Assembly: GCA_017546145.1 (NCBI GenBank)
Contig: JAFYXN010000025.1
Coordinates: 1-64,000, forward strand
Direction of reading: 5' to 3'
Source: Clostridia bacterium
GTDB lineage: Bacteria; Bacillota; Clostridia; Monoglobales; Monoglobaceae
DNA: 64,000 nucleotides
Positions 1 to 64,000 of the stretch are shown here, piece by piece; within the stretch, counting starts at the first letter, position 1, and each line of letters begins with the position of its first letter. A program made the translations under genes and the position numbers. The notes beneath the pieces were generated by a model. It did no database searches. It saw nothing but the letters and a program-made list of their open reading frames with translations, and was not told the DNA's origin.

Positions 1-557
1 TCACGAACCTTACTGAAGTCCTCGGGAGCGGAAGTCACCTCATAGCACTCATCCTCTGCCGAAAAATCCTCTGCGCCTGCATCAAGCGCATCCATCATAA
101 GCGTGTCCTCGTCAATAGCATCGGTCTTTGCAATTACCATCTGACCCTTGCGGTCAAACATAAATCCCACGCTGCCGGTCTGACCAAGATTGCCGCCGTA
201 TTTATCAAAATAATGTCTTAAATCGCCTGCTGTACGGTTTTTGTTATCGCTGAGTGTTTCAACCATAAACGCAACACCGCTGGGACCATAGCCTTCATAA
301 ACAAGCTCAAAATATTCTTTTGCGCTGTCCTCACCTGCTGCTTTTTTGATACTTCTTTGAATTGTATCGTTGGGCATATTATTTGCCTTTGCCTTTGCAA
401 TAGCATCACGAAGCTTTGAATTGCTGTCGGGGTCCGGTCCGCCCTCCTTTACTGCAACCACCAGTTCGCGGCCTATCTTTGTAAAGAGCTTTCCTCTTTT
501 TGCATCAAGAGCGCCTTTTTTTCTCTTAATCGTCGCCCATTTGGAATGTCCTGACAT
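1..557 (-). CDS. yebC: YebC/PmpR-family regulator, 3' part outside the window
   Basis: The first 185 residues are visible, beginning [20 protein letters not shown], the signature N-terminus of the YebC/PmpR (TACO1-like) family. The coding sequence runs off the left edge; family members are usually about 240 residues. The family is described as DNA-binding transcriptional regulators, and recent work also links members to translation through polyproline stretches. Which role applies here cannot be told. The start ATG (555-557) has a GGAGG-like site just upstream. It is the last visible gene of a leftward series after the NfeD/SPFH pair, separated from it by 57 bp. Identification is secure; function is known only by family. 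Confidence 0.93.
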
Positions 558-614
558 ACTTTATTTTCCTCCCAAAATTTTCATTTGTCTGAATTTTATC
601 GTCAAAGAGAATCG

Positions 615-1532
615 TTATTTATCCTCTTCAATAATCCCTTTAAGTCCTGCAGCAAGTCCTGCAATGCCCTGAATCTCGGACGGAACAATTATTTTTGTTG
701 CCTTTCCGTCTGCCGCCTTCTCAAACGCCTCAAGGCTCTTAAGCGTAAGAACTGCCTCCTTGGGAGCGGCTTCATTAAGCATCTTTATGCCGCTTGCCGT
801 TGCCTCCTGAACGCTGAGTATCGCCTGCGCCTCACCTTCTGCAATGCGGATTGCAGATTCCTTCTCGGCTTCCGCCTTAAGAATCTGTGATTCCTTGTCT
901 GCCTCTGCCTTCAGAATTGCAGCAGCCTTTTCGCCCTCTGCAACCAGAATTGCCGACTTCTTTTCGCCTTCTGCGCGAAGGATAGCCTCTCGTCTTTCGC
1001 GTTCAGCCTTCATCTGTTTTTCCATCGCCTCGCGGATTCCTGCCGGAGGAATGATATTCTTAAGCTCCACGCGGTTAACCTTGATTCCCCACGGGTCTGT
1101 TGCCTCGTCAAGAATAGAACGCATTTTTGTGTTTATAACATCACGGCTTGTCAAGCTTTCGTCAAGCTCCATATCACCAATAATGTTTCTGAGCGTTGTT
1201 GCCGTAAGATTTTCAATCGCAGACATGGGCAGCTCTACCCCGTAAGCATAAAGCTTGGGGTCTGTTATCTGAAAGTATACAACCGTATCAATCTGCATGG
1301 TTACGTTATCCTTGGTGATAACCGGCTGCGGCGCAAAATCCACAACCTGCTCTTTAAGAGTAACACGCTTTGCAACCCGGTCAATAAACGGAACCTTCAC
1401 ATGAAGTCCAACGCCCCATGTGCCGCTGTATGCACCAAGACGCTCAATTACATAGGCATGTGCCTGAGGTACAATCTTAATGTTCGCAACAATTACCACT
1501 ACCAAAACAAACAAAACAAATACTATAAACAT
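615..1532 (-). CDS. SPFH-domain stomatin/paraslipin-like membrane protein
   Basis: A 305-residue protein with one N-terminal membrane segment (about 2-18), an SPFH/Band-7 domain (about 20-180) and a long charged helical region (about 175-245). That helix contains repeated AEGEKxxAILxAE units typical of stomatin and paraslipin (QmcA/YbbK type) coiled coils. Such proteins oligomerise at membranes as scaffolds, and the fold is known to pair with NfeD proteins. The nfeD-like gene lies 24 bp upstream on the same strand, which supports a two-gene operon. The C-terminus after about 250 is short and carries no extra domain. The exact process served in this organism is unknown. Confidence 0.9.
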   Translation of the reverse strand: MFIVFVLFVLVVVIVANIKIVPQAHAYVIERLGAYSGTWGVGLHVKVPFIDRVAKRVTLKEQVVDFAPQPVITKDNVTMQIDTVVYFQITDPKLYAYGVELPMSAIENLTATTLRNIIGDMELDESLTSRDVINTKMRSILDEATDPWGIKVNRVELKNIIPPAGIREAMEKQMKAERERREAILRAEGEKKSAILVAEGEKAAAILKAEADKESQILKAEAEKESAIRIAEGEAQAILSVQEATASGIKMLNEAAPKEAVLTLKSLEAFEKAADGKATKIIVPSEIQGIAGLAAGLKGIIEEDK

Positions 1533-1556
1533 ATTATTTTCCTCCGTTTGACAAAA

Positions 1557-2003
1557 TTAAATTGCAATATCCTCTGCCTTTTCAACTACAACCCTGACCC
1601 CTTCAAGAGCCTTAACAAAGACAACCGTTCCCGGCTGTAAGGTTTCGCCGTTTGCGGTCTTGGCAGACCATATCTGACCCATAACCTTGACCTGCCCTGA
1701 ATTTTCAAGAGCGTCTATCCTTTCAACCACAGTTCCCTTTGCCGAGATAATCCTGTCAGCGTTGGTCGCAACAGTCTTTTTTGCCAAAAATCTCTTTGTA
1801 ACAGGTCGGGTCGCAAGCACCAAAGCCGCAGAAAGCACCACAAAAACAACAGGCAATACTGCACCTTCGGCTCCAAATGCTGCCAAAACTGCCGCAACAA
1901 GTGCCGAAAGCGCAAACCAAACAGTAATAAGATTTGCAGTTGATGTCTCAATTATGCCCAGCACAACTGCCAGCACTAACCAAAAAATTGCGTTGCTGTT
2001 CAT
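1557..2003 (-). CDS. NfeD-family membrane protein
   Basis: A 148-residue protein with two to three hydrophobic helices in the first 75 residues and a C-terminal soluble domain (about 85-145) of the NfeD OB-fold type, containing the stretch GQVKVMGQIWSAKTANGE. It is the short form of NfeD without the N-terminal protease domain. Family knowledge: short NfeD proteins act with SPFH proteins at the membrane. The partner gene follows directly. The start ATG at 2001-2003 is preceded by GAGGTGATA. Confidence 0.88.
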   Translation of the reverse strand: MNSNAIFWLVLAVVLGIIETSTANLITVWFALSALVAAVLAAFGAEGAVLPVVFVVLSAALVLATRPVTKRFLAKKTVATNADRIISAKGTVVERIDALENSGQVKVMGQIWSAKTANGETLQPGTVVFVKALEGVRVVVEKAEDIAI

Positions 2004-2090
2004 ATTATCACCTCAAAACTTCTGTATAATCACAAACCGAAACCGCCCGTGATACAGCAAACGGAACTGTTTAATAGTTCCGTTACCATT

Positions 2091-2537
2091 CTAATATGTT
2101 CTTTTATAGCCGCCATTGCGCTTGCCTTCTGTGTTACGCTTAAGATCCTGAATTTTTTCATCACTGTCCTGCTTGAATTTAAGAAGCTTATCCTCAAACG
2201 ACATATCGGACATATTTCTCTTTTCCGAAAACTCAAAGACCTCGGGCGCGCCCTTAAGACCGCCTGTCCGCGGCCGCGGCTCACGCTTCTTTTTGCCGCC
2301 TTCTTCGGCTGCTCTCTTTATCGACAGGCTTATTTTACCCTGTTCATCAACAGACATAACCTTAACCTTGACACTCTGTCCCTGTGTCAGGTGCTTGGTA
2401 ATATCCTCAACATACTCTGACGATACCTCCGAGATATGTACCAGTCCGGTCTTTCCGCCGTCAAGCTCTACAAAAGCGCCAAATGGTGCAAGCCCCGTAA
2501 CCTTACCCCGAAGTACACTGCCTTCCTCAATCTGCAT
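2091..2537 (-). CDS. yabR: S1 RNA-binding domain protein, YabR type
   Basis: 148 residues. Residues 1-72 form one S1 (OB-fold) RNA-binding domain, with the characteristic GxVTGLAPFGAFVELDGGKTG and GLVHISEVS segments. The rest is a basic, low-complexity tail. Its position directly after divIC in the yabP-yabQ-divIC order matches yabR of Bacillus and Clostridia. S1-domain proteins of this group are thought to contact ribosomes or RNA; no specific substrate can be inferred. The gap to divIC is 64 bp. Confidence 0.85.
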   Translation of the reverse strand: MQIEEGSVLRGKVTGLAPFGAFVELDGGKTGLVHISEVSSEYVEDITKHLTQGQSVKVKVMSVDEQGKISLSIKRAAEEGGKKKREPRPRTGGLKGAPEVFEFSEKRNMSDMSFEDKLLKFKQDSDEKIQDLKRNTEGKRNGGYKRTY

Positions 2538-2601
2538 AACCTACAAAAATCCTCCTCAAGTATTAAAAACAATACTGTATGTAAATAATTATTTCTCAAA
2601 A

Positions 2602-2910
2602 CTATTGGGTTATATCAATAAACACACGCTCATTAGCTTTAACAAGCCCCAGCTTATCTCTTGCAATACGCTCAAGGTATTCGTCGGTTCCTGCCTTTTC
2701 AAGCTCGTCTTCCAGCTTTTGCTTCTCAAGCTGAGCCGCAGCAATCTTTTCTTTGTATTCATCCGCAACAGTTTCGCACTTTGACAAAGTAATCTTCTGC
2801 TGAACAAACACAACCGCCGCATAGACACACACCGCCAAAACTGCACACACTTTAAGCAGGTCTTTGACATTGGTCTTTTTAACTTTTCTGCGTTCTTTTT
2901 TCTGCGACAT
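2602..2910 (-). CDS. divIC: DivIC/FtsB-family septum formation initiator
   Basis: 102 residues from the ATG at 2908-2910, chosen because GGGGGATGCAGC lies just upstream; a longer in-frame start at 2955 has no such site. A short basic cytoplasmic end (KKERRKVKKTN) is followed by one membrane helix (about 18-36). Then comes an extracytoplasmic coiled coil (about 40-85) and the conserved end YLERIARDKLGLVKANERVF. This is the FtsB/DivIC pattern: a bitopic protein that works with FtsL and DivIB in the division-site complex. The flanking yabQ and yabR genes fit the usual Clostridia order. Confidence 0.88.
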   Translation of the reverse strand: MSQKKERRKVKKTNVKDLLKVCAVLAVCVYAAVVFVQQKITLSKCETVADEYKEKIAAAQLEKQKLEDELEKAGTDEYLERIARDKLGLVKANERVFIDITQ

Positions 2911-3019
2911 GCTGCATCCCCCTTGTATCAAGCATTTGTGTGTATGTATAAACATCCATTTTAAATATACTTATATACTGTACATTATATATCACACATC
3001 TTTGTTTGTCAATATAAAA

Positions 3020-3529
3020 TCACTTTTTTCTGAGCACCAAAACAGCATTTTTTGCGCGCACCTTCACCCTTGCCCTGGTCTGTCTTACAACACGCTTTGC
3101 GCGCCTTACGCTTCTTCCTGTATACCACGCAACCACGCTGATTGGCTTTTTAAGCGCCTTAAACAATATCCGCAGCGGAAAGCTGCATATCCGAACCACC
3201 GTCACAAAAGCTTTCATTGTCCATTTTACAAGGGCTGTTCCAATGTCTACAACCCTGTTTCTTACCACAAAAATATAAAGCGCAACCCCCGTGCCGCCGC
3301 CCAAAAAGCCATGCCACCTGATTTCACCGCTGTTTTTTAAAAATGCGGCATAAAAAAGCATAAGCGCTGCTGCAACAAAAAACAGTATATCCTCCAGATT
3401 AACCGCCACTGTCCCTGCTTTTACAATCCGTCTGCTTATCCTGAGTATGTCATAAACAAAGGCAGCCGCAATCCCTGCCAGCATACAGGTCAGAAAAAAG
3501 GCTGCCTCCATGGATACCGTCGTATACAC
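3020..3529 (-). CDS. yabQ: YabQ-like sporulation membrane protein
   Basis: 169 residues with three or four membrane helices in the first 105 residues and a strongly basic cytoplasmic tail (many Arg/Lys, residues 120-169). The N-terminal pattern with FVYDILRISRR is typical of YabQ. In Bacillus subtilis YabQ is needed for spore cortex formation and sits in the outer forespore membrane. Its location between yabP (11 bp upstream) and divIC supports the call. It indicates that the host forms endospores or descends from one that did. Confidence 0.85.
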   Translation of the reverse strand: MYTTVSMEAAFFLTCMLAGIAAAFVYDILRISRRIVKAGTVAVNLEDILFFVAAALMLFYAAFLKNSGEIRWHGFLGGGTGVALYIFVVRNRVVDIGTALVKWTMKAFVTVVRICSFPLRILFKALKKPISVVAWYTGRSVRRAKRVVRQTRARVKVRAKNAVLVLRKK

Positions 3530-3540
3530 CGCAACTTCAC

Positions 3541-3807
3541 CTACTTGAATATTTTACTGAACAATCCGCCTCCGCTTGTTTTGTGTCCGTCCTCATACGT
3601 AATGCTGTCAATAATCCCCTCGACCTCAAGCTCACCGTCCTCAACATTAAGGCGGTTTATCCTAAGCTCTGCGCCCTTAACCGTCATTACCCCCTCAACA
3701 GTATACGCAACAACTCTGTCATCATCAAAGCTGTCAACATCCTCCACGCCGCAAACTGAAAGCCGCTCCCTGCCTGTCATCTCAATTCTGTGTTTTTTTT
3801 CGTCCAT
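3541..3807 (-). CDS. yabP: YabP-family sporulation protein
   Basis: 88 residues from the ATG at 3805-3807, which has AAGGAG eight bases upstream. The protein is a single YabP/YqfC domain: MTGRERLSVCGVEDVDSFDD, then LRINRLNVEDGELEVEGIID. YabP is a mother-cell sporulation protein needed for cortex assembly and made with YabQ. It heads the yabP-yabQ-divIC-yabR series. The usual upstream neighbour yabO/hslR is absent; mecA follows instead across about 100 bp. Confidence 0.88.
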   Translation of the reverse strand: MDEKKHRIEMTGRERLSVCGVEDVDSFDDDRVVAYTVEGVMTVKGAELRINRLNVEDGELEVEGIIDSITYEDGHKTSGGGLFSKIFK

Positions 3808-3911
3808 ATCCAAAACTCCTTTTTATATTGTATTAAAATATATTGAAAAAACCAAAAAAATATGCAGAAACCAAACGGCTTCCGCATATAATTTTTACCT
3901 TTATGAGATTT

Positions 3912-4535
3912 TTAATTTACAAAGTTCCTTGCAATGTTCTCTACCGCCTCGGCTGCCATCATAAGCTGACCGTGTTCGTTTAACACGCCCTGCATAATAA
4001 CAGGCTTTCTCACCTTTTCCGAAAACTCCGAAACAATATTGTCTATTTCAAAAAATCCCACCGCATCAATCGGAACAAGCTCTAAAAAGAATCCGCCCTG
4101 ATATTTAAAAAGCCGGCTTGCCCCCATATAAAGCTCATGTATCTGTGCAATCCCCTGACAAAGCTCCTCAAAATCCTCAAATCTGTATATCCGAAGAAGC
4201 GGCGCCATCCGGTGTCTGCGTCTTACCTTAAATTCGGTCTGCTTTACCTGCTTTCCTGCCCTGACAAGCGCCTCCGCAACATCTGTTTCAGACTCAAGAC
4301 GGCTTATCACCAGAACATACCCCTCATCACCCGCAGGCATTGTTTCCACCAAAAGTTGCGACTGCCCTACAGTAAAATTCACATCCTGCTCTGCCTGCTT
4401 AAGCGCAAACCAGAACATATCCTGCGCCTCCGGAGTATTATCCGTAAAATTCTTAAGGTCAACATTCCACATCCGTATATCGTCACCGTTGACCATAACC
4501 TTTATTTTGTTTTCACCGATACGTTCAATTCTCAA
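3912..4535 (-). CDS. mecA: Adaptor protein MecA
   Basis: 207 residues, close to the usual 210-240. The N-terminal substrate-binding domain (about 1-65: MRIERIGENKIKVMV...DMFWFALKQAE) and the C-terminal ClpC-binding domain (about 120-207) are both recognisable. They are joined by a linker containing basic RRRH. MecA hands substrates to the ClpCP protease; in Bacillus it controls competence through ComK and other targets. A -10-like TATAAT lies in the opposite strand near 4637-4642, but no convincing -35 was found. Confidence 0.87.
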   Translation of the reverse strand: MRIERIGENKIKVMVNGDDIRMWNVDLKNFTDNTPEAQDMFWFALKQAEQDVNFTVGQSQLLVETMPAGDEGYVLVISRLESETDVAEALVRAGKQVKQTEFKVRRRHRMAPLLRIYRFEDFEELCQGIAQIHELYMGASRLFKYQGGFFLELVPIDAVGFFEIDNIVSEFSEKVRKPVIMQGVLNEHGQLMMAAEAVENIARNFVN

Positions 4536-4711
4536 GCCGCTCGCCTCCCATCATTTGTAAATGTATGCGTCTTATCAATCCGTAATGCCTGCCGGACACC
4601 CGGTTTTTACCGATTACAATTAAGGTAACTTGATTATACACTATTTTGTCGAATTTGAAAAGCCTTATTTTTTTCCAAACAGGGAATTATTTTAAAATCC
4701 TTAAATTACTA

Positions 4712-4740
4712 TTGAAATTCACAAAAAAATGTGTTAATAT
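4712..4740 (+). promoter_or_regulatory. Promoter upstream of the 6S-like RNA
   Basis: TTGAAA (4712-4717), 17-bp spacer, TAATAT (4735-4740): a good sigma-A match reading into the 6S-like RNA. The predicted start near 4747 is about 60 nt before the conserved 6S core, so either the precursor is trimmed or a weaker promoter (TTGAAA at 4787, TAATAC at 4808) is used. Confidence 0.55.
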
Positions 4741-4806
4741 ACTTTTTGTGAAAAGCAAAACTGCTTTTCCGGAATCCAAAGGTTTTTTGAAAAGGCTTTA
4801 ATTTTG

Positions 4807-5003
4807 TAATACACCCTGCGATGTTCGTAGATGCGGATCAATGTAAAACCAACATTTTTTGAAAGGGAATTCATCTCCGATAGGCGGCGCACATGCCTCC
4901 CGCGGTTTCCGCGGCCAGTGGACTTGTAATGTCTTCGGGACTTATCCCACCTGCCAAGCAGGTTTTTACTTTATCCCGTATACGGCATAGGCGGGGTTTA
5001 TTT
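4807..5003 (+). ncRNA. ssrS: Probable 6S RNA
   Basis: About 197 nt. The 5' part carries CCCTGCGATGTTCG, matching the conserved 6S start (TCTGAGATGTTCG in E. coli). It pairs with the 3' end: ACCCTGC at 4812-4818 with GGCGGGGT near 4990-4997. Between the arms lies a long irregular helix with a central GC-rich hairpin near 4890-4912, as expected for a DNA-mimicking 6S fold. 6S RNA binds sigma-A RNA polymerase holoenzyme and lowers transcription in stationary phase. It was identified by motif and overall architecture, not by a covariance model. The region is non-coding and preceded by a sigma-A promoter. Confidence 0.66.
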
Positions 5004-5027
5004 TTTTAGGTTTTTTCGCCAAAAACC

Positions 5028-5055
5028 TTGACAAAATTCATAAATTATATACAAT
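5028..5055 (+). promoter_or_regulatory. Promoter of rsmD-coaD
   Basis: TTGACA (5028-5033), 16-bp spacer, TACAAT (5050-5055), followed about 40 bp later by GAGGTG and the rsmD start. A likely sigma-A promoter for the rightward rsmD, coaD and coiled-coil gene series. Confidence 0.65.
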
Positions 5056-5101
5056 AGTATATATATGTGTAATTTTTTACTTTCAGGCAACGAGGTGATG
5101 T

Positions 5102-5644
5102 TTGGTGCGTGTTATTTCAGGCTCGGCACGGGGTCGCAGGCTTCTTGCACCTGAGGGTCTTGATACCCGCCCCACCACTGACCGCGTTAAAGAATCCATC
5201 TTTAACATAATTATGCCTTTTCTGCCGGCAGAAAATATCCTTGACCTGTTTGCAGGAAGCGGAGGCTTGGGCATAGAAGCCCTCAGCCGCGGCACAAGCC
5301 ATGGGGTGTTTGTCGAAACCGACAAATCCGCCCTTGCGATAATCCGCAAAAACATCGAGTTTGCGCGCATTGCCGAGCGTGCAGAGGTTATAGCCTCTGA
5401 TGCTTTAAGCTATTTAAAGCGGACAAGGCTGAAGTTTGACATAATTTTTCTTGACCCACCCTATAACACGGGTCTTTTAACAAAAGCAATAAACATAATT
5501 TACGAAAACAATCTGCTCACCGAAGGCGGCATTATTGTTGCCGAAAGTGAATACATGGGCGAAAGCCCGGACACAGAGCATTTTGACATAAAAAAGTCGG
5601 CAAAGTACGGCAAAACCACGGTTTTTGTGCTGTGCCGCAAATAA
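5102..5644 (+). CDS. rsmD: 16S rRNA (guanine(966)-N2)-methyltransferase RsmD
   Basis: 180 residues, normal for the family. It shows the Rossmann SAM site DLFAGSGGLGIEALSRG (about 43-59) and the N2-methyltransferase catalytic motif DPPY (about 117-120). RsmD methylates G966 of 16S rRNA during 30S assembly. The start is a TTG at 5102 or the following GTG at 5105; the GAGGTG site at 5092-5097 fits either. coaD follows after 15 bp, a classic rsmD-coaD pairing in Firmicutes. Confidence 0.93.
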   Translation: MVRVISGSARGRRLLAPEGLDTRPTTDRVKESIFNIIMPFLPAENILDLFAGSGGLGIEALSRGTSHGVFVETDKSALAIIRKNIEFARIAERAEVIASDALSYLKRTRLKFDIIFLDPPYNTGLLTKAINIIYENNLLTEGGIIVAESEYMGESPDTEHFDIKKSAKYGKTTVFVLCRK

Positions 5645-5659
5645 GAAAGGGGAGCGGTT

Positions 5660-6139
5660 ATGCAGACGGCAGTTTATCCCGGAAGCTTTGACCCTTGCAC
5701 CAATGGTCATCTTGACATCATCAGACGCGCCTCAAAGCTCTTTGACAAGGTTGTTGTGGCAGTTCTGATAAACGAAAAAAAGAACCCTCTTTTCACCCTT
5801 GAAGAAAGGGTTGCCATGCTGAAGGAAGCAACAAAGGCTCTGCCAAACGTGGAGGTTTGCTCCTTCTCGGGCTTGCTTGCAGCCTTTATGCGCGATAACG
5901 GCTACAAGGTTATAGTCAAAGGTCTGCGCGCGGTTTCTGACTATGAATACGAGTTTCAGATGGCACTTACCAACAACGCACTTTTTGATGAAATTGAAAC
6001 TGTTTTTATGCCCTGCAGTGCTGAATTTATGTTTTTAAGCTCCAGCATTGTAAAGGAAGTTGCAAAATACAACGGCGAGCTTCACGGACTTGTTCCGCCT
6101 GAAATCGAACCCATAATCAAACGCCGTTTTGGATATTAA
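5660..6139 (+). CDS. coaD: Phosphopantetheine adenylyltransferase
   Basis: 159 residues. The nucleotidyltransferase motif TNGH lies in [19 protein letters not shown] (about residues 5-23) and the ISSTxVR-like LSSSIVKEV near 128. CoaD transfers AMP from ATP to 4'-phosphopantetheine, the penultimate step of coenzyme A synthesis. Start ATG at 5660 with AAAGGGGAG upstream. The gene sits between rsmD and a small coiled-coil gene in one rightward operon. Confidence 0.95.
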
Positions 6140-6163
6140 AGCTTAGCAAAAGGAGGTTCCGCT

Positions 6164-6631
6164 ATGGAATTGGATACTTTAGGTTTAATAAACGAGTTGG
6201 AGGATATAATAGACAAGGGTGTCGCTGTACCCTTTACAGGACGCTGCCTTCTTGACAAAGAAGAGCTTCTTGAAATCCTTCAGGAAATCCGTCTTAAGCT
6301 GCCCACAGACTTAGAGCAGGCAAAATGGATTAAGGCAGAAAGACAAAACATCATAAACGATGCCAACAAAGAAGCTCAGGAAATCATCAAAACCGCAAAC
6401 GACCAGCTTATTGCCATGGTTGATGAAAACGAAATCACCAAAAAGGCAACTGCTGCTGCGGCAGAGATTATGGAGCAGGCAAATGCAGAGGCAAATGCCG
6501 CTAAAAATTCGGTTTATCAGTATTCCGACTACCTTCTTGAAAACGTCGAAACCGTTGTTCTCAAGACAATCCGCGACCTTGAACAGTGCATCACCATTGT
6601 TAAGGACAACCGCACCCAGATTGGTAAATAA
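6164..6631 (+). CDS. Coiled-coil protein downstream of coaD
   Basis: 155 residues, soluble, no signal or membrane segment. After a short N-terminal part (1-45) most of the chain is a charged, Ala-rich heptad helix (about 48-120, with repeated KEAQEIIK, AAAAEIMEQANAEANAAK). Proteins of this kind after coaD in Clostridia are often labelled ATPase because the helix resembles V/F-ATPase peripheral-stalk subunits. There is no nucleotide-binding motif here, so that label is not supported. DivIVA-like or stalk-like scaffolding is possible. Start ATG at 6164 with AAGGAGG upstream; 24 bp from coaD, probably the same operon. Confidence 0.8.
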   Translation: MELDTLGLINELEDIIDKGVAVPFTGRCLLDKEELLEILQEIRLKLPTDLEQAKWIKAERQNIINDANKEAQEIIKTANDQLIAMVDENEITKKATAAAAEIMEQANAEANAAKNSVYQYSDYLLENVETVVLKTIRDLEQCITIVKDNRTQIGK

Positions 6632-6667
6632 CCAACCTTAACCGACATCATCATAATGATTTTTTAA

Positions 6668-6770
6668 AGCAAAGTAGGAAGCAATGCGTTAAGTGAAGGA
6701 CGGACGGGAAGTTGCCGTCTTTACGAAAAGCCGTATACGGCTTGCGGTATTGTTTCCGCATTCCGTTGCT
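6668..6770 (+). promoter_or_regulatory. Tetrahydrofolate (THF) riboswitch
   Basis: The sequence matches the published THF-riboswitch pattern: GTAG, GCGTTAAGTG, GGGAAGTTG, ACGAA, GCGGT and GCATTCCG occur in the known order. The helices form exactly. P1 is AGCAA (6668-6672) with TTGCT (6766-6770). P2 is GGAAGCAAT with ATTGTTTCC, nine pairs. P3 is AAGGACGG with CCGTCTTT. P4 is AAGCCG with CGGCTT. The class senses tetrahydrofolate and usually represses folate uptake or synthesis genes. Here it precedes folT and folC, as expected. Confidence 0.92.
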
Positions 6771-6795
6771 GCAAAATCCGTAATTTGTTTTCTTT

Positions 6796-6828
6796 TACCC
6801 TTTTTGTAGCGATGCTGCAGAAAGGGTA
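6796..6828 (+). promoter_or_regulatory. Expression platform: hairpin covering the folT ribosome-binding site
   Basis: TACCCTTT at the left pairs with AAAGGGTA at the right, and GTAGC pairs with GCTGC in the middle, so the AAAGGG ribosome-binding site of folT (6821-6826) is buried. The 3' strand of riboswitch helix P1 plus its extension (GCTGC, 6768-6772) can instead pair with GTAGC (6806-6810). This would give a switch in which ligand-stabilised P1 frees the hairpin and turns folT off. A TTTTATT run follows, so partial termination is also possible. The pairings are seen; the mechanism is inferred. Confidence 0.7.
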
Positions 6829-6835
6829 TTTTATT

Positions 6836-7399
6836 ATGAAAAAAAGCTTTTTTCCAAAACTGAAGGTCAGAGATATATGCATACTGGGCCTTCTTATGGC
6901 AGTTACCGCACTGCTTTCTGTTTTCTGTACCTTCCGCCTTGGCACAGTGGTTAAAATTCCGTTGAAATTTATTTCGGTATTTCTGACAGCTGTTCTCTAT
7001 GGACCTCTCTATGGCGGAATTGTTGCCGCGGCAGGCGACCTTTTCAACTGTATTCTTGCCCCAAGCGGCCCCATTATTCCGCAGATAACCGTGATTGAAT
7101 TTATATCAGGCTTCGCCTTCGGCGTGTTCTTCCTGAAAAAGAACCTCACCCGAACAGACTACACCGTAAGAGTTATCATCTGCGCATTTTTGCAGCTTTT
7201 TATTGATATGGTAATCACCACAGCGGTATTCTCGCTGTGGCTTGGCTGGTATTCAACCTTTGTTGCAGGTTTTATTGTAAGAATACCTGCAGGTGTTGTC
7301 AAGCTGATTCTTCATATTGTTATTTTGATTGCAATATATCCGCTGACAGTTACATTAAGCAGGCTAAAATCAAAGGAGGCGTCCCAACCCAATGAATAA
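6836..7399 (+). CDS. folT: Folate ECF transporter S component FolT
   Basis: 187 residues from the ATG at 6836; a longer in-frame start at 6785 would overlap the regulatory hairpin. Six hydrophobic helices and the pattern LPKLKVRDICILGLLMAV, LYGPLYGGIVAAAGD and WLGWYSTFVAGFIVRIPAG fit ECF S components of the folate family. FolT binds folate and works with the shared energy-coupling module (EcfA/A'/T), which is not in this window. The upstream THF riboswitch and the overlapping folC support folate as the substrate. Confidence 0.88.
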   Translation: MKKSFFPKLKVRDICILGLLMAVTALLSVFCTFRLGTVVKIPLKFISVFLTAVLYGPLYGGIVAAAGDLFNCILAPSGPIIPQITVIEFISGFAFGVFFLKKNLTRTDYTVRVIICAFLQLFIDMVITTAVFSLWLGWYSTFVAGFIVRIPAGVVKLILHIVILIAIYPLTVTLSRLKSKEASQPNE

Positions 7400-8678
7400 C
7401 AACAACTTCGCACAGTACGCCAACAGCTTTCAGGCAATAGCAAAGCTGCGTCTTGAAAGCATTCGCCGGCTACTCCACCACCTTGACAACCCCCAAAACG
7501 ATTTGAAGTTTATTCACGTCGCGGGCACAAACGGCAAAGGCTCGGTCTGCAGCTTTCTGCAAAACATTTTTTCGGACGCAGGCTTTAAAACGGGCAAGTA
7601 TACCTCGCCCAATCTGATAAAGGTTTCAGAACGCATCTCAATTGACGGCAAGCTGATTTCCGGCGAAGAGCTTGACACCCTGCTTGCCTTGGTGCAAAAA
7701 AGCGCCGAAGCCGTCAAAGCCGAGCAAGGCGAGCTTCCGACTCAGTTTGAAATATGGACTGCCGCGGCATTTTGTTACTTCAAGCAAAAAAAGTGCGACA
7801 TTGTCATTCTTGAAACAGGGCTTGGCGGCACTCGTGACGCAACAAATATTATTCCGCCGCCACTTGCCTCGGTTATAACACGCCTTGATCTTGACCATAC
7901 CGAATATCTGGGAAGCACTCTTGCAGAAATTGCAACCGAAAAAGCCGGTATAATCAAAACACCGCTTTCTGATGCAGATACCGGTCTTACAATAACCGCA
8001 CCACAATCCGACGCAGCACTGTCGGTACTTGAAAGCGTATGCCGTGAAAGGCGCAACAAACTTATTGTGGCAGATGCTCCTCACATCACAGACCAACGAG
8101 ACTTTCATGAGATATTCAGCTATAAACAGCTGAGCGACCTTGAATGCGGAATATGCGGCTTCTACCAGCCCGAAAATGCGGCTCTTGCTGTAGAAACTGC
8201 ACTTAACCTTGGAATTGACAAAAAACATATTGTGTCCGGTCTGAAAAAAGCCACCAACCCTGCCCGATTTGAAATAATCCAAACCGACCCTGTTGTAATA
8301 TATGATGGTGCCCACAACAAAAACGGAATTGACGCATTGATACAAAGTCTGACCCGATACTTCCCCGATTGGAACGGTGCAACCTTTATAACAGCATTTA
8401 TGGGGGACAAAGACATCGAAGGCTCTCTGCGCGAGTTGAAAACCTCCGGTCTGTTAGAAAATTCCGGGCTTTTTGCTGTAAAGGTAAAAAACAACCCTCG
8501 CGCGGCAGAAACCGAAAAAATCTGCAGTATTGCACACCATCTGGGAATTTCAGCAAAACCCTTCAGCGCTCTTAAAGACGCATATCTGACAGCACTGAAA
8601 AAAAATAATCCAATCATTTTGTGCGGCTCACTTTATCTCTATAAGGATTTTGATGAAGTCTTAAACCAAATATGCTAA
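7392..8678 (+). CDS. folC: Folylpolyglutamate synthase / dihydrofolate synthase
   Basis: 428 residues, normal length. The ATP-binding loop is HVAGTNGKGSVCSFL (about 41-55). The Mur-ligase-like central domain holds LDLDHTEYLG. The C-terminal domain has DGAHNKNG (about 298-305). FolC adds glutamates to folates and often makes dihydrofolate from dihydropteroate. The start overlaps folT by 8 bp, so the two are translationally coupled and both under the THF riboswitch. Uptake plus polyglutamylation retains imported folate in the cell. The stop is followed at once by copy 1 of the 3'-end repeat and a terminator. Confidence 0.93.
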   Translation: MNNNNFAQYANSFQAIAKLRLESIRRLLHHLDNPQNDLKFIHVAGTNGKGSVCSFLQNIFSDAGFKTGKYTSPNLIKVSERISIDGKLISGEELDTLLALVQKSAEAVKAEQGELPTQFEIWTAAAFCYFKQKKCDIVILETGLGGTRDATNIIPPPLASVITRLDLDHTEYLGSTLAEIATEKAGIIKTPLSDADTGLTITAPQSDAALSVLESVCRERRNKLIVADAPHITDQRDFHEIFSYKQLSDLECGICGFYQPENAALAVETALNLGIDKKHIVSGLKKATNPARFEIIQTDPVVIYDGAHNKNGIDALIQSLTRYFPDWNGATFITAFMGDKDIEGSLRELKTSGLLENSGLFAVKVKNNPRAAETEKICSIAHHLGISAKPFSALKDAYLTALKKNNPIILCGSLYLYKDFDEVLNQIC

Positions 8679-8769
8679 AGTAAGGGGAGGTTAAAATAGT
8701 CCAGACCGCAAAAAGACGGGAAAATCAAAGAATATTCCTTGTGAATTAGCAAAAAAAGCTATTATAATG
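8679..8769 (+). repeat. 3'-end repeat element, copy 1 (after folC)
   Basis: About 90 nt beginning directly after the folC stop, with the shared core TTAAAATAGTCCAGACCG, then AAAATCAAAG, TTCCTTGTGAATTAGC and a TATTATAATG end. Highly similar copies follow the stop codons at 46646 (copy 2) and 49738 (copy 3), always in the sense orientation and always leading into a terminator hairpin. A TTGTGA/TATAAT pair with an 18-bp spacer near the 3' end could be a weak promoter. Function unknown. Confidence 0.85.
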
Positions 8770-8770
8770 T

Positions 8771-8804
8771 AAGGCTGTTTAAAAACATAGTTTTTAAACA
8801 GCCT
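8771..8804. terminator. Intrinsic terminator between folC and the subtilase gene
   Basis: A 15-bp perfect stem, AGGCTGTTTAAAAAC and its complement around ATA, followed on the plus strand by CTTTTGTT. It lies between converging genes and can stop folC transcription; its A/T-rich flanks may also serve the minus-strand gene. The same stem occurs after copy 2 of the repeat. Confidence 0.88.
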
Positions 8805-8810
8805 CTTTTG

Positions 8811-11800
8811 TTATTGTACTGTAAATGGTCTTGCCAATGGCATCATGTTGCTGTCCCACACAAACAGCTTCTTTGTATAGCCTGTGCTGTCCGGCTCAAC
8901 ATCATAGCGGTTTAAAATAATATCCTTTACTATATATGCATCCCACAGGCTCGTTCCCTTGAATACCTTTCCGTCAAACACAACACTGTATCCGTCATGA
9001 GCTGTTATATCATAAGCTACGGCATTGCCTGCCGCATCTTCAATATATATTTTGCACGCAGGCAGCGAATACCCTGTCACATTAAACAGCCTGTATCCAC
9101 TTTCTGTTAAATACTGAGGCTGAATAATCTCACCTTCAGAGTCAATCACTCCGTAAAACGGCGTCACAGGCTCTGCATCGGTTGCCGCTTTCACCCAAAG
9201 CCACCTGCCTGACGTCTGGTCTACCGATTGAGTGCGAACAACCGCATCATATAGCTCCGGCATAGTGCTGTCCAGCACTATATCAAACATCATGGTCTGC
9301 GGATTATCCAATCCGTCACTGCAATCCGCCGCCGCATCAATTCTTACAGTATAATTGCCGTCCGGCAAAGCTTCCTCATTGAGCATTCCGTCAAAAGCCC
9401 CCGCCAAAGCATACTTTGAAGCATCCATACTTCTCCTTAAATAAGTGTATTGCCTGCGGTATACCTCATTTTCTTCAGCATCATACACCAAAACATTCAT
9501 CTGCTGTACATGCCTTGCATTCTGAAATGCAACCCCCAATGCTCCCGTCAAGGGCGAGTAATATCCCGTATTGTCAATCACATTAAGCCGTTTTATATAG
9601 CTTCCGTTGCTGCATGCAAGCAGGGTTTCCAATCCGTACTCCTCACCGCCAAAAACAGGAACTGCACTCCAATCTCCGCAAAATCCCATAAACGGAATTG
9701 AAAGCTCCGGGTCAGTATCGTTTGAAAGATATATATACCCCTCCGTAAAAAATCCGTTTGTAAATACCTCGCTCAACGCCGCAAGCTCTTCACTGTCAAG
9801 CACGAGCCTTGCGGTCACCGTCTTTTCTCCCCCTGCAGGGACAGTCACCGTTTCACCGCAGTCAAAAGTAACCTCTGCGCCCGAAAGCTCCTGCACTCCG
9901 TCAACCACATTTACTGTTTTTCCGTCACCTTGTGCTTGCGCGCTTGCTCCGTCTGTTATAACATCGGCACTCACATTATATGTAACACTTGCATCAGAAA
10001 TATTCTTTACCTTAAACTCAAATTCCACTTCCGTGCCCGAAATCTCTCCCAGCTCTATTTTTGTTTTGCTGTTATACGTATTCATAACCACAGCCGGAGT
10101 GGTAACCGCATTTTCAATATTGATTACTCCTGCTCCTTGCGCTCTGGGCGATGCAGGAAGTCCGCCAATTTCTCCGTCCTCTGCCCAAACCTGTGCAGTT
10201 GAACAAAGCAACTGCGCAGCAAGTGTGCGTTTGGCGCTCTTTGACATGGCAGAATTAACACCCTTGTTGATATAATCCAGAACCGAGGCACACGCCCCGG
10301 CATACTGCGGTGCAGCCATGGACGTACCTGCATTAAATGCATAGTCTCCGCCATAGTATGCCGAGAAAACCCACTTGCCCATTGCAGAAGCCTCAGGCTT
10401 AAGCCTTAAATCCGGCGTTGCACCGCGGCTTGAAAATCCACAGATTTTGTAAGGCTCTTTCTTTGCGGTTAATGTTTTTGTCTGCGCCGCCTTAAGCACT
10501 GCACCGCATGTATTAGTCACTACCGCGCAAGGAATTGTACAGCCACCTGCATAAACATTTCCGTAAGCATCCTCTGTATTTATAATAATTACCGCAAGCG
10601 CGCCCTTGCTCTGGGCTGTTCCAACCGAATTGTCAAAGCTTGCCCCACCGCGAGTAATAAGTGCCACCTTGCCCTCAAGCGAGGTTATGCCCGTATACCC
10701 CTCATCTGTACCCAAGCCGCAGTCCACATATTCCACCGCCGCTTTGTCAAGCACATCTGCAAACCGCTCCTCAGTATACCGCCATGACGAATCATAATAC
10801 CCGACAGTTGTTCCGTCCGCCAATGTAAATGAGTATTCATTCGGGCTTTGTGTATCGAGGCCTACCGCCGCCACCGCTACAGAATATTCAACCGTTGCAG
10901 GCGAGCCCAAAAGCCCGTAGTCCGGCGCATCTGCAAGCGGTGCTCCTGTATCAAAAGCATCTCCGTATCTGCCGTCATTTCCTGCAGATAAAATTATCGG
11001 GATTCCGGCACTTTCGATTCTTTCATACACAGCATCAAAAAGCCCCTGACCATTTGAAAATCCGGCAGGAACGCCCATACTCATATTTATTACATCAACA
11101 CCAAGCTTTACCAAATCGTCAAGCGCATACGCCATCAGCTTTGTATTGGAAGTGCTTGCTCCGTCAGGCGAAACCTTGGCAAATGCCACCTGCGCATTGC
11201 TTGCAACACCTGTTATACCGTCGCCGTCTGCTGCCGCAATTCCTACCACATGAGTTCCGTGATAATTTGCGGTATTTTCGGTCTTTGGGTCAGCGTCCTT
11301 GTCGGCATAGTCAAACGCAAACGGAACTTTTGCACTTTTATAAACATCCGAGGCCTTCAGTGCCGCAGCGCCTCCTGCAAGACTTTCGGCAGCAAGACTC
11401 TCTGCCGCAAGATATGCCTCAATATCCGAAACCGACAATGCCGCATCGGTCGGGGCAGTATCAAACACCAAATGGTCATACCAAAGCTCCGAATCCACAA
11501 ACCCAATCACCATGCCGTCCCCGTCATATTGACTGCGGACAGCCTTGTCACCTAAAAGCGCATTCTGCTCTGCGCAGGCAACATCCAGTGCCCCCTGAGC
11601 TTCTGCCTCAACCGACACCAATGGCTTTACAATTTCAACCGTTTCTGATATGTATACCGCCTTGACCTCAGGCAGCGCCTTAATTTTTTCAATATCCGAA
11701 TATCCGCCTTTAAGCACAAGCGCGTTCATAATATGTGTCAGCCGTCCCTCAACCTGCGTTTCAGTCACCGACGCAACCCTCGCTTCTGCCTGAGTTTGCG

Positions 11801-12041
11801 CCATTGCCACACTCTGCATCGCCACACCTTCATTCATACGCGCCGAAGGTACAGCGCACAGCTCTAAAACGCCGCCGCTCTTTAGCTCAACAATCAACTC
11901 AAGCTCGGCATCTTCGTCTGAAAGCTCCACAGCACTAACAGCCGCAGGCAATACCAAATCTCCGCCATTTGCCATCACTGCAGAAAAAATCATCAATACG
12001 ACAACAACGCCGCATATAAACCGTCTAAAATATATCCTCAT
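8811..12041 (-). CDS. Secreted subtilisin-like serine protease (S8) with PA insert
   Basis: 1076 residues. A signal peptide (about 1-25: basic start, hydrophobic GVVVVLMIFSAVMA) is followed by an I9-like propeptide (about 45-140) and the S8 catalytic domain. The triad is Asp183 (FVDSELW), His264 (HGTHVVGIAA) and Ser574 (GTSMAAP); the Asn region is LSAGNDG near 353. A PA domain (about 415-525) interrupts the catalytic domain, as in lactocepin and C5a-peptidase enzymes. Fn3-like beta domains fill about 640-1000. No LPxTG, SLH or other anchor is visible, so it is probably released or held non-covalently. It likely degrades extracellular proteins; the specificity is unknown. It is a single gene ending at a bidirectional terminator. 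Confidence 0.92.
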   Translation of the reverse strand: MRIYFRRFICGVVVVLMIFSAVMANGGDLVLPAAVSAVELSDEDAELELIVELKSGGVLELCAVPSARMNEGVAMQSVAMAQTQAEARVASVTETQVEGRLTHIMNALVLKGGYSDIEKIKALPEVKAVYISETVEIVKPLVSVEAEAQGALDVACAEQNALLGDKAVRSQYDGDGMVIGFVDSELWYDHLVFDTAPTDAALSVSDIEAYLAAESLAAESLAGGAAALKASDVYKSAKVPFAFDYADKDADPKTENTANYHGTHVVGIAAADGDGITGVASNAQVAFAKVSPDGASTSNTKLMAYALDDLVKLGVDVINMSMGVPAGFSNGQGLFDAVYERIESAGIPIILSAGNDGRYGDAFDTGAPLADAPDYGLLGSPATVEYSVAVAAVGLDTQSPNEYSFTLADGTTVGYYDSSWRYTEERFADVLDKAAVEYVDCGLGTDEGYTGITSLEGKVALITRGGASFDNSVGTAQSKGALAVIIINTEDAYGNVYAGGCTIPCAVVTNTCGAVLKAAQTKTLTAKKEPYKICGFSSRGATPDLRLKPEASAMGKWVFSAYYGGDYAFNAGTSMAAPQYAGACASVLDYINKGVNSAMSKSAKRTLAAQLLCSTAQVWAEDGEIGGLPASPRAQGAGVINIENAVTTPAVVMNTYNSKTKIELGEISGTEVEFEFKVKNISDASVTYNVSADVITDGASAQAQGDGKTVNVVDGVQELSGAEVTFDCGETVTVPAGGEKTVTARLVLDSEELAALSEVFTNGFFTEGYIYLSNDTDPELSIPFMGFCGDWSAVPVFGGEEYGLETLLACSNGSYIKRLNVIDNTGYYSPLTGALGVAFQNARHVQQMNVLVYDAEENEVYRRQYTYLRRSMDASKYALAGAFDGMLNEEALPDGNYTVRIDAAADCSDGLDNPQTMMFDIVLDSTMPELYDAVVRTQSVDQTSGRWLWVKAATDAEPVTPFYGVIDSEGEIIQPQYLTESGYRLFNVTGYSLPACKIYIEDAAGNAVAYDITAHDGYSVVFDGKVFKGTSLWDAYIVKDIILNRYDVEPDSTGYTKKLFVWDSNMMPLARPFTVQ

Positions 12042-12148
12042 AAAGCATTCAACTCCCTGCTTTCTATTTTAACACCAAGTGTCCGCTTTGACAAGTGCCT
12101 TTTATAAACAGAAAACTCAAATTAAATTCTAAGGAATTTTTTACACAG

Positions 12149-12325
12149 TTATTTGTTGCCCCTTATTTCCTCTGTCCCACTGCATTTGCCTTGCAACGCA
12201 CAGCCTGAACAACCGCAGGAGCAAGAGCCTTTTCCACTTCTGCGCTTTTTTATTTCCGATACAACAATAGCAACAAATACCGCCGCAACAATTGCGGCAA
12301 CTATAGCAGTTGATAAATTTCCCAT
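12149..12325 (-). CDS. FeoB-associated Cys-rich membrane protein
   Basis: 58 residues: a short N-terminus, one membrane helix (about 6-23), basic EIKKRRSGKG, then a Cys cluster CSCGCSGCALQGKC with five cysteines in 14 residues. This matches the small FeoB-associated Cys-rich membrane proteins encoded after feoB in many Clostridia. Start ATG at 12323-12325 with GGAGGGAAT upstream, 12 bp after the feoB stop. The cysteines could bind or sense iron, but the role is not established. Confidence 0.88.
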   Translation of the reverse strand: MGNLSTAIVAAIVAAVFVAIVVSEIKKRRSGKGSCSCGCSGCALQGKCSGTEEIRGNK

Positions 12326-12337
12326 ATTCCCTCCGCT

Positions 12338-14536
12338 TTATTTTTTGCCGGCAAGAACCTTGTCATTATTAACAGACATGACAAGTGTAGTGTTGCCGTA
12401 CCTATTTCTTCTGAGTAACAGGTACATAAGACCAACAAACACAACAGCCGCCAAAGCTGTCCACACTCCGAAAGCTCCGCCTGCAATAAATATACCGACC
12501 TGATATACAATTAACGAAATCACATAAGCAAATGCGCACATATAACCAATTGCGCCCCAAGTCCACTTTGAATTATTCATTTCACGCCTGATTGCGCCCA
12601 TTGCCGCAAAGCAGGGTGCACAAAGCAGGTTGAATATCATAAACGAGAACGCCGCAAGCTTGCTTCCGCCGAAAAATTCCTGACCAATAACCGCAAGCTC
12701 CTGTGATGCGCCTGCCTCAACCAGCTCAAATGCAAGGTCTGCATCTGCCATTGAGGACAATGCTCCAAACACGCCAACAACCTCCTCCTTTGCAACCAAG
12801 CCAAGAACCGTTGCAACTGCCGCCTGCCAGTTGCCAAACCCAAGCGGAACAAATAAAATTGCAATCCACTCACCGATTACATTAAGAATTGACATTCCGT
12901 CACCCTCGCCGATATAACGAAATCCACCCTCAAAGGTAAGGCTGTTGAGTACCCATATAATAATACTTGCAGCAACAATTACAGTCCCTGCACGTTTGAT
13001 AAACGACCAACCACGCTCCCATGTTGCACGAAGAATGTTACCCATAACCGGTGCATGATATGCCGGAAGCTCCATTACAAAGGGAGCAGGGTCACCTGCA
13101 AATGCCTTTGTCTTTTTAAGTATAATGCCCGAGATAATAACCGCACCAATACCTATAAAGTACGCCGCAGTTGCAACCCAAGCCGCACCGCCAAACAACG
13201 CTCCTGCGATTAAGCCTACAATCGGCATTTTTGCTCCGCATGGAACAAAGCCGGTGGTCATAATTGTCATTTTTCTGTCACGGTCCTGCTCAATTGTGCG
13301 GCTTGCCATAATTCCCGGAACACCGCAGCCCGATGCAACCAGCATAGGAATAAAGCTTTTACCTGAAAGTCCAAACCTCCTGAAAATTCTGTCCATAATA
13401 AATGCAATTCTTGACATATATCCAATGTCTTCAAGAACCGAAAGAAGAAGAAACAGAATAAGCATCTGCGGAACAAAGCCCAAAACCGCACCAACGCCGC
13501 CAATAACACCATCAGCCACAAGGCTTACAAGCCACTCTGCACACTCGATTGCCTCAAGCCCTGCCGCCACGCCGGGAATAATCCACTCCCCAAACAAGGT
13601 GTCGTTCATAAACCCAACCGTCCAATCGCCTATTGTACCGATTGAAAGTGTGTAAACTGCCCACATTGCAATTACAAAAATGGGAAGAGCAAGAATCCGG
13701 TTTGTAACAATCTTATCAATTTTATCCGAAGCAGAAAGTCCACCTGCTCTTTTTTTCTTATAGCAGCTCTTCATAAGTCTGCCGATATAATCATAGCGCT
13801 CATTGGTAATTATACTCTCTGCATCATCATTAAGCTCTGCTTCTGCCGCTCTGATGTCATCCTCAATATGTAAAAGTGTAGCTTTGTCCAGTCTAAGCTG
13901 CGCCATAACCTTATCGTCTCTCTCAAAAATTTTAATAGCATACCAACGCTGCTGTTCTTCGGCAAGCTCGTGCACAGCAGCCTCTTCAATATGTGCAATT
14001 GCGTGTTCAACTGCCCCCGAAAAATTATGAACAGGAACCATCTTACCGCTCTTTGCCGCATCAATCGCAGCCTCTGCCGCCTCTGCAATTCCGTCACCCT
14101 TCAGTGCGGATATTTCAACGATCCTGCAACCCATTTCGCTGCTCAGCCCTGAAATATCAATTCTGTCGCCGTGCTTTTTAACTATGTCCATCATGTTTAC
14201 CGCAACAACAAGCGGAATACCAAGCTCCGCCAGCTGCGTGGTAAGATAAAGGTTCCTCTCAAGATTTGTGCCGTCAACAATGTTCAAAATCACATCTGGT
14301 CTTTTACCGATTAAGTAGTTACGTGCAACTACCTCTTCAAGGGTATAAGGAGAAAGCGAATATATTCCCGGAAGGTCAGTGATCGTAACCTCCCTGTTGC
14401 TCTTCAGCTTACCCTCCTTCTTTTCAACCGTAACACCTGGCCAGTTTCCAACATATTGATTAGAGCCTGTCAGCGCGTTAAACAGTGTTGTCTTGCCAGA
14501 GTTCGGATTTCCGGCAAGTGCAATTGTAATTGACAT
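12338..14536 (-). CDS. feoB: Ferrous iron transport protein FeoB
   Basis: 732 residues. The N-terminal G domain shows G1 GNPNSGKTTLFNALTG (about 8-23), G3 DLPGIYSLSPYT and G4 NMMD. It is followed by the helical GDI domain and then the membrane core with two gate regions, with GASG-like VASGCGVPGIMASRT and FVPCGAKMPI. This is a full-length GTP-dependent Fe(II) importer. Start ATG at 14536 preceded by AAAAGGAGG. A DtxR-type palindrome sits just upstream. It is transcribed after two feoA genes and before the Cys-rich protein. Confidence 0.96.
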   Translation of the reverse strand: MSITIALAGNPNSGKTTLFNALTGSNQYVGNWPGVTVEKKEGKLKSNREVTITDLPGIYSLSPYTLEEVVARNYLIGKRPDVILNIVDGTNLERNLYLTTQLAELGIPLVVAVNMMDIVKKHGDRIDISGLSSEMGCRIVEISALKGDGIAEAAEAAIDAAKSGKMVPVHNFSGAVEHAIAHIEEAAVHELAEEQQRWYAIKIFERDDKVMAQLRLDKATLLHIEDDIRAAEAELNDDAESIITNERYDYIGRLMKSCYKKKRAGGLSASDKIDKIVTNRILALPIFVIAMWAVYTLSIGTIGDWTVGFMNDTLFGEWIIPGVAAGLEAIECAEWLVSLVADGVIGGVGAVLGFVPQMLILFLLLSVLEDIGYMSRIAFIMDRIFRRFGLSGKSFIPMLVASGCGVPGIMASRTIEQDRDRKMTIMTTGFVPCGAKMPIVGLIAGALFGGAAWVATAAYFIGIGAVIISGIILKKTKAFAGDPAPFVMELPAYHAPVMGNILRATWERGWSFIKRAGTVIVAASIIIWVLNSLTFEGGFRYIGEGDGMSILNVIGEWIAILFVPLGFGNWQAAVATVLGLVAKEEVVGVFGALSSMADADLAFELVEAGASQELAVIGQEFFGGSKLAAFSFMIFNLLCAPCFAAMGAIRREMNNSKWTWGAIGYMCAFAYVISLIVYQVGIFIAGGAFGVWTALAAVVFVGLMYLLLRRNRYGNTTLVMSVNNDKVLAGKK

Positions 14537-14555
14537 ATATATTACCTCCTTTTAG

Positions 14556-14569
14556 TTAGCGTCCACTAA
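14556..14569. promoter_or_regulatory. DtxR/IdeR-like palindrome before feoB
   Basis: TTAG, six bases, CTAA: the same arrangement as the two palindromes upstream of the first feoA and resembling the core of DtxR/IdeR iron boxes (TTAGGTTAGCCTAACCTAA family consensus). It lies within the feoA-feoB gap, next to the feoB ribosome-binding site. Candidate iron-responsive operator by similarity and context only. Confidence 0.5.
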
Positions 14570-14613
14570 CCTTGTTCCAAAAAAATTGGGGCATAATTGC
14601 CCTTATAACGCTT

Positions 14614-14838
14614 CTATTCCTCAACCAAAATCATTTCGGCATCTGATTTTCTAAGCGAAAGCTCATAGCCTCTGACGTTTACCTCAATCGGGTCACCAAG
14701 CGGCGCAACCTTGCGTACGCATACCTCAACGCCACGGGTAATACCCATATCCATTATACGGCGTTTAACCGCACCCACACCTTCAAGCTTCACAACTCTG
14801 ACAGTTTTACCTACTTGTATATCCTTTAGTGTCAACAT
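14614..14838 (-). CDS. feoA: FeoA-family protein, second copy
   Basis: 74 residues forming one SH3-like FeoA domain: MLTLKDIQVGKTVRVVKLEG, KRRIMDMGITRGVEVCVRKV, GDPIEVNVRGYELSLRKSDA. The MDMGITRG and RGYELSLR segments are family hallmarks. FeoA is a cytoplasmic partner of FeoB and may aid its assembly or activity. It lies 77 bp upstream of feoB and downstream of the tandem repeat block. The GGGAGGAAATC site supports the start. Confidence 0.93.
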   Translation of the reverse strand: MLTLKDIQVGKTVRVVKLEGVGAVKRRIMDMGITRGVEVCVRKVAPLGDPIEVNVRGYELSLRKSDAEMILVEE

Positions 14839-14878
14839 AAAAGATTTCCTCCCGTTCTAAAAAAATCTATATATTTAA

Positions 14879-15142
14879 AATACTTGTTGTATTTGCAAAT
14901 AATTTTCTGCAGTATTACGGAAAATTTGCCTCAAGCCATTTTAAAGCACGCAAATTTTTTGTCAGACAAAGAAAAAACGCAGCTAATACTTGTTGTATTT
15001 GCAAGTATTTTTCTGCAGTATTACGGAAAATTTGCCTCAAGCCATTTTAAAGCACGCAAATTTTTTTGTCAGACAAAGAAAAAACGCAGCTAATACTTGT
15101 TGTATTTGCGAGTATTTTTCTGCAGTATTACGGAAAATTTGC
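14879..15142. repeat. Tandem direct repeats between the two feoA genes
   Basis: Two full units (14879-14984, 106 bp; 14985-15091, 107 bp) and a partial third unit (15092 to about 15142), nearly identical. Each begins AATACTTGTTGTATTTGC and contains CTGCAGTATTACGGAAAA; the full units also contain CAAGCCATTTTAAAGCACGC. In the middle unit AATACTTG and CAAGTATT form a hairpin; units 1 and 3 have one mismatch. The units are not coding, despite a chance frame across them. They fill the feoA-feoA intergenic space on the operon transcript. Function unknown. Confidence 0.9.
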
Positions 15143-15146
15143 CGCT

Positions 15147-15359
15147 TTAAACCATAATACGATTTGCCATTGCCTTATCTATCCCTACCCTTGTCTCCTT
15201 GACATTTACAATCATGTTGCCTGATATTTCAGAAACAACGGTCACGAGACTGCCTTCTACAAACCCTAAATTTTCTAAAAATCGCTTGGTATCATCCCTA
15301 CCGTTTATTTTAAGTATGTATCGCGTTTCCCCTGTATTCGCCATTGTCAACGGCATCAT
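15147..15359 (-). CDS. feoA: FeoA-family protein, first copy
   Basis: 70 residues, a complete FeoA domain but distinct from the second copy: RYILKINGRDDTKRFLENLG, FVEGSLVTVVSEISGNMIVN, VKETRVGIDKAMANRIMV. Two feoA genes in one feo operon are frequent in Clostridia; the products may have separate roles. It is the first gene of the feo operon, preceded by TTGGAGGAGGGAAAA and by two palindromes resembling iron boxes. Confidence 0.9.
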   Translation of the reverse strand: MMPLTMANTGETRYILKINGRDDTKRFLENLGFVEGSLVTVVSEISGNMIVNVKETRVGIDKAMANRIMV

Positions 15360-15376
15360 AATTTTCCCTCCTCCAA

Positions 15377-15390
15377 TTAGTTTAAACTAA
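15377..15390. promoter_or_regulatory. Candidate iron-box palindrome 1 upstream of the feo operon
   Basis: TTAGTTTAAACTAA, a perfect TTAG-N6-CTAA palindrome just upstream of the first feoA ribosome-binding site. It has the same half-sites as 15413-15426 and 14556-14569. Confidence 0.5.
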
Positions 15391-15412
15391 CTCAAATTCT
15401 TTATTTTAGGAG

Positions 15413-15426
15413 TTAGGCAATCCTAA
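15413..15426. promoter_or_regulatory. Candidate iron-box palindrome 2 upstream of the feo operon
   Basis: TTAGGCAATCCTAA: TTAG, six bases, CTAA, with inner G/C matches (TTAGG...CCTAA) closer to the DtxR/IdeR consensus than the other sites. It is probably near the feo promoter, since ATAAC/TATACTG-like -10 sequences lie just upstream on the minus strand. A likely site for an iron-dependent repressor. Confidence 0.55.
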
Positions 15427-15491
15427 CCCCTTTATTGCAGTATAACACCGTATTTTTTATTTGTCAATAATTTTTTGGAAAATTTTATATT

Positions 15492-16640
15492 TTAATACTC
15501 GTTTAAAATCTTTTTTATCTCCCAGATTATCTGATTAGAACGGTTATTGGGCGAATTGAGTGCATGCTGTGCATAGAAAAGACTTACCTTTTGCGGCCGG
15601 TCAATTGCAAGGTATGCACCGGCTGCTCCGCCCCAGCCAAAGTCGGTTGCAGGGCTTCCTTTTTTGGGGCAGCGCACACCAAGTCCGTAGTTATACAGTT
15701 CGTTCACATACTGGTCCTCTCTTACTCTGGGGATTGTCATCATGTCGATAGTTTCACGCTTTAGGATTATATCCCCCTTGCGAAGCGCCTCGGTAAATTT
15801 TATGTAGTCATCAACCGACGAAACGCAGCCTGCCCCGCCGCTTTCAAATTCCGCGCCAAGCTTGTATGTCTGAATTTCCTTGCCCACATTTTCAAAAAGG
15901 CTTGTCTGCTCATTATATCTATACTGCTCCGCCACTCTGTCAAGCTGGCTTTCGGGAAGGTTGAATGTAGAATCCTTCATGTCAAGCGGATTAAAAATAT
16001 TCTCCTTAACATACTGTCCAAAGCTCTTGCCCGAAACAACCTCAACAACCGCCGCCAGAACATCATGGCAAAGGCTGTAAGCATGGTTTGTTCCCGGTTC
16101 AAACAAGAGCGGCTCTTTTGCAAGATATTTTACAGTTTCTACTGTGGGGCATCTGCCGTCGGTTGCCTTACGTGCAAGCATAAGCTGCGGCGATACTGTA
16201 TCATAGGAAAAGCCACCTGTCATACAGAATAAATCCTTTATAGTAATGGGGTTTTTCGCCTTAACAACATTTTTCATATCGCCCTTTACCGACAGGTCAG
16301 AGAGGTTTATTCCATCAGTTGCCCCTGATGTTTTTGCGTCGCAGGCAACGTACATTGTTTCAAACTCAGGTATAAAATCCGAAAGCCTGTCCTCAAGTCT
16401 GAGTAGACCCTTCTCAAAAAGCTGAAGCGCCGCAGTGCAGGTTATCGGCTTAGAGCACGAATAAATATTATAAAGCTCCCTTCCGGTATGCCTGATTTTG
16501 TTTTCCGCATCAGCATAACCGCCCGAATGCCTTAAAACACACTCTCCGTCATAATAAATCACACAGTCAAAGCCCGGAAGCCCTGTATCCAAGAACGTAT
16601 CAAGAAATCCCTTCAGTTTATCAAAATTTTTTGTTGACAT
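15492..16640 (-). CDS. Serine hydrolase of the class C beta-lactamase fold
   Basis: 382 residues from the ATG at 16638-16640, chosen over an upstream in-frame start because of the homologous N-terminus. The SxxK motif is S61-C-S-K64 in YSCSKPITCTAALQLFEKG. The second motif region is YSLCHD rather than the usual YxN. There is no signal peptide, so it is probably cytoplasmic and more likely an esterase or peptidase than a drug-degrading beta-lactamase. The gene lies 20 bp after the HAD gene stop, probably in one operon. Substrate unknown. Confidence 0.85.
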   Translation of the reverse strand: MSTKNFDKLKGFLDTFLDTGLPGFDCVIYYDGECVLRHSGGYADAENKIRHTGRELYNIYSCSKPITCTAALQLFEKGLLRLEDRLSDFIPEFETMYVACDAKTSGATDGINLSDLSVKGDMKNVVKAKNPITIKDLFCMTGGFSYDTVSPQLMLARKATDGRCPTVETVKYLAKEPLLFEPGTNHAYSLCHDVLAAVVEVVSGKSFGQYVKENIFNPLDMKDSTFNLPESQLDRVAEQYRYNEQTSLFENVGKEIQTYKLGAEFESGGAGCVSSVDDYIKFTEALRKGDIILKRETIDMMTIPRVREDQYVNELYNYGLGVRCPKKGSPATDFGWGGAAGAYLAIDRPQKVSLFYAQHALNSPNNRSNQIIWEIKKILNEY

Positions 16641-16659
16641 AAAACCGCCCCCTGTACTT

Positions 16660-17304
16660 TTATAACTCAAACAACTCCGAAAAATCATTTATATAATAAT
16701 CACAAACGCTTTTTATCTCATCACAGTATTCCTCTGATGAGCTGTCATATACTCCGCAAACCTTCATTCCGGCATCCACCGCCGTTTTGTCGGCATTCAG
16801 GTTGTCGTCAAGAAACAATATCTCATTAACCGGCTTGCCAATTTTTTGCGCCGCCATTTTATAAATTTGCGGGTCTGCCTTTGTTGTCTTAAAATCGTCA
16901 CACGACCACACATTTGTAAAAAGGTCATAAATCCCCAGTCTTTTCAGGCACACATCCAAAACCAAATGGGGGCTTGCTGTCAAAACGTTAAGGTCTGCCC
17001 CCTGCTCCTTTAATCTTTTCAAACCCTCAACCACGTTTACTTTTGCTGCTATATTGTGCGCATATTCGTCATAGGCGTATTTGTTCATAAGCGCGATGAC
17101 CTCTGCTTCAGGCATTTTAAGCCCAAGGTGTTCGTTGTAATACTTTGCCGTTTTAGCATACCCCAAAGGCGTGATAATCTTTATAAGGTCGCTTGTGTAC
17201 GTTATGCCGTTTTCATCCAGTATCCTCAGCATAACCGATATATACGCAGGCATGGAATCAACAAGCGTTCCGTCAAAATCAAATAAATATGCAGTATATT
17301 TCAT
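16660..17304 (-). CDS. HAD-superfamily phosphatase, phosphoglycolate-phosphatase-like
   Basis: 214 residues. Motif I is DFDGTLVDS (nucleophile Asp9, acid Asp11), motif II NVLTASPH, motif III around Lys142, and motif IV FLDDNLNAD. A helical cap occurs between motifs I and II (subclass I). Such enzymes hydrolyse small phosphate esters; the substrate cannot be predicted. It heads a two-gene leftward unit with the serine hydrolase. Confidence 0.87.
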   Translation of the reverse strand: MKYTAYLFDFDGTLVDSMPAYISVMLRILDENGITYTSDLIKIITPLGYAKTAKYYNEHLGLKMPEAEVIALMNKYAYDEYAHNIAAKVNVVEGLKRLKEQGADLNVLTASPHLVLDVCLKRLGIYDLFTNVWSCDDFKTTKADPQIYKMAAQKIGKPVNEILFLDDNLNADKTAVDAGMKVCGVYDSSSEEYCDEIKSVCDYYINDFSELFEL

Positions 17305-17407
17305 AACCTACTCCCCTAAATTTAGGTTAACTTTAATTTAAATCATTATATCACTATATATTTTCTGCGTCAATTATTTGCCCCATAATTCCTTTAATTC
17401 CAATTAT

Positions 17408-17435
17408 TGTAACATTTCTGTAACATATCTGTAAC
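17408..17435 (+). promoter_or_regulatory. Triple WalR (YycF)-type box
   Basis: TGTAAC occurs three times, at 17408, 17419 and 17430, each 11 bp apart with 5-bp spacers. This fits the WalR consensus TGTWAH-N5-TGTWAH, extended by one half-site. The last half-site ends 18 bp before the -35 of the following promoter, a position suited to activation. The downstream gene encodes an NlpC/P60 wall hydrolase, the typical WalR target class. The sequence match is direct; regulator identity is inferred. Confidence 0.7.
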
Positions 17436-17453
17436 CGTAAAGTCAAGGAGGGG

Positions 17454-17482
17454 TTGACAAATTGGCTTTGTTGTTGTATAAT
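17454..17482 (+). promoter_or_regulatory. Sigma-A promoter of the NlpC/P60 gene
   Basis: Perfect TTGACA (17454-17459), 17-bp spacer, perfect TATAAT (17477-17482), giving a leader of about 70 nt before the TTG start at 17558. Confidence 0.85.
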
Positions 17483-17557
17483 GGCTTTTGTAAATGTTTA
17501 AAATTTTTAAGTATAGGAGGATAGCGGAAAACAGAAGATTTTGGAGGTAAATTAATT

Positions 17558-18241
17558 TTGCAGTATTTTAAGAGAGTTACAGCGATTTTTATCGCAGTTG
17601 TTATAGTTCTTTCTATGGCACTTACTGCCGTAGGAGCAGAGGACACAAAACGCCACGGGATTGTTACAGCATCGCTTCTCAATCTGCGTCAGGCGGCAAG
17701 CACAAATTCGGCTATTTTAGCACAAATTCCCAACGGCACAAGCGTTAATGTAATCAAGCTTGAATCCGGCTGGGCAAACGTCATCTACAACGGTACAACA
17801 GGTTATGTTTCGCTTGATTATCTCAAGATTATGAGCGGCGAAGCTCCTTCACGAAACGAAGCTGTTTCATCCAAGGGTCAGGCAATCGTAGAACTTGCCA
17901 AGAAGTACATAGGCACACCGTATGTTTACGGCGGTTCTTCGCCTTCAGGGTTTGACTGCAGCGGCTTTGTATATTATCTGTACAAAAGTATGGGTGTTAC
18001 CCTTAACCGCGTCGCAGCAGACCAGATGACCAACGGAACGTGGGTTCCCAAAAATGCACTTCAGCCCGGCGACATAGTCGGCTTTGCAAACCGCAGCGGC
18101 TATATTAACCACGTAGGAATTTATGCCGGCAACGGTATGATGATTCACTCACCGCAGACCGGCGAATATGTCAGATACGAAAGTATTGTTACCGGCAACT
18201 ACGCAAATCGCATTACCTGCGGAAGACGAATTTTTAACTAA
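17558..18241 (+). CDS. Secreted NlpC/P60 cell-wall endopeptidase with SH3 domain
   Basis: 227 residues. A signal peptide (about 1-27) is followed by a bacterial SH3 domain (about 34-90) and an NlpC/P60 (C40) domain (about 105-227). Catalytic residues are visible: Cys134 in FDCSGFVYYLY, His185 in NHVGIYAG, and His197 in MIHSPQ. It should cleave D-Glu-diamino-acid bonds in peptidoglycan stem peptides outside the cell, helping wall turnover or daughter separation. It starts at TTG with GGAGG 10 bases upstream. It stands as a single gene with a consensus promoter, a triple WalR-type box and its own terminator. Confidence 0.92.
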   Translation: MQYFKRVTAIFIAVVIVLSMALTAVGAEDTKRHGIVTASLLNLRQAASTNSAILAQIPNGTSVNVIKLESGWANVIYNGTTGYVSLDYLKIMSGEAPSRNEAVSSKGQAIVELAKKYIGTPYVYGGSSPSGFDCSGFVYYLYKSMGVTLNRVAADQMTNGTWVPKNALQPGDIVGFANRSGYINHVGIYAGNGMMIHSPQTGEYVRYESIVTGNYANRITCGRRIFN

Positions 18242-18248
18242 GCAACCC

Positions 18249-18289
18249 AAAAAGGCTGCCCGGGCAAATTGCCTTGGGACAGCCTTTTT
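18249..18289 (+). terminator. Terminator after the NlpC/P60 gene
   Basis: AAAAAGGCTG pairs with CAGCCTTTTT around an about 20-nt internal part, ending in a T run. It lies 8 bp after the stop codon. Confidence 0.85.
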
Positions 18290-18309
18290 AAATACAGGAT
18301 GTGATATAT

Positions 18310-19206
18310 ATGCCAAAACGCATTACGAAAAAAAGACTTTTTTACCTGCTGTGCGCGCTTGCGGCAGCCCTTGCCGCCGCAGCAACTTCAACTGTTCCGG
18401 ACACCCCCGAAAACCTGCTTTCTATAACCTTTATTGACGTGGGTCAAGGCGACTCTACCCTTATCCGAACACCCGAAGACATTACCCTTCTTATTGACGG
18501 CGGCGAATATGATGCGTATCAGGAAAGCCTTGCCCCCTTCCTTAGCAAAAACGGAATTTCCGATATTGACTATGCTCTTGTAAGCCATTATCACAGTGAC
18601 CACCTTGGCGGCATTTCAAAGCTTTTGGAAAAAAGCGCAATTGACACCCTGATTATTCCCGAATACGACGACAAAAACAATTCACGCGAGCGTCTTGTCA
18701 AAAAGGCGCAGCAAGCCTCTGTAAAAATTGAAGAGGTTTCGGCAGGCGACACAATAAATTTAGGTACCGAAAGCATTAAGGTTTCGGTGCTTCACCCAAA
18801 GGCAGGCGGTTTTTCCATTGAAAACGAAAACAGCAACTCAATTGTTCTAAGGCTTGACTGTTTTGACGAAACCTTTCTTTTAACCGGCGATTTAGAAGCC
18901 GACGCTGAGGCGTCCTTGATTAAAGAGTATGACCTTGAAGCAGATGTGCTGAAGGTAGGGCATCACGGCTCGTCGACCTCCACATCGGATGCATTTTTAG
19001 AGGCAGTTGACCCCACCTATGCCGTAATTGAGGCAGGCAAAAACAACCGTTACGGGCATCCGCATTACGAAGTTTTAGACCGTCTTGAAAACGACGACGT
19101 CAGGGTTTATCGCACTGACCTTGACGGAGATATTACCTTTAAGGTATCCGAAAACGGAATAGAATCAATCAGCACAGAAAGGGGGGTGCAGTCTAATGGA
19201 AATTAA
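18310..19206 (+). CDS. Exported MBL-fold hydrolase, ComEC C-terminal-domain-like
   Basis: 298 residues from the ATG at 18310, preceded by AGGATGTG. One N-terminal hydrophobic segment (about 8-27) is either a signal or an anchor. The metallo-beta-lactamase domain holds H93-x-H95-x-D97-H98 (SHYHSDHLGG), TGDLEADAE and VGHHGSST. The start FIDVGQGDS is typical of the DNA-internalisation ComEC C-terminal family. Free-standing proteins of this type may be extracytoplasmic nucleases or phosphodiesterases; a competence role is not shown. The end overlaps holA by 11 bp. Confidence 0.87.
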   Translation: MPKRITKKRLFYLLCALAAALAAAATSTVPDTPENLLSITFIDVGQGDSTLIRTPEDITLLIDGGEYDAYQESLAPFLSKNGISDIDYALVSHYHSDHLGGISKLLEKSAIDTLIIPEYDDKNNSRERLVKKAQQASVKIEEVSAGDTINLGTESIKVSVLHPKAGGFSIENENSNSIVLRLDCFDETFLLTGDLEADAEASLIKEYDLEADVLKVGHHGSSTSTSDAFLEAVDPTYAVIEAGKNNRYGHPHYEVLDRLENDDVRVYRTDLDGDITFKVSENGIESISTERGVQSNGN

Positions 19207-20206
19207 AGAGCTTGACAGCCAACTTTCATCAGGAAAAATCGGCAATCTGTATTTTTTCTATGGTAGTGAGCAGTTTCTTATGGAGCACAAAATAAAATCT
19301 ATTAAGAAGCGCCTTATCTCGGACGACTTTGCCGAGCTGAACTTCACACGGCTTGACGGCAAAAAGACCTCTGCTTCAGACATCGCGCGCGAGGTTATGG
19401 CAGTTCCCGCCATGGCAGACAAACGCATGGTGGTTGTCCGTGACAGCGGCATCTTTGGCAATGCCAAGACAAGGGACTTTAAGGAGGTCTGTGAGCTTTT
19501 GGCAGACCTGCCCGACTACTTGTGCCTTATTTTTACCGAGGCAGATTTCGACAAAAAGAAGGAAAAGAACCTTGATATATTCAAAAAGTGCGGTGCAATT
19601 GTGAAGTTTGACCCGCTTCCCCCAACACAATTAGAGCGATGGCTGGAAAAGCTTTTTGAAGACAAGGGAAAGTCTGTTCTTCAGCGCGAGCTTTCATCCA
19701 TGATAAACCTTTGCGGACAAAGCATGGCAACCCTTTTTAACGAATACAACAAGCTTTTGAGTTTTGTGGGCGAGCGCACAAAAATTACCGCCGAGGACAT
19801 TGCAGCCGTTGTTTCAAAGTCTACCGAAACCCGTATTTTTGAAGTAATTGACAACATTGCCGCAGGCAAATCAAAGGGTGTCTTTGACGAGCTTAATGCT
19901 ATGCGGCAGTCCGGCGAGAATCCGACAACAATTATGTCGCTTATTACCTCCCGGCTAAGCGAGCTGCTCATGGTCAAGCAGCTGCTTTGTGACAAGCTGA
20001 GTCAGGATAAAATTGCCGAATATTTTGAGCCGCGCAAGCCTGCGTTTGTAGTAAACAAGCTTGCCGACCAAAGCAAGCGGTTCAGCGAGGAATACCTGAT
20101 AGAAATGACCCTTAAAGGCCCCGAATATACTGCCGCCGTGCGGTCAGGCTTGCTTGACAAGTGGGTAGCCGTTGAAATGTATGCAAGCACTCTTCTTAAA
20201 AAGTAA
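19196..20206 (+). CDS. holA: DNA polymerase III delta subunit
   Basis: 336 residues, typical length. The N-terminal AAA+-like region begins with LYFFYGSEQFLMEHKIKSIK, and the later part holds the clamp-loader collar helices (about 210-336). Delta opens the beta sliding clamp in the clamp-loader complex. Start ATG with GGGGGGTGC upstream, overlapping the MBL gene, which indicates translational coupling. A perfect terminator follows. Confidence 0.93.
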   Translation: MEIKELDSQLSSGKIGNLYFFYGSEQFLMEHKIKSIKKRLISDDFAELNFTRLDGKKTSASDIAREVMAVPAMADKRMVVVRDSGIFGNAKTRDFKEVCELLADLPDYLCLIFTEADFDKKKEKNLDIFKKCGAIVKFDPLPPTQLERWLEKLFEDKGKSVLQRELSSMINLCGQSMATLFNEYNKLLSFVGERTKITAEDIAAVVSKSTETRIFEVIDNIAAGKSKGVFDELNAMRQSGENPTTIMSLITSRLSELLMVKQLLCDKLSQDKIAEYFEPRKPAFVVNKLADQSKRFSEEYLIEMTLKGPEYTAAVRSGLLDKWVAVEMYASTLLKK

Positions 20207-20250
20207 TTTCGACAGTATTTTCTTGACCTTAATCAACATATAATATACAA

Positions 20251-20281
20251 TTAACGGGCAGGAATATTTCCTGCCCGTTAA
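20251..20281. terminator. Bidirectional terminator between holA and the SOD-like gene
   Basis: Perfect 14-bp inverted repeat TTAACGGGCAGGAA with its complement around TAT, between converging genes. T-rich flanks are modest. Confidence 0.8.
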
Positions 20282-20315
20282 TTTATAAAGCTCTGCAACA
20301 TAAATGTATTCTATA

Positions 20316-20804
20316 TCATATTGTTGGCAGCTGTGGCAACACTTCCTCAATAACTCCGCACGCAATGCGCTTGCCGCCTGCTGACGGCTGTGTTCTGTAA
20401 TCGTCAGGCGACTGATGTATCATTACCGACCTGCCGATTACATCCTCGGGGAAAAACCGGTTTGTAAAAAACAGCATCTTTGCTGTTCCGCTGTTTGAAA
20501 ACAGTACAGGAAAGTCCCCGGCATGGTTGCCGTGAGGCTCGCCGTCCGGATTCCAATGCCCGCCGGCTGCCATAAACGGTGTGTCGCTATAGACGCTGCC
20601 ACAAGTCCCCGACTCGTGGATATGAAAAGCAAACGGACCAACCTGAGGTGAGTTGCCAAGCTCCTGACTGAAGTCCGGCAGTCCAAAAATTTCTGCCTCT
20701 ACCCAGCTTCCGTCAGCTATTTTTAAAAACTTCACCGTCCCATGCACCTCCGGCGCAATACTGCTGCCACGGACATGGGCGATTGCATCATACACTCTAA
20801 GCAT
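20316..20804 (-). CDS. Cu/Zn superoxide dismutase-family protein without export signal
   Basis: 162 residues. The metal ligands of the family are present: H61-x-H63 (FHIHESGTC), H83 (GGHWNPDG), H91 and H94 (HGNHAGD) with D97, and H130 (MIHQSPDDY). The disulfide pair C68/C149 and an active-site-like Arg (GGKRIACG) are also there. There is no signal peptide, unlike most bacterial Cu/Zn-SODs; YojM-type proteins in Firmicutes can lack activity when ligands are missing, but here they appear intact. It may dispose of superoxide or bind metal in the cytoplasm of an anaerobe. Confidence 0.87.
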   Translation of the reverse strand: MLRVYDAIAHVRGSSIAPEVHGTVKFLKIADGSWVEAEIFGLPDFSQELGNSPQVGPFAFHIHESGTCGSVYSDTPFMAAGGHWNPDGEPHGNHAGDFPVLFSNSGTAKMLFFTNRFFPEDVIGRSVMIHQSPDDYRTQPSAGGKRIACGVIEEVLPQLPTI

Positions 20805-20886
20805 ACTTATGTACTCCCTCCCACTATGTTATTTCAGTATATATATTATGTAAAAACCATCTAAACGTGAAAGGCGGTAGAAACAG

Positions 20887-22647
20887 ATGACAAAAACAAT
20901 AAAAGCATTGTGCGTGGTTTTGGGTCTGATTTGCACCCTTCAGACATTTATTCCGGCAAAGGGCGAAAACGTATCAGCGGAAACCGATACCTTAAAGGGG
21001 GTGTGGGCAGCAACGGTTTTCTCTCTTGACTACCCCGCCTCGCCTACAACCAATGCCGATACCCTCCGTGCTGATGCCGACAGGCTTATACAAAGCGTCG
21101 AGCAGCTTGGCTATAACACGCTCTTTTTTCAGGTTCGCCCTGCATCCGACGCATTCTACAAATCAGAAATCTTTCCATGGTCAAAATACCTTTCGGGAAG
21201 TCAGGGTCTTGCCCCTGAAAACGGCTTTGACCCGCTTGAATATATTACACAAATCGCACACAAAAAGGGCATAAGCGTCCACGCATGGATAAACCCCTAC
21301 CGCGTTACCGCATCCGAAAAAGACCTCGACACGCAAACAGACCAAAGTATAGCAAAAAAATATCCGACCTTGGTTGTCAAAAACAGCGACGGCAAGCTGT
21401 ACCTGAACCCCGGCGAGCCGGAGTCAAACCGCCTTGTAATTGACGGCGTGCTTGAAATTGTCAGAAATTACAAAATTGACGGAATACATATTGATGACTA
21501 TTTTTACCCCTCGGGCGCATTCCCCGACAGCGAAACCTTTACCAAATACGGCGGCAAGTTCAGCGACATAGGCGATTGGCGCCGAAGCAACACCACCGCA
21601 CTGATACGCAGTCTTCGCGATGCAATTAAGAACGAAAATAAAAATATTATCTTTTCGGTAAGTCCCTGCGGAATTTGGGCAAACAAAAAAAGCAACCCCG
21701 ACGGCAGCGACACCTCCGGCATCCAAAGCTATTACGACTACTATGCCGACACACGGCTTTGGGTCAGGGAAGAGCTTGTCGACATTATTCTGCCTCAGAT
21801 TTACTGGAACATAGGCTACCACACCGCGGACTTTGAAAAGCTTGCAAAATGGTGGAACGACACCGTAGACGGCACAGATGTCCGACTTTGCATTGGTCAG
21901 GCGGCTTACAGAGCAGCCGAGGACACCGACCCTGCCTCGGCATGGTACGGCGACAAGGGCAAGGCCGAGCTTCAGGCTCAATCAAATCTTCTGAATTCAC
22001 TTGAAGGTGTATCAGGCTACTCTCACTACCGATTGGGAAGCATAACAAGCAGCCCCGCGCTCTCGGAATTTATAACCAATCTCAACACCGAAAAGCTGCG
22101 CAGCTTCACCGATACCGCAGAATACCCTTGGGCAGAGGACGCAATTGAGCGTCTGCACGCAAAGGGGATTGTCAATGGCATGGGCGACGGTACCTTTGGC
22201 TGTGCAAGGCAGGTCAGCCGCGCAGATTTTACCATTATGCTGGTTCGCCTTACCAAACAGAATGTACCCTTTACCGAAAACTTCGCCGATGTTACCGAGG
22301 ACAAATACTATTATAAAGAAATCGGAATTGCAAAAGCCTTAGGCTATGCCTCGGGCAGAGAGAATAACATATTTGACCCCGCAGGAAATATAACACGCGA
22401 GGATATGGCAACCCTTGTCTATCGTGTGCTTACAAAGGAAGGCAAAATCCGCAAGGAAGACCCCCAAAATCTGTACAAAAAATTCCCTGACGCGCATGAG
22501 ATTTCAGAGTATGCCCTCGAAGCCGTAGTCGCAATGGTCGAAAGCGGCTACCTCAGCGGCTACGAAACAGGTGAATTTAAACCTAAAGGTCTTGCCACAA
22601 GAGCCGAAACGGCAGTGCTGCTGGACAGAATTTTGCAAAAAAGATAA
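20887..22647 (+). CDS. S-layer-anchored glycosyl hydrolase-like protein (GHL10/DUF187)
   Basis: 586 residues. A signal peptide (about 1-33) is followed by a GHL10 TIM-barrel domain (about 40-385). The domain begins with GVWAATVFSLDYP and carries FQVRPASDAFYKSEI, WINPYR, GIHIDDYFYP and LPQIYWNIG. Three SLH modules follow (about 400-445, 455-510 and 525-582), for instance YPWAEDAIERLHAKGIVNGM and FDPAGNITREDMATLVYRVL. SLH modules bind pyruvylated wall polymer, so the enzyme sits on the cell surface. The catalytic Asp/Glu and substrate are not established; peptidoglycan or glycan cleavage is plausible. It is a monocistronic gene with a strong terminator. Confidence 0.9.
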   Translation: MTKTIKALCVVLGLICTLQTFIPAKGENVSAETDTLKGVWAATVFSLDYPASPTTNADTLRADADRLIQSVEQLGYNTLFFQVRPASDAFYKSEIFPWSKYLSGSQGLAPENGFDPLEYITQIAHKKGISVHAWINPYRVTASEKDLDTQTDQSIAKKYPTLVVKNSDGKLYLNPGEPESNRLVIDGVLEIVRNYKIDGIHIDDYFYPSGAFPDSETFTKYGGKFSDIGDWRRSNTTALIRSLRDAIKNENKNIIFSVSPCGIWANKKSNPDGSDTSGIQSYYDYYADTRLWVREELVDIILPQIYWNIGYHTADFEKLAKWWNDTVDGTDVRLCIGQAAYRAAEDTDPASAWYGDKGKAELQAQSNLLNSLEGVSGYSHYRLGSITSSPALSEFITNLNTEKLRSFTDTAEYPWAEDAIERLHAKGIVNGMGDGTFGCARQVSRADFTIMLVRLTKQNVPFTENFADVTEDKYYYKEIGIAKALGYASGRENNIFDPAGNITREDMATLVYRVLTKEGKIRKEDPQNLYKKFPDAHEISEYALEAVVAMVESGYLSGYETGEFKPKGLATRAETAVLLDRILQKR

Positions 22648-22650
22648 CAG

Positions 22651-22686
22651 AAAAACCGTTATCGGGAAAACCCGATAACGGTTTTT
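22651..22686. terminator. Terminator after the SLH glycosidase gene
   Basis: Perfect 16-bp stem AAAAACCGTTATCGGG with its complement around AAAA, ending in T5. Confidence 0.92.
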
Positions 22687-22715
22687 ATAATTCTGAACGC
22701 TCAAAATGATAAAAC

Positions 22716-22841
22716 GGGTCGATGCCGGAGTGTAAAAAACAATTCGGTGAATTGTTTTTAGCGTAGGATTGCAAAATACGAGAGTATTTTGCTGTTAGGA
22801 GGAAAATTCGTAAGATTTTCAACACAAGATTGCATCGACCC
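22716..22841. repeat. 126-bp palindromic element with internal hairpins
   Basis: The outer arms are GGGTCGATGC (22716-22725) and GCATCGACCC (22832-22841). Inside are three hairpins: ACAATTC/GAATTGT, GCAAAATAC/GTATTTTGC and GAAAAT/ATTTTC. The right end continues CCTAC, like the short GGGGCGATG...CATCGCCCC palindromes in the next three intergenic gaps. It sits between the converging SLH-glycosidase and prmA genes. It resembles a miniature mobile or repeat element and has no coding capacity. Confidence 0.75.
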
Positions 22842-22850
22842 CTACTATTT

Positions 22851-23804
22851 TTACAGTCCCTTGGTCGCGGTAAATGCTGCCCACTCATTCATAACTCTTT
22901 CTTCTTTTATTTTAAGTCCGGCATCTTCCAAAACCTTTCTGACCTCGTCTTTGCGTTCGATTATAATTCCCGAACAGATAAACACGCCGTCGTCCTTCAT
23001 AAAGTTCTTTACAAATCCCGACAGGTTAATGATTACGTCGGCTACAATATTGGCAAGGACAATATCATACTTCCTTTCAGAAAGCTTTTGGCAAAGCTGC
23101 TTGTCGGTTGTAATATCCCCGGCATAGCCGTGATAAATGTCCTTTGGCAAGTTGTTCAGAGCAAGGTTTGAATACGCCGTTTCAACCGCCATAGGGTCAA
23201 TATCAACCGCCACCGCGTCCTTTGCGCCAAGCAGCAGAGCAATAACCGACAGTATACCCGAGCCGCAGCCCAAATCAAGAACGCTGTCGCCTGTGCTCAG
23301 CGCCTTTTCAATCTCCTCAATACACATTTTTGTGCTTTCGTGCGAGCCTGTGCCAAAGCTTACCCCCGGATTAATAACAAACTTTACACGGTCTGTTTCG
23401 GGGACGTTCTCCTCCCACTCAGGAACTATAAGCACCTTTTTGCCGATTTCCAGCGGCTTAAAATACTGCTTCCAGTTCTCTGACCAGTCCTCGTCCTTCA
23501 TATTCTCGGTGTGGAACATAGTGTTCGGGATATTCAGTGCCGATACCGCCGTCTTGACTTTTTCAAGCTGCGCTTTGCCCTCTGCGTCATCGCTTAAATA
23601 AACCGTAATGCAGCTGTCCGCAGTTTTCAGACGTTCAAGCTCTTCGTCAACATAGTCCCAGTATTTGCGGTTGTTTTCAAGAAACTCCTTAAAGTCGTCC
23701 TTGTCACTTATTTCAATACCGGTTATGTCCATATCGTAAAGCACTCCGCAGATGGGGTCAATTCCTTCGCCTGTGGTTGTTATCTTTAGTTGTATCCAAT
23801 TCAT
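22851..23804 (-). CDS. prmA: Ribosomal protein L11 methyltransferase
   Basis: 317 residues. The N-terminal L11-recognition region is about 1-100. The SAM motif I is VLDLGCGSGILSVIALLLGA, preceded by FGTGSHESTKMC, and the later motif LANIVADVI is present. PrmA trimethylates lysines and the N-terminus of ribosomal protein L11. It follows dnaJ on the same strand, a common arrangement in Clostridia, with an 85-bp gap that holds a small palindrome. Confidence 0.94.
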   Translation of the reverse strand: MNWIQLKITTTGEGIDPICGVLYDMDITGIEISDKDDFKEFLENNRKYWDYVDEELERLKTADSCITVYLSDDAEGKAQLEKVKTAVSALNIPNTMFHTENMKDEDWSENWKQYFKPLEIGKKVLIVPEWEENVPETDRVKFVINPGVSFGTGSHESTKMCIEEIEKALSTGDSVLDLGCGSGILSVIALLLGAKDAVAVDIDPMAVETAYSNLALNNLPKDIYHGYAGDITTDKQLCQKLSERKYDIVLANIVADVIINLSGFVKNFMKDDGVFICSGIIIERKDEVRKVLEDAGLKIKEERVMNEWAAFTATKGL

Positions 23805-23853
23805 AAAAAATTCTCTCCCTGAATAAGGTCGGTCAAAAATTCCCGATATATAT

Positions 23854-23880
23854 GTAGGGGGCGATGCCTACATCGCCCCG
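23854..23880. repeat. Short GC-rich palindrome between prmA and dnaJ
   Basis: GTAGGGGGCGATG and CATCGCCCC around CCTA. One of four similar units in this gene cluster (also at 25063, 25112 and 27046). Confidence 0.85.
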
Positions 23881-23889
23881 AAAATTTTC

Positions 23890-25041
23890 TTATTTCAAAA
23901 ACTCCTTCATTTTGTCAAAAAAGCTCTTGCGTTCATTGTATTTTGCCGGTTCCACAGTATCCCCAAACTGACGAAGGATTTCCTTTTGCTTGTCGCTTAG
24001 GTTTTTGGGAATTTCAATGTTTATCTTAACATACTGGTCACCCCGTGAACCGCCGCCGTGAAGCTTTGGAACACCCTTGCCCTTCAGACGGAACACCGTA
24101 CCTGTCTGCGTTCCTTCAGGAACATTATAAGTAACCTTGCCGTCAATAGTAGGCACCTCAATCTCTGCGCCAAGCGCCGCCTCAACAAAGGTGATTGGGA
24201 AGTCACACATAATGTCATAGCCCTGACGTGTAAAAAGCTTGTGCTTTTTAACACGCGTCACAACCAGCAAATCTCCGTTTGGCCCGCCGTTTTTGCCTGC
24301 ATCGCCCTGTCCGCCAACCGAAATAATCTGGTCATTGTCGATGCCTGCAGGAATTTTCACCTTAACCTTGCGGCTCTTGCGCATTGTTCCCTCGCCGCGG
24401 CACGCCTTGCATGGATTTTTTATAACCTTTCCTGTACCGCCGCACGTGCTACACGGTCTTGAGCTTTGAAATGTACCAAACGCTGTTCTTTGAACAGTGC
24501 TTACCTGACCTGTACCATGACAGGTTCCGCAAGTTGATGCCGAAGTTCCGGCTTCTGCGCCGCTGCCGCCGCAGGAATCACACTTTTCGGTTCTGCTTAC
24601 GTTAAGCTCTATCTCGCAGCCAAAGCACGCCTGCTCAAAGGTTAAATCAATACCGTATTTAAGGTCACGTCCGCGCTGCGGCGCATTGGGGTTGCGGCGT
24701 GTCTGTCCGCCGCCGAAGCCGCCGCCAAAGAACGAGCCAAATATATCCTCAAAACCGCCAAAGCCGCCAAAATCTCCGTAACCGCCATAACCGCCGCCTG
24801 CCTGCGGGTCAACCCCTGCATGGCCAAACTGGTCATAACGCTGTTTTTTGTCGGCATCACTAAGCACCTCGTAAGCCTCGGACGCCTCCTTAAACTTTTC
24901 CTCGGCTACCTTTGCTTTGTCGCCGGGGTTAAGGTCAGGGTGATACTTTTTTGCCAGTTTTCTGTATGCTTTTTTTATTTCGTCTGCCGATGCGCTTTTG
25001 TCAACGCCCAGCACTTCATAGTAATCTCTTTTTTCTGCCAA
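23890..25041 (-). CDS. dnaJ: Chaperone protein DnaJ
   Basis: 383 residues from the TTG at 25039-25041, chosen because AAGGTGA precedes it and because [12 protein letters not shown] is the usual start; an ATG five codons upstream lacks a site. J domain 1-70 with HPD ([10 protein letters not shown]), then a Gly/Phe-rich linker (about 75-110) and a zinc domain with four CxxCxGxG-type repeats ([32 protein letters not shown]). A C-terminal substrate domain follows. It stimulates the DnaK ATPase and delivers clients. Part of the hrcA-grpE-dnaK-dnaJ cluster. Confidence 0.96.
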
Positions 25042-25062
25042 TACCGTCACCTTCATTTACTT

Positions 25063-25137
25063 GGGACGATGCTCACATCGTCCCCTACGCATTAATTGAA
25101 CAACAAATATTGTAGGGGGCGATGCCCACATCGCCCC
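25063..25137. repeat. Two GC-rich palindromes between dnaJ and dnaK
   Basis: Unit 1 is GGGACGATG/CATCGTCCC (25063-25084). Unit 2 is GGGGGCGATG/CATCGCCCC (about 25115-25136), flanked by GTAG and CCTC. In unit 1 the base change is compensated on the other arm (GGGACG/CGTCCC), so the stem is kept. The gap has no gene. Confidence 0.85.
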
Positions 25138-25151
25138 TCAACTTTCAAAAT

Positions 25152-27005
<1,854 letters not shown>

Positions 27006-27045
27006 TCACCTTTCTTTTTAATCTCTACTTAAATATATTTTCTAC

Positions 27046-27067
27046 GGGCGGATGTGGGCATCCGCCC
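27046..27067. repeat. GC-rich palindrome between dnaK and grpE
   Basis: GGGCGGATG and CATCCGCCC around TGGG, flanked by CTAC and CTAC. Same family as the palindromes at 23854 and 25063-25137. Confidence 0.85.
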
Positions 27068-27074
27068 CTACATT

Positions 27075-27629
27075 CTAATTCGCTACCTTAACCATTGCAA
27101 AACGAACAACCCTGCCCTTGCAGGTATATCCGCTCATCAGCTCCTCGGATACGGTGTTTTCGCCAAGCTCGTCGTTTTCCTCATGCATTACCGCATTGTG
27201 AAGCTCAGGATTAAACTCCTCACCGACAGTTTTGATTTTCTCAACCCCGATTGCCGCAAGAACATCGTCAAGCTGCTTTAAAATCATTTTTACGCCTTCC
27301 TTTAAGCCCTCGCCGCTTGTTTCTGCGTCTGCCGCAGCAACCGCTCTTTCAAGGTTATCCTTAACAGGCAGGATTTTTTCAATCGTGTCACAAACAGCTG
27401 TGCCATAAAGCTCTTCACGCTCCTTTTGGGTGCGCTTTTTGAAGTTATCAAACTCTGCCGCATGGCGTATCATTTTGTCTTTAAGCTGTTCAACCTCCTC
27501 GGCAAGCTTTTCCTCTGCCGTCTTTTCAGCAGGCGCCGCGTCCGCGGTTGTTTCTTCGGCAGCTGTTTCCTCGGCTGCTTCTGCCGCTATCTCCTCGGCA
27601 GCTGCATTTTTATTCTCTTCTGTTGCCAT
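27075..27629 (-). CDS. grpE: Nucleotide exchange factor GrpE
   Basis: 184 residues. An acidic Ala/Glu-rich N-terminal stretch (1-45) leads into the long paired helix (about 45-105) and the C-terminal beta wing with VGEEFNPELHNAVMHEE and SGYTCKGRVVRFAMVKV. GrpE releases ADP from DnaK. It begins 2 bp after the hrcA stop. Confidence 0.95.
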   Translation of the reverse strand: MATEENKNAAAEEIAAEAAEETAAEETTADAAPAEKTAEEKLAEEVEQLKDKMIRHAAEFDNFKKRTQKEREELYGTAVCDTIEKILPVKDNLERAVAAADAETSGEGLKEGVKMILKQLDDVLAAIGVEKIKTVGEEFNPELHNAVMHEENDELGENTVSEELMSGYTCKGRVVRFAMVKVAN

Positions 27630-27631
27630 AT

Positions 27632-28705
27632 CTATTCATCTCCTTTTTCGATTAACAACTGTCTTTTCTTTTCACCAAAATCCTTTGAAAGCGTCATACT
27701 GAGCTGCTGGGTAAAGAACTCCAGTGCAGAAATCACCTTTGAATAATCCATTCTGGCAGGTCCAAGTACACCCAAAACACCTGTAAGCGTTTCAGAAAGC
27801 CGATAGGGTGCCAGTATAATACTGTTATTTTTAAGCTCTGTGATGGGAATTTCGTCGCCTATCAGAACCTTGGTCTGCGTGTTTGGCGCCGCCTCTGTGA
27901 TAATCTTTAAAAGATTGTCCTTATCCTCAATTACCCCAAAAAGCTCTTTTACCTTTTCAACATTTGTGTATTCGGGAAAACGAAAGATGTTTGAAACCCC
28001 GTCAACAAAAATCTGCTTTCGGTCAATCTCGGAAACCGCCTGATGCACAAGCTCCATCACCGATGCTAAGATTTCAAAGTTCTTGCCGATTACCGACTGT
28101 ACCTCCATAATATTTGAAAGGTTAATCTGCGAAATTGTCAGCCCCGAAAGGCTTTCGTTAAGTATCTTTGTTACCTGGTCGGCAAAATCGTCCGAAATAT
28201 CGTGTTTAAGCTTTAAAAGCTTGTTTTTTATAATGCCCGATTTGTCAGAAACTATAAGCATTGCAGTGTCAGAATCAATCTTGACCAGCTTGATGTTTTT
28301 TACAACGCCTGCCTCTGTCGAGGGCAGAACTCCGATAACCGGAAGCCCCGTAATCCCCGAAAACGCCGCCGCAACATCCTTTACAATCTTGTCAAGCTCC
28401 TGCTGCTTTGCCTCTGTTGCAAGCTTGTATTCCTCAATCTCTGCCGCCGTCATCTCGTACTTTTCCATCAGCGAATCCACATACAGCCTGTAACCGCCGG
28501 TTGACGGCACACGCCCTGCCGAGGTATGCGGCTGAATAAGCAGCCCCATTTCCTCAAGGTCGCCCATCTCGTTGCGGATTGTAGCCGCGCTAAGGTTGAT
28601 GTCCGACTTCTTTGAAATATTTCTTGACCCCACAGGCTCTGCCGTATTGATATAATCCTCAACAATCGCCTGAAGAATCATTCTTTTTCTGTCATCCAAA
28701 GCCAT
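27632..28705 (-). CDS. hrcA: Heat-inducible transcription repressor HrcA
   Basis: 357 residues. The N-terminal winged helix (about 1-75) contains YINTAEPVGSRNISKKSDIN and ATIRNEMGDLEEMG. The central GAF-like domain and the family C-terminal segment around GPARMDYSKVISALEF complete it. HrcA represses the dnaK operon by binding CIRCE, present 28 bp upstream of the start, so it is autoregulated. Confidence 0.96.
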   Translation of the reverse strand: MALDDRKRMILQAIVEDYINTAEPVGSRNISKKSDINLSAATIRNEMGDLEEMGLLIQPHTSAGRVPSTGGYRLYVDSLMEKYEMTAAEIEEYKLATEAKQQELDKIVKDVAAAFSGITGLPVIGVLPSTEAGVVKNIKLVKIDSDTAMLIVSDKSGIIKNKLLKLKHDISDDFADQVTKILNESLSGLTISQINLSNIMEVQSVIGKNFEILASVMELVHQAVSEIDRKQIFVDGVSNIFRFPEYTNVEKVKELFGVIEDKDNLLKIITEAAPNTQTKVLIGDEIPITELKNNSIILAPYRLSETLTGVLGVLGPARMDYSKVISALEFFTQQLSMTLSKDFGEKKRQLLIEKGDE

Positions 28706-28732
28706 ATAGGCTCACCCCCTTGTCGGGTTTTG

Positions 28733-28759
28733 TTAGCACTCAACAGCAAAGAGTGCTAA
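28733..28759. promoter_or_regulatory. CIRCE operator of the hrcA-grpE-dnaK-dnaJ operon
   Basis: Exact TTAGCACTC-N9-GAGTGCTAA. It lies between the promoter and hrcA and is the HrcA binding site. No second CIRCE was seen in this window. Confidence 0.97.
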
Positions 28760-28770
28760 TCGGTATATTC

Positions 28771-28799
28771 AATATAACATTATACCGCCGTTTTGTCAA
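28771..28799 (-). promoter_or_regulatory. Sigma-A promoter of the hrcA operon
   Basis: On the minus strand TTGACA (28799-28794), 17-bp spacer, TATATT (28776-28771). Transcription would begin inside or next to CIRCE. Confidence 0.8.
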
Positions 28800-28929
28800 T
28801 AGTATAAAGGAATTTTTTTGTATTGTTTGCAGATAAAGTTTAAAAATGTATTGATTTATTTTTTTATAAGTGGTATACTAACATTGCCAAATCAAATTAA
28901 TATATGCTTTATATAGTCAGCTTTTTGCT

Positions 28930-29180
28930 TTTCGGCAAAAATGTACTGCCTATTTAAGCTTGATTGTGTAAAGCATTAGGTTTAATTTGGTTTGGCGACT
29001 GAGGGCGGTGCATTTTTCGGTGTGCGGCTCTGCCGTGCACCTTTTTTATCTTCTGGCAAAAATGTGCCACTTTTGCTTTTATACGCTTACGTGTTTTCGT
29101 GCGATATTAGTTTTAGGTTTGGCGACTAAAGAGCGGTACATTTTTCGGTGTGCGGCTCTGCCGTACACCTTTTTTGTATC
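28930..29180 (+). repeat. Duplicated hairpin unit with T runs
   Basis: Two related units of about 125 bp. Each has GGCAAAAATGT, then GGTTTGGCGACT (28989 and 29116), then a 10-bp hairpin GGTGTGCGGC/GCCGTGCACC (29019-29041) or GGTGTGCGGC/GCCGTACACC (29147-29169), then TTTTTT. The single difference in the stem turns a G-U pair into A-U, so pairing is kept. Each looks like a transcript end. Two small RNAs or a tandem attenuator are possible. Confidence 0.75.
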
Positions 29181-29210
29181 GTTCTTTATATGTGTCACCA
29201 TTTACCTAAT

Positions 29211-29245
29211 GCAAGCACCCCGACCTTTTTGGTCGGGGTGCTTGC
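29211..29245. terminator. Terminator of the his operon
   Basis: Perfect 15-bp stem GCAAGCACCCCGACC with its complement around TTTTT. It lies 12 bp beyond the last his gene and can also stop plus-strand transcripts from the hairpin-unit region. Confidence 0.9.
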
Positions 29246-29257
29246 GTAATCAACATA

Positions 29258-30043
29258 TTATATTTTTAATTTAAAATCTTTAAACCCTAAGTCCTTTGCC
29301 AGTCTTTCATATTCCTCAAACCTATAGCAAAGCGTATCTGCACTGTGGCTGTCACTTGAAAGAATTACTTTTCCGCCGTTTTCGGCAATGTATCGCAGCT
29401 GCCATTCCTGCGGGTATGCCTCGTTTCGATAGCCGCGCGATATTGCACCGGTGTTTATCTCAAACGGCTTGCCGTAAGGCAAAAGGCGGTCAATTGCACG
29501 CTTTGCCGCCGCAACATACCTTGGGTCATCGGTATCAAACAGCTTTTTGTCCTGATTGAATTTAGTCACAAGGTCAAAGTGTCCGATTATATCCGCTCCC
29601 GTTTTGCGCAAAGCATCACCCATATCGGCAAAATAGACCTCCGCAAGAGCAACCAAATCTCCGCCGTAATACTTTTCTGCCGCATCGGTCAGCATTTCAG
29701 AGCTTATGTCAATCTCTGTATAGCCTTCGCCGGTCTTTATATAATGCACCGAGCCTATCGCATAGTCAAACTCCTGGGCGGTCATATCCGAATAATAATC
29801 CAGCTCCACCCCACACAAAACCTTGATTTTGCCGCTGTATTTTTGGGCAAGGCCGCGGATTTCTGCCTGATACTCGGCTATACGCTCCTTTTTGATGCAG
29901 TACGATTGGTCAAAGGCGGTGTAGCTGTGCACCGAAAATCCGATACGCGTCATATTCAGTTCAATTGCCGCGCGCACCATTTCCTCAGCGGAGTTGTTGC
30001 CGTCGCAGTAGCTTGTATGAACGTGAAAATCCTCTAAAATCAT
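29258..30043 (-). CDS. hisK: Histidinol-phosphatase, PHP family
   Basis: 261 residues. The PHP-fold metal motifs are DFHVHTSYCDG near the start, GVELDYY, IGHFDLV and SSDSHSAD near the end. This HisK-type enzyme removes phosphate from L-histidinol phosphate; it is unrelated to the HAD-type enzyme of proteobacteria. It is the last gene of the operon and overlaps hisIE by 4 bp (ATGA). Confidence 0.92.
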   Translation of the reverse strand: MILEDFHVHTSYCDGNNSAEEMVRAAIELNMTRIGFSVHSYTAFDQSYCIKKERIAEYQAEIRGLAQKYSGKIKVLCGVELDYYSDMTAQEFDYAIGSVHYIKTGEGYTEIDISSEMLTDAAEKYYGGDLVALAEVYFADMGDALRKTGADIIGHFDLVTKFNQDKKLFDTDDPRYVAAAKRAIDRLLPYGKPFEINTGAISRGYRNEAYPQEWQLRYIAENGGKVILSSDSHSADTLCYRFEEYERLAKDLGFKDFKLKI

Positions 30044-30690
30044 TTTGTCATTTTCTCCTGCTTAACCTTGTGGTCAATTACGTGGCGCGACGCAAGCTCG
30101 CGGTGAATGTCTTCAAGCGTAATGCCGTTTTGCAACATCAGCACCATTGTGTGATACGCAAGGTCGGCAATCTCGTATACGGTTTCTGCCTTGTCCTCTG
30201 CCTTTGCCGCAATAATTACCTCGGTACACTCTTCGCCGATTTTTTTCAGGATTTTATCAAGACCCTTTTCAAAAAGGTAGGTAGTGTACGAGCCTTCCTT
30301 CTTTTCTTCCTTTCTGCCCCTGAGCAATTCCATAAGTCCCTCCAATGAGAACTCACTCAGCTCGTCACTTTGCCAAACAGGGTTTGTAAAGCAGGAATCT
30401 GTTCCCAAGTGGCACGCAGGGCCTTCCTTTTCAACCACAACCACAAGTGCGTCGTTGTCACAGTCTGCTGTAATTGATACAATGTTCTGAAAGTTTCCGC
30501 TGGTTTCGCCCTTGAGCCAAAGCTCCTGTCTGGAACGGCTCCAGAAGCAGGTCTTTTTTTTGTCCATTGAAATCTGCAGGCTCTCGCGGTTCATATACGC
30601 AAGAGTCAGTACCTTTTTGGTGATTGAATCCACCACAATCGCAGGGATAAGCCCTTTTTCGTCAAATTTAAGTTCGTCAATGTTAATCAT
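30040..30690 (-). CDS. hisI: Bifunctional PR-AMP cyclohydrolase / PR-ATP pyrophosphohydrolase
   Basis: 216 residues from the ATG at 30688-30690, which has AAAGGAG upstream. HisI part: about 1-115, with RSRQELWLKGETSGNFQ and zinc cysteines in CDNDALVV and CHLGTDSCF. HisE part: about 125-210, with GEECTEVIIAAKAEDKAETV. It carries steps 2 and 3 of histidine synthesis in one chain (hisIE). Confidence 0.94.
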   Translation of the reverse strand: MINIDELKFDEKGLIPAIVVDSITKKVLTLAYMNRESLQISMDKKKTCFWSRSRQELWLKGETSGNFQNIVSITADCDNDALVVVVEKEGPACHLGTDSCFTNPVWQSDELSEFSLEGLMELLRGRKEEKKEGSYTTYLFEKGLDKILKKIGEECTEVIIAAKAEDKAETVYEIADLAYHTMVLMLQNGITLEDIHRELASRHVIDHKVKQEKMTK

Positions 30691-30707
30691 AGTCCAAAGC
30701 TCCTTTA

Positions 30708-31466
30708 TCAAAGTCTTACGGGAACGCCGTTTTGGCGAAGCGCCGTCTTTAAATCCTTAATTTCAACCTCACCGAAGTGGAAGATTGATGCCGCAAGCCC
30801 TGCATCAACCTTGGGGATTTTGTCAAACAGCTCAACAAAATCGCGGATGCCGCCTGCGCCGCCCGATGCAATTACCGGAACAGAAACCGCATTGCAAACC
30901 GCATCAAGCATCTCCAAATCAAAGCCCTGCTTCACGCCGTCGGTATCAATAGAATTAAGCACCACCTCGCCGGCACCCATATCCACGCAGCGTTTTATCC
31001 ACTGGACAGCCTCCATACCGGTGTTTTCTCTGCCGCCCTTTGCAAACACGCGGAACACTCCGTCAACACGCTTTACATCAGCCGAAATAACCACGCACTG
31101 GTCGCCGTAGCGTTTTGCCGCCTCGTATATAAGCTCAGGATTGCGGATTGCACCCGAGTTAACGCTGACCTTGTCTGCACCGCACTTTAAAACGCGGTCA
31201 AAATCCTCAACAGCATTTATGCCGCCGCCCACTGTCAGAGGGATAAATATTGTCCTTGCAACTTCCTTTAATATATCGGTAAACAAAGCGCGACCCTCAA
31301 CCGATGCGGTAATGTCATAAAATACCAGCTCGTCTGCACCGCTGTCCGAGTAGTGCTTTGCAAGCTCTACCGGCGACGATACATCGGATACGCCCTCAAA
31401 GTTTACGCCCTTTACAACTCTGCCATTCCTTACATCAAGGCAGGGTATAATTCTTTTTGTTATCAT
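30708..31466 (-). CDS. hisF: Imidazole glycerol phosphate synthase, cyclase subunit
   Basis: 252 residues, a (beta-alpha)8 barrel with [18 protein letters not shown] (catalytic Asp11) and [10 protein letters not shown] (Asp around 130). HisF joins with the HisH glutaminase to make imidazole glycerol phosphate and AICAR. Its start overlaps the hisA stop by 4 bp. Confidence 0.96.
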
Positions 31467-32176
31467 TCTGCCACCTCTATTGCCTCTTTAAGCGAAATCG
31501 CTTTTGTATAGTACGCCTTGCCCACTATTGCGCCGTAAAGGTTCATTTGGCGAAGCGCCTTTATGTCGCCCATGTCGGACACACCACCTGATGCAATAAT
31601 CTGCATATCAAGCTCCTTTGAAAGCTCGCGGTACAGCTCGCGGTTTGTCCCCTGCATTGCGCCGTCCTTTGAAATATCGGTACATATAAGAGTTTTAACC
31701 CCGATTTGCTGCATTTTTTTGCAGAAATCAAAGCAGCTGTACCGGGATTTTTCGGTCCAGCCCTTGATTGCAACAAAGCCGTCCTTGATGTCTGCGCCAA
31801 CGGCTATTCTTTCGCCGTACTTTTCAACTGCCGCCCTTAAAAACGCCTCGTCATTTACCGCCGCAGTGCCAAGGATAACCCTGCCTACGCCTGCGCTGAT
31901 GTATCTGTCAACAACCTCCATACTGCGGATACCGCCGCCGACCTCTGCAAACAAGCCTGTTTCCCTTGCAACCTGTGCCACAATGTCGATATTGGGGGTT
32001 TCGCCTGATTTTGCGCCCTCCAAATCAACTATATGTATATGGCTTGCGCCGCTTGCCTCAAAGTCGCGCGCAATCTCAATTGGGTTGTCGCTGTAAACCG
32101 TCATTTTATCGTACTCGCCCCTTAAAAGGCGCACCGCCTTGCCGTCATATAAATCTATCGCCGGAAAAATATACAT
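31463..32176 (-). CDS. hisA: ProFAR isomerase
   Basis: 237 residues from the ATG at 32174-32176, which begins MYIFPAIDLYDGKAVRLLRG and lies just after the hisH stop. A longer in-frame start would overlap hisH. Barrel fold homologous to HisF, with catalytic Asp in AIDLYDG and GADIKDG. It carries out the Amadori rearrangement of ProFAR to PRFAR. Confidence 0.94.
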   Translation of the reverse strand: MYIFPAIDLYDGKAVRLLRGEYDKMTVYSDNPIEIARDFEASGASHIHIVDLEGAKSGETPNIDIVAQVARETGLFAEVGGGIRSMEVVDRYISAGVGRVILGTAAVNDEAFLRAAVEKYGERIAVGADIKDGFVAIKGWTEKSRYSCFDFCKKMQQIGVKTLICTDISKDGAMQGTNRELYRELSKELDMQIIASGGVSDMGDIKALRQMNLYGAIVGKAYYTKAISLKEAIEVAE

Positions 32177-32183
32177 AGCCTTT

Positions 32184-32801
32184 TTATGCCTCCATTTCAC
32201 AGAACGCTTTCAATATCTTCAGTCCCACATCTCCGCTCTTTTCAGGGTGAAACTGACAGCCGCAGACATTGCCCTGTGCCGCCGCCGCAGTAAGCTCTGC
32301 TCCGTATTCGGCTGTTGCAATAACCGCTTCGTCACAATCCGCCGCATAATACGAATGCACAAAGTACACAAAGTCGCCTTCGTTCAGGTACTTAAAAATT
32401 TTGTGCTTTTCGCCCGAAAACCTCAAAGCATTCCAGCCGATATGCGGAATTTTTAAGTCCTTTGTTATCACGTCTGCAATAGGACGGATTTCGCCCTTTA
32501 TAAGCCCAAGTCCCTCATGCTCGCCGTATTCAAAACTTTTGTCAAACAAAAGCTGCATTCCAAGGCAAATACCCATAATCGGCTTGCCCTTTGCCGCCTG
32601 CTTCTTTACCGCATCGCCAAGACCGGTTTCGCGCAGTTTTTTTGCCGCATCCTCAAATGCGCCTACGCCCGGAAGAATTATTCTGTCCGCCGCGTCCAAA
32701 ACGCCTTCATCACTTGTCACAACCGTTTCCACACCAATCATCTCAAACGAGCTTTTGAGCGAAAACAGATTTCCCACGCCGTAGTCAACAATGGCAACCA
32801 T
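32184..32801 (-). CDS. hisH: Imidazole glycerol phosphate synthase, glutaminase subunit
   Basis: 205 residues, class I glutamine amidotransferase. Nucleophile Cys in GICLGMQLLFD (about 80), His in CQFHPEKSGDVG with the following Glu. It supplies ammonia to HisF. It overlaps the hisB stop by 1 bp. Confidence 0.95.
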   Translation of the reverse strand: MVAIVDYGVGNLFSLKSSFEMIGVETVVTSDEGVLDAADRIILPGVGAFEDAAKKLRETGLGDAVKKQAAKGKPIMGICLGMQLLFDKSFEYGEHEGLGLIKGEIRPIADVITKDLKIPHIGWNALRFSGEKHKIFKYLNEGDFVYFVHSYYAADCDEAVIATAEYGAELTAAAAQGNVCGCQFHPEKSGDVGLKILKAFCEMEA

Positions 32802-33388
32802 TAAAGTACCCCTTTCGTCGAAGGAACCTCGTCCTTTGCGTTTTCGTCAATTGCCGCCGCCGCCCTTATACTGCGTGCCGCAGACTTGAATATTCCTTCA
32901 ATAATATGGTGAGTGTTTGCGCCTGCCATTTGAGTTATGTGCAAGGTACAGCCTGCCTCACGAACAAAAGCCTGCCAGAACTCCTCGCAAAGCTCGGTGT
33001 CAAAATCCCCCACCTTTGCACGAAGAAGGTTTACCGAGTACGTAAGAAAGCCTCTGCCCGAAAAATCAATTGCGGTAAGGATAAGCGCCTCGTCCATAGG
33101 AAGAATCGTATTTCCGTAACGGCAGATACCCTTTTTCTCGCCCAATGCCTCGCTGAAAGCCTTACCAAGGCAAATGCCGATGTCCTCTGCCGTGTGGTGA
33201 AAGTCAACCTCAACATCGCCCTTGCAGCTTACCTCAAGGTCAAAACGCCCATGCTTTGCAAAAAGCGTCAGCATGTGGTCCAAAAAGCCACAGCCGCTAT
33301 TTATCTCACTCTTTCCCGAGCCGTCAATATTCAGCTTAAGCCGAATGTCGGTCTCGGCAGTTTTTCTGTTTATTTCGGATACTCTCAT
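32801..33388 (-). CDS. hisB: Imidazoleglycerol-phosphate dehydratase
   Basis: 195 residues, the monofunctional form. The metal-binding repeats are HHTAEDIGICLG and THHIIEGIFKSAARSIR, with FLDHMLTLFAKHGRFDL near the N-terminus. It dehydrates imidazole glycerol phosphate. It overlaps hisC by 1 bp. Confidence 0.96.
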   Translation of the reverse strand: MRVSEINRKTAETDIRLKLNIDGSGKSEINSGCGFLDHMLTLFAKHGRFDLEVSCKGDVEVDFHHTAEDIGICLGKAFSEALGEKKGICRYGNTILPMDEALILTAIDFSGRGFLTYSVNLLRAKVGDFDTELCEEFWQAFVREAGCTLHITQMAGANTHHIIEGIFKSAARSIRAAAAIDENAKDEVPSTKGVL

Positions 33389-34452
33389 TATAATTCCTCC
33401 CTGAGAATTTCTTTTACCGCATTAATCAATGCGTCCATCTGCTCACGTGTTCCTACTGTAATGCGGTTATAGTCGCAAATCCGTTCAGCATTAAAGTGTC
33501 TGACCAGAATTTTTCGGTCACGAAGCCCCTGATAAATTTTTTCGCCGCCTATCTTGGGATGCTTTGCAAAAATAAAGTTTGCCTTTGAATCTGTAACCTC
33601 AAACCCAAGCTCTGCCAATGCAGTTTTTGTATATTCACGATTGTCGCAAATCGTCTTGCAGTTTGCCTGCGTGTATTCCTCGTCCAAAAGCTGCCCAAGC
33701 CCTGCCGCCATTGTCATGCGGTTTATGTTGTAGGGGTTGGTGGAATATTTAATGGTATTTAAATCCTGAATAATGGCTTTTGAGCCAACGCCAAAGCCCA
33801 GACGCGCACCTGCCATTGACCGTGACTTTGAAAACGTCTGAGTGACAAGCAGATTGTCGTATTTCTTTATCAGCGGAATACAGCTTCTTCCGCCAAAATC
33901 CACATACGCCTCGTCAACCACTACAATTGAGTCGGGATTGCTTTTTATGACCTCTTCAATCTCCTCAGGCTCAATAAAAATTCCTGTCGGTGCATTTGGA
34001 TTGGCAATAAAGATTGTCTTATTTATTCCCTTGTAGTCATCAAGGTTTATTTTCAAGTCCTTGTCAAGCGGAACTTCGGTATACGAAACACCGCCAAGCT
34101 GTGCAAAAACCTTGTAAAAGCCATAGGTTATGTCAGGAAATGCCGCACCCTTTTTTGAATCGCAGTATGCCATAAACGCAAAGTTTAAAATCTCGTCCGA
34201 GCCGTTGGTGACAAGCACCTCACACGGGTCAACACCCACCAGCTTTGCGATTTCCTCTGTAAGCCGCCTGCATTCAGGGTCGGGATAAAGCTGAAGCTTT
34301 TCCGCCTCGGCTGCCGCATAACTTGCCGCTTTTTGTGACGGCGGAAACGGCGACTCGTTGGTGTTAAGTTTTATAAGATTAAGTATCTGCGGCTGCTCGC
34401 CCGGAGTATACGGCTCCAGCGCCTTCAGCCTTTCGCTTAAAAATCTGCTCAT
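33388..34452 (-). CDS. hisC: Histidinol-phosphate aminotransferase
   Basis: 354 residues from the ATG at 34450-34452, with GGAG six bases upstream. Fold-type I PLP enzyme: NTNESPFPPS near the N-terminus, NPNAPTG, VVDEAYVDF and the Schiff-base lysine in TFSKSRSMAGARLG. It makes L-histidinol phosphate. Confidence 0.95.
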   Translation of the reverse strand: MSRFLSERLKALEPYTPGEQPQILNLIKLNTNESPFPPSQKAASYAAAEAEKLQLYPDPECRRLTEEIAKLVGVDPCEVLVTNGSDEILNFAFMAYCDSKKGAAFPDITYGFYKVFAQLGGVSYTEVPLDKDLKINLDDYKGINKTIFIANPNAPTGIFIEPEEIEEVIKSNPDSIVVVDEAYVDFGGRSCIPLIKKYDNLLVTQTFSKSRSMAGARLGFGVGSKAIIQDLNTIKYSTNPYNINRMTMAAGLGQLLDEEYTQANCKTICDNREYTKTALAELGFEVTDSKANFIFAKHPKIGGEKIYQGLRDRKILVRHFNAERICDYNRITVGTREQMDALINAVKEILREEL

Positions 34453-34473
34453 AAAATTCTCCATTAAAATATA

Positions 34474-35748
34474 TTAATCTTCAAATCTGACAGTCGCACT
34501 CTTTGCGTGAGCAGTCAGACCTTCCTTTCTTGCAAAGCGGTCAATGTCACTTGCCACGCGGCTGAGTGCCTCCTCGGTGTAATAGGTGTACTGGGTCTTT
34601 TTTACAAAATCGTCTACCGAGAGGGGGCTTGAAAACTTAGCCGTACCGCTTGTAGGCAAGGTGTGATTTGCGCCCGAAAGATAGTCCCCCAAAGCCTCAG
34701 GGCAATATCTGCCCATAAAGATTGACCCTGCATGACGGATTCCGTCAAGGAAGTCAAACGGGTTGTCCACACAAAGCTCCAAATGCTCGGGAGCAATCTC
34801 GTTTGCAATCTCAATAACAGTTTTAAGGTTGTCGGCAACAATAATTTTGCCGTTGTTGTCAATAGATGCTCTTGCAATCTCTGCACGTTCAAGCAAAGGG
34901 ATTTGTCTTTCAAGCTCGTCCGATACAGCTTTTGCAAGCTGCTCGCAGTCGGTCACCAAAACCGCACTTGCAAGCTTGTCGTGCTCTGCCTGAGAGAGTA
35001 AGTCTGCCGCAACGAACCGTGGATTGCTTTTTCCATCGGCAACAACCAGAATTTCGCTCGGCCCTGCAATCATGTCAATTGAAACCTGACCAAACACCTG
35101 ACGCTTTGCCTCTGCCACAAACGCGTTGCCCGGCCCCACAATCTTGTCAACCTTGGGGACGGTTTCTGTGCCGTAGGCAAGTGCAGCAACCGCCTGCGCA
35201 CCGCCCACCTTGAATATCTTGTCAACACCTGCAATGTTTGCCGCAGCCAATATTGCCGGATTTATCTTTCCGTCATCCGAAGGGGGCGTCACAATTACCA
35301 CCTGACGGCAGCCTGCAATCTTTGCCGGAATGGCATTCATCAGTACTGTGGAAGGATATGCCGCAGTTCCCCCCGGAACATAAAGACCCGCGCGGTCAAT
35401 CGGGATAACCTTCTGACCTGTAACAATACCGTTTTCATCGTTTATAATAAAGCCGTGGCGCACCTGCTTTTCGTGAAACTTTCTTATGTTTGCCGCAGCC
35501 TTTTTCAAAACCTCCAAAAACTCCGGCTCAACAAGCGTCATCGCCTCGTTAAGCTCTTCCTTTGTAACTGCAAGCTCGTTCAGCTTTGCCTTGTCAAACT
35601 TTTCGCAGTATTCAAAAAGCGCCTTGTCGCCGTTTTGTCTTACATTTGCAATTATATCTGATACTATGGCGGTAACATCAAAATCGGGAACAACTCTTGC
35701 AAAGATGTCCTCGTTTGCCACCTCGTTGTACTTTAAAATCTTAATCAT
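34474..35748 (-). CDS. hisD: Histidinol dehydrogenase
   Basis: 424 residues. The zinc- and NAD-linked four-electron oxidase is recognised by RAGLYVPGGTAAYPSTVLMN, VGPGNAFVAEAK and IAGPSEILVVAD; catalytic His pairs lie in SQAEHD and SGANHTLPT. It performs the final two steps to histidine. It overlaps the hisZ-hisG fusion stop by 8 bp. Confidence 0.96.
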   Translation of the reverse strand: MIKILKYNEVANEDIFARVVPDFDVTAIVSDIIANVRQNGDKALFEYCEKFDKAKLNELAVTKEELNEAMTLVEPEFLEVLKKAAANIRKFHEKQVRHGFIINDENGIVTGQKVIPIDRAGLYVPGGTAAYPSTVLMNAIPAKIAGCRQVVIVTPPSDDGKINPAILAAANIAGVDKIFKVGGAQAVAALAYGTETVPKVDKIVGPGNAFVAEAKRQVFGQVSIDMIAGPSEILVVADGKSNPRFVAADLLSQAEHDKLASAVLVTDCEQLAKAVSDELERQIPLLERAEIARASIDNNGKIIVADNLKTVIEIANEIAPEHLELCVDNPFDFLDGIRHAGSIFMGRYCPEALGDYLSGANHTLPTSGTAKFSSPLSVDDFVKKTQYTYYTEEALSRVASDIDRFARKEGLTAHAKSATVRFED

Positions 35749-37354
35749 TCTTCCGTTCCTCCACCTGCTGCATCATGCTTTTCAGGATTTTCTCAATCTG
35801 TCCGTTTTTAAATTTAAAGCTTGCCTTGTTGGCAATCAGTCTTGCGCTGATTGGAACAATCTCCTCCTTGACTTCAAGGTTGTTTTCTTTAAGGGTTGTG
35901 CCTGTTTCAACTATATCCACAATCACGTCCGAAAGCCCCAGAATGGGTGCAAGCTCTATCGAGCCGTTGAGGTGTATAATATCAATCTCGCGTCCCTGTG
36001 CCTTGTAATAGTTCTTTGCAATATTGGCAAACTTTGTTGCAACACGCAAAGTCCGTTTGCCGTCTGCCGAAAAGTCCTTTTTGCCCGCAACCGCCATACG
36101 GCACTTGCCAAGACATAAGTCCAAAAGCTCATAAACCTGCGGCTCGTATTCAAGAAGTATATCCTTGCCCGCAACACCGATGTCCGCCGCTCCATGCTCA
36201 ACATAAATCGCAACATCAGACGGCTTTACCCAAAAGTATCTTATTTTAAGCTCCTCGTTCTCAAAAATCAGCTTTCGGCTTTCCTCCTTAATCGAGGGAC
36301 ATTCAAAGCCTGCCTTTTCAAACATTCCATAGACCTTTTCGCCAAGTCTGCCCTTGGGAAGAGCAATGTTGAGTACCCTTGCGTCCGAAGTATTTTCTGC
36401 GCCCGCCTCCTTAGCCTCTTCTTCCTCTGCCTCAAGGCGTTCAAGCAAATCAAGGTATACCGCAAAGCCGATTGCGCCCGAGCGTCTGTTCATCTTCTGC
36501 AGCAGCTTGTCATACTGACCGCCCGAAAGTATTCCGCCCGGAATACCGTTTATAAAGCCCTTAAACGCCACACCGCTGTAATACTTCATGCTGTTTGCAA
36601 CAGAAAAGTCAATTTTTACGTTGCTTTGGCAACCCGTAGCCTTAAGACTTTCAAAAATATCCGCAAGCTGATTGACAGCCTGCAAAAATCCGCCACTTAC
36701 CGAAAACGCCTTTAACCTTGAAATAACCTCATCGGGCTCACCATAAACCGTAACAAGACTTGTCAAAAGCTCTGTGGTGTCCTGGGGCAGCTCCTCAGCC
36801 TTGCAAACCGCCAAAGCCGCCTGCAGATTCTTCTCGCCCAAGGCACTAAGATACGCTTTTTGACTCTCTGCCGAAAGTTCTGCTGCGTCCATTGCCTCAG
36901 AAATTATTCCCATGTGCGAAATATCAAGAACATAATCCGCCGAAATGCACTCAAGACTTTTTGCAGCAAGCATAACCACTTCTGAAACACATCCGCCGTC
37001 AAGGTCGCCTATGCATTCAAGACCGACCTGCATAATCTCTTTAAATACCCCTGTATCACCCGACGCACGGTATACGTTTTCGTTGTAATACACCTTTTGC
37101 ACCGCGCCTTGGGTGTCCTTGCTGTTTTTTACAATCGACAGCGTAACATCAGGCTTAAGCGCCATCAGCTTGCCGTCTGCGTCGGTAAAGGTAAGAATAT
37201 TGTCAGAAATAAGAAAGCCCTTGTTCTTTGCATAAAAGTCATATTCCTCAAACTTGCTCATTCTGTATTTGGTGTAGCCATAGCTGCTGTAAAGCTTGCG
37301 CAGGGCAAACATTGCCCTTTCATCCTTCTCAAAAACATTTTCATCGTTAAACAT
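35741..37354 (-). CDS. hisG: HisZ-HisG fusion: ATP phosphoribosyltransferase with regulatory domain
   Basis: 537 residues from the ATG at 37352-37354 (GGAGG upstream). Residues 1 to about 305 are HisZ, a class II aminoacyl-tRNA-synthetase-like domain, with ALKPDVTLSIVKN and GGQYDKLLQKM. A short acidic linker (about 308-325, EAEEEEAKEAGAENTSDA) leads to the short-form HisG catalytic domain (about 326-537), with LNIALPKGRLGEKVYGMFEKAG and IVETGTTLKENNL. In other bacteria HisZ and short HisG are separate proteins forming a hetero-octamer that does the first, feedback-inhibited step. Here they form one chain. The linker DNA still holds AAGGAGGC (36405-36412) but no nearby start codon, suggesting fusion of two adjacent genes. 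Confidence 0.9.
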   Translation of the reverse strand: MFNDENVFEKDERAMFALRKLYSSYGYTKYRMSKFEEYDFYAKNKGFLISDNILTFTDADGKLMALKPDVTLSIVKNSKDTQGAVQKVYYNENVYRASGDTGVFKEIMQVGLECIGDLDGGCVSEVVMLAAKSLECISADYVLDISHMGIISEAMDAAELSAESQKAYLSALGEKNLQAALAVCKAEELPQDTTELLTSLVTVYGEPDEVISRLKAFSVSGGFLQAVNQLADIFESLKATGCQSNVKIDFSVANSMKYYSGVAFKGFINGIPGGILSGGQYDKLLQKMNRRSGAIGFAVYLDLLERLEAEEEEAKEAGAENTSDARVLNIALPKGRLGEKVYGMFEKAGFECPSIKEESRKLIFENEELKIRYFWVKPSDVAIYVEHGAADIGVAGKDILLEYEPQVYELLDLCLGKCRMAVAGKKDFSADGKRTLRVATKFANIAKNYYKAQGREIDIIHLNGSIELAPILGLSDVIVDIVETGTTLKENNLEVKEEIVPISARLIANKASFKFKNGQIEKILKSMMQQVEERKND

Positions 37355-37355
37355 C

Positions 37356-37643
37356 TTATTCTGCCTCCATCTTGTCAAGAGCCTTTTTATAGCCGTCACT
37401 TCCGTAAATCAGGCACTTGTTTACACGGCTTATTGTAGCCGTGCTTGCCCCTGTCTCCTTCGAGATTTCCGCATAGCTTTTGTTCATGTTCAGCATCCGC
37501 GCAACCTCAAGCCGCTGTGACATATCCTGAATTTCCTTGATTGTGCAGATGTCCTCAAAAAAGCTTCTGCATTCCTCAGTTGTTTCAAATTTTACTATTG
37601 TATTAAAAAGTCTTTCTGTTTCGGGTTTATGTAGCATAGTCAT
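37356..37643 (-). CDS. yerC: TrpR-family regulator (YerC/HisR type) of the his operon
   Basis: 95 residues from the ATG at 37641-37643, with GAGGTG upstream. The TrpR-like helix-turn-helix is centred on DMSQRLEVARMLNMNKSYAE and ISKETGASTATISRVNKCL. It belongs to the YerC/YecD branch, predicted in Firmicutes to control histidine genes rather than tryptophan genes. It is the first gene of the operon and its stop touches the hisZG start, so it is very likely autoregulatory for the whole his operon. The effector is probably histidine or a histidine signal, which is inference. Confidence 0.85.
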   Translation of the reverse strand: MTMLHKPETERLFNTIVKFETTEECRSFFEDICTIKEIQDMSQRLEVARMLNMNKSYAEISKETGASTATISRVNKCLIYGSDGYKKALDKMEAE

Positions 37644-37676
37644 TTTTACACCTCGATTATTTAAAATCACTTTCAC

Positions 37677-37705
37677 AGTTTATCACACTAAAGCGCTAAA
37701 GTCAA
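37677..37705 (-). promoter_or_regulatory. Promoter of the his operon with operator-like sequence
   Basis: Minus strand TTGACT (37705-37700), 17-bp spacer, TAAACT (37682-37677). Within the spacer is CTAAAGCGCTAAAG (37688-37701, plus strand), a direct repeat of CTAAAG around an AGCGCT palindrome. Its position suits a repressor such as the TrpR-type first gene. No T-box or leader peptide is visible in the short leader. Confidence 0.7.
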
Positions 37706-37777
37706 TAATTTTTTAAAGATTTACGAAGTTAATCTATACAAAAAGCGAGGTTTGCGCACAATATATTATAGAAATAA

Positions 37778-37806
37778 TTGACAAATACGGCGTTTTGGGG
37801 TACAAT
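37778..37806 (+). promoter_or_regulatory. Promoter of gtrA and the HAD gene
   Basis: TTGACA (37778-37783), 17-bp spacer, TACAAT (37801-37806), about 50 bp before the gtrA start. Divergent from the his promoter. Confidence 0.75.
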
Positions 37807-37855
37807 TTAAGCAGCAAATAATGCAAGCATGGCAGGAGGTGAGTCCCACCGTACT

Positions 37856-38281
37856 ATGAAAAACCTGTTTAAAAAAATATATTTACGGCGCAAACACTTT
37901 ATAAAGTTTTCGCTGTCCTCTTTTACGGCATTTTTGGTGGACTACTCGATATACAGCCTTATCCTTGCAATCGGGACCGAGCATGTAAACTTTTTGAGTC
38001 TGACCTTTGCCAATGTTGCGGCAAGAATTATAAGCTCGACACTGAATTTTAACATAAACCGCAAGCTGGTGTTCAAAAGCCGCAAAAATGTTTGGGAATC
38101 CGCTGTTGAATACTTTTCACTGGCGGCGGCAATTCTGTTTGGCAACAGCCTTGTTCTTAACTTTTTTGCAAACGTTCTTGATATAAACCACTACTTTGCA
38201 AAAATACTGACCGAAATAATTTTCTTTTTGTTTAATTTTACAATCCAGTCGTTTGTAATTTTCAGAAACAAAAAACAGTAA
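37856..38281 (+). CDS. GtrA-family membrane protein
   Basis: 141 residues from the ATG at 37856. Four membrane helices fit GtrA proteins: FSLSSFTAFLVDYSIYSLIL, then the loop FNFNINRKLVFKSRKN, then two more helices. The family is thought to flip or assist polyprenyl-linked sugars for wall or surface glycans. GGAGGTGA lies about 14 bp upstream, a long spacing, so the exact start is uncertain; an in-frame ATG at 37829 is the alternative. The HAD gene follows after 73 bp. Confidence 0.83.
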   Translation: MKNLFKKIYLRRKHFIKFSLSSFTAFLVDYSIYSLILAIGTEHVNFLSLTFANVAARIISSTLNFNINRKLVFKSRKNVWESAVEYFSLAAAILFGNSLVLNFFANVLDINHYFAKILTEIIFFLFNFTIQSFVIFRNKKQ

Positions 38282-38354
38282 GCGCCTGCGGCAACCAAGC
38301 ATTGACCGCATCAAGGCTTTTTGACACGATTTCTAATTTTCAGGAGGCACTTCC

Positions 38355-39203
38355 ATGGGCAAAAAACCGGTTATTGCACTGATGTATGACTTTGACAAAA
38401 CACTGTGCACCAACGATATGCAAAACTATACCTTTATCCCAAGTCTTGGCATTTCGACCGACGATTTCTGGGGCGAGGTCAACACATTCTCAAAGCAAAA
38501 CAATATGGACGGCTTGCTTTGCTATATGTATATGATGCTGAAGAAGGCAGGCGCGCGCGACATACCCATCCGCCGCGAGGACTTTGTCAAGCTGGGCAGC
38601 AAAATTGAATATTTTTCCGGTGTTGAGGACTGGTTTGACCGAATGAACCGCTACGGCGAGGAAAGAGGCGTTCAGATTGAGCATTATGTTATCTCGTCAG
38701 GGCTTCAGGAAATTATCGAAGGCTCAACCATTTATAAAAACTTTAAAAAGACCTACGCCTGCGAATTTCTTTACGACATAAACGGGGTTGCCGTTTGGCC
38801 AAAGAACGTGGTCAACTTTACCACAAAGACGCAGTTCCTTTTCAGAATAAACAAGGGCGAGCTGAACATCTCGGACGACAAAAAGCTTAATACCTACATT
38901 CCTATGGAGGAACGGCGGATACCGTTTCGCAATATGATTTACATAGGCGACGGAATGACCGATGTTCCATGCATGAAGCTTGTAAAGCAAAGCGGCGGAC
39001 AGTCAATTGCGGTCTTCAGGCGCAAAAGCAAAACCACTGCATCAAAGCTTTTGCTTGAGGACAGAGTGAATTTTATTACCGAGGCAAACTACAGCGAAGG
39101 CAAAGAGCTTGACATAATTGTAAAAACCATAATTGACAAAATGGCGGTTGTTGACACCCTGACCGAAATCCACAGAAAGCACAAAAAATCCGTTGAAAGC
39201 TAA
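38355..39203 (+). CDS. HAD-superfamily hydrolase, phosphoserine-phosphatase-like
   Basis: 282 residues. Motif I is DFDKTL (Asp12 and Asp14), motif II VISSGLQE, and motif IV YIGDGMTDVPCMKLVKQSGG. This is subclass I organisation with a substantial helical cap (about 30-105). It is a small-molecule phosphatase of unknown substrate. GGAGG precedes the start and a terminator follows. Confidence 0.85.
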   Translation: MGKKPVIALMYDFDKTLCTNDMQNYTFIPSLGISTDDFWGEVNTFSKQNNMDGLLCYMYMMLKKAGARDIPIRREDFVKLGSKIEYFSGVEDWFDRMNRYGEERGVQIEHYVISSGLQEIIEGSTIYKNFKKTYACEFLYDINGVAVWPKNVVNFTTKTQFLFRINKGELNISDDKKLNTYIPMEERRIPFRNMIYIGDGMTDVPCMKLVKQSGGQSIAVFRRKSKTTASKLLLEDRVNFITEANYSEGKELDIIVKTIIDKMAVVDTLTEIHRKHKKSVES

Positions 39204-39228
39204 AAAAGAGCCTTTTGGCTCTTTTTTA
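39203..39228. terminator. Terminator between the HAD gene and tspO
   Basis: AAAAAGAGCC and GGCTCTTTTT around TTTT, located between converging genes and probably serving both. Confidence 0.88.
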
Positions 39229-39696
39229 ATTAAGTAAATATATAAACAAGTTCAAATATGCCGCAAATGTAACCCACAAAAGGTACGGAAACAATAGCCA
39301 TCCGGCAGGCTTTGAGACGCGGTAAAACGAAATCAATGTGACAAACACCAGTATCCACAAAAGCACAAGCCAGAAAAACGAAAACAGATACCAATTAAAT
39401 ACAAAGAAGAATATTGACCAGAAAAAATTTACAGCCAGCTGAAGCGCATACCTTGTAAGCGCGCTGCTTACCTGACCCTTGGGCGCACCCGAGGTATACA
39501 CCAGATATGATGCTATGCCCATAAGGGTGTAAAGTATAGTCCAGACAACAGGGAACAGCCACCCGGGGGGCGAAAGCGGCGGTTTGACAAGCTGCGAAAA
39601 CTGCTCCATACTGTTCATTGTAAGAAGTCCTGCAACTGCACCCACCAAAAGAGGAATTGCGATTGATATAAGCAGGGTTTTCCACTTTATTTTCAT
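39226..39696 (-). CDS. tspO: TspO/MBR-family membrane protein
   Basis: 156 residues with five membrane helices. The family signature PPLSPPGWLFPVVWTILYTLMG (about 39-60) is clear, with WSIFFF and LLPYLLWVTFAAYLN-like helices later. TspO proteins bind tetrapyrroles and steroids and are linked to porphyrin handling and stress. No tetrapyrrole genes are nearby. The start ATG at 39696 has GAGGTGATT upstream. Confidence 0.93.
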   Translation of the reverse strand: MKIKWKTLLISIAIPLLVGAVAGLLTMNSMEQFSQLVKPPLSPPGWLFPVVWTILYTLMGIASYLVYTSGAPKGQVSSALTRYALQLAVNFFWSIFFFVFNWYLFSFFWLVLLWILVFVTLISFYRVSKPAGWLLFPYLLWVTFAAYLNLFIYLLN

Positions 39697-40282
39697 ATAT
39701 AATCACCTCACTGTAGATATATGAATAACTCACATTGCATATTCATAAATATGTAATTGTTTCCATTTTATAGGCCGGCTCCGCCCCCTATGACCCCCTT
39801 ATACACCGATTTATCGCTCAGGAGTTTGTAGATATTCAGCTTTTATGAAATAGTGAACGCTAAGATACACGCACTCAGCGTGTGCTGTCGCTAAAACGCC
39901 TTGCCTGCAAATGAAGATGATTGCAAGGCATTTTTCGCTATTTCACAAAATCTTCATAAACAATCTCCAATCGCAATAAATAAGGTGTGTTTATAAAAGC
40001 TTTGCTTCGTGGGTCTTAAAAAACCCTTGAGGAATACCCTGAAAAAACCGCCTTATGAGCGGCAATTGGTGGGTGTTTCGAGAATTGTTGAGGACATTAA
40101 AAATCGGTGGTGCAATCAGTTTCCGCTGCAGGCACCACCGATTTAGCGAGGCAAACAATAGGTTTGTTTATCCGAGCGTTTGATACCGCAGACAATTCGA
40201 GTACTACAGTCACCTGAGCCGCAAATCGGCGCGGCAGGGGTTACAAGGGGTCTTGCTGCAGAGACCCCTTGTAAATAAAAAT

Positions 40283-40351
40283 ATGTTTAAGAAGTACTTG
40301 GTTGTTGCGTTGGCTTTTTTGTTATCAGTAGAGAAAACAACTCTCCCTTGA
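40283..40351 (+). CDS. Possible 22-residue hydrophobic peptide
   Basis: The frame reads MFKKYLVVALAFLLSVEKTT plus LP: a basic start followed by a single hydrophobic segment, like a small membrane peptide or a leftover signal peptide. There is no clear ribosome-binding site; a 13-bp hairpin ends 8 bp upstream. It is listed because its composition is unusual for a random frame, but it may not be a gene. Confidence 0.25.
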   Translation: MFKKYLVVALAFLLSVEKTTLP

Positions 40352-40493
40352 ATTAATACTTCATATTTGACTTGTATTGTATTTTGAATATAAAATGAAT
40401 ATATTTTTAATATATCATATTTATATTTTATATGCTATAATTAACTTGTGCATGGGTCCCTTATTGGGTACTCAGCTCCAATTGTCGCCAAAC

Positions 40494-40533
40494 AACCACA
40501 AAAGGGACGGAAATTTCCGTCCCTTTTGTGGTT
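40494..40533. terminator. Bidirectional terminator of rpoD
   Basis: A 40-bp perfect palindrome: AACCACAAAAGGGACGGAAA and its exact complement. It lies 9 bp beyond the rpoD stop. Confidence 0.85.
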
Positions 40534-40542
40534 ATATCATTT

Positions 40543-41874
40543 TTATTCTAAATAATCCTTAAGCTTTTTACTTCTGCTGGGATGTCTTAACTTTCTGAGC
40601 GCCTTTGCTTCAATCTGACGAATACGCTCACGCGTAACATTAAACTCCTTACCCACCTCTTCAAGCGTTCTTGCCCTGCCGTTGTCAAGTCCAAACCGAA
40701 GTCTTAAAACCTTTTCCTCTCTGGGTGTCAGGGTGCTCAAAACATCTACAAGCTGCTCTTTAAGCAATCTGAAGGTCGCCGCATCCTGCGGTGCAGGGGT
40801 TTCGTTGTCCTGAATAAAGTCACCAAGATGGCTGTCTTCCTCTTCGCCGATAGGTGTTTCAAGCGATACAGGCTCCTGAGCAATCTTCATAATCTCGCCA
40901 ACCTTGTCAATAGGCATATTAAGTTCCTTTGCAACCTCCTCAGGCAACGGGTCACGACCCAGCTCCTGAACAAGCTGTCTTGTAACACGGATAAGCTTGT
41001 TTATTGTTTCAACCATGTGCACAGGGATTCGGATTGTTCTTGCCTGGTCAGCAATCGCACGTGTTATAGCCTGACGAATCCACCATGTTGCATAAGTACT
41101 GAACTTATAGCCCTTTGTATAGTCAAACTTTTCAACAGCCTTAATAAGGCCAAGATTACCCTCCTGAATGAGGTCAAGGAACAGCATTCCTCGTCCTACG
41201 TATCTTTTTGCAATACTTACAACAAGACGGAGGTTTGCCTCTGCAAGCCTCTGCTTTGCCACAGCATCGCCCTCTGACATCTTCTGTGCAAGCTCTGCCT
41301 CTTCTGTTCCTGAAAGCAGCGGAACCTTACCGATTTCTTTAAGATACATACGCACAGGGTCATCAATGCTGACACTGTCAGGAACACTGAGGTCTGCAAG
41401 CTCGTCTTCGGTAATCTGAAAGTCATCCTCCAGTTCAGGAAGCTCCTCTTCAAAATTGCCGATAATCTCAATGCCCTGCTTTTCAAGAAAATCATAGATT
41501 CGCTCAATTTGGTCGGCATCCATTTCAACTGCCTCAAGCTTGCTCTGAATATCATTATATGAAAGCTCGCCGTTCTTTTTTCCAAGCTCCACAAGCTCCT
41601 GAAGTGCCTGCTTTTGCATGTCCTTGGAAACAGTCTTCTTTTCGCCTTTTTGCTCCTTTGCCTTTTTAGAGGTCTTTTTAACAGGCTTTTCGGCATCGTT
41701 ATCAACAGCAATTTCGTCCGCCACTTCGGCATCTGCCGTTTTCTTTGACTTTGCCGGCTTGTTTGCCTTTTGTGCAGTTTCATCCTTTGCGGCTGTCTTC
41801 TTTTTTGTTTCTTTCTCTTCTGCCGCAACCTCTGCTGTTTCTTTTATTTCTTCTTTAGCCTTCTTGGTACTCAT
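40543..41874 (-). CDS. rpoD: RNA polymerase primary sigma factor (sigma-A)
   Basis: 443 residues from the ATG at 41872-41874, which overlaps the dnaG stop (TGATG). A Lys/Ala-rich N-terminal extension (1-85) precedes region 1.1. Region 2 has [20 protein letters not shown], region 3 [13 protein letters not shown] and region 4.2 [20 protein letters not shown]. It is the housekeeping sigma factor. The dgt-dnaG-rpoD order is a version of the macromolecular-synthesis operon lacking rpsU. Confidence 0.97.
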
Positions 41875-43673
41875 CACTTCTCGCCTTTCTGTTTTTTATC
41901 CTTTTTCAGCTTGTCCATAATCTCCTGAAGTTTTGCCGCATCAGTTTGCTCTGTCATTGCCGCCTGTTTCAGGTAAAATTCTTTAATTATCTTAAGAGGC
42001 ATCTTTGCCGCCTCGGCTTTATTTTCAACATTTTTATCGTCCGAAAGAATTTCCGACACCGTTCCGGTGTCCGCCTCGTCAAACTCTGAAATAATCTGCA
42101 TCGGGCGAATCTTTTCTCCGTTTTGGTGAGTGCGGTAGATAATCTCCGCTAACCTTCGGTGAATACCCTCGGTGAACTCCTCAGGTTTAAGCTTGTCTGA
42201 CACAGTTTTAAAAATTTCCGGCTCGCAGATAAGATTAAGCATCAGCTTTTCCGCATTGTAAAGTCGCATACGGTCAAGGTCCTGCCTTCCGCCCGTCCGC
42301 GCCTCAAACGCACGCTTTTCGTCACGCTGCGCTTTTAGCTGTTCCCCCTTTTGGTTTTTCCGCATCAGATTTTCAACCTGTGCTGTTATACTTGCAGGGG
42401 AAATGTCGGTTTTTCGTGCTGTCTTCTTTATATAAACTTCTCTTTCGACATCGTTTTTTATATTGGCAAGGATTTTTGCAATTTGCTCAATAAATTCTAT
42501 TTTTTCAACAGTATCTTCAAGATTATATTGTTTCTCAATTTTTCCTATTTTATACTCTATGAAGCTTTCGGCGTTGTCAACCAAAAGCTCAAACATCTCT
42601 TTGCCCTTGGCGTTTATATACTCGTCAGGGTCCTTGCCGTCGGTAATGGTCAGCACGCGGCATTTAATGTTTGCCTCACGCATAATCCCGCCGGCGCGGT
42701 CTGCCGCCTTTTGCCCTGCCTCGTCAGCGTCATAGCAAAGAACCGCTTTGTCCGCATATCTTTTCAAAATTTCCGCCTGCTGCGGTGTAAATGCCGTTCC
42801 AAGCGACGCCACGGCGTTGTCAAACCCGTTCTGATGCAGCGAAATTACGTCCATATACCCCTCCATCACCAAAAACTGTCCTGCCTTTGAATTTTTGGCA
42901 ATGTTCATAGCAAAGAGGTTGTCCTTCTTTTTGAACACAAGCGTTTCGGGCGAGTTGAGGTATTTGGGTGCGTTGTCCTTGTCGGTCATAATTCTTCCGC
43001 CAAAGGCGATTACGTTGCCCCGAAGGTCAAGTATAGGAAACATCACCCTGTCGCGGAACTTATCAAAGTATGTGTCGTTGTCACGCTTTACCGCAAGCCC
43101 TGCCTCCAAAAGCTCTGTTTCGGCATAGCCTTTGGTCTTCATAAAATCAATCAGCGCCGTCCACGAATCGGGAGCATAACCCAAGCCAAAGCTTTTTATG
43201 GTGGAATTGCTCAGTCCGCGCCGTTTTAGGTAGCCAAGCGCCCCCTCGCCGCTTTTTGACGTCAGATTGGCAAAAAAGAATCTTGCCGCCTCGGCATTCA
43301 TCTCGTACATACGCTTCTTTTTGTTGTGAATTTCGGCGGCTTTCGCACGCTCCGAGCTGCTTCGGTAGTCAGGAATGGGGATTCCTGCTCTTTCTGCAAG
43401 AAGCTTTACCGCCTCCATGAAGTCAAGGTTTTCCTTCTGCATTATAAAATGTATAGCCGTTCCTCCTGCGCCGCAACCAAAGCAGTGAAAAAGCTGCTTG
43501 TCCGGCGAAACCGAGAACGACGGTGTTTTTTTGTCGTTGTGAAGAGGGCACAACGCCTGAAAGCGGTTGCCCACCCGTTTGAGCGTGACATAGCGTGAAA
43601 TCAAATCAACAATATCGGTTTTACCGAGTACTTCATCAACAAAATCCTGAAAATCGACTGACTGTCTCACCAT
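41874..43673 (-). CDS. dnaG: DNA primase
   Basis: 599 residues from the ATG at 43671-43673 (AGAGGTG upstream). The zinc-ribbon CHC2 domain (about 38-66) shows [14 protein letters not shown] and [10 protein letters not shown]. The TOPRIM core has [15 protein letters not shown] and [11 protein letters not shown]. The C-terminal helicase-binding region is about 440-599. DnaG makes RNA primers at the fork. It overlaps rpoD. Confidence 0.96.
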
Positions 43674-43762
43674 TATCACCTCTGCTATTTAAATTCGACA
43701 TAAAGTCTTAATTTCCTTTTGGGGATTTTTAGTTTTTTGTCAAAGTCCCTTACAATCAGCTT

Positions 43763-44761
43763 CTATCCCCTCCACGACCTTGGAATAAAATACTTTTCAT
43801 ACAGGCTGAGCGCATATCTGTCGGTCATTCCTGCAATATGATCACGGACAACTATCATGTTGTCCTCGCTGCAGCTTATGTCCCGTACACCCTGTGGTAT
43901 AAGCCCGGGGTTTTGTATATACATTTCAAAAAGAGAGCTGAGCACGTTAAACGATTTCTTCTCTTCTTCCTTGGCATAGTCATTTAGATACACATTTTCA
44001 AACATATACCTGCGCAGCCCCATCATGGCTTCAAAAACCTCGTCCTCCATTATTATATCCGGTTTGTCCTCACTTGCACGTATTATACTGCTGATAAGCG
44101 AATTAATTCTTTCAGAATGGGTTTTGCCCAAAATATCCGAGTATTGCTTTGGTATATCCTCTGCCTTCATAACGCCGCCTCGAACAGCGTCGTCAATATC
44201 GTGGTTTATGTATGCGATTTTATCAGCAAATCTTACAACCTTGCCCTCCAGAGTCTGGGGCAGCTTGTCGCCTGTATGGCACAAAATACCGTCACGAACC
44301 TCCTGAGTAAGGTTAAGCCCGCCCTTTCTTTCAAGAACATTTACAACGCGCAGGCTCTGCTCGTTGTGCCGAAAGCCCTCAGGGCAAAGATGGTCAAGCG
44401 TTCGTTCACCGGCATGGCCAAAAGGTGTATGCCCCAAATCGTGACCCAGTGCAATTGCCTCGGTCAAATCCTCGTTAAGGTCAAGAGCGCGCGACACCGT
44501 CCTTGCAATCTGGGCGACCTCAAGAGTATGGGTAAGCCGAGTTCTGTAGTGGTCGCCCTCAGGCGACAAAAAGACCTGCGTCTTGTGTTTAAGCCTTCTG
44601 AACGCCTTTGAATGGATAATTCTGTCACGGTCACGCTGAAATTCGGTGCGCAAATCGCACAGCTCTTCCTTTGTAACCCTGCCGCCGGTTTCGGCACTTT
44701 TTACCGCATAGGGGCTGAGGTACCGCTTTTCCCGTTGTTCAAATTTTTCTCTGGGAGTCAT
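43763..44761 (-). CDS. dgt: Deoxyguanosinetriphosphate triphosphohydrolase-like protein
   Basis: 332 residues. The HD-domain motifs are RTRLTHTLEVAQIARTVSRA, LGHDLGHTPFGHAGE and INHDIDD, typical of the shorter dGTPase-like (type 2) proteins. It probably hydrolyses dNTPs to nucleoside and triphosphate. It is the first gene of the dgt-dnaG-rpoD unit, divergent from trmK. Confidence 0.93.
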   Translation of the reverse strand: MTPREKFEQREKRYLSPYAVKSAETGGRVTKEELCDLRTEFQRDRDRIIHSKAFRRLKHKTQVFLSPEGDHYRTRLTHTLEVAQIARTVSRALDLNEDLTEAIALGHDLGHTPFGHAGERTLDHLCPEGFRHNEQSLRVVNVLERKGGLNLTQEVRDGILCHTGDKLPQTLEGKVVRFADKIAYINHDIDDAVRGGVMKAEDIPKQYSDILGKTHSERINSLISSIIRASEDKPDIIMEDEVFEAMMGLRRYMFENVYLNDYAKEEEKKSFNVLSSLFEMYIQNPGLIPQGVRDISCSEDNMIVVRDHIAGMTDRYALSLYEKYFIPRSWRG

Positions 44762-44795
44762 ATCATTTCACTCCTTAAATACTTCATACAGATAT

Positions 44796-44815
44796 TTTCT
44801 ACATTTATGTAGAAA
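44796..44815. promoter_or_regulatory. 20-bp palindrome in the dgt/trmK divergent region
   Basis: TTTCTACAT, TT, ATGTAGAAA: perfect inverted halves between the dgt start (44761) and the trmK promoter (44829). Possible operator for either side; the regulator is unknown. There is no T run, so a terminator is unlikely. Confidence 0.5.
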
Positions 44816-44828
44816 TTCCTTTTTTTAG

Positions 44829-44858
44829 TTGACAAAATGCCACTTTGGACATTATACT
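44829..44858 (+). promoter_or_regulatory. Promoter of trmK-nif3
   Basis: TTGACA (44829-44834), 18-bp spacer, TATACT (44853-44858), followed by GAAAGGA and the trmK start. Confidence 0.8.
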
Positions 44859-44892
44859 GTTAATATAATCAATACGAAAGGACTGAGGCACA

Positions 44893-45600
44893 ATGCTAAA
44901 AACACACGAGGAAGACCTGCAAAATCTGCGCCTCAACCCGCGTCTTCAAAAAATTGCGGAGCTTATCCCCCAAGCCGAAAGCCTTGCGGATATTGGCACC
45001 GACCACGCATATATCCCGATTTACGCACGGCTGTCCGGCAAGGTAAAGCGCGCGATTGCCTCGGACATAAAGCTTGGTCCGGTTGCCCGTGCAGCTGAAA
45101 ATGCAAAAAAGTTCGGGCTGGACTCTGATATTATTGTTCGCATCGGGCCGGGGCTTGAAACAATCAAGCCGGGAGAAGCAGAGATTATAGTTATTGCAGG
45201 CATGGGCGGCATTCTTATTGCAGACATTCTTGAAAACTCTAAAGAGGTTGTAGCGGCAGCAAAGCTGCTTATTCTGCAGCCAATGACCGCCGCAGGCGAG
45301 CTGCGCGACTACCTTGCTGAAAACAGCTTTACTGCAAATCAGGAATACCTTGCCGCAGAAGAGGACAAGCTTTATAACATAATAACGGCTGTCCCCGGCG
45401 GAAAGACCGCATACACCGAAAGAGAGCGTATTTTAGGCAAGGGCGTGGAGGAAACCTCGCCCCAATACTATCAGGAATACCGAGCAAGACTTGCTTCCAA
45501 GCTTGAAAAGCGAATAGAGGGACTAAAGGCATCAAAGCTTGCCGGCAACGCAGAAAAAGCCGAAGAGATAGAAGCTCAGCTAAAGCTAATACAGGATTAA
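44893..45600 (+). CDS. trmK: tRNA (adenine(22)-N1)-methyltransferase
   Basis: 235 residues. It begins with LNPRLQKIAELIPQAESLAD, followed by the SAM site DIGTDHAYIPIYA and the motif IAGMGGILIADIL, characteristic of TrmK (YqfN). A C-terminal coiled coil (about 185-235) is usual in the family. It methylates A22 of tRNAs. It pairs with nif3 next to the rpoD operon, as in Bacillus. Confidence 0.93.
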   Translation: MLKTHEEDLQNLRLNPRLQKIAELIPQAESLADIGTDHAYIPIYARLSGKVKRAIASDIKLGPVARAAENAKKFGLDSDIIVRIGPGLETIKPGEAEIIVIAGMGGILIADILENSKEVVAAAKLLILQPMTAAGELRDYLAENSFTANQEYLAAEEDKLYNIITAVPGGKTAYTERERILGKGVEETSPQYYQEYRARLASKLEKRIEGLKASKLAGNAEKAEEIEAQLKLIQD

Positions 45601-45633
45601 TATTTTTGCTTGTGCAAAAAGGGGGAAGTTTAA

Positions 45634-46434
45634 ATGATAAGACTTTCAAACATTATGGAGGAGCTTGAAAAAATTGCTCCGTCAGAGCTTAAATTCCCAT
45701 GGGATAACGTGGGACTTCTGGTGGGCGACGAAGCCCAAAAGATAAGCCGCGTCTTTGTTTGTCTTGACATAACCGCCGAAAATGTTAAGGCGGCTGCCGA
45801 ATTTGGTGCAGACCTTATTGTTTCGCATCATCCGCTGATTTTTGAGCCGCTTCGCAGCGTTACAGCAAGCGACGTAACCGGCAGTATTGTAAGAGAGCTT
45901 ATCAAAAACAACATTTCCGCATTTTGTATGCATACAAGCTTTGACATGGCTGACGGCGGAATGAATGACCTGCTTGCCCAAAAGCTTGGTCTTGAAAATG
46001 TGCGCAAGTTTACCGCCCAAGAATGCATTGACACAAACGGCGAAAAGCTTGACGGCATAGGCAGGGTCGGCTCTCTTGACGTACCGCAGACCATGGAGGA
46101 CTTTTTAGAGCAGGTAAAGGATGCCCTGTGCTGCAAAGCCATCAAATACACAGGCGACCTTGATGACCGTATACAAACGGTTGCGCTTTGCTCGGGCAGC
46201 GGCGGTTCAGAGATGTATGCCGCATACCATTCGGGAGCAGATGTATATGTTACAGCAGATTTAAAACACGACCATGGGCGCATTGCCTCAGAGATTGGAC
46301 TTAACATGATTGATGCCGGACACTTTGAAACCGAAAATATTATATGCCTCTTTTTAGCCGACTTCTTCTTTCAGCACTTCCCGGAGCTGGAGGTTAAAAT
46401 TTCTGATGCTAAACCGTATTTCAATAATTTTTGA
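45634..46434 (+). CDS. Nif3-like dinuclear metal-centre protein
   Basis: 266 residues. Metal ligands lie in SHHPLIF (about 68-74) and in ADLKHDHGRIASEIG...DAGHFETE near the C-terminus. It belongs to the YqfO/Nif3 (GTP cyclohydrolase I type 2-like) family that forms hexameric rings. It is shorter than B. subtilis YqfO because the inserted PII-like domain is absent. Its activity is unsettled across the family. It follows trmK after 33 bp. Confidence 0.92.
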   Translation: MIRLSNIMEELEKIAPSELKFPWDNVGLLVGDEAQKISRVFVCLDITAENVKAAAEFGADLIVSHHPLIFEPLRSVTASDVTGSIVRELIKNNISAFCMHTSFDMADGGMNDLLAQKLGLENVRKFTAQECIDTNGEKLDGIGRVGSLDVPQTMEDFLEQVKDALCCKAIKYTGDLDDRIQTVALCSGSGGSEMYAAYHSGADVYVTADLKHDHGRIASEIGLNMIDAGHFETENIICLFLADFFFQHFPELEVKISDAKPYFNNF

Positions 46435-46518
46435 CGAGTTAAAGACTGAAGCATAATTTCTTAGATGCATTTAGGGTAAATTTTATATTTCGGCACTATC
46501 ATCAAACAAAAATACAAG

Positions 46519-46551
46519 AGGCTGTTTAAAAACAATGTTTTTAAACAGCCT
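46519..46551 (-). terminator. Terminator after repeat copy 2
   Basis: AGGCTGTTTAAAAAC and its complement around a 3-nt loop, almost identical to the hairpin after folC. It ends the two-TM/ImmA unit and faces the nif3 gene. Confidence 0.87.
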
Positions 46552-46553
46552 TC

Positions 46554-46640
46554 CATTATAATAGCTTTTTTGCTAATTCACAAGGAATTTTCTTTGATTT
46601 TCACGTCTTTTTACGGTCTGGACTATTTTAACATCCCCTT
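46554..46640 (-). repeat. 3'-end repeat element, copy 2
   Basis: It starts 5-6 bp after the stop of the two-TM gene. It shares TAAGGGGATGTTAAAATAGT and the following CCAGACCG-like, AAAATCAAAG, TTCCTTGTGAATTAGC and CTATTATAATG blocks with copy 1. It reads on the minus strand, in sense with the gene before it. Confidence 0.87.
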
Positions 46641-46645
46641 ATTGT

Positions 46646-47161
46646 TTATATGCTATCTAAACCATTATGCTCTTTTTCTAAATTTTCTGCTTCTATATTT
46701 GCACGTTTGTTTTCTAAATCGTTCTTTTGAATAGAGCGGACTATTTGAGTAATATATTGCTCATCATCCTTTGGAAAAACATACTCTGTTATAGTTTTAA
46801 TTAATCCTATTATAAGAACAGAAAAAGATGTATAAGCAGAAATCAACCCAACAAGCTGCTCTAAAGAATTTATTGAGTTAAAGAAAGCCTTACCCGTAGC
46901 AACTATCATAACAATAACAATTGCCACAAGCACAGCCAGCAAAACCTCAACAATCTTTTTCCGATAGGTACTGACAAAATCTATTTTCCTATCATACGCA
47001 TTTACGTAAAATGACAACAATTTCGTTATATGAATGTCCCTTTCTTGTTGCTGTTTTGTTTGCCACTTGTCCTTAAGAGAAGTTTCGCTATCTGCTTGTT
47101 TAATAGGTACGTTTGAAAATATTCTGTTTAAAATATCAAATTCTTGTTTTTTGTTATTCAT
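46646..47161 (-). CDS. Unknown two-TM protein linked to an ImmA/IrrE protease
   Basis: 171 residues from the ATG at 47159-47161. The cytoplasmic N-terminal part (1-65) is charged. Two membrane helices lie at about 68-90 (VEVLLAVLVAIVIVMIVATG) and 104-125 (LISAYTSFSVLIIGLIKTI). The C-terminal tail is a charged coil (about 130-171). No family was recognised. The start lies immediately after the ImmA stop, so the pair is co-transcribed and probably works together. Codon use is more A/T-rich than in the flanking housekeeping genes. A membrane effector controlled by proteolysis is one possibility; this is inference. Confidence 0.72.
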   Translation of the reverse strand: MNNKKQEFDILNRIFSNVPIKQADSETSLKDKWQTKQQQERDIHITKLLSFYVNAYDRKIDFVSTYRKKIVEVLLAVLVAIVIVMIVATGKAFFNSINSLEQLVGLISAYTSFSVLIIGLIKTITEYVFPKDDEQYITQIVRSIQKNDLENKRANIEAENLEKEHNGLDSI

Positions 47162-47162
47162 A

Positions 47163-47690
47163 TCACTTTGCGATAGACAAGCCAAGCTCATCAATCCTTC
47201 TCGCTACACTTTCAAACGGCACATCAAAAATCTTTTGTAGTTCTTTAATTTTTTCTGTAAATGAATTTGCTTTAATTTTTTCAAATGCAGCAGAAAATGC
47301 ATCAGCCGGCATTAATAAACATGCAGCAAAAAAGTCTACATCATTTTCTTCATCACTTCTGCCATGTGCGCTTTCTCTATGCGCATAAATTTTATCATTC
47401 CTGCAATGCAAAACATAGTGCCCCAACTCATGAGCAATAATAAATCTTTTATCCACATAATCCCTGTTGGCATTTACTCCAATTAACTTAGTTGTTTCTA
47501 TTCCTAATATTTTATCTGCATCTCTATTGACCATTATAAATCCATCATCGTTATCATCTAATCCTGCGTTTCCTACAACAAATCCCATTTGCTTAGCTAA
47601 CCCTATAATATCAACACCATTCATAGTATCAATATTATACTCTTTCAATAAATCTTCTGTTTTTTTTGCAATTTCCTTTTTATATGCCAT
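47163..47690 (-). CDS. ImmA/IrrE-family metallo-endopeptidase
   Basis: 175 residues from the ATG at 47688-47690 (AGGG upstream); a GTG at 47705 with AGGAGA upstream is an equally possible start. The zinc motif is HELGH in FIIAHELGHYVLHC, with the third ligand region DFFAACLLMPADAF. ImmA-type proteases cleave XRE-type repressors, often in mobile elements and stress circuits. Here the immediate partner is a two-TM protein; the nearest XRE gene lies 1.6 kb away beyond smpB. Confidence 0.87.
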   Translation of the reverse strand: MAYKKEIAKKTEDLLKEYNIDTMNGVDIIGLAKQMGFVVGNAGLDDNDDGFIMVNRDADKILGIETTKLIGVNANRDYVDKRFIIAHELGHYVLHCRNDKIYAHRESAHGRSDEENDVDFFAACLLMPADAFSAAFEKIKANSFTEKIKELQKIFDVPFESVARRIDELGLSIAK

Positions 47691-47918
47691 AGTCAACACC
47701 CTCACGATAACATCTCCTTCTGCACTTAAACTTATATTAGTTTAATCTCTTAAAAGAAATTCATACAAAAGGATATTATCTTAAATTTGATTTTATTCCC
47801 AACAACTTTATTATAACATTTTTTTGTCTTTTTTTCAACCACTATATATTCTGTTTTTCATTCTCACACCGCAATATATGACTAACCAACTTGTCCTTGC
47901 GAAGATAAAACGCTATTT

Positions 47919-47947
47919 ATTTTATCATATTTACCTTATTTTGTCAA
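47919..47947 (-). promoter_or_regulatory. Promoter of the ImmA/two-TM unit
   Basis: Minus strand TTGACA (47947-47942), 17-bp spacer, TAAAAT (47924-47919). The leader to the ImmA start is about 220 nt, long for this genome. Confidence 0.8.
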
Positions 47948-47973
47948 TTAAAAAACGGACACATTTTACTTAA

Positions 47974-48010
47974 AACTCAACACCGCCTATATAATAGGCG
48001 GTGTTGAGTT
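47974..48010. terminator. Strong palindrome, probable terminator
   Basis: AACTCAACACCGCCTAT and its complement around ATA; the minus-strand side continues into TTTTAAGTAAAATG. It isolates the ImmA promoter from tmRNA transcription. Confidence 0.75.
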
Positions 48011-48050
48011 AATTTAAAGTAAGATATTCTTTTACTGTCTAATGTTTTGA

Positions 48051-48145
48051 GTGAAATAAATCCTCACACCGAAGGTGTATTTCATATTGCGAAGCAATAT
48101 TTCACGCACGAAGTGCATTTCATAAATCCGCAGGATTTATTTTGT
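48051..48145. repeat. Multi-hairpin element beside the tmRNA terminator
   Basis: The outer arms AAATAAATCC and GGATTTATTT enclose three small hairpins with GAA loops: ACACC/GGTGT, ATTGC/GCAAT and GCAC/GTGC, separated by TTTCA spacers. A regular, clearly evolved architecture with no coding capacity. It resembles short repetitive hairpin elements in intergenic regions of gut Firmicutes. Confidence 0.75.
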
Positions 48146-48147
48146 TG

Positions 48148-48179
48148 AAAAAAGACTATTCTTTCGAATAGTCTTTTTT
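48148..48179 (-). terminator. Terminator of tmRNA
   Basis: AAAAAAGACTATT and AATAGTCTTTTTT around CTTTCG, immediately downstream of the tmRNA CCA end. Confidence 0.9.
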
Positions 48180-48180
48180 C

Positions 48181-48529
48181 TGGTGGAGGCGAGGGGAATT
48201 GAACCCCTGTCCGAAAACCTATTCATATCCGGCGCTACGAGCGTAGTCTGTGGTCAGGATTCCCCATCTTTAAAGTCCGCAGACAAACTTTAAAGACCGG
48301 TAGCTTCATAAAATCGTGACTTTGTCAAAGCTTTCAAAGTTCATGTGCACCGCTCATGTTGATGCCCTTATCCCCAAACGCGGTAATCGGGGAAGGACAG
48401 CCGCCATAACTTAGGCAGCGTAAGCTAAATTTTTGTTAGCGTTTAATTTTAAGTTTGGGTTTTTTACGCAGCACCCGCTGCGGCTCGCTCCGAATACTTC
48501 AAAATCCCCGTCGAAACCTTTACGCCCCC
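48181..48529 (-). ncRNA. ssrA: Transfer-messenger RNA
   Basis: About 349 nt. The 5' end GGGGGCGTAAAGGTTTCGAC pairs with the 3' end, which carries the T-arm-like GGTTCAATTCCCCTCGCC and terminal ACCA. The tag frame GCT AAC AAA AAT TTA GCT TAC GCT GCC TAA gives ANKNLAYAA, added after the tRNA-borne alanine. It rescues stalled ribosomes with SmpB, whose gene lies just upstream. A TATTAT -10 element lies 7 bp before the 5' end. Confidence 0.96.
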
Positions 48530-48556
48530 TTGTATAATATTTAATTTTTCTTATAG

Positions 48557-49027
48557 CTATCTGTATTGCTCTTTCATTGCCCTGTCAATCTGGCGCTTGG
48601 AATCACGCTCGGCAATTGCATCACGCTTGTCATAGTTCTTTTTACCACGGCACAGCCCAAGCAAAATCTTGACATAAGAGCCTTTAAAATAAACCTTAAG
48701 CGGAATAAGCGTGTACCCCTGCTGTTGGGTAAGCCCTATGAGCTTGTTTATCTCGCGGCGGTGAAGCAGCAGCTTACGGCTGCGCAGCGGGTCGCGGTTG
48801 AAGATATTCCCCTTTTCATAAGGTGAAATGTGCGCCCCCAAAAGAATTGCCTCGCCTGTTTTGACCGAAACATAGCTGTCTTTAAGGTTTATTTTGCCCT
48901 CACGCACCGACTTCACCTCGGTTCCAAACAGCGAAATCCCTGCCTCATAGGTTTCATCAACAAAGTAATCGTGGTATGCCTTTTTATTCTGTGCAACTGT
49001 TGTGTCTTTATTCTTATCCTTTGCCAT
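48557..49027 (-). CDS. smpB: SsrA-binding protein
   Basis: 156 residues from the ATG at 49025-49027 (GAGGTGATT upstream). Beta-barrel motifs: [39 protein letters not shown] and [20 protein letters not shown]. The basic tail [20 protein letters not shown] is typical. It binds tmRNA and brings it to stalled ribosomes. ssrA follows after 27 bp. Confidence 0.96.
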
Positions 49028-49065
49028 ACCCAATCACCTCACCCTTCATTTGTGTTACGTTTAAG

Positions 49066-49094
49066 AGTATACCACAACCTTAATTTTTCGTCAA
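49066..49094 (-). promoter_or_regulatory. Promoter of smpB-ssrA
   Basis: Minus strand TTGACG (49094-49089), 17-bp spacer, TATACT (49071-49066). Confidence 0.75.
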
Positions 49095-49125
49095 CGTAAA
49101 ATATTTTTCTTTTTTGTCTTTTTTT

Positions 49126-49166
49126 GCAGAAGAACGCCAAGATAAAATATCCGGGCGCTCTTCTGC
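49126..49166. repeat. Hairpin between smpB and the XRE gene
   Basis: GCAGAAGAACGCC (49126-49138) pairs with GGGCGCTCTTCTGC (49153-49166) with one mismatch. Neither side is followed by a T run, so it is not an obvious terminator. It lies between two divergent promoters. Confidence 0.55.
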
Positions 49167-49179
49167 AGTCTGGCGACAA

Positions 49180-49209
49180 TTGAATATATATCCCATATTG
49201 GGATATAAT
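49180..49209 (+). promoter_or_regulatory. Promoter of the XRE gene
   Basis: TTGAAT (49180-49185), 18-bp spacer, TATAAT (49204-49209). The spacer and -10 are covered by an inverted repeat. Confidence 0.65.
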
Positions 49210-49230
49210 AATTATACCAAAAAGGTATAA
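49187..49230. promoter_or_regulatory. Two operator-like palindromes in the XRE promoter
   Basis: Site 1 is TATATCCC, ATATT, GGGATATA (49187-49207), overlapping the -10. Site 2 is TTATACC, AAAAA, GGTATAA (49212-49230), over the transcription start. Centres are 24 bp apart. The arrangement suggests autorepression by the XRE protein, with two different half-site types. Confidence 0.65.
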
Positions 49231-49251
49231 TATTGTCAAGAGGTGATTGAA

Positions 49252-49461
49252 ATGCGTCTTAGAGAATTGAGAAAAGCTTCAGGAATTACCCAGTTAAAGC
49301 TTGCTCTTGACCTGAATACAAATCAAAATACAATCAGCCGATATGAAACAGGCTCTCACGAAGCGGATTACGAAATGCTTATTAAAATTGCAGATTACTT
49401 TGAGGTTTCAATTGATTATCTTTTGGAACGCACCGATAATCCTACATTTTTAAAGGACTAA
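49252..49461 (+). CDS. Small XRE-family transcriptional regulator
   Basis: 69 residues from the ATG at 49252 (AAGAGGTGA upstream). A single HTH_3 domain: MRLRELRKASGITQLKLALD, NTNQNTISRYETGSHEADYE, MLIKIADYFEVSIDYLLERT. It lacks any dimerisation or sensor domain. It is probably an autorepressor through the paired palindromes upstream. No partner gene is adjacent on the same strand; the closest candidate partner is the ImmA-type protease beyond smpB. Confidence 0.87.
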   Translation: MRLRELRKASGITQLKLALDLNTNQNTISRYETGSHEADYEMLIKIADYFEVSIDYLLERTDNPTFLKD

Positions 49462-49485
49462 AAAAGATTGTGTTTAAACACCCTT

Positions 49486-49615
49486 CCATTAGGGGATAGT
49501 TAAAATTGATTCAGAACACACAAACCGAGCCAAAGTCAGGACTTTGGGTTACCCGAAGGTGTACTTGTGTACATCGAGAGGCGAGGTTTGTGCGTATCAA
49601 AAAGATTATTAAAAC
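49486..49615 (+). ncRNA. Structured RNA candidate downstream of the XRE gene
   Basis: After a stretch related to the 3'-end repeat (GGGGATAGTTAAAATTGATT), positions 49506-49600 fold into a closed multi-branch structure. TTGAT pairs with ATCAA, and CACAAACC (49519-49526) pairs with GGTTTGTG (49585-49592). An extra GCC/GGC is reached across a GA/GA internal loop. Inside are three hairpins: AAAGT/ACTTT, ACC-CGAA-GGT and GTAC-TTGT-GTAC. No family was recognised. Confidence 0.5.
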
Positions 49616-49645
49616 AGAAAAATCGCATTGTTATGCGATTTTTCT
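49616..49645. terminator. Bidirectional terminator between the XRE and kinase genes
   Basis: AGAAAAATCGCAT and its complement around TGTT. It serves the XRE-side RNA on the plus strand and repeat copy 3 on the minus strand. Confidence 0.9.
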
Positions 49646-49648
49646 ACA

Positions 49649-49737
49649 TTTATAATAGCTTTTTTTATTGCTAATTCACAAGGAATATTCTTTGATTTTC
49701 CATCTTTTTGCGGTCTGGACTATTTTAATCCCTTTAT
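49649..49737 (-). repeat. 3'-end repeat element, copy 3 (after the kinase gene)
   Basis: It begins at the kinase stop codon. It shares ATTAAAATAGTCCAGACCGC, AAAATCAAAGAATATTCC and TTGTGAATTAGC with copies 1 and 2. It has one base fewer in the GGG run, which rules out a conserved reading frame. The terminator after it differs from those of copies 1 and 2. Confidence 0.87.
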
Positions 49738-51510
49738 TTAGCCTGCAGGGAATTTTATGGTTACTCTTGTTCCCTCGCCTACGGCGCTCTCCATACCAAT
49801 TGTACCGCCATGATTTTCAATAATCTCTTTTGCAATGGCAAGACCAAGACCTGTGCCGCCCTGCTCTCTTGACCGCGCCTTATCGACACGATAAAACCTT
49901 TCAAAAATATGCGGTAAGTCCTGTTCTGGAATGCCTATACCGGTATCCTCAATTTTTATATATACCTCGTTATACAAAAATCCCACAAACACGCGTATCT
50001 CGCCGCCTTCGGGAGTGTACTTCATTGAGTTTGAGATTATATTCTTCACCGCGCGCTCTATCTGGAAGGTGTCGCCTAAAACCGGAGGAACTTCGTTTAC
50101 CTTATTATAAAGAAGCTTTTGACCGCGGTTTTGGGTTTCGACCTTAAATGTTTCAACAATCTCGCGTACCAGCATATCCAAATCAAAGACCTCTTTATTC
50201 ATCTCAATGCTCTGGGCATCAAACTTTGAAAGGGTCAGAAGGTTTTTGACAAGGCTGGTCATTTTGTCGGTTTCGTTATGAATTGTATTTAAAAACGAAA
50301 TCGTCATTTCGTCTCCTACCGGATAGTTGTCAAGAAGTGTTTCGGTATATGTTCCGATAGTGGTAAGCGGAGTTTTAAGCTCATGCGAAACCTCTGCCAC
50401 AAACTTTCTTCGGGACAGCTCAAGATTAAACTGCTCGGTAATATCGCTGAACACACAAACCACACCGGCAACACGCTCGTCCTCAAACTTAAACGGCAAA
50501 AAGTACGCCTTGATGTGCTTGTTGTTTACCTCAATATCACGTATTTCTGTGCGGAACCTGGTCAAATACATAAACTCTGCCATACACACATCAGAATTTA
50601 ATTCCTCAAAAAATTTATCAAACCTGATTTCATCGGTGTTATCAAGCCTGAACATATTTTTTGCCGTCATGTTAATCGAAATTATCTCCTGACTTGTGTT
50701 AAACGCAATAATTCCGTTATTGATGTGTTCAAGAATTATCTCCAGCTTGTGCTTCTCGGTTGCAACGTCATTGAGCGCAGTTTTCATTACGCCGCCCATA
50801 TAGTTAAAGGTTTCCACCAGTGTTCCAATCTCGTCATGGGATTGCGGCTCCAGATTGGACTCAAAGTTGCCCTCGGCAAAATCCTCTGCCTTCTCGGTCA
50901 GCACCGATATTGGCTTTGATATGGTTTTTGACAGAAAATACCCAAGAAAAACCGACGCCAGCACCCCGAAAAGAAGCGCCTGAACAATTATATAAAGCAT
51001 ATTGCTTGTAAGAGTGTTTGCATTTTGCTTGTTGTCACGCACATAAATAATATATCCGCTCTCGCCCGGCTTGCCGTCAAGAAAATAAGCATAATCCATA
51101 TACGCCGCGTTGGAACGGATGCTGCGCCCCACACCGCCGGTCATTGCCTGAATTATATTGGGGGTTTTTTCAAGTGCATCTACCCCCGTACCCGTTGTAA
51201 CAATTCTTGACGCGTCCTTTGCATCAAGAACCGCACACTGACGCTGCTCTGAAAGCCCCAGCTGGCTGGAGTACGCCGAAATAACCGTATTTATCCTTGC
51301 CGCACGGTCTTCCTTTGAAAGGTCGCTGTTTAAGGTTTCAAACATTACCTCGGAAAAGCTGCCCGACATAACCTTATCCATCTGTATGCGGAAGTCATCA
51401 CTGTAAAGCCTGATTATGCTTCCGAACATATATATCCCAACAAAAAGCATAATGGCAAAAACCAGTGCCACAAAAATACATACTATTTTCCATTGCATTC
51501 GTCTGAACAT
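49738..51510 (-). CDS. WalK-like sensor histidine kinase
   Basis: 590 residues. TM1 is at about 10-30, an extracytoplasmic sensor (about 31-165) and TM2 about 168-190 follow. Then come a HAMP domain (about 190-245), a PAS domain (about 255-355), HisKA with the H-box FVAEVSHELKTPLTTIGTYT and HATPase with NIISNSMKY, DTGIGIPEQDLPHIF and GGTGLGLAIAKEI. The TM-sensor-TM-HAMP-PAS-HisKA layout is that of WalK/VicK and PhoR kinases. No response-regulator gene is next to it: two glycosyltransferase genes precede it by 20 bp. WalK is favoured because of the WalR-type boxes at 17.4 kb, but PhoR is possible. Confidence 0.87.
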   Translation of the reverse strand: MFRRMQWKIVCIFVALVFAIMLFVGIYMFGSIIRLYSDDFRIQMDKVMSGSFSEVMFETLNSDLSKEDRAARINTVISAYSSQLGLSEQRQCAVLDAKDASRIVTTGTGVDALEKTPNIIQAMTGGVGRSIRSNAAYMDYAYFLDGKPGESGYIIYVRDNKQNANTLTSNMLYIIVQALLFGVLASVFLGYFLSKTISKPISVLTEKAEDFAEGNFESNLEPQSHDEIGTLVETFNYMGGVMKTALNDVATEKHKLEIILEHINNGIIAFNTSQEIISINMTAKNMFRLDNTDEIRFDKFFEELNSDVCMAEFMYLTRFRTEIRDIEVNNKHIKAYFLPFKFEDERVAGVVCVFSDITEQFNLELSRRKFVAEVSHELKTPLTTIGTYTETLLDNYPVGDEMTISFLNTIHNETDKMTSLVKNLLTLSKFDAQSIEMNKEVFDLDMLVREIVETFKVETQNRGQKLLYNKVNEVPPVLGDTFQIERAVKNIISNSMKYTPEGGEIRVFVGFLYNEVYIKIEDTGIGIPEQDLPHIFERFYRVDKARSREQGGTGLGLAIAKEIIENHGGTIGMESAVGEGTRVTIKFPAG

Positions 51511-51529
51511 ACCTGTTTTCTCCGTAAAA

Positions 51530-53767
51530 TCAGTTAGTTTTGTTTTCTATCAAAAACTTATAATCACTTTGTCTGTTATCATAAACCTCGCCAAATGCCT
51601 TTGCTGTTGCAGTATAGAATACCCGGTCCGCAGAGCCTTCCTTTGCCGCCTTTGCAAGCCGCTGTGCTCTTTGTGCGCGTTCACGCACATTGTTGTCGTT
51701 CCAGTCAGCAGGCGCATAAAGGTCGCGCCGCAGCCGATACTGGGTCATTATCCCCGAGTACGCCGTCTTTTCAATATGCTCAAGGTTAAAGCGCTCTGCG
51801 GCAATTCTGTGTTCCACTGCCGATTTGGGGTTAAGCCCCACCTTTTTGTGTATCATCTCCATCATAAAGCAAACCAGTGTTTCCTCGCCTCCGGCATAGT
51901 TGTTGCCCACCCTGCCGTAGCCGGTGCGGAACCCGCCTATCTGCCGCAGGCAGTTTCGCCTTACTGCAAAGTTTGCTCCATACGGAAACTCGCCGTAATC
52001 CTTTGCATACCTAAGCTCCTCGCCTTCTATCCTTAGGTCGCTCCAAAGTCCGATAGTTCTTTCGTTTACTATATCACATGCAGAATCCGGAACGGTTAGT
52101 CTTACCTCACCGCCCACAACCCCAAGCTCGGGGTCACTTTCAAAAGCTTTGATTGTTTCACTTGCGACATTCGGCTGTGCAATAGCATCATCATCAAGAT
52201 ACAGCACATATTCGCCCTTTGCCGCCCAAAGTCCTGCATTTCTTGCAAACGACAAGCCCTTCATGGGGGCAGTAATGTAATTTATATCAATATCGGGGTA
52301 TTCTGCCTTGATGCCCTGTACCAGCTCTTTTAACTCCATGTCCTTAAAAGAGTTGTTAGCAAAAACTAACTCAAAATCCTCCGGTGCAATATCCTGTTTG
52401 CAGATTGCATCAAGACATGGCTTTAAGGTGTCGGTCATTTTGTGAGTACACAAAATAACTGACAGTTTTTTTGTCGCCTCATCGCCGTCTTCAATTTTTG
52501 CTTCCATTCCATAAAGAATGTCATTTTTTGCTTTGGCATCAAGATATGAAAACATTGTTTGTGTATCTTCAAAGCCATACGTTTTTCGTCCGTCGTCATG
52601 CAGCCTTGCGCCGTCCATGCTTGTTGCGGCATATATATCAAAGCCGGCACAATCCGCATCCACGCAAATCTTTACCGCATCATCGGGCAGACTTACCTCT
52701 GACGGCTGTCCTCCAAACGAAATAAAGCAAAGACTGCTGCAAGAATCCCCAAAGAACAGCTCTGCAAAATCCTCCTTGGCAACAATTATGTGACCTGCAT
52801 CCTCCGCGGTCTTTCGGAATGCAGCTGCCGCCTCTGCCATGTCGGGGGTATATGTTATGTACCACATAAGGGGCATAAGATAAAAGTCACGGCGAAAATC
52901 GTCAAGCGCCATCAGCTTGTAGCGGTTTTTGGTAATTCCCAGCTCCTTATCCTTTGCGGTAAGCGAGCCGTCATGCCACCTATATGAGTATACAGGCTCA
53001 CAAAAATCGGTATGCCTTAAATCAAGCAAAGAGTTCATTCGCATCCAGTAGTCATAGTCCTCAAGCGTGTGCTTGAAGCTTGAATAGCAGCCCAGAACTT
53101 CCTTAGCTGCTGCTCGATACATAAATGCCGCACCGATTGTATTGTTTGCGTAAGTATTAAGCTCGTATGCATTATTTGGGAATATAACATTGCCGCTGCC
53201 AAACGGAAATTCAAACCAGCCGTGCTTGGTCAGCTTTCTGCCCCTGGCATTGATAAGGCGCATATTTGCCCAAATCATACCTGCCTGCGGCTTTGATTTG
53301 ATGTCGTTTACCATTTTTTCAAGGAAGTCTTTATCCATAACATTGTCAGCACTTGTCCATGTAAGGAACTCGCCCCTTGCTTCGTTGAAGCCACGCGACA
53401 GCGTTCTTGGAATTTTGCGGTTTTCCTGAGTAAGAACCCTTATACGGCTGTCATTTTCCGCATAGCTTTGAGCAATTTTTAAGGTATCGTCCTTTGACCC
53501 GTCATTGATTATAATCAACTCAAAGTTTTCGTACGTCTGGCGAAGCACCGACTCAATCGAGTCTGCCAGAATATCACCGCCGTTATATACCGGCAAAACC
53601 ACCGAAACCAAGTCGTCAACCTGGGGAACACGGACACGTGTCAGGTCAAGCGGATATTTTTCGTTTCGTTCCTCCTTGTATCTGAGAAATTTATACTGGT
53701 ACAGATTCAGAGGCTTCGCCTCGGGTTTTTTTGCTCCGAACAGGAGTTTTCTTAAATAACTTAGCAT
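51530..53767 (-). CDS. Glycosyltransferase with two GT2 domains (shorter paralog)
   Basis: 745 residues from the ATG at 53765-53767. GT2 domain 1 (about 50-260) opens with VSVVLPVYNGGDILADSIES and has WTSADN. A linker with SYRWHDGSLTAKDKELG follows (about 260-440). GT2 domain 2 (about 455-700) has LSVILCTHKMTDTLKPC and LYLDDDAIAQPN, with the DDD metal site and GGEVRL, GGFRTGYGRVG and GGEETL. It has no membrane helix. It is a close paralog of the upstream gene and probably builds a repeating surface glycan. It is followed by the kinase. Confidence 0.87.
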   Translation of the reverse strand: MLSYLRKLLFGAKKPEAKPLNLYQYKFLRYKEERNEKYPLDLTRVRVPQVDDLVSVVLPVYNGGDILADSIESVLRQTYENFELIIINDGSKDDTLKIAQSYAENDSRIRVLTQENRKIPRTLSRGFNEARGEFLTWTSADNVMDKDFLEKMVNDIKSKPQAGMIWANMRLINARGRKLTKHGWFEFPFGSGNVIFPNNAYELNTYANNTIGAAFMYRAAAKEVLGCYSSFKHTLEDYDYWMRMNSLLDLRHTDFCEPVYSYRWHDGSLTAKDKELGITKNRYKLMALDDFRRDFYLMPLMWYITYTPDMAEAAAAFRKTAEDAGHIIVAKEDFAELFFGDSCSSLCFISFGGQPSEVSLPDDAVKICVDADCAGFDIYAATSMDGARLHDDGRKTYGFEDTQTMFSYLDAKAKNDILYGMEAKIEDGDEATKKLSVILCTHKMTDTLKPCLDAICKQDIAPEDFELVFANNSFKDMELKELVQGIKAEYPDIDINYITAPMKGLSFARNAGLWAAKGEYVLYLDDDAIAQPNVASETIKAFESDPELGVVGGEVRLTVPDSACDIVNERTIGLWSDLRIEGEELRYAKDYGEFPYGANFAVRRNCLRQIGGFRTGYGRVGNNYAGGEETLVCFMMEMIHKKVGLNPKSAVEHRIAAERFNLEHIEKTAYSGIMTQYRLRRDLYAPADWNDNNVRERAQRAQRLAKAAKEGSADRVFYTATAKAFGEVYDNRQSDYKFLIENKTN

Positions 53768-53775
53768 AGAACAAA

Positions 53776-56364
53776 TTACCTTTCTGTCTGATTTTCTTTC
53801 ATATATTCCAGAAGCCTCTCGTACGCAGCAAGATAGCATTTCTTATAATAAATATCCAGTTCGTCCGCTTTTTTTCTGGTAAGAATTTTTATTTCCTTTT
53901 GGGTTATTTTTATCTGGTTTTTTACATATCTTTCTGTCCATCCAACCGAGGTATGAAGGTCAAGAAAAAATCTGTGCGTTGTAAGTATACCTGCCATTAT
54001 GGTCTTTTTCACGTGCTCTGTTGTAAATCTTGAATGGTCGACACGGTGCAGCACCTTTGCCCGTGGCTGAAGTCCAATGCCGTAGCCAATCTGCAGCATT
54101 TTGAAGGCAAGCGCCGTTTCCTCGCCGCCTGCAAAGTCGTTTCCAACCCTGCCATAGCTCATGCGAAAGCCGCCAACACGCCAGATTGCACTTCTTTTAA
54201 CAGAATAGTTTGCACCATAAGGAAACTCAAACTGCTGAGTTGCTTCGCGGAAGCTGCTCTCTGAAATTTTGAACTGGCTCCAAAGGCTTTCCCAGCCCTT
54301 TTTCAAAACCTTTGGCGTGGGGAATGGTCTTTCAAGGATTACCTGACCCCCTACAATTCCCACATTGGGGTGATATTTAAAGGCTGTATAAATTTCTTCA
54401 AGCAAATAATAGTCTGCTAAAACATCATCATCAAGAAACGTCAGGTACTCGCCCTTTGCATTCCACATACCCGCGTTGCGTGCATACGAAAGTCCCTTCT
54501 GCGGAACGCCGATATACCTGATAAATCCCTCGTACTCTTTGTACTTTTCACGAAATTCATCAACCTGCTCACGTATCCCCGAGGTAAACGGTGCGTTATC
54601 CACAATAATAATCTCGTATTCCTTTTTGCTCAGGGATTGCCGGATTACCGACCAGATTGCATCAATCAGCTTTTCGCCGCGCATATACGTACAAATTATA
54701 ATCGAAATTTTTCTTTCATAGCGTTCAGGCTCTTCAATCATACCCTCAAGAGTATAAAGAATTTTATTTTTCAGCTTGCTTTCGGCAATGTCAAATGCCG
54801 CCTTTCCGCTTTCGGCAAAAAACCATCCGCGATAGAGGTCAAGCTCTTTAAGAGGCTCGTATTTTTCGGTGCAGATAAGCATATCAAAGTTCTCTGACAG
54901 CTTGCACTCTGCCTTGTCAGAAATAAGAACACTGCCCGAAAACCTTTTCATTTCATTTAAAGCCTGTTCGTCGGGGTTGCTGCCAAAATAAGCATAGCAA
55001 AAACACGAATATTCCTTTGCGGCATCGCACGAGAGTGCCTCGTCACGTGTAAGAATTATATGCCCTGCCTTTTCAAGCGCCTGACAAAAATCCTTGTATA
55101 CAGCCGAGTTTTCATCCTCTGTATCAAGAATCCACACAAGCGAAGACATATAAAAGTCGCGGCGGAAATCATCAAGCACCATCAGCTTGTAGCGGTTTTT
55201 AGTTATGCCTAACTCCTTGTCATGTGCCGTCAGCGAATCCCCGTGTATTCTGTAAAGATAAAGCGGCTTTTCCTCGTCGGTATGCTCGATTTTAAACATA
55301 GAGTTAAGACGCATCCAATAGTCATAGTCCTCTAAGTTGGTTTTAAATTTTGAATAATTCTCTAAGATATATGCAGCCTTTCTTCGGTACATAAACGCTG
55401 CGCCAATAGTGTTATTTGCATAGGTATTAAGGCACCTTGCCGTTTTGGGAAAGCACACATTTCCTGAAAAAACAGGCTTTTCAAACCAGAAGTGTCCGCG
55501 CTTTATTTTGCCGCGCCTGTCTATAAGCCTCATATTTCCGTAAACCATTGCCGCCTGCGTTTTTCTTTTTAAATTGTCAACCAGTACCCTCAGACAATGC
55601 GAAAGCATAATATTATCCGCACTTGTCCAGGTCAAAAATTCACCCTTTGCCGCACTGAACCCCACAGAAAGTGCCGTCGGGAGCTTTTTATTTTCCTGAT
55701 TTATTACCTTTATCCTTTTGTCTTTTTTTGCAAATTCCTCTATTATTTCCGCAGATTCGTCGGTTGAGCCGTCATTTACTATTATAAGCTCAAAATCTGT
55801 ATAGGTTTGCTCCAGCACACTTTTTATAGAATCCCTTAAAATACTGCCGCCGTTGTATACCGGAAGAACAACCGAAACCAAGCCATCCTGCTGCGGAACG
55901 CTGAATTTTGTAAGGTCATTTTCCACCACATTTTGGCGGCTTTTTTTGTATCTTATAAACTTATCGGTGCACAATTTAAGCTTTTTGCGTTTGCTGTGAG
56001 CAACATTTTGACGGTGCAGCGCCTCGTTTAACCCACGGCGAAGAACAACTAAAAGACCCATTCTTTTGTAATCTGCAAGAACCAAAAGTGAACGGATAAA
56101 GGCTATACCCGTTTTTTGCAGAATTTTTTCTATTTTAAGACCTGTTCTCCATACATAAGTTTCATGAAGGTCAAGCTCCTCCTGCTTGTGCTGGCTTGCC
56201 TCAAACTGAATTTGCATGATTGCATTTCGGTCTGCCTCTATTCTCTCGTTAAGCTGCTTTATTTTTTTGTCACAGTCAGACAGCTTTTGGCGAAGCTTCA
56301 AAACTTCGTCATCCGTTTGGTTAGCGCTATCTAACTTTTTAAGGTTTTCAGAATTATTCAGCAT
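53776..56364 (-). CDS. Glycosyltransferase with N-terminal coiled coil and two GT2 domains
   Basis: 862 residues. A coiled coil (about 5-65, with LRQKLSDCDKKIKQLNERIE) precedes a basic stretch. GT2 domain 1 (about 165-375) has VSVVLPVYNGGSILRDSIKS, IIVNDGSTDES and WTSADNIM. GT2 domain 2 (about 560-800) has ISIIICTYMRGEKLIDAIWS, FLDDDVLADYY and GGEETALAFKM. The domain order is that of the next gene. It ends 8 bp before that gene starts. Together they could add two alternating sugars to a wall or capsule polymer. Sugars unknown. Confidence 0.88.
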   Translation of the reverse strand: MLNNSENLKKLDSANQTDDEVLKLRQKLSDCDKKIKQLNERIEADRNAIMQIQFEASQHKQEELDLHETYVWRTGLKIEKILQKTGIAFIRSLLVLADYKRMGLLVVLRRGLNEALHRQNVAHSKRKKLKLCTDKFIRYKKSRQNVVENDLTKFSVPQQDGLVSVVLPVYNGGSILRDSIKSVLEQTYTDFELIIVNDGSTDESAEIIEEFAKKDKRIKVINQENKKLPTALSVGFSAAKGEFLTWTSADNIMLSHCLRVLVDNLKRKTQAAMVYGNMRLIDRRGKIKRGHFWFEKPVFSGNVCFPKTARCLNTYANNTIGAAFMYRRKAAYILENYSKFKTNLEDYDYWMRLNSMFKIEHTDEEKPLYLYRIHGDSLTAHDKELGITKNRYKLMVLDDFRRDFYMSSLVWILDTEDENSAVYKDFCQALEKAGHIILTRDEALSCDAAKEYSCFCYAYFGSNPDEQALNEMKRFSGSVLISDKAECKLSENFDMLICTEKYEPLKELDLYRGWFFAESGKAAFDIAESKLKNKILYTLEGMIEEPERYERKISIIICTYMRGEKLIDAIWSVIRQSLSKKEYEIIIVDNAPFTSGIREQVDEFREKYKEYEGFIRYIGVPQKGLSYARNAGMWNAKGEYLTFLDDDVLADYYLLEEIYTAFKYHPNVGIVGGQVILERPFPTPKVLKKGWESLWSQFKISESSFREATQQFEFPYGANYSVKRSAIWRVGGFRMSYGRVGNDFAGGEETALAFKMLQIGYGIGLQPRAKVLHRVDHSRFTTEHVKKTIMAGILTTHRFFLDLHTSVGWTERYVKNQIKITQKEIKILTRKKADELDIYYKKCYLAAYERLLEYMKENQTER

Positions 56365-56365
56365 A

Positions 56366-57604
56366 TTAATTTTCCTCTACTATTATTTCAGACGGAAGGC
56401 AAACAACTCCAAAGTATTCTCTGTCGCATACAACCTTTATGTAAGCCGAGCCTTCAATATAATCAAAATAACTTATAGGGTACGAATCCCTGTGTTCCAA
56501 GCCTGTGGTAAGAGTATATTCTCCGCAGTTAAGAAACATGTTGAACTTAAACGTTACATGGTTTATACCTGTATTTTTAAAGCGCAGGTCATAGTCGTGC
56601 ATTGCGGCAACCACAAGGTCAATGCCGCTTTTGTTTTTTATTGAAATTGCAAGTCCCGTGTTTTCAAGGTCTGCGCCTTCGGGAATGTCAACCGTAACCT
56701 CAACTGTAATTTCTTCGCCCGAATTAAAGACCTCTGTTTCCTCGCCGCTTTTTAAAACGCGGACATTCTTGACTGTTCCTATGTCCGTTCCAAAGCGGTT
56801 AATCGCCTCAAACTCTTTTTCAACAACTGTTTCGCGTTCTTTTTTTTCTTTGTTTATAACCGCCATTGCGTCGGTTTCGTTGCTGGTGATGAACTCCATA
56901 TACTTTGATGAAACAGTATTAACGTCGCCGTCCATAACAATTCTTCCGGCGTCCAGCCATATACATCTTTCGCAAAATCTGCGAACCGCATCAATATCAT
57001 GACTTACAAACAGAATAGTTGTTCCCTTTTCTTTAAGCTCTTCAAATTTGTTGTAGCATTTTGCCTGAAACCGGTAGTCGCCCACCGCAAGAGCCTCGTC
57101 AACAATAAGAATTTCAGGCTCGGTATTGATTGCAACCGCAAAGGCAAGTCTTACAAACATACCGCTGGAATAGTTTTTGACCGGCTGATGGATAAAGTCA
57201 CCGATTTCTGCAAAGTTGCAGATTTCCTCCACCTTTTCTTTCATTTGCTCTTTTGTAAAGCCCATGATTGTGCCGTTTAGGTATATATTTTCTATACCGG
57301 TATACTCTGGGTTAAAACCTGTTCCAAGCTCTAAAAGTGCCGAGATTGTTCCGTTTATTTCCTTTTTTCCTTGGCTTGGGTTTATTACACCTGTCAAAAT
57401 TTTAAGAAGGGTGGATTTGCCCGAGCCGTTTTTGCCGATTATCCCCACTGTTTCGCCCTTTTTTATGTTGAAATTAACATCCTTCAGGGCATAAAACTCC
57501 CGAATTTTGCCGTCATAGCGTTTGGGGAAAAGAGCTTCCTTTACCCTTTCGCCGGGGCTGTTATACATTTTGTATACCTTGGATAAATTCTCAATTTTTA
57601 TCAT
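56366..57604 (-). CDS. ABC transporter ATPase of the polysaccharide-export type (Wzt/TagH-like)
   Basis: 412 residues from the ATG at 57602-57604 (GAGAGG upstream). The nucleotide-binding domain (1 to about 240) has Walker A GIIGKNGSGKSTLLKILTG, a signature YSSGMFVRLAFAVA and Walker B ILIVDEALAVGD. The C-terminal beta domain (about 265-410) matches the carbohydrate-binding Wzt-C type. Such ATPases drive export of lipid-linked O-antigen or teichoic-acid-type polymers. No permease gene is beside it, which is unusual. It leads the glycosyltransferase pair. Confidence 0.9.
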   Translation of the reverse strand: MIKIENLSKVYKMYNSPGERVKEALFPKRYDGKIREFYALKDVNFNIKKGETVGIIGKNGSGKSTLLKILTGVINPSQGKKEINGTISALLELGTGFNPEYTGIENIYLNGTIMGFTKEQMKEKVEEICNFAEIGDFIHQPVKNYSSGMFVRLAFAVAINTEPEILIVDEALAVGDYRFQAKCYNKFEELKEKGTTILFVSHDIDAVRRFCERCIWLDAGRIVMDGDVNTVSSKYMEFITSNETDAMAVINKEKKERETVVEKEFEAINRFGTDIGTVKNVRVLKSGEETEVFNSGEEITVEVTVDIPEGADLENTGLAISIKNKSGIDLVVAAMHDYDLRFKNTGINHVTFKFNMFLNCGEYTLTTGLEHRDSYPISYFDYIEGSAYIKVVCDREYFGVVCLPSEIIVEEN

Positions 57605-57646
57605 AAGACCTCTCAAATACCAATCTTTTGTTCTTTATGTATAGAC

Positions 57647-57683
57647 GAAAAAGGGCTGTTTAACAAAATTAAACACCCTTTTT
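57647..57683. terminator. Terminator after folA
   Basis: AAAAAGGGCTGTTTAA and TTAAACACCCTTTTT form the stem around ACAAAA. It separates folA from the ABC/glycosyltransferase unit. Confidence 0.85.
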
Positions 57684-57686
57684 ATA

Positions 57687-58181
57687 TTATAATTTCTTTT
57701 TGTATGTTACAAATGTGATATAAAGACCATTTTCACATTTAATCATTTCTTCACACTTAACCGTCCATTCGGGCAGTTTGTCAAGGTTAACTAAAAATCT
57801 GTCTGCCTCATATTCGTTGTCGATTTTGGTTATATACGCAGTGTCACAAATTGCCGCAGCCTCACGGTAAACCGTCTCTCCGCCAATAAAGAAAATGTCC
57901 TCGCCGGCATACTCTTTTTTTGCAAGGCTCACTGCTTCTTCAATGGATTTGCACACAAAAATGCCCTCTGTACAAAAAGCTTCGTCATGTGTTAAAACAA
58001 TATTCATTCTGTTTGGAAGAGGCTTTTGGTTTGGAAATGACAAAAAGGTGTTTTTTCCCATTATCACAGCCTTGCCTGATGTTGTTGTTCTGAAGAATTT
58101 CATATCCTCGGGGATGTGGTCAAGAAGCTGATTGTCCTTGCCTATTCCCCAGTTTCTATCTGCTGCAGCTATAATGTTCAT
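57687..58181 (-). CDS. folA: Dihydrofolate reductase
   Basis: 164 residues. N-terminal MNIIAAADRNWGIGKDNQLL, then the NADPH loop IMGKNTFLSF and the later IFFIGGETVYREA are typical of chromosomal DHFR. It regenerates tetrahydrofolate consumed by ThyA, encoded 87 bp upstream. No THF riboswitch is visible here, in contrast to folT-folC. Confidence 0.93.
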   Translation of the reverse strand: MNIIAAADRNWGIGKDNQLLDHIPEDMKFFRTTTSGKAVIMGKNTFLSFPNQKPLPNRMNIVLTHDEAFCTEGIFVCKSIEEAVSLAKKEYAGEDIFFIGGETVYREAAAICDTAYITKIDNEYEADRFLVNLDKLPEWTVKCEEMIKCENGLYITFVTYKKKL

Positions 58182-58268
58182 AATTACTGTTCCTTTTAAA
58201 TTTTTTTATTAATCTCAACCTAAATCTTTTGAAATTCTCAAGGAGAGGCTCTTAAAACCTCTCCAAAA

Positions 58269-59099
58269 CTAAATTGCAATAGGGATATTCTTTATCTGCT
58301 CGTTCTTCTGATAGTTTTCCAAAACAAAATCATCAACCGTAAAATCATAAAAATTCTTGATTTCCTTGTTGAGTATAAGCTTTGGCGCATCAAACTGCGG
58401 ACGTGAAATCATTTCTTCAATCACAGGGATATGTCTGTCATAGATATGTGCATCCGCAATAACGTGAACAAATTCACCCACCTCAAGACCGCTGACCTGA
58501 GCAAATATATGGCAAAGCACCGCGTATTGAACTACATTCCAGTTGTTTGCCGCCAAAACATCCTGAGACCTTTGGTTAAGCACCGCATTGAGCTTGTTGC
58601 CTGTGACATTAAAGGTCATACTGTATGCGCAAGGGTAGAGATTCATTTCGGACAAATCACTGTGAACATAGATATTTGTCATTATTCGTCTACTGTACGG
58701 ATTGTTTTTCAAATCAAACAGAACTCTGTCGACCTGGTCAAATTCGCCCTCGGGGTATTTGTGCTTTACCGACATCTGATAGCCGTAAGCCTTTCCGATT
58801 GAGCCGTTCTCATCTGCCCAGCTGTCCCATATATGGCTTTTTAAATCCTTGATATTGTTGGACTTTTTCTGCCATATCCACAATAACTCGTCAATAGCAC
58901 TTTTAAGATATGTCGGACGAAGTGTCAGAATGGGAAACTCCTCGTCTAAATTATATCTGTTTACCACACCAAATTTTTTTATGGTATGAGCAGGTGTTCC
59001 GTCCTCCCACCTTGGCCGAACCTCACAATCCTTGTCAGACCAACCGTTGTCGATTATGTCCCGACACATATCCACAAATATTTTATCTGCTTTACTCAT
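58269..59099 (-). CDS. thyA: Thymidylate synthase
   Basis: 276 residues, the classical ThyA form. Catalytic Cys is in LYPCAYSMTFNV; the dUMP site is QRSQD; NNWNVVQYAVLCHIFAQVSG and HVIADAHIYDRHI complete the signature. It makes dTMP from dUMP and 5,10-methylene-THF. It lies 25 bp from gyrB and probably pairs with folA. Confidence 0.95.
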   Translation of the reverse strand: MSKADKIFVDMCRDIIDNGWSDKDCEVRPRWEDGTPAHTIKKFGVVNRYNLDEEFPILTLRPTYLKSAIDELLWIWQKKSNNIKDLKSHIWDSWADENGSIGKAYGYQMSVKHKYPEGEFDQVDRVLFDLKNNPYSRRIMTNIYVHSDLSEMNLYPCAYSMTFNVTGNKLNAVLNQRSQDVLAANNWNVVQYAVLCHIFAQVSGLEVGEFVHVIADAHIYDRHIPVIEEMISRPQFDAPKLILNKEIKNFYDFTVDDFVLENYQKNEQIKNIPIAI

Positions 59100-59123
59100 A
59101 ACATTACCCTTAATCTTTAAAAT

Positions 59124-61067
<1,944 letters not shown>

Positions 61068-61094
61068 TTACCTTTCTGTAATTAAATCTGATTA

Positions 61095-61355
61095 TTATAC
61101 GTTTTCTCTCTTTTTTATTCGTCCGGCAAGTGCCTTGGTTGAAATATTGGTTATATAAACAACAGATTGACCTTTTTCTTCACATATAACAATTGACTTT
61201 GGAATTTCTTCCGAAACATTTCTTACAAAGCCTTCTTCTTCAACAACCTTTAAAAATTCTCTTGAATACTTTGAAACAGATGTACTTTCAAGGTCAAGAA
61301 CAGAAATTATGTTTTTTGTGTTTACAACGGTATCTTTTCCTAAATGGAGGTACAT
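61095..61355 (-). CDS. remB: RemB/YaaB-family (DUF370) protein
   Basis: 86 residues. MYLHLGKDTVVNTKNIISVL, then SIVICEEKGQSVVYITNIST and KALAGRIKKRE: the DUF370 family placed between recF and gyrB in many Firmicutes. RemB/RemA-type proteins are linked to matrix gene control in Bacillus. Here the position supports the family, not the role. It overlaps the recF end by 16 bp. Confidence 0.88.
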   Translation of the reverse strand: MYLHLGKDTVVNTKNIISVLDLESTSVSKYSREFLKVVEEEGFVRNVSEEIPKSIVICEEKGQSVVYITNISTKALAGRIKKRENV

Positions 61356-62446
61356 TCTAAAAGCCTTCCTTTATCTATTTTTAAAAATTTTCCTGACTTT
61401 AAATTTTTAAATTTTTCGCTGTCTGTACAGGTAATAAAAATCTGCATATTATCAATTTTGTTAATAACATAATCCTGACGCACGCTGTCAAGCTCGCTCA
61501 TAATATCGTCAAGAAGCAAAACAGGATATTCGCCGATTTCATTTTTAAAAAGCTCGACTTCTGCAATTTTTTGAACCAAAATCGCAGTTTTTTGCTGACC
61601 CTGTGAACCAAAAAGCTTTAAATCGTTGCCGTTTATATAAAATTCTATATCGTCACGATGCGGTCCGAATATACACTCACGGTATTTTAATTCCCTACTT
61701 CTTAATTCTATCATTTTTTTTCGGACAATGTGGACAAGATTTTTTATTTCTTCTTCACCAATTCTTATTCCGCATGAAATATAATTCATACTAAGAACTT
61801 CTTTGCCGCCGGATATATCAAGCTGAATATTTTTTGCTATTTTTTCAATCTTTTTTATATATTCATAGCGCATTTTTATTATATATTCAGAAAGCTGAAG
61901 CATTTTATCGTCTATTACCGAAAGCAAAAGTTCATCAATTTTTTCACATTTTAAAATACTGCTTTTCTGGTCATTCAATTTTTTGTAATCCGAAACCGCC
62001 GACAAATAATGCGGCCGCAGCTGACTTATGGTAATATCAATATTCTTTCTTCTTTTTTTAGGCCCTTCTCTTATCAGACTTAAATATTCAGGTCCAAAAA
62101 AAACAACATTTAAATTTCCTAACAATTCAGAATTTTTTCGTACAGGAATTTCATTTATAAAAATTCTTTTTCTCTTTTTTAAATCCAACTGAATATTTCC
62201 CGAAATTTCACGATTTTTTGATATAAAAGCAATATCAAGCTGCGCCTCATTTTGACCAAACTTAATCACATCGGTATCATGTGCGGCTCTGTTGGACTTT
62301 CCAAGCGAAAACAAATACAAAGCTTCAAGAATATTTGTTTTGCCCTGAGCGTTGTTTCCGTAGATTATATTTAATTTTTCGTCAAACTCAAATTTTTGGT
62401 CTTCATAATTTCTGAAATTACAAAGCTTTAAATTTTTTACTATCAT
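61340..62446 (-). CDS. recF: DNA replication and repair protein RecF
   Basis: 368 residues. Walker A is in IIYGNNAQGKTNILEALYLF (about 29-48), the SMC-like signature SQGQQKT appears as GSQGQQKTAILVQK, and Walker B is in PVLLLDDIMSELD. RecF helps load RecA at gaps with RecO and RecR. The start overlaps the dnaN stop by 1 bp. It has many AAA/TTT codons and is more A/T-rich than most of the window. Confidence 0.96.
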   Translation of the reverse strand: MIVKNLKLCNFRNYEDQKFEFDEKLNIIYGNNAQGKTNILEALYLFSLGKSNRAAHDTDVIKFGQNEAQLDIAFISKNREISGNIQLDLKKRKRIFINEIPVRKNSELLGNLNVVFFGPEYLSLIREGPKKRRKNIDITISQLRPHYLSAVSDYKKLNDQKSSILKCEKIDELLLSVIDDKMLQLSEYIIKMRYEYIKKIEKIAKNIQLDISGGKEVLSMNYISCGIRIGEEEIKNLVHIVRKKMIELRSRELKYRECIFGPHRDDIEFYINGNDLKLFGSQGQQKTAILVQKIAEVELFKNEIGEYPVLLLDDIMSELDSVRQDYVINKIDNMQIFITCTDSEKFKNLKSGKFLKIDKGRLLECTSI

Positions 62447-63552
62447 TATTTAAGTCTTCTCGGCAAAAGAAGGTAAACATACTCGTCACCCTCAATTGGT
62501 GTTATAATCATCGGATTTATATTTTTTCTGAATTTTATTTTTACATTTTCATCGTCGCAGGCTCTTAAAACGCCAAGCAGAAATTCATTAAAAAATCCAA
62601 TTTCAAGCTGTGCGCCACCGGTTGAAACACTAATATTATCGTCAACCTTACCTACGATAGTTTCGCATGAAACATTGATATTGTCTTCTTCAATTAAAAA
62701 TTTAACAGGCGCATCATTTGCATTTTCTGTTATAATAAGAGATGCACGGTAAACCGAATCAAAAAGCTCGTACAAAGGACATTCTATTTCAAATTCGCCT
62801 TCGTCATAAATTGCACTTTTGTAATTTATGTAGTCACCTTCTATAAGACGGGTAACTATCTTATAATTCTCAAATATAAAAACAGCATTTTTAGAGGTAC
62901 AGTTAACTTCAACTAACTCATCATCATCTTTTAAAATTTTGTTTATCTCGCCAAGAGCCTTTGCAGGAACAACAAACTTTCTCTCGCCGTTATTTTCGTC
63001 AAGATGATAGCATCTTACAGCAAGTCTGAAGCCGTCGGTAGAAACCATTCTGACGGTATCTCCTTCAATATCAAAAAGACAACCCTTAAGAATTGGTCTG
63101 TTATCACTTACCGATGCACAGAAAATTGTTTTTGAAATCATTTCTTTAAGAGTCTTTTTTCCAATTTTAATTGAATAATCAGGATTTACAATCGGAAGCT
63201 CAGGAAAATCAAGAGAACTCATTCCTGAAATTTCAAATTTTGAATTTCCTGACCTGATTGTGCATATATTTTTATCGTTTAATTCTATATGAACTTCTTC
63301 AAGAGGAAGATTTTTTACTATACTTCCTAAAATTTTAGCATTTAAAACGGTTGAACCGGCAGCTTCAACCTCTGCACTTATTTTTGCTTCTATTCCCATT
63401 TCCATATCATTTGAAACAAGAGTAACACAACCGTCAGAGGATGCGTTTATATAAATACCTTCAAGAATAGGTAAATTTGAATGAGATGAAACAGCTTTTG
63501 AAACCGAAATTACAGCTTCGTTAAGAGTTGTTTTGTTACAAATTATTTTCAT
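62446..63552 (-). CDS. dnaN: DNA polymerase III beta subunit (sliding clamp)
   Basis: 368 residues from the ATG at 63550-63552 (AAAGGG upstream). The three clamp domains are recognisable: MKIICNKTTLNEAVISVSKA; PVRMVSTDGFRLAVRCYHLD-type segments in domain 2; and the C-terminal peptide-pocket end IEGDEYVYLLLPRRLK. It is the processivity clamp for polymerase III. It is the first gene seen left of the origin-like DNA. Confidence 0.96.
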   Translation of the reverse strand: MKIICNKTTLNEAVISVSKAVSSHSNLPILEGIYINASSDGCVTLVSNDMEMGIEAKISAEVEAAGSTVLNAKILGSIVKNLPLEEVHIELNDKNICTIRSGNSKFEISGMSSLDFPELPIVNPDYSIKIGKKTLKEMISKTIFCASVSDNRPILKGCLFDIEGDTVRMVSTDGFRLAVRCYHLDENNGERKFVVPAKALGEINKILKDDDELVEVNCTSKNAVFIFENYKIVTRLIEGDYINYKSAIYDEGEFEIECPLYELFDSVYRASLIITENANDAPVKFLIEEDNINVSCETIVGKVDDNISVSTGGAQLEIGFFNEFLLGVLRACDDENVKIKFRKNINPMIITPIEGDEYVYLLLPRRLK

Positions 63553-63774
63553 TCGTAAAATCCCTTTCATTTATAAAGTTTTTAGTATAAAAAAATCGTA
63601 TTTTTATGATTTAGCTAAAAAATTGTTAATTTTAGACGTTTTAAAAAAGTTTATATATACCCTTACTATTATAACATAAGATAAAATAAACTGCAAGGAT
63701 TTTTTTCAAATATAATAATTTATTAAATTAAAATATAAAAGTCAAATTTTTTTAGTGATTTATTTTTAAGAATT

Positions 63775-63830
63775 TTATATATATATATATTATTTTTTTT
63801 AGTTGTTGTTGTTGTAGGGGGTGTTGATAA
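63775..63830 (-). other. Origin unwinding unit: DnaA box, G/C run, trinucleotide repeats, AT-rich DNA
   Basis: Read on the minus strand from 63830: TTATCAACA (box), CCCCC (63821-63817), then TAC AAC AAC AAC AAC (63816-63802), then TAA and an A/T-rich run with repeated TA. This order is the one known for bacterial origin unwinding elements (DnaA box, GC patch, DnaA-trios with a fixed middle A, then the unwinding site). Trios are usually TAG/TAA; here they are AAC, so the match is partial. Confidence 0.6.
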
Positions 63831-63998
63831 TGTTTAAAAGTTATATTTTGACAGCTATAAAAAGGGTTTGAGCTTGTTTATAAAATGTTGAAAATTTAAA
63901 AAAGTTATTAACACTATTCAAATTAAAAATTTTTATTAAAATTATCAACAAGGACAAAACGGACTGTTCTATCTTAATTGTGTGAATTGTGTGGATTA
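63822..63998. other. DnaA-box cluster
   Basis: 9-mers close to TTATCCACA: TGTTGATAA at 63822-63830 (minus-strand box), TGTTTATAA at 63875-63883, TTATTAACA at 63906-63914, TTATCAACA at 63943-63951 and TGTGGATTA at 63990-63998 (minus-strand box). Each differs from the consensus at one or two bases. Such clustering is typical of oriC. Confidence 0.65.
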
Positions 63999-64000
63999 TT

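Follow-up and report, generated by a model that had tools for sequence, protein, structure and literature searches.

A folded, non-coding repeat family positioned behind stop codons in gut Clostridia

Why should the same short sequence recur, on the sense strand, directly behind the stop codons of unrelated genes? The question is raised by a 64,000-nucleotide stretch of a Clostridia bacterium contig (JAFYXN010000025.1, positions 1 to 64,000; hereafter the window), in which a preliminary description had noted three near-identical copies of an element placed in this way. Sequence comparison and BLAST bear out the three copies (against copy 1, copy 2 matches at E = 2.7e-49 and copy 3 at E = 1.6e-28) and add further copies in the same genome, and each window copy does lie on the sense strand just 3′ of a stop codon, with gaps of 5, 7 and 4 nt. 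Here we describe the element, its distribution and its placement, and weigh the explanations that may account for them.

The element and its copies in the window

The copies and the hairpins attached to them are the following.

8684..8768, plus strand: copy 1, a shortened member corresponding to the 5′ part of the element; its GGGG begins 5 nt past the folC stop codon (8676-8678)
8772..8804, plus strand: terminator-like hairpin attached to copy 1, with 15 pairs and a T-rich tail; the same hairpin core recurs in the genome
46554..46638, minus strand: copy 2, a shortened member corresponding to the 5′ part of the element; its GGGG lies 7 nt past the stop codon (46646-46648) of a 182-aa gene
46519..46551, minus strand: terminator-like hairpin attached to copy 2; the hairpin core recurs in the genome
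49492..49733, minus strand: copy 3, full-length at 242 bp, with P1, a long P2 hairpin and a branched P3 (from BLAST, the ends and a covariance model score of 97.8 bits)
49461..49491, minus strand: degenerate remnant of the flanking hairpin 3′ of copy 3 (from the sequence; the BLAST alignment, 49461-49735, reaches here)

The element had been described as about 85 nt long, but this length covers the 5′ part only: copy 3, which begins with AGGG rather than GGGG 4 nt past the stop codon of the WalK-like kinase gene (49738), continues to 242 bp. Copies 1 and 2 are without the 3′ half, their first ~85 nt being joined near 'TAATG' to the terminator-like hairpin GGCTGTTTAAAAACATAGTTTTTAAACAGCC, and the window holds one full member and two internally deleted members. 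Copies 1 and 2 do share one hairpin, as had been noted, whereas the 'different hairpin' attributed to copy 3 is the element's own internal P2. We agree that no protein is conserved.

The full copy has sharp complementary ends (GGGGAT..ATCCCC), copy 3 terminating in the complementary end ACTATCCCC. P1 pairs both ends (GGGGAU..AAAAAUAG with CUAUUUUU..AUCCCC), P2 (GCAAAAAG/CUUUUUGC) encloses either a tiny loop (the form of about 150 bp) or a long hairpin (the form of about 240 bp), and P3 (CACAAACC/GGUUUGUG) is branched, with two hairpins within; members of this non-coding, palindromic and dispersed family range from about 110 to 260 bp. From copy to copy the first base covaries with the last, and complementarity stops exactly at the element edge, so that we regard the ends as sharp. 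The element matches no family model in Rfam 15. The covariance-model check that had been proposed found strong base-pair covariation: among 28 diverse members, trimmed inside P2, a 52-pair structure has 91.4% of its cells paired and 31 of the 52 pairs changed on both sides, with 142 double-change cells as against 44.8 ± 5.5 in shuffles and at most 28 in slid structures. The structure was drawn by hand from the same sequences, a bias that favours the percentage paired more than the double changes.

A TTGTGA/TATAAT promoter near the end of the element, suggested earlier as the start of a separate short transcript, is rejected. Copy 1 matches at 10 of 12 positions, yet about 0.9 such matches are expected by chance in the region; other members read TTTTGA, TTTCGA or TGGGAA at the position of TTGTGA. 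The TATAAT that copies 1 and 2 carry without mismatch sits at the deletion junction. The pair is thus at chance level and is not conserved among members.

Among the copies examined, none is autonomous with an internal gene. One (L061) is enlarged by about 240 nt in P3, which is too little room for a transposase; this enlargement, in a P3 hairpin, recurs in genome G006 (L061, L063, L064 and L066), and as these loci lie at contig ends the enlarged version is probably multi-copy. At L109, short tandem pieces of the 5′ module of the element (AGTGTAGGACGCATAATG) lie directly downstream of the element. The window also carries a 6S RNA (4810-5001), a THF riboswitch upstream of the folC region (6668-6770) and a Gut-1 RNA (RF01706; 48074-48529) that immediately follows the tmRNA gene and shares its strand.

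Distribution, spread and placement

In the genome to which the window belongs, BLAST recovered eight copies of the 5′ part and a covariance model (R1) gave ten matches, one of them between purH and purD. Matches were found in 14 of 60 relatives by DNA search and in 29 of 100 relatives with R1, at up to 30 per genome, and 299 other genomes drawn evenly across the phylum gave none (R1, stricter filters). In named genomes, a pattern scan matched at least 118 stretches; among the matches listed, the carriers are metagenome-assembled genomes (MAGs) named Clostridia, Oscillospiraceae, Ruminococcus or Eubacteriales, mostly from herbivore gut where the title gives a source. The same pattern is absent from viral contigs and BLAST with the full copy found no match in plasmids or phages, and carriage on any of the three was set aside.

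Comparison of orthologous sites shows that most copies are lineage-specific, which suggests that the family is mobile. The element behind folC occurs only in G000, that is, in one of nine congeners (for one of these the sequence stopped where its contig did), and that behind the WalK-like kinase gene occurs in G000 and G002 (two of nine) as different subtypes, the other seven being without it. Within one genus the copy number runs from 1 to 21, and some genomes carry head-to-tail arrays of two or three elements, for example behind one gene in G096 (L273-L276). As most sites are lineage-specific, the family appears to spread. The preliminary description had taken placement at gene 3′ ends to argue against a mobile repeat; this premise fails in the face of the lineage-specific copies, the range in copy number and the tandem arrays.

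The placement itself holds genome-wide and across genera. Tabulation of distance and strand for 108 copies (with simple ORF calls as gene calls) gave a sense upstream gene in 93, the end of which mostly lay no more than 17 bp from the element. Among 60 fetched copies from nine genomes, the upstream gene was sense for 42 and antisense for 11, and 39 of the 42 sense copies lay between -16 and +17 bp from the stop codon; a second set, drawn from other MAGs, had 51 sense and 4 antisense, the model start there often being internal to the element so that distances are reliable for full matches only. Only one of the 108 copies lies in a divergent gap, and in tandem gene gaps sense copies outnumber antisense copies by 35 to 11 (p = 5e-4, a nominal value as the copies are related). 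The placement is not strict, contrary to what had been stated, given that about 14% of copies are antisense, mostly still with the 3′ end toward a hairpin.

This orientation toward a strong hairpin is a second rule, and it covers most antisense cases. The 3′ flank carries a hairpin with a median of -17.6 kcal/mol, with 75% at or below -8, as compared with -6.1 kcal/mol and 35% for the 5′ flank. In the antisense-tandem class, seven of eight copies have their 3′ end toward a strong hairpin (L068 is probably a mis-called sense copy). The hairpin faced by about 75% of 3′ ends is perhaps itself part of the mobile unit. One such flanking hairpin (TGTTTAAAAA..TTTTTAAACA) occurs eight times in G000, five times in G002, seven times in G006 and once each in G004 and G008, with none in G001, G003, G005 and G007; its occurrence tracks expansion of the element, and its arms are closer to the P1 arms of the neighbouring element than to those of others (p = 6e-4). 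On the basis of this resemblance and tracking, the hairpin may be a relative of the element or part of the mobile unit. Target stems were looked for outside the element ends, where there is no complementarity.

Selection and possible use by the host

Whether the fold matters as RNA or as DNA can be approached through stem mismatches. Selection on a transcript should favour G·U. In the element, the ratio of G·U to A·C mismatches is 21:36 and 90:104, whereas it is 27:0 in 19 tRNAs from the same loci. The pairing of most copies is therefore not visibly maintained at the RNA level, which fits neutral decay of most copies or a fold that acts as DNA, and we hold an RNA-level function to be likely just for some fixed copies.

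Such a fixed copy lies between purH, which encodes AICAR formyltransferase, and purD. Every one of the nine genomes in the genus carries the element in this gap (G004 and G008 with two copies in tandem), and the sister genera tested have no element between the two genes. Because the P1 registers at this site differ by sub-clade, we used single-sequence folds and a comparison with four-fold sites. Each of the eight orthologs tested folds at z of -3.9 to -6.0, and within sub-clades the gap is 83-100% identical, as against 46-75% for the four-fold sites of purH (gap versus four-fold sites: G001/G003, 1.00 versus 0.75; G001/G007, 0.94 versus 0.71; G001/G005, 0.89 versus 0.50; G001/G006, 0.85 versus 0.50; G000/G002, 0.83 versus 0.59; G004/G008, 0.98 versus 0.67). 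Given that the gap is more conserved than the four-fold sites, this copy shows purifying selection, and some copies at least thus probably serve the cell. Numbers of G·U and A·C mismatches in the purH-purD copy alone are small. Between sub-clades, identity falls to 0.61-0.70 and the P1 arms differ wholesale, and it is therefore possible that the copy or its P1 arms were replaced at least once. A function for the element, which the preliminary description had placed in the 3′ UTR, accordingly finds support at this one locus, where the copy is present in all nine congeners and, within sub-clades, conserved above four-fold sites; the stems of most copies, which have no G·U preference, give no sign of selection on RNA.

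In the gap between dnaK and dnaJ, four of nine genomes hold the element, and the other five have a different hairpin or inverted repeat instead; the gap appears to need a structure whose source is exchangeable. The window's own dnaK-dnaJ gap (25057-25151) carries an inverted repeat, GGGGCGATGTGGGCATCGCCCC and GGGACGATGTGAGCATCGTCCC, that is also found 3′ of the element in the corresponding gap of G005 and is possibly a second mobile palindrome family.

We consider it probable, with some reserve, that the element is a REP/YPAL/EFAR-like mobile, folded, non-coding repeat of gut Clostridia that places a stable structure behind stop codons, and that some of its copies are used by the host. New copies would land in the narrow interval that separates a stop codon from a hairpin terminator, or beside another palindrome. 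They would be co-transcribed, and their stable fold would come to lie in the immediate wake of the terminating ribosome. Such a fold could protect the mRNA, insulate or modulate re-initiation at the gene that follows, or keep the terminator away from the ribosome. The ribosome represses terminators that lie a few bp past a stop codon, and full terminator strength is attained at distances above about 30 bp (PMC4824070); 110-260 bp of stable structure between stop codon and terminator may act on both re-initiation and terminator repression. Many copies in convergent gaps are perhaps near-neutral passengers. More tentatively, the mobile family may spread a ready-made, stop-adjacent structure from gene to gene, and the host may have adopted its operon copies (purH-purD and dnaK-dnaJ) as interchangeable modules for insulation or stability; if so, operons owe some of their post-transcriptional tuning to a transposable palindrome.

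A purely selfish DNA palindrome, with a fold that acts as single-stranded DNA or as a cruciform for movement into terminator hairpins and with no host function, would owe its 3′-end placement to target choice and to the removal of harmful insertions. The equal G·U and A·C mismatches, the antisense copies that likewise have their 3′ end toward a hairpin, the lineage-specific spread and the flanking hairpins that track element number all agree with this explanation. However, the conservation of the purH-purD copy well above four-fold sites and its retention in nine of nine genomes speak against it, and we regard it as rather doubtful. A family of structured 3′-UTR RNAs that does not move (a processed small RNA or protein-binding site, the idea first put forward for this element), inherited vertically with frequent loss, would account for the covariation, the sense placement and the one conserved copy, but is improbable given the near-identical copies after unrelated genes of one genome, the same genes without the element in congeners, and the lack of a conserved promoter and of a G·U excess.

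The least probable explanation, to which we give very little credence, is a REP-like repeat mobilised by a REP-associated tyrosine transposase (RAYT; long Y1_Tnp, 245-274 aa): a search of 32 genomes turned up the long Y1 class in element-bearing ones only (G000, G002, G006, G037, G046 and G058), but the element-rich G096 (98% complete) has no Y1 match and, at the RAYT loci fetched, no element lies near any long Y1 gene, so that the association expected of REP and RAYT is missing and RAYT is rejected as mobiliser. The long Y1 genes are instead flanked by repeats of their own; these RAYT-like genes, at L313 (2460-3230) and L314-L321, with AGAACCGTCCCC or related G/C-rich units beside them, are a separate REP-like system in these genomes. 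Integron attC sites, considered on account of the sense placement after stop codons, were also set aside, as the ends of the element do not fit what we take to be the attC core sites.

The preferred reading, that of a mobile folded repeat with some copies used by the host, describes a repeat family widespread in gut Clostridia with an unusually tight landing rule, namely a stop codon directly upstream and the 3′ end toward a hairpin. The purH-purD gap amounts to a natural experiment, with a copy under selection that every one of the nine congeners has and that the sister genera tested lack, through which the recruitment of mobile palindromes as mRNA structures after stop codons becomes testable.

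Comparison with known systems

The family has not been filed before and is a new one of the REP/YPAL/EFAR-like kind, with a distinctive branched fold and one copy under selection. With repeats of the YPAL and EFAR type it shares dispersed, non-coding, folded and lineage-specific copies. EFAR repeats reportedly insert into stem-loops, and a duplicated target would be expected at the ends of a YPAL-type insertion and retained target stems at those of an EFAR-type one; the present element is without target-stem remnants outside its ends.

YPAL/RU-2 of Yersinia (about 168 bp; PMC2229807) is likewise a small mobile palindrome, its targets span or adjoin dyad symmetries, and it may affect the stability of upstream transcripts (PMC2229807). 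We saw no sequence relation, and the sharp complementary ends, the branched P3, the adjacency to stop codons and the occurrence in Clostridia belong to the present element. EFAR/Efa-1 of Enterococcus faecalis is similar in being about 160-170 bp, folded, modular and preferentially at gene 3′ ends (PMC1590033, PMC2267715), but Efa-1 is a pair of adjacent stem-loops, whereas in the present element a single stem closes off a branched domain. REP, Efa and Ype repeats all concentrate at gene 3′ ends (PMC1590033). The REP/BIME sequences of enterobacteria are extragenic palindromes at gene 3′ ends and between cistrons and can stabilise mRNA; REPs measure 30-40 nt and are linked to RAYT transposases, whereas the present element is longer and adjoins no RAYT gene at the loci fetched.

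Finally, the element resembles ribosome termination structures in setting a stable mRNA structure directly 3′ of a stop codon (PMC7518266). In a synthetic operon, structure at this position governs re-initiation, and such structures occur commonly among bacteria (PMC7518266). Ribosome termination structures are a positional feature that any sequence may have, whereas here the structure is supplied by one seemingly mobile sequence family.

Follow-up and report, generated by a model that had tools for sequence, protein, structure and literature searches.

A triple TGTAAC array before an NlpC/P60 gene as a probable WalR operator in Monoglobales

In the studied Bacillota, growth and the cutting of the cell wall are coupled by an essential switch, the WalRK pair. 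The window, the whole 64,000-nucleotide stretch of DNA analysed here, carries three TGTAAC copies before the gene of an NlpC/P60 protein, which raises the question of the regulator that reads them and the direction in which it acts. The first-pass annotation had described three copies at exact 11-bp steps just upstream of a perfect sigma-A promoter, and this description holds: the copies begin at 17408, 17419 and 17430, all on the forward strand, and the promoter (TTGACA-N17-TATAAT) scores 12/12. The features of the locus are as follows.

17408..17413, forward strand: half-site 1, TGTAAC, exact
17419..17424, forward strand: half-site 2, TGTAAC, exact, 11 bp after half-site 1
17430..17435, forward strand: half-site 3, TGTAAC, exact, 11 bp after half-site 2, its start 24 bp before the −35
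17454..17459, forward strand: −35, TTGACA
17477..17482, forward strand: −10, TATAAT, after a 17-bp spacer
17515..17547, forward strand: 5′ leader block AGGAGGATAGCGGAAAACAGAAGATTTTGGAGG, exact in 3 of the 4 sequences compared
17558..18241, forward strand: gene of a secreted-looking 227-aa protein with SH3_3 and NLPC_P60 domain matches, TTG start
18249..18289 (about), forward strand: hairpin with a T run, z −4.1, a probable terminator
17345..17373, reverse strand: divergent promoter TTGACG-N17-TATAAT with TG before the −10, 11/12, for a HAD-family gene at 16660-17304

The product of 17558..18241 is presumed to be a peptidoglycan endopeptidase. On the other side of the array, the −35 of the divergent promoter is about 34 bp from the TGTAAC box, and the HAD-family gene could share it. 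The leader block AGGAGGATAGCGGAAAACAGAAGATTTTGGAGG, which holds two Shine-Dalgarno-like stretches, is the same in two further species from this genus (G005 and G006) and near-identical in G002, with diverging flanks. Other genera have purine-rich leaders at this position, some with a possible mini-ORF, and in G012 (locus L051) the leader from the box-bearing promoter to the NlpC start is about 330 nt, far longer than in the genome of the window (G000). An Rfam search of the NlpC leader returned no family up to E = 1. Elsewhere in the window, RNA matches above the gathering score comprise a 6S RNA (4810-5001), a THF riboswitch (6668-6770), a Gut-1 RNA (48074-48147) and a tmRNA (48181-48529).

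The half-site, the 11-bp step and the trailing A are those of the WalR/YycF/VicR boxes of Bacillota (TGTWAH-N5-TGTWAH; in the VicR form, TGTWAHA-N4-TGTWAHA). The exact triple occurs once in the genome (1.66 Mb in 33 contigs, 89.5% complete), and within the window the triple pattern with at most 3 mismatches matches twice, at the array and at the array shifted by one step, where shuffles average 0.10. The genome scan proposed earlier with the loose consensus TGTWAH-N5-TGTWAH stays near background (35 places, 24 for the reversed pattern) and is too weak to be informative, so the tighter TGTAAC and TGTAACA forms were used, and these are selective in genus, order and class. With at most one mismatch, TGTAAC-N5-TGTAAC occurs at 17 places in G000, against 12 for the reversed control; these amount to 15 sites with 7 intergenic, compared with 12 control sites of which 1 is intergenic and 1 partly so. 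Six of the seven intergenic sites adjoin envelope genes (NlpC/P60, M23-walR, SLH-amidase, two more SLH genes and amidase_3), and the seventh (C18) is not beside one. Across the genus, 6 of the 9 genomes contain the exact pair, at 9 places in all (reversed control 1). These reduce to 8 sites, of which four belong to the walR operon, three to the NlpC gene (G000, G004, G008) and one to an S-layer (SLH) gene.

Wider searches covered 51 genomes of the order and 391 of the class, two sets that share genomes. Exact triples are present at 21 places in 16/51 order genomes and at 22 places in 18/391 class genomes, with a reversed control of 0 in each. Apart from the one in this window, the order's 21 triples fall, judged by domain tests in single members and by eye in the others, before a copper-amine-oxidase-N/NAGPA protein (7), between G5/3D and methylase genes (9), at D-Ala-D-Ala carboxypeptidase-like genes (2), before mreB (1) and near a band-7-like gene (1). 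Of the 22 class triples, 7 fall outside the order: two at NAGPA genes, one at a polysaccharide deacetylase gene, one at an alkaline phosphatase gene and three at genes of unknown role. NAGPA (phosphodiester glycosidase) genes follow exact triples in three lineages (L073 and L128, domain-tested; L123, by eye).

The VicR form TGTAACA-N4-TGTAACA is found in the order at 138 places, overlapping copies counted, in 36/51 genomes, with a control of 1, and 63 of the 85 deduplicated sites examined are intergenic by a strict rule. Its neighbours include mreB at 8 loci (one domain-tested), ftsZ at 2 (one tested) and SLH genes, and S11 carboxypeptidases stand beside boxes at 6 loci, the exact-triple loci included (one domain-tested). 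The earlier expectation that the motif precedes wall genes and is not randomly placed is thus borne out for the tight form in the genome, the genus and the order. GAPDH, which is not an envelope gene, has TGTAACA pairs at 4 loci (one domain-tested); these pairs lie about 210-260 bp upstream in Monoglobus-like genomes (L266, L268, L269, L295) and mark an unexpected non-wall target.

The first-pass annotation regarded three copies as exceptional against the usual two, and on this point it has to be revised. Among 42 non-redundant clusters, flanking half-sites with at least 5/6 matches are found 9 times at +22, 7 times at −11 and 5 times at −22, the next best offset having 3. With exact triples in 16 of the 51 order genomes and half-sites recurring beside other sites, three copies are unexceptional here, and three half-sites are a recurrent form. 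The published WalR/YycF/VicR site, as given in the sources cited below, has two half-sites, whereas the extra ones here keep the exact 11-bp register.

A WalR operator implies a WalR, and the homologue sought for the earlier proposal is present. Of the 3 OmpR-type regulators in the genome, the best WalR candidate is encoded on contig C8; its top NCBIfam model is YycF, at 331.6 bits just below the cut-off of 340, which the WalR orthologue of Petroclostridium sp. X23 clears (354.4). Its DNA-binding domain is nearest to the solved YycF, WalR and VicR domains, and the stretch GDVRTVDVTVRRLREK, which we take to be the recognition helix, is the same as in 2d1v. The gene is preceded by an M23-G5-LysM gene and followed by one that we take to be rlmH from its position and sequence (M23-walR-rlmH); rlmH is present at 19/30 walR loci. 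Of 50 further genomes searched, 47 have a WalR match of 61-93% identity, and G028, G038 and G048 are without one that good. The nearest named WalR record, at 75% identity, and the taxonomy entry point to Monoglobales as the order.

The candidate partner is encoded in the window itself.

49738..51510, reverse strand: window kinase with HAMP, HisKA and HATPase_c domains, top NCBIfam model WalK, under its cut-off

This kinase scores 422 bits for WalK (cut-off 725) and 326 for PnpS (cut-off 400), and with both below cut-off the models alone leave its identity unsettled. In Petroclostridium sp. X23 (L179), walR is directly followed by a kinase gene whose product is likewise under the WalK cut-off (513 against 725). 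The window kinase shares 44% identity with that product over residues 1-590, and 42% over residues 1-589 with the kinase of a second locus. This full-length similarity to a walR-adjacent kinase elsewhere supports its assignment as a WalK orthologue and agrees with its earlier description as WalK-like. In the studied Firmicutes walR and walK lie in one operon, whereas here they are apart: no match to the window kinase lies within 1.5 kb of walR at any of the 30 loci searched, and in G000 the two genes sit on different contigs.

The walR promoter itself carries the box. At 11 of 14 M23-walR loci a box lies just past a −10 of the operon, namely in 9/9 of the genus (one with only 9/12 matches) and 2/2 of group g4, with none in two g2 loci and G041. 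Where walR has its own promoter, a pair lies about 100-120 bp before walR at 7 of 11 g7 loci, and an uncultured Monoglobus record shows the same kind of pair. Over all 30 walR loci, 18 have a walR-promoter box and 12 do not. The position after the −10 at M23-walR-rlmH predicts negative autoregulation. The Wal operons of C. difficile and other Firmicutes are not autoregulated according to PMC9210968, and the order would differ from these systems if WalR binds the walR-promoter box. This box, together with a walK encoded elsewhere, is the least expected part of the findings. A literature search, with most subscription journals outside its scope, yielded no recognised description of three WalR repeats or half-sites, of a Monoglobus WalR or of WalR autoregulation.

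At the NlpC gene, conservation is patchier. A matrix built only from 13 walR-promoter sites was applied to 260 bp upstream of 30 NlpC homologues (122 bp readable in G005), and it finds strong boxes in 4 of them (G000, G004, G008 and G041), each with 0/300 shuffles as good. In G012 an exact pair stands farther upstream, about 400 bp from the NlpC homologue, and precedes a perfect promoter of that gene; in all five boxed genes the last half-site is 22-24 bp from the −35. The remaining homologues have no box within 260 bp, including that of the closest relative, G002, whose NlpC protein is 85% identical. The NlpC box was therefore rejected as a conserved footprint for most homologues, and its presence in only 5 of 30 suggests that it is either old with frequent loss or repeatedly gained.

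The direction of control may be read from the position of the boxes. In S. aureus, according to PMC10746227, activation is associated with sites that lie upstream of the −35, and repression with those located between the −35 and −10 or downstream of them. By this rule the array in the window, upstream of the −35, predicts activation of the NlpC/P60 gene. Among 43 clusters, 29 have a nearby promoter of at least 10/12, with the box only before the −35 in 13, only after the −10 in 10 and mixed or overlapping in 6, a raw count made without a shuffled control.

Other readers of the box have to be weighed against WalR. The regulator RR2, a paralogue encoded on C11 in a TrmN6-rsmI-RR2-HK2-HtrA operon, might bind in place of WalR or in addition to it, which is unlikely although RR2 is 49% identical to WalR in G000 and has YycF as its top NCBIfam model too (267.8 bits). 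Also in its favour, its own operon adjoins the box in Monoglobus-like genomes, where nine loci have an exact triple flanked by the G5/3D gene and by the methylase gene which in G000 heads the RR2 operon. Before the G000 methylase gene, however, the best pair within 1.3 kb reaches 9/12, with none of at least 10/12; RR2 is without the GDVRTVDVTVRRLREK stretch of solved YycF that WalR possesses; and the box tracks walR in both of its gene contexts, before M23-walR and directly before walR. The nine loci are L077, L079-L083 and L088-L090, where the upstream gene encodes a DUF348/G5/3D wall protein; in G000 the methylase-headed operon also holds rsmI and the genes of the paralogue RR2, of its kinase HK2 and of an HtrA-like protease.

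Pho boxes, too, consist of 11-bp repeats, and a phosphate-responsive regulator of the PhoP/PhoB type could in principle bind the array, as the first-pass annotation had considered. Outside the order, in another family of the class, one exact triple does precede an alkaline phosphatase gene (L129), but none of the three OmpR-type regulators of this 89.5% complete genome passes the PhoB cut-off and the boxes in G000 adjoin wall and S-layer genes rather than genes of phosphate uptake, which makes this reading quite improbable. The only PhoU domains in G000 lie in a single long open frame on C20; their absence was rejected as an argument against a Pho system, since PhoU was not found in a B. subtilis control either and the result argues little. 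The half-site may nevertheless also be read by RR2, or by a PhoP-type regulator in other lineages. That the array is a functionless chance repeat in AT-rich intergenic DNA is hardly credible: the loose consensus near background and the boxless NlpC gene of the closest relative would fit it, but not the exact triples in order (21 places in 51 genomes) and class (22 places in 391) against reversed controls of 0, the extended pair at 138 places versus 1, or the spacing to the −35 that five NlpC genes have in common.

The array is thus most likely a docking site for WalR. The earlier operator proposal is well supported by the computed features, which are the array and its spacing from the −35, the boxes found again at the walR operon and at wall genes, and the WalR and WalK orthologues. 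On the other side weigh the loose consensus, the one-mismatch pair (17 places against 12), the patchy conservation at NlpC genes, the NCBIfam scores of WalR and the kinase below their cut-offs, the RR2 operon beside the box in Monoglobus-like genomes and the 12 walR loci that have no box. From these features we infer WalR binding at the array, phosphotransfer from the window kinase, activation of the NlpC/P60 gene and repression elsewhere. Once phosphorylated by the window kinase (WalK, 49738-51510), WalR would occupy two half-sites as a head-to-tail dimer, and the third half-site would recruit or stabilise a further WalR subunit. Binding close before the −35 would make WalR an activator of the NlpC/P60 endopeptidase gene, and boxes just past a −10 would make it a repressor; the M23-walR-rlmH operon has such a box, hence the predicted negative autoregulation. 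This joint reading, an extended WalR operator with WalK-driven activation of NlpC/P60 and repression from boxes past the −10, including that of the walR operon, is probable as a whole.

Known Wal systems agree with this reading in part. According to PMC4168254, PMC9210968 and PMC10746227, the targets of WalR/YycF/VicR include peptidoglycan hydrolase, S-layer and ftsZ genes. In B. subtilis, WalR-P activates the D,L-endopeptidase genes lytE and cwlO and represses iseA in a homeostatic loop, as PMC7299342 describes; in this order, unlike B. subtilis, walR stands with M23 and rlmH, away from walK and with its own promoter boxed. Another parallel, the C. difficile NlpC/P60 gene cd630_27680, likewise belongs to Clostridia and has two predicted WalR sites, but it is repressed on WalR overexpression according to PMC9210968, whereas activation is predicted here, and by analogy this counts against the activation reading.

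In conclusion, the Wal system may have been rewired in Monoglobales-like Clostridia, with walR apart from walK and self-repressing through a conserved operator just past the −10, arrays of at least three half-sites in 11-bp register, and activation or repression set by position, a broader proposal that could equally hold or fail. For an order with few cultured members, the analysis offers a predicted WalR regulon in which the activated and repressed genes, the self-control and the effect of the third half-site are open to direct tests. Negative autoregulation, if true, would set the speed and steadiness with which wall hydrolysis is tuned.
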